DNA of 28,594 nt, taken from positions 1 to 28,594 of the IMG/VR virus record IMGVR_UViG_3300009157_000039; one strand, written 5' to 3'. Position numbers and translations under genes: made by a program. This DNA comes from a virus. Below the pieces are notes generated by a model. It was given only the letters and a program-made list of their open reading frames with translations. It was not told the DNA's origin and made no database searches. This document shows, one piece after another, positions 1 to 28,594 of the stretch; the stretch's first letter is position 1, and every line of letters begins with the position of its first letter.

Positions 1-63
1 GCGCAAACGATGGAGTGCTGCGCGCAAACGATGGAGTGCTGCGCGCCATAGATGGCTGATTGG
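1..63. repeat. 21-bp tandem repeat at the left edge
   Basis: Two identical 21-bp units occupy 1-21 and 22-42. A degenerate third unit follows at 43-63. The repeat is in frame with the leftward gene that covers it and encodes the seven-residue unit RSTPSFA twice, then RSTPSMA-like residues lost by divergence. Because it sits exactly at the window edge, more copies may lie outside. It could be a real coding minisatellite in a disordered tail or a contig-end effect. Confidence 0.85.
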
Positions 64-1180
64 GAGAAAACGTCATTGCTCGATCCAATGCCCCCCATCC
101 TTGGTGGGCGAAATCACTATCTTCACTAATTGGATTTCCGTAATCATCGACATTTGGACTGGGCGACCAATCAACAATGTCACCAGGGGGGGCGCTGGGC
201 GCACCGGGCGTCGCTGTCCGTCCACCAAAGCTCGACCCTCCTATTATCGCGCCGCCACCCGGCATAGCCGCCACCGTCGATCCGCCCAGTGCTACTGAGC
301 CTTTTTCACCACTGCCCGGTTGTCCGAATGCGCCGGGAGAGACGATGCTTCCTGGATGGCTTGTCGGAGCGTTGGCGGCCATGGCGGAAGCCGCTGCGGC
401 AAGAGCGGCAGCGTCATTGGCCTGGGCGGCCTGAGACTGTTCGCTGGTGTCGTCGCCGCTGCGACCGAAGGGGCTCACGCTGGTATACCCGGGGTCGGGC
501 GTGGTAAAGCTCGGAGAGCCCAAAGCGGGGTCGGCGACACCTTCCCCGAAGCCTTCCCGGCCTTCTCCGCCGCGCCCGCCGAATGGTCCACCGACGACCG
601 CCCCCGCAGTATCGTCATTGGTTGTCATCGAGGCATTCGATGTCGTCATCGCGCCGCCGGGAGTCATCGCGCCGCCGGGCGCGGCAGGATCGCCCAGCGC
701 GCTCATCGCCGAGAGCGCGCCTGAGACCGCGTCGGCAGCGGCCTGGGTGTCGGGATCGGCGCTGTCGTCCGTCGTCTCGGACACCGTATCTGTCGGTTGC
801 CCTTGATTGAAGTCCGGCGTGTTCGCGCCAAACAACGCACCCACGTCGACAGACGACGCATCACCGGGCTGCGACGCGCCAGCACCAGCTCCCGGCGAGA
901 ACCCGCCGGCAACGCCCATCGCGTCCGCACTCGCGACGTTGCTGTCGCCACCTCTGCCGACCGGGAACGGCGTGATGTTGCTGTCGCGCGACGACTGCGC
1001 TGCAGTCTGTGCCAGTATCGCGCGCGCGATGGCATCGCGGCGTGCTTTCGGATCGTAGTCGCCGCCCCACACCTGCGCGCGCAGCGCGGCTGGATCGTAG
1101 CTGCCGGTCGTCGGATCAAGCGACTGCTCGACGATGTCGCGCGTCACGCTGCGGCGGATCGGAAATTGCGGGCGTGCCAT
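1..1180 (-). CDS. Gly/Ala-rich low-complexity virion protein, partial (C-terminus cut by window)
   Basis: An open minus-strand frame runs from ATG at 1180 off the left edge, giving at least 393 residues. The start follows GAGG seven bases upstream and begins 10 bases after the stop of the preceding tail-module gene. The N-terminus (MARPQFPIRRSVTRDI) looks ordered. After about residue 75 it becomes very rich in Gly, Ala, Ser, Pro, Thr and Asp, with GGAMTPGGAMTT-type repeats and Gly-rich stretches, ending in a seven-residue tandem repeat. I recognise no domain. Its place after the adaptor and tail-closure genes suggests a tail, internal or ejection protein; this is inference from position. Confidence 0.75.
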   Translation of the reverse strand, partial: MARPQFPIRRSVTRDIVEQSLDPTTGSYDPAALRAQVWGGDYDPKARRDAIARAILAQTAAQSSRDSNITPFPVGRGGDSNVASADAMGVAGGFSPGAGAGASQPGDASSVDVGALFGANTPDFNQGQPTDTVSETTDDSADPDTQAAADAVSGALSAMSALGDPAAPGGAMTPGGAMTTSNASMTTNDDTAGAVVGGPFGGRGGEGREGFGEGVADPALGSPSFTTPDPGYTSVSPFGRSGDDTSEQSQAAQANDAAALAAAASAMAANAPTSHPGSIVSPGAFGQPGSGEKGSVALGGSTVAAMPGGGAIIGGSSFGGRTATPGAPSAPPGDIVDWSPSPNVDDYGNPISEDSDFAHQGWGALDRAMTFSPNQPSMARSTPSFARSTPSFA

Positions 1181-1189
1181 TTGCCTACC

Positions 1190-2857
1190 TCACACGTTCA
1201 CGCCAGCCGGCTCGAACGTCGCCGTGATGGCGATGATCTCGACGTTCGGCGGCGCTTGCTGAGCGACCGTCACCTGCACGATGGGCGCATGCGCAAAGCC
1301 GGTCATGCCGATGGACTGCCACATCGAATTGCGGATCGGCGCGCGCGTGACGCCGGGCTGGTCCCAGTGCGCTTGGTCCCACTTGCCCTGGTCCCAGACT
1401 TCCAGCAGGCCGGGATCAGCGCCGGGCGGCGGCGGCGGCGGGATGGTGACCTCGTAGTCGACCGTCGCGGTGAGCTGCGGCTCGAACGGCTCGAACGGCT
1501 GGCCGGTCGAGAACACCGCGCGGGCCTGATGCCACACGAATTCCGCAGCCGGCTGACCGAAGGTTTCCCAGCCGCCGACATAGGTCGCCACGTAGGGCGC
1601 GCCGTCGTCCTTGCCGGTGCGGTTCGCCAGCATGACGATGCCGTCCTGATTGCCGAAATAGAGATCGGCGCCGAGACGCGCGAAGCACAGCGCATCCCAC
1701 CCGACCGCGCGCGCCCAGGCGCCCGTGGCGTTGTTCGCCACCGCGCAGTAGCGATTGCCCGGAGACCCGCCCGGCCACGTCACGAGGAAAATCCCCTGCT
1801 CGTCCCACTTCTTGATCGTCCACGGCAGCGTGCGCTTGAGCGTAACCTCCTCGCGCCACATCGGCTTGATGGAGCGCGTCACCATCGCGAGTTCGAGCTG
1901 CCCGGCAGACTTGGTCAGCACCTGCGAAAGCGGAACGATGCCGTCGACCGTCAGGATCATCAGATCGCCGCCGATCAGCGTGTGCGCGTTCTTCCCGAGA
2001 GGCGGCGAGACGTCGTAGCGCCCCTCCTGCCGCCAGCTCGCCACGCTCGACGGGTCGGTGCCGCTGAACAGCAGTATCTCGCCGAGATTTGTCGCCATGA
2101 CGCACTTGTTATCGAGACCGTCGCCCGCATCGACCGACCAGTTCGCTCCGAAGAGCAGACTGCCGCCCCTCGTCGCCGCGCCCGACAGCGGAAATCTCTT
2201 CAGCGTGCCGGCGATGCTGTCGATGTCGAGGTAGTAGAGGTTCATCGTGTTGCCTTCCACGAAGAACAGCCGGCTGAGATACTTCCAGACGTGCGTCAGG
2301 CCGGTCATCGGCAGACCGCTCGTCGGGTGCTTGATCTGATCAGCCGATGGCGCGCTCGCATCCAGCGTCAGCCATGTCGTGCCATCGAACCGCAGCGGAG
2401 GCTGTCCGGTGTCGTTCACCGCGATCAGGTAATTACCGCTCAAGTTCGACATCTGCGCCGTGGCGTAGTTGCCGCTCGTCTGTCCGGACTTCACCAGGAC
2501 CGGGGTCGGCGCCGTCACATCGAACAGCTTGGTCTGCTGCGCAGCAAAGATGCGCACGTTGCTGCCGTAGGTGTATTCGAACATGCTGATGACTGACTGG
2601 CGCGATGCCGAAGGGACCGGCGGCACCGGGCCATCGAGCGCATGCAGATCGCAATGTCGGACGCAGCCGCCGCGCAATTTCGCGCCGCGCATGGTCGGGA
2701 ACCAATTGTCGCAAACGATGCAGCCGCCCGGCTGCATGTAAGCTTCGTTCTCGTGCTGCACGATGCCCCGCGTGGGAGCCGGCAGCGTATGCGTCTTGAG
2801 GTTCTGCGCGTACTGCTGCGGCAGCGCCTGACGGCGGAATGCGACGTGGCTGCTCAT
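1190..2857 (-). CDS. Phage head-closure/tail structural protein (NWFP-motif type)
   Basis: This 555-residue protein starts at ATG 2857, overlapping the previous stop by four bases. Near residues 44-60 it has an NWFPTMRGAKLRGG segment, which resembles a motif I associate with podovirus and prophage stabilisation/tail proteins encoded just after the gp4-like adaptor. The rest is rich in short beta-type segments with repeated aromatic and Gly turns (for example FDGTTW and WPGGSPGNRY), compatible with a beta-propeller or beta-sandwich. A Pro-rich PPPPPPG linker occurs near residue 475. Order after capsid and adaptor supports a structural role in tail or head closure. The exact position in the virion is not shown by sequence. 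Confidence 0.7.
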   Translation of the reverse strand: MSSHVAFRRQALPQQYAQNLKTHTLPAPTRGIVQHENEAYMQPGGCIVCDNWFPTMRGAKLRGGCVRHCDLHALDGPVPPVPSASRQSVISMFEYTYGSNVRIFAAQQTKLFDVTAPTPVLVKSGQTSGNYATAQMSNLSGNYLIAVNDTGQPPLRFDGTTWLTLDASAPSADQIKHPTSGLPMTGLTHVWKYLSRLFFVEGNTMNLYYLDIDSIAGTLKRFPLSGAATRGGSLLFGANWSVDAGDGLDNKCVMATNLGEILLFSGTDPSSVASWRQEGRYDVSPPLGKNAHTLIGGDLMILTVDGIVPLSQVLTKSAGQLELAMVTRSIKPMWREEVTLKRTLPWTIKKWDEQGIFLVTWPGGSPGNRYCAVANNATGAWARAVGWDALCFARLGADLYFGNQDGIVMLANRTGKDDGAPYVATYVGGWETFGQPAAEFVWHQARAVFSTGQPFEPFEPQLTATVDYEVTIPPPPPPGADPGLLEVWDQGKWDQAHWDQPGVTRAPIRNSMWQSIGMTGFAHAPIVQVTVAQQAPPNVEIIAITATFEPAGVNV

Positions 2858-3645
2858 GGCGACCGACCCCAGCCAGCCTGCCAGGGCACTGCGACCCTGG
2901 CGTTCCAGCTGACCGGCGTCCTGCCGGCGAAGATCGGCGACGGCTTGTTGGAACCCATCAGCATGGTCAGCGCGTCGCTATACGTGCCGAGGTCTTCCTG
3001 ATAGGGCGACCCTTTCTGCGCCTTCCATTGCCACGTCATGCCCAGCTTCAGCAGCCGCTCGGGCAGGCGAAACGCATCGTTGTCGTTCACGAAGCGGTCG
3101 CCCAGGCCGCCGCCGTTCAGCACGACGCAATTCTTGTCGAGGTAGGCGAACGTCGCCAGGACGCCCGGCACAGCCGGCACGACCGGCGGTCCCGGCTGCT
3201 CGGCGACCGGACCCATCATGATCGGGTGAATGAGCATCTGGTTGCCTTGCAGCGTCCACTCGCCCCAGGCGTCCTCCTCGTTCGCGGCGCGGCGGCGCAG
3301 CCACTCGGAATAATCGGGAATGAACAGCATCGGCTGCTGCGTCGAGGTACTCCTCCACACCTCGGCGGTGAGCAGCATGCGCTGATAGTTGGCCGGCAGA
3401 TTGAACGCCGACGTGCCGGTCACGACGCCGGTCGCCGGGTCCTTGACGCCGTCGCCGATGAACGAGGTCGACGTCTTCATCTGCCGCCATTCGCGTAGAT
3501 CGTAGGCGATGCGCTGCGCCATCTCGGTGGCGAGCGTCGCCATCTCGAACATGGTGCGGTTGGTGGTGATGCTCGCAAACACGGTGGTCGGCCTTTGCAC
3601 GCCGACCACCGCGCAAACGTCCTGCACCACCGTCAACAGCGACAT
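2854..3645 (-). CDS. Head-tail adaptor / gp4-like tail accessory protein
   Basis: The protein has 263 residues and starts at ATG 3645 with AGGG about nine bases upstream. The N-terminus (SLLTVVQDVCAVVGVQRP) and the later ATEMAQRIAYDLREWRQM helix and LPANYQRML segment match the style of P22 gp4-like adaptor/DNA stabilisation proteins, which bind below the portal ring. The C-terminal part includes RLLKLGMTWQWKAQKG, also typical of this family. The gene lies between the capsid-associated protein and the 555-residue closure protein and overlaps the latter by ATGA. The assignment rests on recalled family flavour plus order, not on a search. Confidence 0.7.
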   Translation of the reverse strand: MSLLTVVQDVCAVVGVQRPTTVFASITTNRTMFEMATLATEMAQRIAYDLREWRQMKTSTSFIGDGVKDPATGVVTGTSAFNLPANYQRMLLTAEVWRSTSTQQPMLFIPDYSEWLRRRAANEEDAWGEWTLQGNQMLIHPIMMGPVAEQPGPPVVPAVPGVLATFAYLDKNCVVLNGGGLGDRFVNDNDAFRLPERLLKLGMTWQWKAQKGSPYQEDLGTYSDALTMLMGSNKPSPIFAGRTPVSWNARVAVPWQAGWGRSP

Positions 3646-3648
3646 GGA

Positions 3649-4338
3649 TCACCCTGGCCTGCGCATGTCGGCCGCCATCCGCTCCAACGTCTTGCGGTTC
3701 GGCGCACCCTGCGGCGCGTGCCCGGTGTTCGCCTTGATCATCTCGGCGAGCTGCGTGTCGGTCATGTCGTCCCACCGATTGTCGGCAGGTACGGCGCGCC
3801 GCGCCGCTGTGAGGTCTTCCTGCAGCGTCTCGTTCTTCGCGCGCAGCGCCTCCAGCTCGGCGAGCATCACGGAGTTCGGCACGTTGCGCTTCGCGTCGGA
3901 CAGGTACTCCTGCGCGGCGTTCTTGAACTCGCGCCCGCCAGTGCCGAGGTTCTTCAGCTCGGTCCCATCGACCAGGGCGAGCTGCTCGACCGTGTAGATG
4001 TTCAGCGCGCGCAGCTCGGCGCGGCGCGCCTCGGTCAGGAACGGCACATGATCGAGCGGCGTGCCGCTCTTGGTCTGCGTCGCGTGCTCCTTGAATTGTC
4101 GGTACTGACGCGAGAAGCGTTCGGCGTAGGTGATCGAACGCTGCCCGCCGGTCAGTGGGTCGGTGATCCAGTGCGACATCGCGATCGCCGGCTGGATCGT
4201 GTTGTTGCGCGAGCCTGGACCGCGTATCTCGCAGTGCTCGACGTCGTCGTAGATCGGGCGGCCCTGCTCCAGGGTTTTAGCGTCGTTCAGGATTGGGATG
4301 ATCCGAAAGATTACCAAAAGAGCGTCATCAGGCGTCAT
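3649..4338 (-). CDS. Capsid-associated phage protein with HhH-like segment
   Basis: I chose ATG 4338 (229 residues) because GGAG lies six bases upstream. A longer reading from 4476 would need a TTG start inside a hairpin. The N-terminal half contains RGPGSRNNTIQPAI and FSRQYRQFKEH, then GTPLDHVPFLTEARRAEL. The middle (roughly residues 115-155) reads LRALNIYTVEQLALVDG followed by LGTGGREF, a helix-hairpin-helix-like pattern. A coiled-coil stretch follows (LEALRAKNETLQEDLTAARR). Proteins of this layout commonly follow the major capsid gene in podovirus-type genomes; their function is not established to my knowledge. Confidence 0.75.
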   Translation of the reverse strand: MTPDDALLVIFRIIPILNDAKTLEQGRPIYDDVEHCEIRGPGSRNNTIQPAIAMSHWITDPLTGGQRSITYAERFSRQYRQFKEHATQTKSGTPLDHVPFLTEARRAELRALNIYTVEQLALVDGTELKNLGTGGREFKNAAQEYLSDAKRNVPNSVMLAELEALRAKNETLQEDLTAARRAVPADNRWDDMTDTQLAEMIKANTGHAPQGAPNRKTLERMAADMRRPG

Positions 4339-4443
4339 CATTTGCTCCAGCGTTTCACATGAAACCAAAACCGACATGCGTGTCGCTTTTGGTCCGAGGC
4401 CGCCGCAGAGGCTTGTCACACGATCAACGGCGGCCCCGGTCTC

Positions 4444-4474
4444 GCGGCGGCGAAAAGGGTTAAACCGCCGCCGC
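4444..4474 (-). terminator. Hairpin after the major capsid gene (attenuator or partial terminator)
   Basis: GCGGCGGCG at 4444-4452 pairs perfectly with CGCCGCCGC at 4466-4474, a 9-bp GC-only stem with a 13-base loop. It lies 12 bases past the capsid stop on the leftward transcript and about 105 bases before the next start. No clean U-tract follows, so it may reduce rather than stop transcription, or stabilise the capsid mRNA 3' end. Confidence 0.6.
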
Positions 4475-4486
4475 AAACCGCGTCGG

Positions 4487-5506
4487 TTACGCCGCCGGGT
4501 TGCTGTCCCGGAAGCGCCAGTTGAACAGGCTCGACGTCATGGTCAGCTCGCCCATCCATCCGATGAATTGAGCAATCGCATCCTTGTCGATTGGCATCTG
4601 TCCGTCCCCGCTGAACAACTTGTCGAAGTTGCGGTCGGGGTGGTAGCGCAGACGGAACGTGTCGGTGTTGAGACCGAAGGTCGTATCCGCCGGCATGTTG
4701 CTGCCGATGCCGCCGTCAAGCACGATCTCTGCGCGCTTGCCGCCTCCGATGTATTCGAGCGCCGTGAAGCCCAGCTTCCCAAGCGAGGTCTCGTTGGTCT
4801 GCCGCTGGATCGCGACGGTCGCCGCGTCGTAGGCCGCGTAGTGCTGCGGCGACATGATCAGCAGATCGGCGTAGTCGCGACCGCGCGACTGCTGCGTCAT
4901 GATCGAGTTGAGGAGCGGGCGGATCGTCGTCGCATTCACCTGCGTGCCGATGACGGTGTTGTAGGTCTGCGCGTCGAACGACTTGGTCGCCCAGATCGTC
5001 GCGGTTCCCCGGTCGATGCCGCCGTAGATGTTGGTCGGCGTGATCGGCACTGCGGTGGCGAGGCCGGTGAGCTGCTTGTTGCCGTTCGCCGTGCCGTCCG
5101 AAAAGATGCCGGCATCCATTGCGTCTTCCAGCGCACGCTCCGCAGCGGACATGTAGCTGTCCAGAGTGTCCATCAGCTGCGCGGAGCCAGAGTTGTTCAG
5201 GATTTCCTGCATCGACAGGATGATCGGCACGACCACCTGCTTCGGGTCGTAGAAGGCGTCATTGAACAAATCGATGGCGGGGTTCAACAGCTGATCGTAG
5301 CCGTTGTACCACTGCGCGAGTTGCTTACCGATTTGCAACGTCTGGCGGATTTTCGGACCAGAGTATGTTTGCCACAAACCCTTCCGCCGCATCACCGCCA
5401 GGAGCACGTTGTTGTTCGACACGAGGTCTTCGTAGGACGAGCTGCGGTCTTCAACCGCCATCGAGAGAATTTGCTGATAGGCAGCATTCGTGGTGACGTT
5501 CGGCAC
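4487..5506 (-). CDS. Major capsid protein
   Basis: This 339-residue protein has the look of a phage major capsid protein of the HK97-fold class. An N-terminal helix region (MAVEDRSSSYEDLVSNNN) precedes LLAVMRRKGLWQTYSG, then QLMDTLDSYMSAAERALEDAM, the spine-helix type segment. The middle holds YNTVIGTQ, YADLLIMSPQHYAAYDAA and a C-terminal domain ending SSLFNWRFRDSN. Start is GTG 5506 with a strong GGAGAGGG four bases upstream, a start that ATG-only gene callers would miss. It follows the scaffold gene, and a stable hairpin lies just after its stop, consistent with a highly expressed gene. Confidence 0.88.
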   Translation of the reverse strand: MPNVTTNAAYQQILSMAVEDRSSSYEDLVSNNNVLLAVMRRKGLWQTYSGPKIRQTLQIGKQLAQWYNGYDQLLNPAIDLFNDAFYDPKQVVVPIILSMQEILNNSGSAQLMDTLDSYMSAAERALEDAMDAGIFSDGTANGNKQLTGLATAVPITPTNIYGGIDRGTATIWATKSFDAQTYNTVIGTQVNATTIRPLLNSIMTQQSRGRDYADLLIMSPQHYAAYDAATVAIQRQTNETSLGKLGFTALEYIGGGKRAEIVLDGGIGSNMPADTTFGLNTDTFRLRYHPDRNFDKLFSGDGQMPIDKDAIAQFIGWMGELTMTSSLFNWRFRDSNPAA

Positions 5507-5533
5507 GGTGCCCTCTCCACATGTTCATGGTCC

Positions 5534-6790
5534 CTACAGCGAGCCGCTCACCGATTTGATTGCGTTGGCGATGGCATCGCGACGACTGACCTTCGCGCGG
5601 GGGCGTGCGTGTCCGTTTGAGGGACCAGCTGGGGCACTGCCGCTGATCGAGCGGTCAGGTGTACGGGTCTGAGCCGTGGCGTTGCGGGTCTGAGCCGCTT
5701 GCGTGCCGTTGCGCGTCTGAGGCGCTTGCGTGCCCGGCCGAAGTAGTTCGGCGCGGCGATAGGCGGTGTCGAGGTCGAAACCCAGCTTGATTTCTTGCTC
5801 GATCAGATCGCCCAGCTCGTCCAGCCTGGGGTGCGACGTCGCGTATTGGTCGAGCGCACCTCGGGTGTGGACGAATTGCTGCTGATACTGCATCGCCTGC
5901 GCGTGCTTTTCAAGCTGCGCGATGCGCGCCTGCGCCTGCTTCAGCTGATGCAGCTGCGCTGCCTGCGCATTGCGCGCTTGCAGTATCTGCTGTTGCTCCG
6001 GAGTTTGGTTCACGACGTTCCATGCGATGTCGTGGAGTGTCAGTTGCTGCCCTTCCGGCGTGCGGAGGTTCAGGTTATTCACGATCACGTCGAGACCGCC
6101 GACCGGATCGTTGCGCAGCTTGGTTTCCATGTTGACGTAGTTCGTCAGCGCACGTTGCAGCGTGGTGCCCTGGGTTCGCGCGAGCCGCTCGAACGGCCGG
6201 ATCGTCTTCATCGTCTCGTGGTCGCCGCGATACTGCTCGTAGGCACGGCCGAATTCGTGGTGCATGCGATGCACTGCACCGCGCACGCTTTCCGGCGTCG
6301 CGTGCCACTCGGCCCTGGCGGTCTCGTCCATGCGCGGCGGCGCGTCGCGGAACGGCGCATCGTTCGGCAGCTGCCTGATCTGGCGCTGCGGCTGCTGCGC
6401 CTGCTGCGCCGGCTCCCTCGGCGCGAAATGACCGTGCTCGGCGCGCGCGCGCGGCGTCGTCTCGGGCGCGTCCTCTTGTTCGCTCGGCCGCTTGCGCAGG
6501 TTCAACTCTTTCGGCGGCTCGGACTTCAGCTTTGGCTGCTCACGCTCCATCGGCTCGGGCGGATTGTTGTCGCCCATCTTCGCCTCGCGCGGCTTGGCCT
6601 GGGCGGCGCGGTCGAACGCACGCTGGATGCTCTCGCGCCGGCTCAGCGCCGGCTTCGCCTCGACCGGCTTGTCGGGCGTCTGCGCGCCGACCGGCGACGA
6701 CGATGCGATGGGCGGGCTGGTGTCGATGACAACTTCGTTCGGCGGCGGTGCGGGTGCGGCGGGCGCGGGCGCGGTGGCAATGTCTGACAT
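5534..6790 (-). CDS. Capsid scaffolding protein
   Basis: The protein has 418 residues and lies immediately before the capsid gene. The first 60 residues are Pro/Ala-rich and probably disordered. A conserved segment SRRESIQRAFDRAAQAKPRE follows, typical of scaffold-like proteins in this position. The centre (about 130-330) is highly charged and helical, including long Gln/Ala coiled-coil stretches such as LQARNAQAAQLHQLKQAQARI. The C-terminus is basic (ARPRAKVSRRDAIANAIKSV), the usual site for contacting capsid subunits. It contains TRNGTQAAQTRNATAQT, a short internal repeat. The start has AAAGGCG upstream, within the end of the preceding gene. Confidence 0.82.
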   Translation of the reverse strand: MSDIATAPAPAAPAPPPNEVVIDTSPPIASSSPVGAQTPDKPVEAKPALSRRESIQRAFDRAAQAKPREAKMGDNNPPEPMEREQPKLKSEPPKELNLRKRPSEQEDAPETTPRARAEHGHFAPREPAQQAQQPQRQIRQLPNDAPFRDAPPRMDETARAEWHATPESVRGAVHRMHHEFGRAYEQYRGDHETMKTIRPFERLARTQGTTLQRALTNYVNMETKLRNDPVGGLDVIVNNLNLRTPEGQQLTLHDIAWNVVNQTPEQQQILQARNAQAAQLHQLKQAQARIAQLEKHAQAMQYQQQFVHTRGALDQYATSHPRLDELGDLIEQEIKLGFDLDTAYRRAELLRPGTQAPQTRNGTQAAQTRNATAQTRTPDRSISGSAPAGPSNGHARPRAKVSRRDAIANAIKSVSGSL

Positions 6791-6791
6791 C

Positions 6792-7094
6792 TCAAACGCC
6801 TTTCACTTTCTGGTACGCCTTGCGCAGCGCCTCCTGGCGCGCGCGTTTCACTTCCGGCGTATCGGTGCTGCGCACCTTCGGCTTCGGCTTTTCGTTGCCG
6901 ACCTCAGTCAGGCCCAGTGCGCGTCCGACCGCTCGGAACGCGGACTTGCTCTCGTAGAACCTGCCATCGACCTGCTCGGTCGGCTCCATGACATCCGAGA
7001 TCACGTAGGGCATCGGCAGCGTCGAGCGCGCAGGTAGCGTCTGCTCGTGCACGAAGCGCCAGCGGTTCGGTGCGATCTCGATCAGCTCGCTCAT
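6792..7094 (-). CDS. Small head-module protein, unknown function
   Basis: This 100-residue protein starts at ATG 7094, overlapping the SPRY-like gene stop by ATGA. The longer frame upstream is an out-of-frame shadow of that gene. It opens MSELIEIAPNRWRFVHEQTL, contains MPYVISDVMEPTEQVDGRFY and ends in a basic helix (KRARQEALRKAYQKVKGV). The DGRFYESKSAFRAVGRALGL segment is the kind often seen in small proteins encoded just before scaffold and capsid. I do not recognise a named domain. It sits two bases before the scaffold start, so it is probably co-translated. Confidence 0.75.
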   Translation of the reverse strand: MSELIEIAPNRWRFVHEQTLPARSTLPMPYVISDVMEPTEQVDGRFYESKSAFRAVGRALGLTEVGNEKPKPKVRSTDTPEVKRARQEALRKAYQKVKGV

Positions 7095-7861
7095 GTGGGC
7101 CACCCTGACGTAAACCCGGCAGGCACCGCGCCGCTGAACGGCGACGCACCGAAATTTACCGTCGTGATGTTGCCCGCAACGCCAGCCGTTCCGCCGAACG
7201 TGCAATACGGCACCATGGTGCCGGCCGGGATCGTGACACCTTCCGTGTTGGTCGCTGGATTGGCCGTTGCGCTGGCGAGCCACAGACCGGATGGCGCATG
7301 TCGAAACCACCCTCTGCGATTGTCGAGATCAACCGCAATCCCGACGACCGCACCAACAGGAAACGACCCTGCAATGATATCGACGATGTTTCCAACACCG
7401 TTGGCATGAACCGCGCCATTGGCAACGATCACGGCGCCCGTTGTCGCACCAGCACTCACGGCGGTATAAGTTGATGCTGGCGGCCCTACTCCCACTCCAA
7501 TGCGCAGAACGCTGCCTGAGTAGGCAGTGAACGCCATTTCGAAATAGTATTTTCCGTTGGTTTTCGCTGTTGCGCTCTTGGCACCCTGTTCGTTTGCCGT
7601 CGTGCCAGTATTGGTGGCGACGAGATTGCCGCCCGACAGCGTGACGGCGGCAACGCTCGCCGGATCGAACGTCGCATACGTCACAGGTGGCAACACGCCA
7701 ATCGTATCGAACACGACCGGCAGTCCCGGCTTGCCGACCACCTTGGTGACGGCGATGCCGCGACCGTTCGTGGCCTCGGTGACCGGCAAGCCAAGCTTGC
7801 CGGCCCCGACATCGACAATCGGCATGCCGCCCGACACAACAGTCACGACAGGAATGCCCAC
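7091..7861 (-). CDS. SPRY-like domain protein, probable head decoration or fibre
   Basis: This 256-residue protein starts at GTG 7861 with GAGGA four bases before it. The N-terminal 60 residues carry repeated motifs of the form GMPIVDVGAGKLGLPVTEA and GLPVVFDTIG. From about residue 60 the pattern is that of a SPRY/B30.2 beta-sandwich: NGKYYFEM, LRIGVGVG, VVGIAVDLDNRRGWFR, GLWLA, and finally NFGASPFSGAVPAGF. SPRY domains bind proteins or glycans. In the phage head module such a protein is probably a decoration or adhesion fibre exposed on the capsid. The domain is read from motif pattern; the virion role is inference. Confidence 0.7.
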   Translation of the reverse strand: MGIPVVTVVSGGMPIVDVGAGKLGLPVTEATNGRGIAVTKVVGKPGLPVVFDTIGVLPPVTYATFDPASVAAVTLSGGNLVATNTGTTANEQGAKSATAKTNGKYYFEMAFTAYSGSVLRIGVGVGPPASTYTAVSAGATTGAVIVANGAVHANGVGNIVDIIAGSFPVGAVVGIAVDLDNRRGWFRHAPSGLWLASATANPATNTEGVTIPAGTMVPYCTFGGTAGVAGNITTVNFGASPFSGAVPAGFTSGWPT

Positions 7862-7868
7862 GCTGTCC

Positions 7869-8192
7869 TCACTTCCTCTTCCGTGCGTCCTTGCGCAGCA
7901 GCTCGATCACCTCGTCCTTGTTCGACGCGCTGCTGACATCGACGCCGCGCTCATCGGCCAGCTCGCCCAGCTCGGCGCGCGTCATCTTGTGCAGCTCACT
8001 GTCCGAGGGGAGCAGCTCGCGTTCAAAGCCCTTCGGCTGCGCTTGCGGCGCAACCGGCGGCGCAGTCGGCGGCGCGGCGGGCGGCAGGACGTTGCTGCCC
8101 GGCGGTTCATTGATGCTGCCGCCCGACCCCTGGTTCGGATCGGCCGGATCGGCTGCTTTCGGTTCGTTGCTCTTCGGCGTGTTGTTGCTCAT
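7869..8192 (-). CDS. Small protein with disordered N-terminus and C-terminal HeH/SAP-like motif
   Basis: ATG 8192 overlaps the preceding stop by ATGA and gives 107 residues. Residues 1-55 are Pro/Ala/Asn-rich and likely unstructured. The C-terminal 40 residues (HKMTRAELGELADERGVDV, then NKDEVIELLRKD) match the helix-extended-helix/LEM/SAP-like pattern found in phage N and Rho-binding-like proteins and in some capsid-module proteins. This fold usually binds nucleic acid or protein. Here it may be a capsid decoration or an anchoring piece. Longer frames through this region are shadows of the next gene. Confidence 0.7.
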   Translation of the reverse strand: MSNNTPKSNEPKAADPADPNQGSGGSINEPPGSNVLPPAAPPTAPPVAPQAQPKGFERELLPSDSELHKMTRAELGELADERGVDVSSASNKDEVIELLRKDARKRK

Positions 8193-8929
8193 GTGAATGT
8201 CCAAGTCTGCGGGGCGGTCGTGACAACGCCCCCGGTGACAACCACAACCGGCCACGTACCGGCTGTCGCCTTCTTGGTGACCGTCGCGGTGAGCGAGGTC
8301 TTCGAGACGAACGTCGTCGCCTGCGCGACACCGTTCACCCAGATCACGCTTTGCGGCGTGAAGTTCGTGCCGGTCGCGGTGAGCAGCTGCGTGCCCGCGC
8401 CCGACGCCGTCGAGGTCGGGGAGATCGACGCGAGCGCCGGGTTGGTTGCCGGCGACAGGCTCGATGCGTGCGAGCTGTTCGGTGAGAAGGTCCAGTCGGG
8501 GCCGACCGAGACCGCGACGGTCGGACACTCCACGCGCGAGCCGGGGGCGGTGACCACCACCTCGGTGCCTCTCGCCTCGCTCTCGACACTGGTGGCGGCG
8601 GGAACGGCACCGTTGGCCGTGCCGGGATAGCTGCCCTCGGTGCCGCCAGCGGTCGCGCCGCTGCCGCCAGCAAGCGACGGCTGCGCGGACGTGATCTGCG
8701 TGATCGCGCCGGCCGTGCCGTCGTCGTAGTAGGGCGGCGGGTTCGGGTTGACGCGCACGCCGGGCGGCGTCTCGTCGGTGAAGTTGCCGCTCGCGTCGCG
8801 CGCGCCAAACGGCTCGGCGTATTGCACCTTGCTGAAGTTCGGCGGGTTCGGCGCCGTGGTCCCGGTGAAGCCCATGTTGGTCGGCGGCGTCGGGTTCGGC
8901 GGTGTCACCGTGAGTGCAGACTGTGCCAT
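8189..8929 (-). CDS. Ig-like (IPT/TIG) virion surface protein
   Basis: This protein has 246 residues and a canonical AAGGAG at 8938-8943, eight bases before ATG 8929. The first 130 residues are Pro/Thr/Gly-rich with little predicted fold. The last 85 residues read PALASISPTSTASGAGTQ, LTATGTNFTPQSVIWVNG, TFVSKTSLTATV and GTWPVVVVTGG, the strand pattern of an IPT/TIG immunoglobulin-like domain. Such domains are common as capsid decorations that bind carbohydrates or host surfaces weakly. It is the first gene after the rightward gene insertion, so it may have its own promoter in 8930-9003. Confidence 0.75.
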   Translation of the reverse strand: MAQSALTVTPPNPTPPTNMGFTGTTAPNPPNFSKVQYAEPFGARDASGNFTDETPPGVRVNPNPPPYYDDGTAGAITQITSAQPSLAGGSGATAGGTEGSYPGTANGAVPAATSVESEARGTEVVVTAPGSRVECPTVAVSVGPDWTFSPNSSHASSLSPATNPALASISPTSTASGAGTQLLTATGTNFTPQSVIWVNGVAQATTFVSKTSLTATVTKKATAGTWPVVVVTGGVVTTAPQTWTFT

Positions 8930-9003
8930 TGATCGTTCTCCTTGTTTGCGTTTCAGTCACAGTTTGTGTGATAAGGGTTGGTCGCCAACGAAAGGACGCC
9001 AAC
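8930..9003. promoter_or_regulatory. Divergent intergenic region with possible rightward promoter
   Basis: This 74-bp gap separates the leftward Ig-like gene from the rightward gene at 9004. It carries good ribosome sites on both strands (leftward AAGGAG, rightward AAAGGA before 9004). A weak rightward promoter can be proposed with TTGCGT at 8946-8951 and GATAAG at 8970-8975, 18 bases apart; the match to consensus is modest. No convincing leftward promoter is visible. Confidence 0.3.
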
Positions 9004-9393
9004 ATGGTTCTCCGTAGATCGAAGCAAGGCGGGGTGTGGCGCGAGCCGCCGTACACCGAGGAAGAGGAGTTCGAGTTCTACCGCCGCGTCGGCGGCGCGA
9101 CGTCGCTTACAGTTGCCCACGGTCCCCGCCCTCCCGTGTCGCCGCAAAAATCGCCGCAACCGTCGCCGGCAGCAGCCTGTGGCCTGCTTCTCGATGTCTC
9201 CGAGAGGCCGATACAACTCGTCACACTCGACGCCGACAATGAGCTGTTGGACTTCGTCGGCGAGTTTACCGATCTCGTGACCGCGCATGAGGCGGCCGAA
9301 GCAGAAGCGCGTGCGTGCGGACTGCCGCTGTCGATCAAGGATGAACCGGGCTGGATCAGCGCGCATTTCGCAAGGCTCCGAGATACTGCATGA
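9004..9393 (+). CDS. Orphan rightward gene inside the late block, unknown function
   Basis: The ATG at 9004 is preceded by AAAGGA seven bases upstream and gives 129 residues. It is the only convincing plus-strand gene among about 16 kb of minus-strand genes. The N-terminus is acidic/aromatic (EPPYTEEEEFEFYRRVGG). The middle is Pro-rich, and the C-terminal 60 residues (LDVSERPIQLVTLDADNELLD through EAAEAEARACGLPLSIKDEP) look folded. I recognise no family. Its 3' end overlaps the convergent gene 9356-10819 by 38 bases. A moron-like accessory gene is the natural reading, but an antisense role is possible. Confidence 0.6.
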   Translation: MVLRRSKQGGVWREPPYTEEEEFEFYRRVGGATSLTVAHGPRPPVSPQKSPQPSPAAACGLLLDVSERPIQLVTLDADNELLDFVGEFTDLVTAHEAAEAEARACGLPLSIKDEPGWISAHFARLRDTA

Positions 9394-10819
9394 CGCCGTC
9401 GAGCCATTCCTGATTAGCCTCCTGATAGAACGGTGGCTTTCCAGCTCTGAACGCATAGTCGAGCTGCGATGGACTGAGCGGCTTACCCGCCGCATAAGCC
9501 TTGAAAATGTCGGGATACATGATCGTCGCCGGGATCGATTGCCCGAAGCCGCCGACGTATTCGCCGCCGATGCCGGTGCTGTAAGTGCGATGTCCGCTTG
9601 GCCCGATCACGTTTGGGTCGACGCGCGCGATTGATATGCCGGAAGCGAGCGGCGTGTCGTACAACAGACGCGGATCGCTGACAGCAAGGCGCGCCTCCGC
9701 GACATTCGGGAAGCCGCCGCGCTGGTATGGTGTCGTCGCCATCACCTTAGCGAACTTGTCGCGCATCTTGCCGGGAGCATCTGCCAAATACTGACGCAGG
9801 TTCGGATCGAGAACCCCCGGCCAATCTTCCAGCGCGCGATACACCACCTTCTCCTTCTCACCCTTGCCTTCGGTGATCGGGTTACGCATCGCCGTATCGA
9901 ATGTCTCTGCCGTCATCCGCTCCGGGTCTTTCGACCGCTTGATGATCTGCGCGTTCTTCACCATCTCGCTGAGCGTGTCGGACATATGGTGGGAGAAATC
10001 GACTGACTGCCCACCCATTCCTGTGTACGGCAGGAACACATTGGGATATCGCTCGGCGAGATTACGAGAGCGACCGGCCAGCGTGCTGATGACGCCTTGG
10101 TCGGAGGCCCACACATATGGATTTTGTGCCGCCATGAACCCATGCCCGCCCTGTAACTCGACAGGCACATCGAGACGTTGTCCGCCGACACCAACCAATC
10201 GCTCGCCCGCCATCGCTTTGTCGCCCGGCGCCGGCAGGAACGCGCCGCGACCCTGGAACCACTCAGGAGAAACGAACCGCTCGCGGACCACCTGCGTCGG
10301 CGACGGGACATGTTCGGAAAACATCTCCGACATCGGCTTGGTCAGCTTGTTTGACGAGAAGCCCTGCCACCATTGATCTGGATGTGTGAGCCAAGGTGGC
10401 ACGCCGCGCGCGAACTTCGGTGCCGCCTCGGCGGGATCAGCCATCTTGAACAAGCCACCGAGAGCAAGTGCGCCCTTGGCAAGCCTGCCGGTGCCACCAA
10501 GGCCGAGATTGAACAGCGCATCGGCCGGCGTCTCGCCGATGACGACGTCGCGCCACGCCTTCGGCTCGCCTTGCGATGGCGGTGGCAGCGCCATGCCGTG
10601 GATGTTGGTGCCGCCGTGCTTTTCCATGATCGCTTCGCGGTCGAGATCGCGCCACGTCTTCGGCCGATACATGTCCTGCATGATGCCGACCGGGCTGCGC
10701 TGGAATGCAGCGATGCGCTCGCGGGTGCTCGGCAGCGCCGGGTCGTTCGGGTCGCGTCCGGTGCGATCATCGAACGGGATCGGATAGGCTTCATCGTCTT
10801 CGAACGTTGCGCCGATCAT
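9356..10819 (-). CDS. Conserved large phage protein, probable internal virion or polyvalent-type protein
   Basis: The 487-residue protein starts at ATG 10819, overlapping the ADP-ribosyltransferase-like gene stop by ATGA, with GGAG seven bases upstream. It opens with a short acidic segment and RERIAAFQRSPVGIMQDMYRP-like region. Near residues 95-130 it has a Gly/Ala hydrophobic stretch (LFNLGLGGTGRLAKGALALGG), which could interact with membranes. The C-terminal half includes YPNVFLPYTGMGGQSVDFSHHM, RDKFAKVMATTPYQRGGFPNV and ANQEWLDGVMQYLGALR, a pattern I recall from uncharacterised phage proteins next to portal genes. Likely ejected or internal; the activity is unknown. Confidence 0.65.
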   Translation of the reverse strand: MIGATFEDDEAYPIPFDDRTGRDPNDPALPSTRERIAAFQRSPVGIMQDMYRPKTWRDLDREAIMEKHGGTNIHGMALPPPSQGEPKAWRDVVIGETPADALFNLGLGGTGRLAKGALALGGLFKMADPAEAAPKFARGVPPWLTHPDQWWQGFSSNKLTKPMSEMFSEHVPSPTQVVRERFVSPEWFQGRGAFLPAPGDKAMAGERLVGVGGQRLDVPVELQGGHGFMAAQNPYVWASDQGVISTLAGRSRNLAERYPNVFLPYTGMGGQSVDFSHHMSDTLSEMVKNAQIIKRSKDPERMTAETFDTAMRNPITEGKGEKEKVVYRALEDWPGVLDPNLRQYLADAPGKMRDKFAKVMATTPYQRGGFPNVAEARLAVSDPRLLYDTPLASGISIARVDPNVIGPSGHRTYSTGIGGEYVGGFGQSIPATIMYPDIFKAYAAGKPLSPSQLDYAFRAGKPPFYQEANQEWLDGVMQYLGALRNAR

Positions 10820-11838
10820 TGCCGCGCTCCGTACTGATCCTGCGCGGCGACCGCTCCCATCCAGCGATCATTGAACGATGCGGGCTGCTCTGCCTGGGCG
10901 CGATCAGTCCCAGCGGCGAGCGCACCGAGACCGGCTCCTCCGACGATGCCGTACTTCGCCAGGATGTCGATCTTGCTCGGATCGGTGATCACGTAGTTGT
11001 AGGTCTGGCTGACGTTGCGCGCGTTCTCCAAGTCGCGCATTTGCTGCGCCAGCATGGCGCGCCGCCCAGGATCGCGCGCCTCGGCGAGCTGTGTCTCCAG
11101 CCCGGTGATGCGGTGATCGAGAGTGTTGCGCGAGGTGAGACGCGATCCCTGATCGAGATAGCGGATGCCGGGAATTCCGGCCTCGCGCAGCATGTTGGTC
11201 GTTGCGGCGCTGTCTTGCGTCAGACCACCGATGGCGGAAATAAGCCTGCCACCGGGTGCCTCCGGTGCGACACCGATGCGTTGGGAAACAATATCGGGAT
11301 CGCCAATTTTTTGGTCCCAATGAGAGCGCAGTCGTTCGTATGCGTTCTGCCCTCCTATCGATTTGTCCCAATCGAGCAGCTCTTCGGGCTTCACCTTCAG
11401 GTCCAGCTCGTAGGTGCGTGGGCCGATGCGCGGCTGATCGCTCTCCAGCAGCGCGAGCGTCTTCTGCTTCTGCGCGATCTCGTTCTTGAACGTCGCGGCG
11501 CCCAGCTGCTTGTAACGCTCGATCTGCTGCTGCACCGCGTGGATTGCCTCGGTGCGGCTGAACCGATTGTTGCGCAATGCGACGGATGCATCGATCTCGG
11601 TCGGGCTGAAGCGGTCGAGGAAGGCGCCCCAGTACTGACCACCCTGGCCGCTCACCTTCGGGTTCTCAGCGGAATAGAACCCCTTGCCGAATACGCCGCC
11701 GCCTTCGCCGCTGCCGATCTTGCTCCAGTCGAACCTGTCGAAGTCGTGCGGCGAGGCGTGATACGTGTGGATGCCGCCAGGATGCGGTCCACCGACGCGA
11801 CCGGCGAGCACCTTGGCGATGCGGTCGAGCGCGCTCAT
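10816..11838 (-). CDS. ADP-ribosyltransferase-like virion protein (ART-PolyVal type)
   Basis: The protein has 340 residues. Residues 24-60 read HTYHASPHDFDRFDWSK then GEGGGVFGKGFYSAENP, the signature of phage polyvalent-type ADP-ribosyltransferases, where the His-x-Ser and Gly-Tyr strand elements form the NAD pocket. Further family features are RTYELDLKVKPEELLDWD (141-158), GIPGIRYLDQGSR (221-233) and YNYVITDPSKIDIL (280-293). Residues 296-312 form a Gly/Ala-rich hydrophobic stretch. It sits directly after the portal gene, where ejected internal proteins are often encoded. By analogy with T4 Alt, it could be delivered with the DNA to modify host proteins. The domain call is strong; target and delivery are inference. 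Confidence 0.75.
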   Translation of the reverse strand: MSALDRIAKVLAGRVGGPHPGGIHTYHASPHDFDRFDWSKIGSGEGGGVFGKGFYSAENPKVSGQGGQYWGAFLDRFSPTEIDASVALRNNRFSRTEAIHAVQQQIERYKQLGAATFKNEIAQKQKTLALLESDQPRIGPRTYELDLKVKPEELLDWDKSIGGQNAYERLRSHWDQKIGDPDIVSQRIGVAPEAPGGRLISAIGGLTQDSAATTNMLREAGIPGIRYLDQGSRLTSRNTLDHRITGLETQLAEARDPGRRAMLAQQMRDLENARNVSQTYNYVITDPSKIDILAKYGIVGGAGLGALAAGTDRAQAEQPASFNDRWMGAVAAQDQYGARQ

Positions 11839-14213
11839 GTCAGGGGTACCCCCTGCGGCTGCGCTGCGCGTTGTGCTGCCTGCGTCGCCATCTGCTGCTG
11901 CTTGAAGTCCTGCATCTGCTGGCGCTCGACCTGCTTGCGCTGCATGTCCTGCGCACGCTGCGCGGCCTGCTCGCGCATGGTCTGCAGCTTGAGGTTCGAC
12001 TGCTGCTGCGCGAGGCGCATCTTCTGTTGCGCCACCTGCATGTCGCTCGACGCCTTCATCTGCGTGGCGCGGCTCTTCTCGCGGGTCTCCATCATCTTGA
12101 GGCCGGCCTGCTGTATCTTCTCGCGGTCATCGATCTTGCCGTCGCCGGCATCGATCTGCTGCGCACGCGCCTCCAGCCGCAGGCGCAGCGTGTCGTGCTT
12201 GTCCTTCTGCTTCAGCTTGGCCACCTCCAGCTCGGTCTGCTGCTTGTCGCGTTGCGTCTGGTACGCGATCTTCATCTGCTCGATCTCTTTGGCGGTCTTG
12301 TTCTGCGCGGTGGTCGGATCGTCGCCACGCGGCTGGCCTGCCTTGGCCTGCATGTCCTGCACCAGCTCGTCTATCGCGCCGTCGAGCGAACGGCCGGCGC
12401 GGAACGGCGCGGCTGCGAACTTGAGCAGCTCGCCGCAGAACGCTGCGGTCGCCGGCTCGGCTCCGATCATCTGCGTGAGCTGCGGGAGGAGCTGTCCCAG
12501 CACGCCGACGAACTCGGCGCGGCGCTGCTTCTCGGCGTTCTCGTCGACCAGGATGGTGCTGTCGGTCTCGATGTCGAGCACGAACGAGCGCGCGCGCATG
12601 TTCTGCAGGAACAGCCAGACCTGATCGAACGTCGGGTGCGCCATCAATGCGCGCACCGTGTTCTGGCCTTCCTCCATCAGCTTTTGCGCCTGCTGCTGGA
12701 ATTGCCCGGCCTGATCGGGCTGCGTCTGCATCATCTGCTGCACTTGCGGCTGCTGCTTGGCCTGCTCGATGGCCTGCTGCTGCTGCACCAGCTGCTGCTG
12801 CACGCTGGATATCTGCCGCTGGATCATCTTCGACGTCGGCAGATCGGTCTGCGTCATCTCGACCACGGTGACCGGATCGAACTTGGAGCAGATGACGTCG
12901 GCGGCGACCTGCACGAGGTCGCGAGAAAAGCGCACAAGCTGTTGCTGCTTGTCGCGCACGCGCGTGCCGCCGTACTGCGTCTTGAGCTGCTGCGCGCCCA
13001 GCGTCTCGCCGGGATCGGTCGCGCCGCGCATGATGTCGGACATCCCCATGATCTGGTAGATGTCCTCGATGATTTGCCGGCGCAGCGTGACCAGCTGCGA
13101 CACGGTCGCGGCGATCTGATCGATGGGCAACCAGATGATCACCTCTTTCGATCCGCCGAATGCCGCCCAGTTGCTGATCGGCACGAGCAGCCGGCCGGGC
13201 GTGTTGGCCTTCAGCGCGGCCTCGATGGCGTCGGCCAGCTCGGCGCCGCCGGCCGGATAGAAGCCCTTCGCCTCCAATGCCTCGCTCAGCGCGTGGATGC
13301 GTCCGGTGAGCAGGTTCAGCTCTTTGAGCTGATCCTCGTATTGCAGCGCGTCGGGCACCGGCACGAGCGAGCCGCGTTGCAGCGTGCCGAAGGCCGGCTG
13401 CGGGCAGGGGAAAAAGTTGGCGTATTCGATCTCCGGATCGCTGTCGTCGAGGATATCCTCGCAGCCCTTGGCGACCCACACGCAGCGGCGATTTTTGCGG
13501 TCCCAGATTTCCCAGAACTTGGCGCGCTCGCGATTGTCGGTGCCACCGATCTCCTTGGTGTCGCGGTCGACCTCGTACTCGGCATCCTGATATTCGTCGC
13601 CGGAAAATTCCTTGAAGCGTTCGCGCGCTTCCTCGCGGGTCAGCCAGGACGCGCCGGCCACCCACCACACCTCGTACCAGCAGCGGTTCAGCGAGTGCAG
13701 GAAGTCGCGCCGGTCCTTGTGATCGAAGCAGACCTTCTCGTAGTCGTAGTAGCCCTTGCCCCTGGCGCTTTCGTAGCGCGCCCAGGCGACGCCGCGACCG
13801 GACAGGGCGAGGTCGTCGCGGATCAGCAGCATCAGGTCATGCACGTAGCCAAGATCGAACGCGACCGTGCAGGCGCGCTCCAGCAGCTCGGCTGCGGCCT
13901 GCGGGACGGGTCGACGGTCCTTGAACTTCGGCGCCACCACCGGCATCGGCGGCTTGGCGTAGATCGCCGGCTTGATCACCTCGGCATTGGCCCACAGCAT
14001 CTGAAATTCGCGGTCGCGGCTCATGTTCGCCAGCCGCGTGATGTTGGCGTAATGCTGATCGATCTTGTCGCAGTGGTCGTTCCACTCCTCGAACGCCTTC
14101 TCGCTCTCCTCCAGCAGGTTGAGCCATGCGGTGGCCTTCTGCGGCTCGATCTGCGGGTTGAATTCCAGATCATCATGCCGCGTGTCGTCGTCGGCGACGT
14201 AGCTGTCACTCAT
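11835..14213 (-). CDS. Portal protein
   Basis: I start at ATG 14213, giving 792 residues; upstream residues of the longer frame overlap the Cys-rich gene in another frame. GAGG lies nine bases before. Long podovirus-type portals (P22-like) have this size. Supporting segments are the N-terminal FEEWNDHCDKIDQHYANI, a WYEVWWVAGASWLTREEARE region, ALQYEDQLKELNLLTGRI near the middle, and SDIMRGATDPGETLGAQQL, a hallmark of these portals. After about residue 450 it is very Gln-rich and ends in a long coiled coil (LEVAKLKQKDKHDTLRLRLE onward), the barrel/crown-type tail. It lies after the terminase, as usual. Confidence 0.88.
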   Translation of the reverse strand: MSDSYVADDDTRHDDLEFNPQIEPQKATAWLNLLEESEKAFEEWNDHCDKIDQHYANITRLANMSRDREFQMLWANAEVIKPAIYAKPPMPVVAPKFKDRRPVPQAAAELLERACTVAFDLGYVHDLMLLIRDDLALSGRGVAWARYESARGKGYYDYEKVCFDHKDRRDFLHSLNRCWYEVWWVAGASWLTREEARERFKEFSGDEYQDAEYEVDRDTKEIGGTDNRERAKFWEIWDRKNRRCVWVAKGCEDILDDSDPEIEYANFFPCPQPAFGTLQRGSLVPVPDALQYEDQLKELNLLTGRIHALSEALEAKGFYPAGGAELADAIEAALKANTPGRLLVPISNWAAFGGSKEVIIWLPIDQIAATVSQLVTLRRQIIEDIYQIMGMSDIMRGATDPGETLGAQQLKTQYGGTRVRDKQQQLVRFSRDLVQVAADVICSKFDPVTVVEMTQTDLPTSKMIQRQISSVQQQLVQQQQAIEQAKQQPQVQQMMQTQPDQAGQFQQQAQKLMEEGQNTVRALMAHPTFDQVWLFLQNMRARSFVLDIETDSTILVDENAEKQRRAEFVGVLGQLLPQLTQMIGAEPATAAFCGELLKFAAAPFRAGRSLDGAIDELVQDMQAKAGQPRGDDPTTAQNKTAKEIEQMKIAYQTQRDKQQTELEVAKLKQKDKHDTLRLRLEARAQQIDAGDGKIDDREKIQQAGLKMMETREKSRATQMKASSDMQVAQQKMRLAQQQSNLKLQTMREQAAQRAQDMQRKQVERQQMQDFKQQQMATQAAQRAAQPQGVPLT
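11841..11855 (-). promoter_or_regulatory. Short palindrome over the ribosome site of the ART-like gene
   Basis: CAGGGG at 11841-11846 pairs with CCCCTG at 11850-11855 around a three-base TAC loop. On the leftward mRNA the AGGGGG that could serve as ribosome site lies inside this stem, just before ATG 11838. Folding could lower unlinked initiation, leaving translation dependent on ribosomes arriving from the portal gene, whose stop overlaps the start. Confidence 0.4.
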
Positions 14214-14601
14214 CGCGCTCACCCTCGCGCTTGAGCGCATCGCGCTCGCGATAGCCGCGCGCCGTCGCCTCCAGCTCCTCGATGCGTTTCGCCGCAGCAC
14301 GCAGCAGCCGCTCGGTGATCTTGTCGTAGCCGCAGGTGCAGATAACGCCCCGCGCGTTACAGCCGCGCGTATGTTCGTCGGTCGCGTGGTCACGCAAATC
14401 CTGCGGCGTGATCATGGTGCCCCTCCCATCGCAGTCATCGCCCTCCTCGATCTGCGGGCCGTGCTCGACCTCCTGGTCGAACGCAAGAGCGCAGCGCGGG
14501 CCGTCCTCGACAATCTCCTTCATGGTGCGACCGCAGCGCAGGCACACGTCGCGGTCGGGCGCCATCCGGTGTTCGTAGTAGACGAGTGACTGCTGGTTCA
14601 C
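14206..14601 (-). CDS. Small Cys-rich protein between terminase and portal
   Basis: The probable start is GTG 14601, forming a GTGA overlap with the large terminase stop, for 131 residues. ATG 14565 is an alternative. It has CLRCGRTMKE near residue 20, further Cys at PRCALAF and DDCDG, then CNARGVICTCGYD near residue 80. This suggests one or two zinc-binding sites. The C-terminus is a charged helix (LLRAAAKRIEELEATARGYRE). I do not recognise a family. Its stop overlaps the portal start by eight bases, so it belongs to the packaging operon. Confidence 0.65.
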   Translation of the reverse strand: MNQQSLVYYEHRMAPDRDVCLRCGRTMKEIVEDGPRCALAFDQEVEHGPQIEEGDDCDGRGTMITPQDLRDHATDEHTRGCNARGVICTCGYDKITERLLRAAAKRIEELEATARGYRERDALKREGERDE

Positions 14602-15980
14602 AGCGCGATCCCCCCACGCCTCGGCTCGCGCGGCGGCGGGATCACCCAGCCGGTCGGCAGCTGCACCTTCGGGATGCGCGGCTTGCGCAGCGGCGCGCGA
14701 CGCCAGGACAGCGAGAGATAGCGGAACGCATCGGCCGGATGGGAAGTCCAATCATGGACTGCCGATTGGCGGAATGCCTTTTTGTCATCGTCCCATTCGC
14801 GGCGATACTGCTCCAGCGCGTCGATCAATCCCTCCTCGCAGCGCGGATGAAACACCGTCAACGGCAGCGTGCGACGCACCGCATTGCGCCCGTCCTCCAG
14901 GCTCTCGTTCGGAACCAGGATCGGCCGCAACCCCATGCTCTGCATGGTCTCGACGCGCGTGCGCCCAGTGCCCCACTCCTTGATCTTCGCATCGTGCGGC
15001 ACCCAGTCGTCACCATGACGCCAGCCACGCTCACGCTCGCGCTGCTCGATCACGTCACGGAAATGCTCCAGGCCAACACCAGAGGCCGCGTAAACGTCAA
15101 ACACAAACAATTGCGCACCAACCGACTGAAACCAGATGATCGCCGTGTCGTCGCGCACACCCAAATCCCACGCGCAATGCACCGGCTCCCCCGCGACCGG
15201 CTCAACCTCGACAATGCGGTTCTCGTTGCGCAGCTGCGCCATCTCGTAAGCGTAAAAAGCACCCAGGATCGCCGCGTTCCAGTCGCACATGTACTCCTGC
15301 TGAAATTGCGCGCGGCCTACATCAATTCCGTAGAGGGCCTGATACTCCGCAAGCGCCTCCTCGAGTTGGGCCGACGAAAGCGCGCCAGTGTCGAGCGCGG
15401 TGAGCCGCTCGCAAAACCACGCCGGATTTTCGGCAGCATGATCGAACAAAGCCTTCGCATGATTGCGGCCACGCGGCGTCGTAATGAAAATGCCCCAACC
15501 ATCGTTCTCCTCCAACATCGGCCGGTGATAACCCCACGCACTCGGGTTCGCGAGCGCCCACTCGCTGTACACAATGCCCGCAACACCCGCGCCAACCGTC
15601 GCGTCGTAGCGATCACTGCCGATGATCTGCCACGTCGAGCCGTTCGCCAGCCGAATAAACATCTCGTTGTCGTTCACACTGTCACGCAGCGGAGGCGGAA
15701 ATGCCTCGTCAATGCGACGCCGGCCCGTGTGCGCGTTAATCGATGTCCATAAGGCTTTTCGGCCTTGGCCGTATTCGGGGAGGCAATGCCAGTAATTGCC
15801 CGGCCGCTTCATCATCGACGCAGCCGCATGATGTAAACAAAGCTCGTCCTTGCCAGCTCGCCGATGCCAAACCGCCATCGCGCGCTTGCCACCGTCCTGC
15901 AAATGCTCCCACAGCTTTTGTTGATGCGGTCGCGGCAACCACCCACGCGATGGGAGAAAGATTTCGGAGACCGCACTCAT
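14598..15980 (-). CDS. terL: Terminase large subunit (packaging ATPase/nuclease)
   Basis: From ATG 15980 the protein has 460 residues. WHRRAGKD at 38-45 is the Walker A-like loop, GIVYSEWAL at 135-143 the Walker B with catalytic Glu, and TTPRGRNH at 167-174 the coupling motif III region. The nuclease domain begins with WDLGVRDDTAI near 271-281, whose Asp would bind metal. HDWTSHPADAFRYL near the C-terminus is the usual last nuclease motif. It docks on the portal and pumps DNA into the prohead. An alternative ATG at 16028 adds 16 residues without a better ribosome site. Confidence 0.92.
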   Translation of the reverse strand: MSAVSEIFLPSRGWLPRPHQQKLWEHLQDGGKRAMAVWHRRAGKDELCLHHAAASMMKRPGNYWHCLPEYGQGRKALWTSINAHTGRRRIDEAFPPPLRDSVNDNEMFIRLANGSTWQIIGSDRYDATVGAGVAGIVYSEWALANPSAWGYHRPMLEENDGWGIFITTPRGRNHAKALFDHAAENPAWFCERLTALDTGALSSAQLEEALAEYQALYGIDVGRAQFQQEYMCDWNAAILGAFYAYEMAQLRNENRIVEVEPVAGEPVHCAWDLGVRDDTAIIWFQSVGAQLFVFDVYAASGVGLEHFRDVIEQRERERGWRHGDDWVPHDAKIKEWGTGRTRVETMQSMGLRPILVPNESLEDGRNAVRRTLPLTVFHPRCEEGLIDALEQYRREWDDDKKAFRQSAVHDWTSHPADAFRYLSLSWRRAPLRKPRIPKVQLPTGWVIPPPREPRRGGIAL

Positions 15981-16351
15981 GGCAGCACCATCGCGGGCGA
16001 ATGGGGACTGCCACGTTCGACTACCCATAGAGATGGGAACCCATCACGAGCAATGCCCTGGAGGGTCTGCCGGGCCAGGGCGGGCTGACCACCCTGACCC
16101 GGCCTGTCGCCTGGGGAGGCTGACGTCACGCCCAGGTGCAGCTCGGTCGCGCAGCGCACGTCGCTGATGCGCTGGCTGATGGTGTTGGCTACCCATGCAG
16201 CTCGACGCGGCTCGCCTCTCAGTGGCGCTCCTGGCACGTCGTCAGAGCAGCTCAGTGCCAGGGCGCAGTGCCAGCTCGGCGTGCGATGGCACAAACGCTT
16301 GCGGCGCAATGCTTTGTGGCGCGCGTATCCACTTTTCTGATCAGAGTGCAT
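15977..16351 (-). CDS. Doubtful ORF between the terminase subunits
   Basis: This 124-residue frame begins at ATG 16351, overlapping the upstream ORF stop by 11 bases. It ends with a TGA that overlaps the large terminase ATG. Such exact bracketing is typical of coupled genes. The sequence itself is unconvincing: an Arg/His/Ser/Pro-rich start (RHKALRRKRLCHRTPSWH) and a middle section, AAWVANTISQRISDVRCATE, that looks more protein-like. No family is recognised. The alternative is a non-coding spacer carrying packaging signals; an inverted repeat GATGGG-AA-CCCATC lies at 16032-16045. Confidence 0.35.
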   Translation of the reverse strand: MHSDQKSGYARHKALRRKRLCHRTPSWHCALALSCSDDVPGAPLRGEPRRAAWVANTISQRISDVRCATELHLGVTSASPGDRPGQGGQPALARQTLQGIARDGFPSLWVVERGSPHSPAMVLP

Positions 16352-16637
16352 GGTCCAGCTCTGAATTGGTCCCGATCTGGACCGGCTTCGCATCGATTAC
16401 TGCCGGCGCGTCGCGCCCGTTCACGATGTGGCGCACGACGACGCGGATGTCGCCTTCACCGTTCTCGCCTGCGTGCGTGGTCGGCGCCTTGCCCCAGCCG
16501 CGCTCGAACAGCAGCTCGACAGCGCGCACGCGCGCAGCGTCGCTCTCGCTGTTCTGCGCGATGCCGGCGAGCACGCGCACGCCCATCTCGGTCCATGCAC
16601 GCGCCAGCGATCTCAAATCACCTGGAGCTTTTGGCAT
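16341..16637 (-). CDS. Candidate terminase small subunit
   Basis: The protein has 98 residues from ATG 16637; the codon just upstream in frame is a stop, so the start cannot move up. It reads PGDLRSLARAWTEMGVRVLAGI, then AARVRAVELLFERGWGKAP and a C-terminal IRVVVRHIVNGRD. I recognise this as a small phage protein commonly found just before the large terminase in alphaproteobacterial and related phages. The helical N-terminal half could bind DNA at the packaging site. No strong ribosome site is seen; AGGGGG is about 15 bases away. The role is inferred from position. Confidence 0.65.
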   Translation of the reverse strand: MPKAPGDLRSLARAWTEMGVRVLAGIAQNSESDAARVRAVELLFERGWGKAPTTHAGENGEGDIRVVVRHIVNGRDAPAVIDAKPVQIGTNSELDHAL

Positions 16638-16693
16638 TTACGCGAACGGTGCCCCCTGAGCTGATTTGTTCCCTTCGGCACAAATCGTTTGTT

Positions 16694-16709
16694 CGCGGCG
16701 CGGTCAAGC
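16694..16709 (-). promoter_or_regulatory. Candidate leftward phage promoter or binding element, copy B
   Basis: On the minus strand this element reads GCTTGACCGCGCCGCG, with a near-consensus -35 hexamer TTGACC. It matches 14 of 16 positions of the element at 21175-21190 and resembles that at 21422-21437. Transcription from it would begin roughly 30-40 bases before ATG 16637, a fitting place for a late-operon promoter. No standard -10 hexamer is visible at 16-18 bases, so it may need an activator or may be a protein-binding site. Confidence 0.4.
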
Positions 16710-16884
16710 GGTGACGCTGACGCTTGGTGACACTGAATACTTACCTAATACCATTACACTCCGTTAGGCCTATATAGAGAAACGGCGACACATGGCGTCA
16801 TGCGTCACCATGTGACGCCTTATGACGCTAATCCTCGCGACATATTTGCCGATCCCTGGTGACGGTGTGACGCTTGGTGACGCC
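16710..16884. repeat. GTGACGC repeat cluster in the replication/terminase control region
   Basis: The 16638-16886 gap has no gene and holds a cluster of TGACGC-type sites. The 14-mer TGACGCTTGGTGAC occurs at 16718-16731 and again at 16868-16881. GGTGACGC lies at 16710-16717 and GGTGACGG at 16858-16865. A palindrome GCGTCAC-CAT-GTGACGC lies at 16802-16818, nested in the wider pair GGCGTCA/TGACGCC (16794-16819). TGACGC also occurs at 16823-16828. An AT-rich TATATAGAG core is at 16771-16779. Candidates are operator array, replication origin iterons, or packaging-initiation site. Confidence 0.7.
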
Positions 16885-16886
16885 TT

Positions 16887-18110
16887 TTAAGCAGGACTTT
16901 CCCAAAACCTCTTGCGCCCATTTCTTTTCGCGACCCAGCCGATGTCACGCAAAATTGAAGCGATGCGCGCCAGATGTTCCTGCCTCAGCTCCTTGTCGAT
17001 GAAGCCCAGGCAGTTTTTCGCGATCTCCGGGATCGTGGTCTTCGACACGGTCATGCAGTACTCGGTGATGCGTTCTTCCCAGATGTCGCCCGCGTACCGC
17101 TCCTGCTGCTGCGGCTTGATCATCTCGTTCTCGAACGCGGCGTCGGGCCACCAGCTTCCGCCCTGGCTGTAGTTCACCATTGCCTCGGCGAACAGCTGGT
17201 CGCGATACTCGGTGAGCAGCTCGACATTGATGCGGCCGCTCACGCCTGTTCGAACCGGCCAGAAGCGCCGGCCGCCGGTTGGGTCGCGCAGATACTGCGT
17301 CTGGTTGGTCGTACCGGCGAACACGCATTGCCTCGCCTCCTCGACCTCGACATGGCCGTATGCCGGCCTGTACCGCTCGACCGTGCGCGTGATGAAACTC
17401 TTCAGCAGCGTCAGCTCGGCGCGCCGCATTGCCTCCAGCTCGCTCACCTCGATCAGCCACTTGCCGCGCAGGTGCTGCGATGCGTCCTTGCCGTGCGCAA
17501 TATCCGGCAGGTGATCGCTGAACCACTCGCCGCCCAGCACGCGGCACGCGCTCGATTTCAGTATCCCCTGCGGCCCCTCGAACACCGGCATGTGATCCGC
17601 CTGACATCCAGGCTGCACGATGCGCGCCACCATCGAGGTCAGGAACATGCGTCCGATGTGCGCATTGTAGGCGTTCAGCTCCGCGCCCAGGTAGCTCGAC
17701 ATCCACACGCCAAGCCTCGGCACCTCGTCCCACACCAGACTTTCGAGATAGTCGCGCACCGGATGGAATTTGCATTCGTCGGCACGCGCATTGATCGCCT
17801 TGCGCGCGGTCTCGACCGCCATGTGGGTCATGCCGGTCTCCTGCAACCAGACGCACAGACGCGCCACGTCGTTGTCGGTCAGCCAGCGCGCCGGCTGCAC
17901 CAGATAGCCCGTCGTGGCGAGCTGGTCGATCTCCTGCGTGACCACGACGCCGCGCAGCATCTCGTCGTAGCCGTAGCAGTCGCGCACGCGGTGGTCGCTG
18001 CGCAGCGCGATCATCGCATTGTGCAGGTTCGACAGCAGCCCGCCCTTGCTGTTCAGCTGGCAGGCGTTCTTCCAGGCGAGCGAGAACTTCACGACATTGT
18101 CATTGCCCAT
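16887..18110 (-). CDS. VirE-family (VapE-type) phage replication ATPase/helicase
   Basis: From ATG 18110 (GGGAG seven bases upstream) the protein has 407 residues. It carries the VirE/SF3-like ATPase core: Walker A GPQGILKSS at 179-187, Walker B KWLIEVSEL at 217-225 and the sensor-like FAGTTNQ at 264-270. The arginine-finger segment GGRRFWPV follows at 279-286. FEGPQGILKSSACRVLGG and the downstream RPAYGHVEVEEARQCVF are typical of virulence-associated protein E. Such proteins act in phage and satellite replication, often with a primase domain that is not evident here, so this may be helicase only. It is the last gene of its operon. Confidence 0.88.
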   Translation of the reverse strand: MGNDNVVKFSLAWKNACQLNSKGGLLSNLHNAMIALRSDHRVRDCYGYDEMLRGVVVTQEIDQLATTGYLVQPARWLTDNDVARLCVWLQETGMTHMAVETARKAINARADECKFHPVRDYLESLVWDEVPRLGVWMSSYLGAELNAYNAHIGRMFLTSMVARIVQPGCQADHMPVFEGPQGILKSSACRVLGGEWFSDHLPDIAHGKDASQHLRGKWLIEVSELEAMRRAELTLLKSFITRTVERYRPAYGHVEVEEARQCVFAGTTNQTQYLRDPTGGRRFWPVRTGVSGRINVELLTEYRDQLFAEAMVNYSQGGSWWPDAAFENEMIKPQQQERYAGDIWEERITEYCMTVSKTTIPEIAKNCLGFIDKELRQEHLARIASILRDIGWVAKRNGRKRFWESPA

Positions 18111-18855
18111 CGGCAAACTCCCGCAGCAGCAGCGGCATCATGCTCGTCTGCAACGGCTGCTTGTCCATCTCGCGCACGAAGCGCCGCGCTTCCTGCCAGT
18201 CGCGCCGCCGCCCCTCGCGCGATGCCGCATACGACCACGCCATGCTGTCCGCGCTGTGCAACATCTCGCGCACGCCGGCCGACGCCAGCGCGGTCTTCTT
18301 CAAGCCGAAACCGTGCAGGCGCAGATCGGGACGGCGCCGCTTGATCTCGAACAGGATGTGCTCGACCTCCTGCGGCTTCGAATAATTGCGCTTGCACACG
18401 CTGCCGACACCGACCCAGGCGCCGTCGCGGAGGAGCCGGTCGTACATGTCGAGATGGCGCACGTATTCGTCCGGCGCGTAGCCTTGCAGCACCGGCATGA
18501 TCTCGACAGCGGTCAGCTCGCGCAGCTCCGCGTAGCGTTCGATGGTCAGCGCCTGATGCTCGTGAACCGTCAGCCCGGTGCGCTTGAGGATCATCGGCTC
18601 GCACATGTAGTCCTGCGCGACCGCGCACAGCAGGCCGAGATCGAACGCACGCACGCGCTCGATCTCGGCCGCATAGTCGGCAACCGAATTGCGGTAGCGA
18701 CCGTGTCGCGCCAGCTCGCTGAACGCGCCGCTGTCCATGATCCAGCTGCACCCCAGCGGCTTGCGCTTGCGGATGCTCAATCGGTTCACGCTCACGAACG
18801 CATCATTGAAATGCCGCGCATGCCACAGCTTGTACAGCCCGACGAAGAACCTCAT
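18100..18855 (-). CDS. dpdA: DpdA-like transglycosylase, 7-deazaguanine DNA modification
   Basis: The 251-residue protein retains the tRNA-guanine transglycosylase motif series in the shortened phage DpdA form. These are MDSGAFSEL at 40-48 (base-recognition Asp41), AQDYMCEP at 80-87 (Asp82), PVLQGY at 121-126, WVGVGSVCKR at 147-156 and LHGFGLKKT at 180-188. The last is SADSMAWSYA at 201-210, whose Asp203 aligns with the nucleophile. DpdA proteins exchange guanine in DNA for a 7-deazaguanine base, which shields phage DNA from restriction. No preQ0 synthesis genes are visible in the window, so precursor would come from the host or from genes outside. Start overlaps the previous stop by ATGA; GGAGG lies four bases upstream. 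Confidence 0.82.
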   Translation of the reverse strand: MRFFVGLYKLWHARHFNDAFVSVNRLSIRKRKPLGCSWIMDSGAFSELARHGRYRNSVADYAAEIERVRAFDLGLLCAVAQDYMCEPMILKRTGLTVHEHQALTIERYAELRELTAVEIMPVLQGYAPDEYVRHLDMYDRLLRDGAWVGVGSVCKRNYSKPQEVEHILFEIKRRRPDLRLHGFGLKKTALASAGVREMLHSADSMAWSYAASREGRRRDWQEARRFVREMDKQPLQTSMMPLLLREFADGQ

Positions 18856-19040
18856 GGCGCCTCCAGCCCGACTGCCTTGCGGATGTCGGCGACCGCCTCG
18901 GCGACGCGCCCCTGATTGACGTCGAACATGTCGGCCAGCGTGTGCTGCGCGATGCCACGCAGCAGATGGAAGTAGGCGACTTTGATCTTTTCTTCCGGGG
19001 TCAGATCGCCCTTCGGTTCGAAGCTTCGTGCCATCGCCAT
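18852..19040 (-). CDS. Small helix-turn-helix protein
   Basis: ATG 19040 (62 residues) is preceded by GGAGG nine bases away; ATG 19034 is a possible alternative. The C-terminal part reads LRGIAQHTLADMFDVNQGRVAEAVADI, a compact HTH pattern in which the TLADMFDVNQGRV segment is the helix-turn-helix. Small proteins of this type are common in phage early operons and probably bind DNA. It sits two bases after the nuclease-like gene and overlaps the DpdA-like start by ATGA. Confidence 0.72.
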   Translation of the reverse strand: MAMARSFEPKGDLTPEEKIKVAYFHLLRGIAQHTLADMFDVNQGRVAEAVADIRKAVGLEAP

Positions 19041-19041
19041 G

Positions 19042-19539
19042 TCACGCCGCCTCCGTCCTGAGAATGCGCAGCGCACACAATTCATCGAGCGTGCGATACG
19101 GTCGCGGCACGAAGTAGCATTGCCGCTTCTCGTTCCAGACACCGCGCTCGCGCGCATCAACACCGCGCACCCAGCCGGCAACCTCGAAATTGAACCCGCC
19201 ATGCCACAGCACCAGCACGTAGGGCGTATCAGTCAACTCGGGTTCGTGGATGCCGATCTCGTTGCCGCTGCGCGTGTTGCGACAGCGCACCTCGACAAAG
19301 CCACCGACGTCGCCCTTCGTGTTCTCTCCAATCTTCGGTTCCCAGTGCAGGTTGAGCATGCGCGCAACGATGAATTCCGCGACCGCGCCGAGGATGGCGT
19401 TGTCGAACACCGCATCGTCGGGGTGACTGTTGCCGCCAGTGCGCTCCCATCCGCGTCGCAGAATGTCGACCGCACGCCGCATGCCGACCGTCGCCGCAAT
19501 GATGAAATCGGACGGATTGATCTCGATTTTGTTTTCCAT
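19042..19539 (-). CDS. Putative small PD-(D/E)XK-fold nuclease-like protein
   Basis: This 165-residue protein reads AVAEFIVARMLNLHWEP (Glu55), then NTKGDVGGFVEVRCRN (Asp77, Glu83 followed by Val-Arg). A helix with Glu, a strand with Asp and the E-x-R/K pair form the usual PD-(D/E)XK layout, here with Arg replacing the canonical Lys. The later YVLVLWHGGFNFEVAGWVRG stretch fits the second beta half. Phage proteins of this kind are often annotated as hypothetical or nuclease-like. The Arg makes catalytic activity uncertain; a substrate-binding role is possible. It is encoded three genes from a true VRR-NUC and next to the DpdA operon members. Confidence 0.6.
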   Translation of the reverse strand: MENKIEINPSDFIIAATVGMRRAVDILRRGWERTGGNSHPDDAVFDNAILGAVAEFIVARMLNLHWEPKIGENTKGDVGGFVEVRCRNTRSGNEIGIHEPELTDTPYVLVLWHGGFNFEVAGWVRGVDARERGVWNEKRQCYFVPRPYRTLDELCALRILRTEAA

Positions 19540-19551
19540 TCCCCGGCTCCC

Positions 19552-19608
19552 TCAGCGCGACGCCCAGGCCGGCGAGGGCAGCTTCGAATTGGTCGCCTTG
19601 TCAGCCAT
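19552..19608 (-). CDS. Tiny ORF, 18 residues
   Basis: ATG 19608 has an excellent AAGGAGGAG about six bases upstream and encodes MADKATNSKLPSPAWASR. It overlaps the end of another tiny ORF by eight bases. The very strong ribosome site and the tight fit between two genes suggest translation, perhaps as a leader or a coupling peptide. No function can be read from 18 residues. Confidence 0.45.
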   Translation of the reverse strand: MADKATNSKLPSPAWASR

Positions 19609-19645
19609 CGCTCACTCCTCCTTGGTTGCCGTCGTCTTCGTTCAT
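19601..19645 (-). CDS. Tiny ORF, 14 residues
   Basis: ATG 19645 overlaps the stop of the 278-residue gene by ATGA and encodes MNEDDGNQGGVSDG. GAGGGTGAGCGC precedes it, the same start context as at 14213 and 20478. It may exist mainly to carry ribosomes to the next strong start at 19608, since its own codons for Gln-Gly-Gly contain that ribosome site. Coding status is uncertain. Confidence 0.35.
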   Translation of the reverse strand: MNEDDGNQGGVSDG

Positions 19646-20478
19646 GCGCTCACCCTCCCCGGCTTCACGCTGTAGCGCGCGCGCTTGATGCCGAGAGCCG
19701 GATCGCCTCTCCAGTGTGCCGAGACATACTCAAGCTGCCCGTTGCGGATGCGAATGTGCTTGCGACAGAAGTGCAGGGCGCGCCGGCCGGTCAGATGTGC
19801 CTCGTGCGGCTCGCCGTCATCGATCTCGGGCGGCTTGGCGACCTCCAGCTTGATCTCGGTCCACGCATGCAGCGGGAATTTGCCGCGCCCGAAACCGCGC
19901 GTCAGTTCGCGCTCCAGCCCCACATTCGGCATGTACTGCCGACGCCCGATGATCCTCGGGCTGTTGATCAGCACGAGGACTGTCTGCGTAATACCCATCA
20001 GGGCGGACGCTGCTTGCAATGGATCGCGGCCGACCTTTAGCCAGTTCCGCATCGCCTCCTCCTCAAGACAAAAATCTCCGGTCTTGGGGATGAGAAACCC
20101 GATGCCGATCGCGGCTTGATGCTCGAACAAGCTGACGCCGACCGCTTCACGCATCACGCCAGCCCGATCCTCCATCGGCTCGGGAGCTTGCTTCAGCAGC
20201 ACGGCGCGCCGGTTGCGTTTGCTCGGTGCTTCGGGGACTTTCCACTCCAGCCAAGTGTTTGGCGCAGGCAGGAAACCAAACGTGTCGAACGCTCGCTCAA
20301 AATTCGTACGCTGCATCGTCTCGGAGATTAGATCCCAGCACGAAGTCACCTCAAAGCAATGGACATCATCAAGCGCGTAGCGCAGATCGGGGATGACCTC
20401 CGGATTGCGCCAGAACCCCTCGCGGTGCTTCGGCCGCGCGACGATCTGCTTGGCGAGATAGGCTGCGAGCGGTGTCAT
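19642..20478 (-). CDS. Conserved phage protein of unknown function
   Basis: The protein has 278 residues from ATG 20478, overlapping the VRR-NUC stop by ATGA. Segments such as INSPRIIGRRQYMPNVGLER, FPLHAWTEIKLEV, GRRALHFCRKHIRIRNGQLE and YVSAHWRGDPALGIKRARY look strongly conserved and recall an uncharacterised phage family of alphaproteobacterial phages. No catalytic motif is obvious. The Arg/His-rich C-terminal half suggests nucleic-acid binding. Its company (nuclease, VirE ATPase) suggests replication or recombination, by inference. Confidence 0.7.
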   Translation of the reverse strand: MTPLAAYLAKQIVARPKHREGFWRNPEVIPDLRYALDDVHCFEVTSCWDLISETMQRTNFERAFDTFGFLPAPNTWLEWKVPEAPSKRNRRAVLLKQAPEPMEDRAGVMREAVGVSLFEHQAAIGIGFLIPKTGDFCLEEEAMRNWLKVGRDPLQAASALMGITQTVLVLINSPRIIGRRQYMPNVGLERELTRGFGRGKFPLHAWTEIKLEVAKPPEIDDGEPHEAHLTGRRALHFCRKHIRIRNGQLEYVSAHWRGDPALGIKRARYSVKPGRVSA

Positions 20479-20888
20479 GCGCTCACCCTCGCTTGCACGA
20501 TGCCGAGATCACGCAGTGTGCCGATGATGTCGGCGTAGTCGTCGCTGCAGTGATAGGTGAACCCGCACTTGATGAGATGCAGCGCCACCTCCGACTGCAC
20601 CTCACTCAGCCGCCCGCCCGGCCGCTTCAGCTCAAGCCAGAACACGCTGGCGCCGGGGCCGCAGAAAATGAAATCGGGAAAGCCCGGCATCACGCCCATG
20701 CGCTTGAGCCGCATCGCCGTTACCATGTCGCGCTTCTCGCCGGCCGGGATGTGCGTGTAGCGCCACAGCGGATTGCACCAGCGGCGCAGCGTGTCGGCCA
20801 CCATGCAGTGCAGCTCGTACTCCTTCGCGCGCAGCAGCGGCACGCCGCGCTGGCGCTTGCTTCGAAAGAGATGGAGTTGCCGCTCCAT
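20475..20888 (-). CDS. VRR-NUC domain nuclease
   Basis: ATG 20888 shares one base with the previous stop (TGATG) and gives 137 residues. MPGFPDFIF at 67-75 supplies the PD pair, VFWLELKRPGGRLSEVQ at 82-98 the ELK motif and the downstream Gln. This is the standard VRR-NUC version of the PD-(D/E)XK fold, found in structure-specific nucleases such as FAN1 and in many phages, where they are thought to resolve branched DNA. It is the second gene in the leftward early operon. Confidence 0.88.
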   Translation of the reverse strand: MERQLHLFRSKRQRGVPLLRAKEYELHCMVADTLRRWCNPLWRYTHIPAGEKRDMVTAMRLKRMGVMPGFPDFIFCGPGASVFWLELKRPGGRLSEVQSEVALHLIKCGFTYHCSDDYADIIGTLRDLGIVQARVSA

Positions 20889-21124
20889 CACGCAGCCAGC
20901 TTGATGTTGCGGCACTCCTCGATGCCCCACAGGCGCGGCGGCGCAATCGCATCGCGCGCATAGAGCGCCGCCGAGATGGTGAGGAACGTCGGCGCCGACA
21001 TGCGGCGCAGCGCGACCCAGTTGCGCACATTGCTCTTGCTGCGCCCGGTCAGCCGCGCAACGGCCTCGACGCCGCCAAGGTGGATGACTACCGCCCTGAC
21101 CGAGGTAAGACGCTTACGTTTCAT
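20888..21124 (-). CDS. Cro-like helix-turn-helix regulator, first gene of the leftward early operon
   Basis: This 78-residue protein starts at ATG 21124, about 30 bases after where a transcript from the element at 21175-21190 would begin. It reads AVVIHLGGVEAVARLTGRSKSNVRNWVALRRM: an HTH of the Cro/YdaS-like kind, with the recognition helix near SKSNVRNWVAL. The C-terminal part is APTFLTISAALYARDAI. As the first gene next to a 485-bp control region with operator-like repeats, it is a candidate for the protein that binds them. GGAG lies some distance upstream (about 11 bases). Confidence 0.75.
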   Translation of the reverse strand: MKRKRLTSVRAVVIHLGGVEAVARLTGRSKSNVRNWVALRRMSAPTFLTISAALYARDAIAPPRLWGIEECRNIKLAA

Positions 21125-21174
21125 CGAAGGGGGCTCCCGCCTGGATACAGACGGTGACCCACGATGTGAGTTTA

Positions 21175-21190
21175 GGCGGCACGGTCAAGC
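21175..21190 (-). promoter_or_regulatory. Candidate leftward phage promoter or binding element, copy A
   Basis: On the minus strand it reads GCTTGACCGTGCCGCC, carrying TTGACC. It is the counterpart of copy B at 16694-16709. A start of transcription 35 bases on falls near 21154, about 30 bases before ATG 21124 of the HTH gene. A GGTGAC half-site at 21153-21158 would then overlap the start point, suited to repression. No good -10 hexamer is seen. Confidence 0.4.
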
Positions 21191-21317
21191 ACAAGCCGTT
21201 GCGCCTTGACGGGCATATCCACCGCACCAAAAATTAATTTTGCATCGGTGAATTGCGGGCGACGGTACAGTCACATCGCCATGATGACAGCGCGATGACA
21301 CTGCGAGCAACCGCATG

Positions 21318-21340
21318 GTGTCACCACCATTTGGTGACAC
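21318..21340. promoter_or_regulatory. Perfect operator-like palindrome GTGTCACCA-N5-TGGTGACAC
   Basis: Nine-base arms (21318-21326 and 21332-21340) pair perfectly around CCATT. The half-site TTGGTGACAC at 21331-21340 is identical to 16724-16733 in the terminase control region. Length, symmetry and placement are those of a dimeric repressor operator. It lies about 195 bases upstream of the leftward operon and 270 upstream of the rightward one. Confidence 0.65.
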
Positions 21341-21421
21341 GGCCTCACGTTGCATCGCCTCAATTCGGTTGTTGGGATATCACATGCAACCTCAGTGGTT
21401 TGCGCGCGGTACGCAGACTTT

Positions 21422-21437
21422 GGCGGCACAGTCAATA
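21422..21437 (-). promoter_or_regulatory. Candidate leftward phage promoter or binding element, copy C
   Basis: The + strand GGCGGCACAGTCAATA is the third copy of the 16-bp element; the minus strand reads TTGACTGTGCCGCC. With a preceding TTT it matches copy A across 17 bases apart from one inserted A and one substitution. It points left, about 245 bases upstream of copy A. Confidence 0.35.
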
Positions 21438-21609
21438 GTACAATATGGCGTATCGGTGGATTGTCCAGTTTTGGACTTGAGGTCGGGTAACCACCTGATT
21501 TTGTCCTCGCAATAAAGCATGTTTTGTTGTCAAGGTACGTTCATCGAGTTTTTGTGTCGACCCCGCAGCTTTCCGTGATGCCGCACCTCGTCCATCGCAA
21601 GGAACGAGC

Positions 21610-22122
21610 ATGAGCAAACTCGCGCCGAAATCCCCCCGCCTCGATGCAACCAGGGTGCGAGCACAGATCGATGCGCTGCGCGCTGCGTACCCGGATATCT
21701 GGGAGGACGACGATCTGCTCGCCGGCATGCTGGAGGGCGAGACCGATCTATGGCCGATGCTCGCCGAGACGGTGCAGCGCATCGCCTGGGCGCAGGGAAT
21801 GAGCGAAGGCATCGGCAACATCATGGACGACTTGAAGGCGCGCCATGGCCGTTTCGAGCGGCGCATCGAGGTGCTGCGCACGTTCGCCTTCAAGCTGCTG
21901 CAGATCGCCGACGTGCGGCGCGTCGAGCTGCCGCAGGCGACGCTGTCGATCCAGAACGGCCCGACAAAAGTGATCGTGACCAACGAGGCCGCGCTGCCGC
22001 TGCCGTGCGTCCGCATCAAGCGCGAGCCCAACAAGGTCGCCACCCGAGGCTACATGGACATACACGGCAGCTGCCCAGGCGCGGAGCTGAGCAACGCTGA
22101 GCCGATGCTGGTGATCAGGTGA
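21610..22122 (+). CDS. Gp157-like phage protein
   Basis: The protein has 170 residues from ATG 21610 with AAGGA nearby. The pattern LLAGMLEGETDLWPMLAETVQ, then MSEGIGNIMDDLKARHGRFERRIEVLRTF, a coiled coil, and a C-terminal LPQATLSIQNGPTKVIVTNE with PGAELSNAEPMLVIR, is the siphovirus Gp157 family layout. These proteins are widespread first or early genes in phages; a role in host interaction or nuclease modulation has been proposed but is not settled. It heads the rightward early operon. Confidence 0.85.
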   Translation: MSKLAPKSPRLDATRVRAQIDALRAAYPDIWEDDDLLAGMLEGETDLWPMLAETVQRIAWAQGMSEGIGNIMDDLKARHGRFERRIEVLRTFAFKLLQIADVRRVELPQATLSIQNGPTKVIVTNEAALPLPCVRIKREPNKVATRGYMDIHGSCPGAELSNAEPMLVIR

Positions 22123-22129
22123 AGTAGCC

Positions 22130-22285
22130 ATGCCTTCCCTCCGCGACGAAGTCGAGAAGCTGATCTGGGCACTGATCGCCATCCCGCGCGAGCAGCGCAC
22201 GCCAGCAATGAACCGGCTGCTGGTCGGTCTGGTGGCGGCTATCGATGAATACGACGCCGCTGACGAACCGGACAACGCAGCATGA
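22130..22285 (+). CDS. Small protein, 51 residues, unknown function
   Basis: ATG 22130 begins seven bases after the Gp157-like stop and ends in ATGA overlap with the next start. It reads MPSLRDEVEKLIWALIAIPRE then MNRLLVGLVAAIDEYDAAD, an amphipathic helical protein. No family recognised. The tight spacing and codon use match its neighbours, so it is probably real. Confidence 0.65.
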   Translation: MPSLRDEVEKLIWALIAIPREQRTPAMNRLLVGLVAAIDEYDAADEPDNAA

Positions 22286-22548
22286 GCAAAGCAGACGAAT
22301 TCAAAATCGAGATGACGCCCGAAGTCGCGGAGAAGCTCGCGCAAAACCCGGAGCTGGCCGAGGCCATGCGCATGTTCAGCGCCGGCTTCCGGCAGGCGCT
22401 GCACGCCGTCGAGACCGGACAGCACAAGACCATCGACGACGCCCTGGAGGCGATCCTGGGCTGCCGGCCGGAAAAGATCGACCCGGAGACCGGCGAGGTG
22501 ATCAAGGGCGCAAGCATGCAAGCCGACATGGAGAAGGAGCAGTCATGA
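22282..22548 (+). CDS. Small acidic phage protein, 88 residues
   Basis: Starts at ATG 22282 by ATGA overlap and ends in ATGA overlap with the annealing protein gene. The sequence (MSKADEFKIEMTPEVAEKLAQN, EAMRMFSAGFRQALHAVETGQH, PEKIDPETGEVI) is helical and acidic. I do not recognise a named family. Position directly upstream of a recombination protein suggests a helper in the same process, by inference. Confidence 0.7.
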   Translation: MSKADEFKIEMTPEVAEKLAQNPELAEAMRMFSAGFRQALHAVETGQHKTIDDALEAILGCRPEKIDPETGEVIKGASMQADMEKEQS

Positions 22549-23417
22549 ACGAACTCGCAGAACGCGCCCAGGCGCCCGCACCCACTGTCGTCGACGACGT
22601 CATCGCGCGCGGTGATCTGTCCAAGCTGACACCGCAGCAGCGCGTCGTTCACTACCACAACGTCTGCCGCTCGCTCGGGCTCAACCCGCTCACTGAGCCG
22701 TTCCAGTACGTCACGCTCAACGGCAAGCTGAAGCTCTATGCGAAGAAGGATGCGACCGACCAGCTGCGCAAGGTGAACGGCATCAACATCGAGGTCGTGA
22801 GCCGCAGCGTGCAGGGTGATCTGCTAACCGTGCATGTCCGCGCCACCGACAAGACCGGCCGCCGCGATGAGGACTTCGGTGCAGTGTCGGTCTCGGGCCT
22901 GCGCGGCGAAGCCGCCGCGAACGCGATGATGAAGGCGGTGACGAAGGCAAAGCGCCGCGTCACGCTGTCGATCTCGGGACTGGGCTTCTCGGACGAGACT
23001 GAGCTTGATCCGACGTTCGCCACGCCAGAGGAGCCGGTCGCGGTCGCGGTCGCAAGGGCTGACACCTACGCAGCAGACCTACGTAGGGACTTGAATGCGC
23101 AACCAATCGAGAAGACCCAATCCTCGCAGCCGCACGAGCACACGACGGAGGACCGCGAGGGTGGCGGCACCGGGGCGGCGACCAACAAGGAGGCCACGCC
23201 GCCCCCGGTGTCGCGCAGCCAGGATGCGACGTGGTCGGAGTGGGCCACCAAGTTCATCGCCGACGTGCGCGCCTGCGAGACCGCCGACGACATCAACAAC
23301 ATGATCACCGACAACGCGGAGCACCTGTCCGCGCTCGCGCAGTACGACGCCGGCAAGCACGCGAAGCTGGTCGCCATGGTGCAGCACCAGATCGCGATCC
23401 GGGGCGAGCAGCAATGA
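22545..23417 (+). CDS. RecT/Rad52-like single-strand annealing protein candidate
   Basis: This 290-residue protein reads DLSKLTPQQRVVHYHNVCRSL, GLNPLTEPFQYVTLNGKLKLY, AKKDATDQLRKVNGI, RDEDFGAVSVSGLRGEAAANA and MMKAVTKAKRRVTLSISGLG, followed by FSDETELDP. The conserved LNPLTEPFQY, the KKDATDQLR pair and the AKRRVTLSISGLG segment are typical of a phage protein family that I place, by memory, near RecT/Rad52-type annealing proteins. The last 110 residues are linker and a C-terminal helical module (TWSEWATKFIADVRACE). It would promote homologous annealing of phage DNA, with the VRR-NUC and PD-(D/E)XK proteins as possible partners. Family identity needs a profile search. Confidence 0.65.
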   Translation: MNELAERAQAPAPTVVDDVIARGDLSKLTPQQRVVHYHNVCRSLGLNPLTEPFQYVTLNGKLKLYAKKDATDQLRKVNGINIEVVSRSVQGDLLTVHVRATDKTGRRDEDFGAVSVSGLRGEAAANAMMKAVTKAKRRVTLSISGLGFSDETELDPTFATPEEPVAVAVARADTYAADLRRDLNAQPIEKTQSSQPHEHTTEDREGGGTGAATNKEATPPPVSRSQDATWSEWATKFIADVRACETADDINNMITDNAEHLSALAQYDAGKHAKLVAMVQHQIAIRGEQQ

Positions 23418-23653
23418 CGCTCGACCATGTCGCGGAACGGCTCGGCGTGTCGAAGCGCACCATCATGCGCTGGGTCGACCAGCGCAGGCGCAGCTTCCCG
23501 CAACCGACTGTCCGGATAGGACGGGTGATCGAATTCAACGACAGGCACATTGAACGCTGGTGCGGACTACGGAGGGAAAACAATGTCGCAAGGACCGTTG
23601 GGTCTCGCCTGGGAAAATCTGCGGCAAAAAATACTGGACGACGGGCGATATAG
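23414..23653 (+). CDS. Excisionase/MerR-like HTH protein
   Basis: ATG 23414 overlaps the previous stop by ATGA and gives 79 residues. It reads MTLDHVAERLGVSKRTIMRW, VRIGRVIEFNDRHIERWC: a winged HTH of the AlpA/excisionase type, in which a helix-turn-helix is followed by a two-strand wing. The C-terminal 25 residues beyond RWCGL (LRRENNVARTVGSRL) are basic. The following gene begins inside this one and overlaps it by 71 bases. Function could be transcription control or excision. Confidence 0.72.
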   Translation: MTLDHVAERLGVSKRTIMRWVDQRRRSFPQPTVRIGRVIEFNDRHIERWCGLRRENNVARTVGSRLGKSAAKNTGRRAI

Positions 23654-23897
23654 CGTCGACCAGCTCGATCTGGAGACGTGGCGGCTGATGTTCATGCGGG
23701 GCGCCAGTGCCGCATTGAGCGTGCCGGATGAGAAGATCGAGCGGGTGATGCTGATCTCCGAGGTGCTCACGTTCGAGCTGAGCCTGCTGAAGAACTACGG
23801 CCGCCCACGTTCACCCGTGCTTACCGTCATCGACGGAGGAAACCATGACAAGGCTGGCGACGAACGACCGGAGACTGCAGGCACACTACCGCAGTGA
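23583..23897 (+). CDS. Small phage protein, 104 residues, unknown function
   Basis: ATG 23583 has GGAGGG about seven bases upstream, a strong site inside the previous gene. The protein reads MSQGPLGLAWENLRQKILDD, RYSVDQLDLETWRLMFMRGA and ISEVLTFELSLLKNYGRPR. It is helical and soluble. I know no family. The 71-base overlap with the HTH gene and 53-base overlap with the next are unusually long, so both reading frames are used. Confidence 0.7.
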   Translation: MSQGPLGLAWENLRQKILDDGRYSVDQLDLETWRLMFMRGASAALSVPDEKIERVMLISEVLTFELSLLKNYGRPRSPVLTVIDGGNHDKAGDERPETAGTLPQ

Positions 23898-24039
23898 TCT
23901 TGAGGAGCGGCGCGAGGAGCTGCTCCAGCAGCAGCTGCGCGTCTTCCGCGAGGGGCTGATCCGCAGGCACTACACCGACGCCGAGGTCGACACCCAGGTC
24001 GCCGCGCTCGAACAGCGGCTACGGGACAAGATGATATGA
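23845..24039 (+). CDS. Small charged helical protein, 64 residues
   Basis: ATG 23845 follows GGAGGAAACC, a strong ribosome site. It reads MTRLATNDRRLQAHYRSDLEE and RREELLQQQLRVFREGL then a second Arg-rich helix, suggesting a coiled coil. It ends in an ATGA overlap with the next gene. No family recognised. Confidence 0.7.
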   Translation: MTRLATNDRRLQAHYRSDLEERREELLQQQLRVFREGLIRRHYTDAEVDTQVAALEQRLRDKMI

Positions 24040-24278
24040 GCGACTACACCGATGTGCAGAAGTTCGACGAGCTGACGCGCGAGCTGGCGATGCGGATCAG
24101 GCACTACCCGGCCATGATCGAGCGCGGCGTGCTGACCGAAAAGATCGCGCAGTACCGCATCAAGCTGCTGCAGCAGATCGCGTTCGATTACCGGGCGCGC
24201 ATCGATCTACAGCTGAAGCTGCTGTTAGACGAAGTGTCACCAAAAACTGATGAGCATTTTAACATCATCAAAGACTGA
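24036..24278 (+). CDS. Small helical protein, 80 residues, end overlaps a tandem duplication
   Basis: ATG 24036 overlaps the previous stop by ATGA. The sequence (DVQKFDELTRELAMRIRHYP, then IAQYRIKLLQQIAFDYRARI) is helical. The C-terminus (KTDEHFNIIKD) is encoded within a repeated block, and its TGA stop lies in the second copy. The last residues may therefore have been added by the duplication. No function recognised. It closes this rightward sub-operon before two hairpins. Confidence 0.68.
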   Translation: MSDYTDVQKFDELTRELAMRIRHYPAMIERGVLTEKIAQYRIKLLQQIAFDYRARIDLQLKLLLDEVSPKTDEHFNIIKD

Positions 24279-24288
24279 TGAGCATTTT
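24246..24288. repeat. Direct repeat of a 15-base unit, 28 bases apart
   Basis: ACTGATGAGCATTTT occurs at 24246-24260 and 24274-24288. The spacing implies a tandem duplication of about 28 bases. The first copy is in the coding end of the previous gene, the second holds its stop codon. Confidence 0.85.
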
Positions 24289-24353
24289 GGTGGGCGCTCC
24301 TTCCCCACCGGAACGCGCCCCGGCCGCCGTATCCTGGCCGGCGAGCCGGGGCG
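24289..24353 (+). terminator. Two consecutive hairpins between sub-operons
   Basis: GGTGGG at 24289-24294 pairs with CCCACC at 24304-24309. CGCCCCGGC at 24316-24324 pairs with GCCGGGGCG at 24345-24353, a 9-bp GC stem. An inner GGCCGG-type pairing may extend the second. No long U-tract follows, so termination would be Rho-assisted or partial. A likely new promoter comes next. Confidence 0.5.
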
Positions 24354-24375
24354 TGAATAATACCGGCGCAATGAT

Positions 24376-24403
24376 TTGTGTTTCGTCTATAAGCTCGTCT
24401 AAT
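24376..24403 (+). promoter_or_regulatory. Candidate rightward promoter before the frameshift gene
   Basis: TTGTGT at 24376-24381 and TCTAAT at 24398-24403 are 16 bases apart. The -10 matches TATAAT in five of six positions, the -35 in three. It would start transcription about 30 bases before ATG 24440. It follows two hairpins, consistent with a new transcription unit. Confidence 0.4.
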
Positions 24404-24439
24404 CTGCGGTTGTTCTGGTAACCGAAGGAGCAACCAGCA

Positions 24440-25064
24440 ATGAAGAAGTGGGCGCACGTTGAAATGCTGATCGAATGGGAACAAGGTCTTTGACCTTATG
24501 GAGTTCTGTGAAGGCCGCATCCTCGCCGGAAGCCTGAAGTTTCGCCCCGTAAAGCACGGCGGCGACACCGAAGAAGGAGCCCCTCGCGCGCGTCCAACCA
24601 AACGCGAGTTTTTGTTGACGTTCGCTGGAACGCGCGATGGGAAGTGGTCCGTCAAAGACGCGATTGCCGAGGCCGACAGGTACGGCTTCAGCAAGGGCGC
24701 GATCTACACCGGGCACGCCGCGCTCGTAGTGGAGAAGACGTTCAAGCGCGTCTCCCCCGGCGAGTATGTGCTCTCAGCGAAGGCCGGCGGAAAAGCAAAA
24801 GCAGTGCCGCCGCACTCCCGCCCCAAAAAACAGCTTGGGCGCAAGACCAGCAGACGCATAAAGCCGCCCGGCACGACGATGATGGACAAGGTGCTCATCG
24901 CGCTGAAGGGCGTGCAAAACGGATCGGGCGAAGGCGTCGGCATTGGCGACATTCGCAAGGCGATGCAGACCACCAAAAACATCAGCCCATATTTACGCGA
25001 CCTTGTCGCCGACAAGCAGGCTACCCGCGTTGCACCGGGCAAGTATCGCGCAATAGCACAGTGA
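24440..25064 (+). CDS. DNA-binding-like protein with an apparent RF2-type +1 frameshift
   Basis: ATG 24440 has GAAGGAG nine bases upstream and opens a 17-codon frame (MKKWAHVEMLIEWEQGL) ending CTT TGA C at 24488-24494. That is the core of the prfB +1 frameshift site, and the +1 frame continues as DLMEFCEGRILAG into the 188-codon ORF to 25064. The joined product would be 207 residues (24440-24490 plus 24492-25064). Starting at ATG 24498 alone lacks a good ribosome site. The body holds two similar wing-like modules: KWSVKDAIAEADRYGFSKGA with KRVSPGEYVLS, and VGIGDIRKAMQTTKNISPYL with TRVAPGKYRAI. Function unknown, winged-helix-like DNA binding suspected. A real frameshift mutation or sequencing error would look the same. 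Confidence 0.55.
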
Positions 25065-25074
25065 AGGAGCGAGT

Positions 25075-25389
25075 ATGACTACGGCCAAGAAAAAATCGCG
25101 GTTGCCACTGTACTCTGCTTACGTTTTTCGAGGGGACGAGAAAGACCCGATCATCGACACTGTTCATACGTGGCTCGATGACGCCGGGTTGAACTACGCC
25201 CAGGCGAGCGAACGCAGCGGGGTCTCGGCCAGCACCCTCTATCAGTGGATCGAGGGAAAGACGAAGCGCCCGCAGTTCTGTACGGTCGCTGCCGTAGCCG
25301 GCGCGCTCGACATGGAATTGAAATGGGTCAAGCGGAGAGGACAGCCCGCCGACGTCTCGATTGGAGGGCGCCAAGCAGCAGCGCACTGA
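25075..25389 (+). CDS. XRE-like HTH regulator
   Basis: The protein has 104 residues from ATG 25075 with GGAG six bases upstream. DTVHTWLDDAGLNYAQASER then SGVSASTLYQWIEGKTKRPQ is a lambda-repressor-type HTH: helix 2 AQASERSGV, recognition helix STLYQWIEGK. Then FCTVAAVAGALDMEL completes the five-helix bundle. Likely a transcription regulator in the rightward early operon. The next gene overlaps its stop by one base. Confidence 0.78.
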   Translation: MTTAKKKSRLPLYSAYVFRGDEKDPIIDTVHTWLDDAGLNYAQASERSGVSASTLYQWIEGKTKRPQFCTVAAVAGALDMELKWVKRRGQPADVSIGGRQAAAH

Positions 25390-25742
25390 TGCGCTACAGC
25401 GTCGCCCTGGCGGCGATCCCGGTGCCGGTGCTGGTGTGGGCTGCGTGGCCCGCACCGTCCCCCCTGGCGCCGGTCAAGGTCGTCAGCGAAGGTGTGCGCG
25501 CGCAGCGCCAGGATGCCGGCACGTTCAAGATGCGCTGGGCATCGGTCAGCGAGTTGCCTCCTGCGACCATCCTCGACCGAGTGGCGGTCGACAGGGAGCA
25601 ACGGGCGGCGGCGGGTGAGCCTTCCACGGCAGCAAGCAGCATCCGCCGTCGCTTCGTTGTTCGCCGCGTTCAGCTCGACGTCTGCGCGCGGCACAAGATG
25701 CGCAAGGTTCACTACGGCAAGCGGTGGAGATGCAGACGATGA
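25389..25742 (+). CDS. Small exported or membrane-anchored protein, 117 residues
   Basis: ATG 25389 overlaps the previous stop (TGATG). The N-terminus (MRYSVALAAIPVPVLVWAAW) is a hydrophobic segment that could be a signal anchor or signal peptide. The rest is positively charged, ending RRVQLDVCARHKMRKVHYGK. No family recognised. It overlaps the next ATG by ATGA. Membrane or periplasmic location is inferred from the N-terminus only. Confidence 0.62.
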   Translation: MRYSVALAAIPVPVLVWAAWPAPSPLAPVKVVSEGVRAQRQDAGTFKMRWASVSELPPATILDRVAVDREQRAAAGEPSTAASSIRRRFVVRRVQLDVCARHKMRKVHYGKRWRCRR

Positions 25743-25990
25743 AAAAACGCCGTCCAGATCACCTCAAGTTGAGCCGGTTTATCAGGACCACCCGTGAACT
25801 GGTCCGCGCCATTGAAGAATACCATGGCGAGAAGTTCACGCGGGAAGACTTCGAACTCGTTGACGAGATGCTGCAAGCCCTCCCGGAAGAAGACTTTACC
25901 CGCGCGCGCTTCATGCTGATTTTTGATGAAGCCTTCTGTCGCAACCACGGAAAAGAACCGGGCCTCAAGCCGGAATGGTTCATGCACTGA
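25739..25990 (+). CDS. Small acidic helical protein, 83 residues
   Basis: ATG 25739 makes an ATGA overlap, and GGAG sits nine bases before it; ATG 25730 is an alternative. It reads KLSRFIRTTRELVRAIEEYH and FTREDFELVDEMLQALPEED, mostly helix. No family recognised. Its TGA overlaps a possible ATG at 25990 for the next gene. Confidence 0.65.
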   Translation: MKKRRPDHLKLSRFIRTTRELVRAIEEYHGEKFTREDFELVDEMLQALPEEDFTRARFMLIFDEAFCRNHGKEPGLKPEWFMH

Positions 25991-26016
25991 TGGAGCGCCT
26001 GACAAAGGGATGCCAA

Positions 26017-26208
26017 ATGGCTGACAATGTGGTCCCGCTCGGGCCGTCGCGCGCCGAGGTCTATGCGCGCGAGGTCATCGTGCCGTGGGGTGAGAAGGGC
26101 GACGGTCTCGCCAACATCCCGGTGTCGATCATTCGCGGGCTGCTCACCGACATCGACATGTGGCGCAAGGCCGCGCTGCTGCACAGCAGGAACGGGAGGG
26201 AGAAGTGA
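26017..26208 (+). CDS. Small protein with DMWRK motif, 63 residues
   Basis: Start ATG 26017 (MADNVVPLGPSRAEVYAREV) is preceded by AAAGGG about nine bases back; ATG 25990 is possible by TGATG coupling. It ends PVSIIRGLLTDIDMWRKAAL. The IIRGLLTDIDMWRKA segment resembles VMRTLMHDLDMWREI in the next protein, so the two may be paralogues. No known function. Confidence 0.6.
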   Translation: MADNVVPLGPSRAEVYAREVIVPWGEKGDGLANIPVSIIRGLLTDIDMWRKAALLHSRNGREK

Positions 26209-26585
26209 ACGACGACATCAAGGCCATCGGCATGTCGGCGGCTGAGCGCCATGTGCGCAATGCTCTTGCTCGCCTCCCTACTCAACCAGATGACCAGTCA
26301 TTTCACACAACGACCGGCGTGATGCGCACCCTGATGCACGACCTCGACATGTGGCGCGAGATCACCAGCAACGAGATCGACAAGTGGTCGTTCAACGCGC
26401 TGCTCGCGATGGCGAAGCGCATCCTCGACAAGACGTATCCAGAGGCAATCTTCCCGCGTCTGGCGATGCCGCGAGAGTTTGATCCGACCGACACCGGGCC
26501 ATACTTCGTGCAGATGCTGCGCGAGGTGATCCGCGAGATTGAGAAGGACGACGCAATCCGCCGCTCGGCTGGCGGAAGACGGTGA
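26205..26585 (+). CDS. Small protein with DMWRE motif, 126 residues
   Basis: The likely start is GTG 26205, overlapping the previous stop as GTGA. It reads MSAAERHVRNALARLPTQPD, VMRTLMHDLDMWREITSNEI, then WSFNALLAMAKRILDKTYPE. It is soluble and helical. Similar to its predecessor in the DMWR stretch. Unrecognised family. Confidence 0.62.
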   Translation: MNDDIKAIGMSAAERHVRNALARLPTQPDDQSFHTTTGVMRTLMHDLDMWREITSNEIDKWSFNALLAMAKRILDKTYPEAIFPRLAMPREFDPTDTGPYFVQMLREVIREIEKDDAIRRSAGGRR

Positions 26586-26592
26586 GGAAGCA

Positions 26593-26802
26593 ATGAGCAG
26601 CCTGCGCGTTCACGGTAGTGTGACGCTCGACGGCAGGGGCGGGCACATGATCACGTTCGAAATTGCCGGCTTCGGAGACAGGCAGGCTGCGCAGATCGTG
26701 AACAGGGAGATCGCCAAGCTGCTCGAATTTTATCTCAAACAGCGCCTCGCGGGTGTCGTGAAGGAGCACGGGGACGGCATCCCGCCATGGAAGCAGCAAT
26801 GA
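26593..26802 (+). CDS. Small protein, 69 residues, unknown function
   Basis: ATG 26593 has GAGGAAGCA upstream. It reads MSSLRVHGSVTLDGRGGHMI and FEIAGFGDRQAAQIVNREIA, then LLEFYLKQRLAGVVKEHG. The first half suggests beta strands, the second a helix. No family recognised. Overlaps the next start by ATGA. Confidence 0.65.
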   Translation: MSSLRVHGSVTLDGRGGHMITFEIAGFGDRQAAQIVNREIAKLLEFYLKQRLAGVVKEHGDGIPPWKQQ

Positions 26803-26897
26803 TCGACATCAACAAGCGTTCCCACCTGATTGCGCTGATCGTGTTCCTCGTGGGCTGCGGTCTGATCGGCTGGGGCATCGCGGAGAGGATGCAGTGA
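26799..26897 (+). CDS. Single-pass membrane peptide, 32 residues
   Basis: ATG 26799 overlaps the previous stop (ATGA). The whole protein reads MIDINKRSHLIALIVFLVGC then GLIGWGIAERMQ, one clear transmembrane helix. A longer reading from ATG 26787 adds four residues. It is too short for most gene callers. Holin-like, spanin-like or host-membrane targeting roles are all possible; none can be chosen. Confidence 0.55.
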   Translation: MIDINKRSHLIALIVFLVGCGLIGWGIAERMQ

Positions 26898-27106
26898 CCG
26901 CCGGACCCGGCCGATACGATCACGTCGCAACACGCGCGCGCGAGATGACAGATGCAAAAGCCGTCGTGGTCATCGTCATCGGGGGCAACCTTGGTGAAGG
27001 CTTCAGCGTGCAGACCGACAATCCCACGATCCTGCTCAGCCTGTCCGATCTACTGGAGGACGTCGCCGCGCAGCTGCGCAGGGATTTCAGGGACAGCGAG
27101 CTATGA
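26894..27106 (+). CDS. Small protein, 70 residues
   Basis: GTG 26894 overlaps the previous stop as GTGA. It reads ATRAREMTDAKAVVVIVIGG then NLGEGFSVQTDNPTILLSLS, DLLEDVAAQLRRDFRD. The VVVIVIGGNLGEGFSVQ part looks like a beta-hairpin that recurs in small phage proteins. Function unknown. Confidence 0.65.
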   Translation: MTAGPGRYDHVATRAREMTDAKAVVVIVIGGNLGEGFSVQTDNPTILLSLSDLLEDVAAQLRRDFRDSEL

Positions 27107-27423
27107 CCAAGCATCCTGCGTGGGTTTTGCTCCATCGTCGCATGACGGCTCACCATCTCGGCTTCCTGCCGGGGTTCCTCGATGAGGACGACAAGCGCAG
27201 CGCGCGAGAGCAATTCAACGAACGCTATGTCAGCGGCTGGATGCCAACGCTCGGCGACAAGTTCAAGGCGCTGTCGAACTACCGGCTCAAATACCCAGGT
27301 GATCCCGTGCTGATCCCTCTGGCGATGACGAAGCTGCGCGATGAAGTTATCGTCCTGTATGAGAGCGAGTTCGTCGCGATCTTCCAGCCCGATGGGACGT
27401 TCGAAGTTGCGAGGATGGATTGA
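27103..27423 (+). CDS. Small protein, 106 residues, unknown function
   Basis: ATG 27103 overlaps the previous stop (ATGA). It reads MTKHPAWVLLHRRMTAHHLG, FLPGFLDEDDKRSAREQFNE and YPGDPVLIPLAMTKLRDEVI. A soluble mixed alpha/beta protein. The ending LYESEFVAIFQPDGTFEVAR looks like a beta sheet. Family not recognised. It overlaps the next start by one base (TGATG). Confidence 0.68.
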   Translation: MTKHPAWVLLHRRMTAHHLGFLPGFLDEDDKRSAREQFNERYVSGWMPTLGDKFKALSNYRLKYPGDPVLIPLAMTKLRDEVIVLYESEFVAIFQPDGTFEVARMD

Positions 27424-27611
27424 TGACCAGCCGCATCACCTGCCCGCAGTGCGCGGCCGATCTGCGCGATCCGCCAGCCGGCACACGGCTGATCCATATT
27501 GTCGACCGCGAAAAGGATTGCGTCGTCGCGTACCGCTGTCCCGACTGCGGCATCAAATGGGACCGCAGCATCGGTGAGATCATCACCGTGATGGAGGAGC
27601 CGCTCAAATGA
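27423..27611 (+). CDS. Zinc-ribbon-like small protein, 62 residues
   Basis: ATG 27423 shares a base with the previous stop. CPQC near residue 7 and CPDC near residue 40 form a two-knuckle zinc-ribbon pattern (ITCPQCAADLR and YRCPDCGIKWDRS). Such small proteins bind DNA, RNA or RNA polymerase. It could be an early phage regulator; this is inference. Confidence 0.72.
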   Translation: MTSRITCPQCAADLRDPPAGTRLIHIVDREKDCVVAYRCPDCGIKWDRSIGEIITVMEEPLK

Positions 27612-27695
27612 GAACGGTCGACCGCGATGGGCCAATGAGCCGCCGCCGGTCACCGTGGCCGACCCCGTCGTCACCGTACCAACGCAGGACAAGCC

Positions 27696-27875
27696 ATGAC
27701 GCCAGAAGAAGTCCGGGACATCTCCGAAAAGGTCTACCGCGTGCGTCTGGGCGATGACGACGTGCGCCGGATGCTTGAAAAAGACGACGACGGCGGCAAG
27801 AAACTCCGCTCGCGAGCGGGCTCCTATGATCCACTGACCCGCGCCTACCTCGCCGTACTATCGCAGGATAAGTGA
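27696..27875 (+). CDS. Small protein, 59 residues
   Basis: ATG 27696 lies after CGCAGGACAAGCC, with AGGA six bases away. It reads MTPEEVRDISEKVYRVRLGD, DDVRRMLEKDDDGGKKLRSR and SYDPLTRAYLAVLSQDK. A charged helical protein of unknown function. A gap of about 84 bases separates it from the zinc-ribbon gene; another ORF there is rejected. Confidence 0.6.
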   Translation: MTPEEVRDISEKVYRVRLGDDDVRRMLEKDDDGGKKLRSRAGSYDPLTRAYLAVLSQDK

Positions 27876-27877
27876 GA

Positions 27878-28093
27878 ATGACTGACAGGTGCGAATATTG
27901 CGGCCAAGAGGAACGCTACGGCCACAACGCCGTCTGCGTCATGAATGAGGTCGAGCGGCTGCGCGCCGTCCTTATCGGTATTGCCGGTATGTGTATCAAT
28001 ACCCACCCCGGCGAAGAACCGGCGGCCAAGGTCATGCGACAGGCGGCTATCGACGCGGTAACCGCAGGACAGACGCAGGATAAACGCGGATGA
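27878..28093 (+). CDS. Small Cys-containing protein, 71 residues
   Basis: ATG 27878 is chosen over GTG 27872, which would put AGGA only three bases away. It reads MTDRCEYCGQEERYGHNAVC, then EVERLRAVLIGIAGMCINTH and ends VTAGQTQDKRG. The CEYC plus later Cys and His suggest a zinc site. It ends in an overlap with the next ATG. Confidence 0.62.
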   Translation: MTDRCEYCGQEERYGHNAVCVMNEVERLRAVLIGIAGMCINTHPGEEPAAKVMRQAAIDAVTAGQTQDKRG

Positions 28094-28335
28094 CTGACAC
28101 TGAACTCGCCGAATATCTGAACCTGACACCGGCAGAGGCCGCGATCGTCATCCCGAAGCTGACAACAAAACGTCGCGCGCTCTACGACCGCATGAAGCAA
28201 GTCGAGATCGAGGCCGCGCTGTGGATGGAAGGTCTCGGCCCGAAGCCGCAGGGCGTGCTGCTCGATACCGAACGCGACATGCGGCGGCGCAAAATCGCCC
28301 GCGCCGCAATTTCCGCAGGTAAGTGCGATGAGTGA
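28090..28335 (+). CDS. Small protein, 81 residues
   Basis: ATG 28090 overlaps the preceding stop, after CGCAGGATAAACGCGG. It reads MTDTELAEYLNLTPAEAAIV then PKLTTKRRALYDRMKQVEIE, a helical, possibly HTH-like start. The C-terminal part is GLGPKPQGVLLDTERDMRRR, mostly basic. Function unknown. Confidence 0.62.
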   Translation: MTDTELAEYLNLTPAEAAIVIPKLTTKRRALYDRMKQVEIEAALWMEGLGPKPQGVLLDTERDMRRRKIARAAISAGKCDE

Positions 28336-28477
28336 CAGGGCGCAGGCGGCTTACAATACATTCCGAAGCGGATGCAGCAAGAACCCTCCGCCGCGCTGGG
28401 AAGACTTGGAGCCGTGGATACGCGACGCAATGCTTGTCGCATACCTACAGGGCAAGCTGGACGGGGGAAGGCCATGA
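28328..28477 (+). CDS. Small protein, 49 residues
   Basis: ATG 28328 overlaps the preceding gene by eight bases. It follows CCGCAGGTAAGTGCG. It reads MSDRAQAAYNTFRSGCSKNP then PPRWEDLEPWIRDAMLVAYL. Acidic and helical. It ends in ATGA overlap with the next gene. Unrecognised. Confidence 0.55.
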   Translation: MSDRAQAAYNTFRSGCSKNPPPRWEDLEPWIRDAMLVAYLQGKLDGGRP

Positions 28478-28594
28478 TGTGGGGCAAGCGCAGCGAAAAT
28501 GGCCTTTGGCTGGCGTCTACCTCGGACTGGCGCTTCAAATGGAGCGGACATGACGCGCTCTACATAGCGCTTGGTCGATTTCGGGTGAGAATTA
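28474..28594 (+). CDS. Conserved small phage protein, partial (cut by right edge)
   Basis: ATG 28474 begins an open frame running off the window, with 40 residues visible. It reads MMWGKRSENGLWLASTSDWR then FKWSGHDALYIALGRFRVRI. The FKWSGHDALYIALGRFR stretch is one I associate with a small, widely distributed phage protein of unknown function. GGGGGAAGG precedes the start. Confidence 0.6.
   Translation, partial: MMWGKRSENGLWLASTSDWRFKWSGHDALYIALGRFRVRI

Follow-up and report, generated by a model that had tools for sequence, protein, structure and literature searches.

The window, i.e., the whole analysed stretch of 28,594 bases (63.5% GC) from an IMG/VR virus record, contains a soil phage gene for a DNA-binding regulator whose reading frame is broken exactly at CTTTGAC, the core of the programmed frameshift site of prfB. 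Comparison with a single-frame relative gave good support for one conserved protein being encoded jointly by the two frames, with the break exactly at CTTT. RF2-type +1 slippage at CTTTGAC is the origin that we favour for the full-length protein, and on present analysis we give it a chance only a little short of even.

Reading frames and start signals

The portal, terminase, helicase and amidase genes are carried by the minus strand, and the early region on the plus strand comprises the split regulator gene, followed by the helix-turn-helix gene (Table 1). A previous sequence-only reading had claimed a strongly initiated ORF of 17 codons ending in CTT TGA C (24488-24494), with a +1 frame open for 190 codons. 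Both points were borne out: GAAGGAG lies 9 nt upstream of the ATG at 24440 (−8.0 kcal/mol), and the +1 frame is terminated by the stop at 25062-25064. The 17-codon part corresponds to the N-terminal strand and the beginning of the first helix of the full protein. Upstream, the +1 frame is closed by a stop immediately before 24471, and no ATG, GTG or TTG start is present in this frame between 24471 and the ATG at 24498. The sole SD-like sequence preceding this ATG is AAGG at 24483-24486, at a distance of 11 nt and with a weak duplex, whose energy varies with the anti-SD tail from −3.8 to −6.4 kcal/mol. The earlier statement that the downstream ORF has no good ribosome site is therefore fair.

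The sequence CTGATGAGCATTTT occurs twice at 24247-24290, with a spacing of about 30 bp, at the end of the upstream gene, just ahead of the intergenic region running to the ATG at 24440. TGA is the stop codon in 12 of the 14 larger window genes that were checked, so that this phage depends largely on release factor 2 for termination.

Table 1. Positions of the features of the split regulator gene and its surroundings in the window.
Feature	Position	Strand	Remarks
Upstream syntenic gene	24036..24278	+	homologous to the gene preceding the L104 orthologue
Shine-Dalgarno GAAGGAG	24424..24430	+	9-nt spacer to ATG 24440; anti-SD duplex −8.0 to −8.8 kcal/mol
0-frame gene start	24440..24493	+	17 sense codons MKKWAHVEMLIEWEQGL, then TGA 24491-24493
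AAGGT, only SD-like sequence near the site	24483..24487	+	0-1 nt before CTT; 11 nt before ATG 24498
Perfect inverted repeat AAGGTC-TTT-GACCTT	24483..24497	.	centred on the frame break
CTT TGA C, prfB shift-site core	24488..24494	+	in frame of ATG 24440; alignment frame change maps here
+1-frame gene part	24492..25064	+	encodes fused-protein residues 18-207 (190 codons past the shift); homologous to L104
+1-frame ATG	24498..24500	+	4 nt past TGA; candidate site of coupled restart, with a truncated product
Winged helix 1 (predicted), residues 54-111	24600..24773	+	AlphaFold2, pLDDT ~89-95
Winged helix 2 (predicted), residues 147-204	24879..25052	+	AlphaFold2, pLDDT ~88-97
Partner helix-turn-helix gene, xKDPxID motif	25075..25389	+	Pfam HTH_3, E 1.9e-5; a homologue follows the L104 orthologue
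Gene pair, window copy	24440..25389		other loci: L104, L106, L114, L116, L118-L120, L124-L126, L130-L134, L136, L137

The single-frame orthologue and the predicted fold

The portal protein was common to 64 viral contig loci with 53-69% identity. Whole-record searches of 50 of the portal-sharing contigs turned up a single clear counterpart of the fused protein, on contig G025 (locus L104; E 1.3e-19, query residues 2-204, 33% identity), where 217 codons form one open frame uninterrupted by stops. Its downstream neighbour is homologous to the helix-turn-helix gene of the window (44% over 54 residues) and its upstream neighbour to the window gene 24036-24278. Since the flanking genes are homologous on both sides, L104 is, judged by sequence and gene order, a single-frame positional (syntenic) orthologue. 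In the alignment, the 202-residue ORF of L104 starts 2 residues ahead of the 17-codon ORF of the window, and it reads GGT TTC GAC where the window has the break. Searches of phages and plasmids, single-protein scans of viral and genome contigs and a further alignment revealed no relative closer than 33% identity.

When the leader and the downstream residues together were compared to the N-terminus of L104, a score of 55 was obtained, versus 10.5 for the downstream residues alone. Neither the leader shuffled 20,000 times nor any of 6,062 other real 17-codon stretches of the window came up to this score (z 6.4). In a scan for the position of the +1 shift against L104, codons 10-15 resulted in scores of 41-52, codon 16 in 61 and codon 17 in 55, and the frame change thus maps to codons 16-17, i.e., to CTTT. 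The homology of the leader to the N-terminus of L104 argues for one regulator crossing the +1 shift and not for a leader plus a gene. A separate leader peptide and a complete gene starting at ATG 24498, linked only by translational coupling or attenuation, would fit the gap of 4 nt between stop and start and the strong SD of the leader, but L104 contains the homologous leader region in one frame. As the orthologue includes the leader in frame, the downstream ORF is not complete from its own start, and such an arrangement is strongly disfavoured and very unlikely.

An N-terminal motif of other phage proteins was also tried, with a made-up consensus as probe and then with a profile of 12 annotated phage proteins; a few shuffles outscored the leader, fusion of the frames gave no gain, and the motif was rejected.

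An AlphaFold2 model of the fused protein was built with 16 family sequences. It predicted two winged helices (Table 1), in agreement with the DNA-binding-like product that had been proposed from the sequence, and a helix comprising residues 13-26 that spans the junction with moderate confidence. The pTM of 0.39 means that the model supports the domains singly and not their arrangement. Fold matches were mostly winged-helix proteins, none of them below E 0.001, and Pfam, PHROG and NCBIfam gave no match worth naming for the regulator. The product is hence predicted from the model to be a tandem winged-helix regulator of the DNA-binding type; two winged helices are predicted in place of release factor 2.

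On the contig that is nearest to the window by DNA (L040/G020, 82% over 19665-20886), the syntenic upstream gene is followed by an unrelated gene in the slot of the regulator (L138, 1123-1605), so that the regulator is an exchangeable accessory gene.

Proposed slippage at CTTTGAC and its rivals

The shift site of prfB consists of CTTT, an in-phase TGA and a following C, with an AGGGGG stimulator upstream (PMC12421855), and the internal SD is spaced 3 nt from CTT (PMC5009743). The window site has the CTTT slippery sequence, the in-phase TGA and the C after the stop, and here too the functional part lies in the +1 frame and the shift occurs early, at codon 17 as compared to stop codon 26 in E. 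coli prfB. Unlike prfB, the product is a phage regulator and not RF2, so that no feedback would result, and the break is absent from relatives. The internal SD also differs: neither AGGGGG nor AGGAGG is present 3 nt before CTT in the window, and AAGGT is weak and lies 0-1 nt from CTT, whereas prfB has AGGGGG at 3 nt. AAGGT forms about 4 contiguous anti-SD pairs with an energy of −4.6 kcal/mol, versus −10.6 kcal/mol when this anti-SD is applied to E. coli prfB.

According to the slippage model, translation would begin at 24440. With tRNA-Leu on CUU and UGA(C) in the A site, termination would release a peptide of 17 residues; alternatively, tRNA-Leu would slip by +1 onto UUU and a protein of 207 residues would be made. 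No other product would have the whole N-terminal domain that the orthologue shows. Since a proper internal Shine-Dalgarno stimulator is missing, the efficiency is expected to be low to moderate, and it should be higher when termination at UGA is slow. The slippage itself, its frequency and a selected rather than incidental role are what we infer from this comparison.

The arrangement of the ORFs was compared to other phage DNA. An SD-led ORF of 8-60 codons followed by a +1 frame of at least 100 codons was found at 370 places in 1.38 Mb; 2 of these ORFs end in CTTTGA, and CTTTGAC occurred in the window only. This amounts to a layout with CTTTGA about once per 25 windows of the same size. With this many such layouts, the overlap of the ORFs is weak evidence and, taken alone, not compelling; the homology is. 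Based on 897 comparable phage ORFs, a random one-base insertion yields CTT TGA C with a probability of about 1.2e-4.

This coincidence favours slippage, as do the strong, intact start signal and the 188 further intact codons, the one-frame match of L104, the leader score, the core elements of prfB and the predicted helix 13-26 that crosses the junction. Against slippage stand the missing stimulator, the relatives without the break, the inverted repeat and the fact that all CUU-stop +1 sites in RECODE belong to prfB (PMC10885494). Of the prfB-type shift that had been proposed, the part concerning one protein from two frames with the junction at CTTT was upheld, while the stimulator is absent or misplaced and the site was found in no relative. 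Conservation of CTTTGAC and of the two frames in homologues, which the sequence-only reading had named as a point to check, was not observed: L104 and about 17 distant members of the gene pair described below all have a single frame. That reading had itself named a one-frame homologue with one base fewer as speaking against it, and L104 is such a homologue. This result does not settle the matter, since the shift is missing from many prfB genes as well, being present in 64% of 12,753 genomes (PMC12421855).

The single-frame relatives speak for the main rival, a recent one-base insertion that broke the gene in this phage, perhaps templated by the repeat (quasipalindrome correction), the likeness to prfB being a coincidence. 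One extra base in the sequence that L104 has at this position suffices for the heptamer, and the prfB-type stimulator is missing. The break is centred in the perfect inverted repeat (Table 1), and template switching at imperfect inverted repeats is known to perfect them and to produce frameshifts, with examples that include T4 and E. coli (PMC7202029). Template switching at the repeat could explain why the extra base, and hence part of the heptamer, is located exactly here. About 1.3% of the window bases fall at the loop of such repeats (arms of 6, loop of 3-6). Like the quasipalindrome frameshifts in T4 rIIB and E. coli thyA, the frame in the window breaks at the centre of a perfect short inverted repeat in phage DNA; the window differs in that the imperfect ancestor is not seen and that a random indel rarely gives CTTTGAC. 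If the insertion were random, the exact CTT TGA C would be the 1.2e-4 event. In addition, the remainder of the gene is without decay, and the repeat may pre-date the break, the ancestral bases not being readable at 33% identity. An insertion would leave mainly the 17-residue peptide and a truncated protein made by coupled restart at ATG 24498, just 4 nt after the stop; an SD shortly upstream of a gene end can serve such a restart (PMC5009743). The truncated protein would keep both winged helices; missing from it would be the first strand and one half of the first helix. We regard an insertion as a serious possibility, with a chance clearly below even. Both estimates are a judgement, with the 1.2e-4 coincidence on one side and, on the other, the inverted repeat, the lack of a stimulator and the fact that such sites are rare outside prfB. 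Slippage and recent insertion are not fully exclusive, as some full-length protein could still leak from a gene with a fresh insertion at a shift-prone site.

The palindrome was also considered as an operator; there is no second exact copy, near copies occur at chance level, and this was rejected.

A sequencing or assembly error, with one base fewer at CTTT in the phage and an ordinary gene, would likewise agree with a single-frame orthologue, the record is a metagenome contig, and hairpins can disturb sequencing. The run, however, consists of only three T, and the genes covered by proteins of related contigs, i.e., most genes of the minus strand together with some of the early region, showed no other frame break on the coding strand. 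Apparent frame switches near 3640 and 4404 were not counted, since they lie opposite to annotated genes (shadow ORFs). The exact junction pattern, with 0-2 bases at the break, matched no other contig in either form, so that nothing contradicts the base. An error is thus possible, but improbable and not favoured.

The sequence CTT TGAC CTT ATG would also allow a hop, in which tRNA-Leu would detach from CUU at 24488, pass over UGAC and re-pair with the matching CUU at 24495, in the same frame as after a +1 shift and with a product that is shorter by one Asp-Leu step. T4 gene 60 likewise has a stop adjoining its take-off codon, as well as a take-off stem-loop (PMC5009743). The alignment with L104 retains the Asp that a hop would skip, and we consider hopping extremely unlikely.

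Slippage in the window would have consequences beyond this gene. It is a tentative and rather unlikely reading of our analysis that CUU_UGA_C would be used here for the first time outside prfB and without a canonical internal Shine-Dalgarno stimulator, the full-length regulator being made only under slow UGA termination, by which the phage would read the release factor 2 state of its host. If this is true, a site-gated regulator would tie a phage decision to the termination capacity of the host, and a CUU-stop site would be shown to be usable without a Shine-Dalgarno partner. A fresh insertion would instead provide a clear-cut case in nature of a gene being put onto a shift-prone sequence by mutation, and a plausible route by which such shift sites are born.

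The winged-helix/KDPxID gene pair

Homologues of the partner gene are preceded by a winged-helix gene in about 17 further loci, each in one frame. The proteins from these upstream genes have one or two winged helices and a similar N-terminal strand-helix-strand pattern, as read from the alignment. The window likewise has a winged-helix gene directly upstream of the KDPxID helix-turn-helix gene; it agrees with these loci in gene order, partner gene and winged helices, and the frame break was found in the window copy only. Apparently, this is a widespread and unnamed phage gene pair, with an xKDPxIDxxRT motif in the small partner protein, and the pairing suggests that both proteins act together.

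An N-terminus profile from 17 members of the pair did not recognise the window and showed no preferred shift position, and the fused N-terminus scored no higher than shuffles. Since the profile of distant members fails on the window, the firm conclusion on one protein rests on L104, and membership of the wider family on L104, gene order and the winged helices.

At one locus (L117), the pair is split by an ORF resembling HNH-type nucleases (946-1380), which gives the impression of a homing endonuclease insertion between the two genes.
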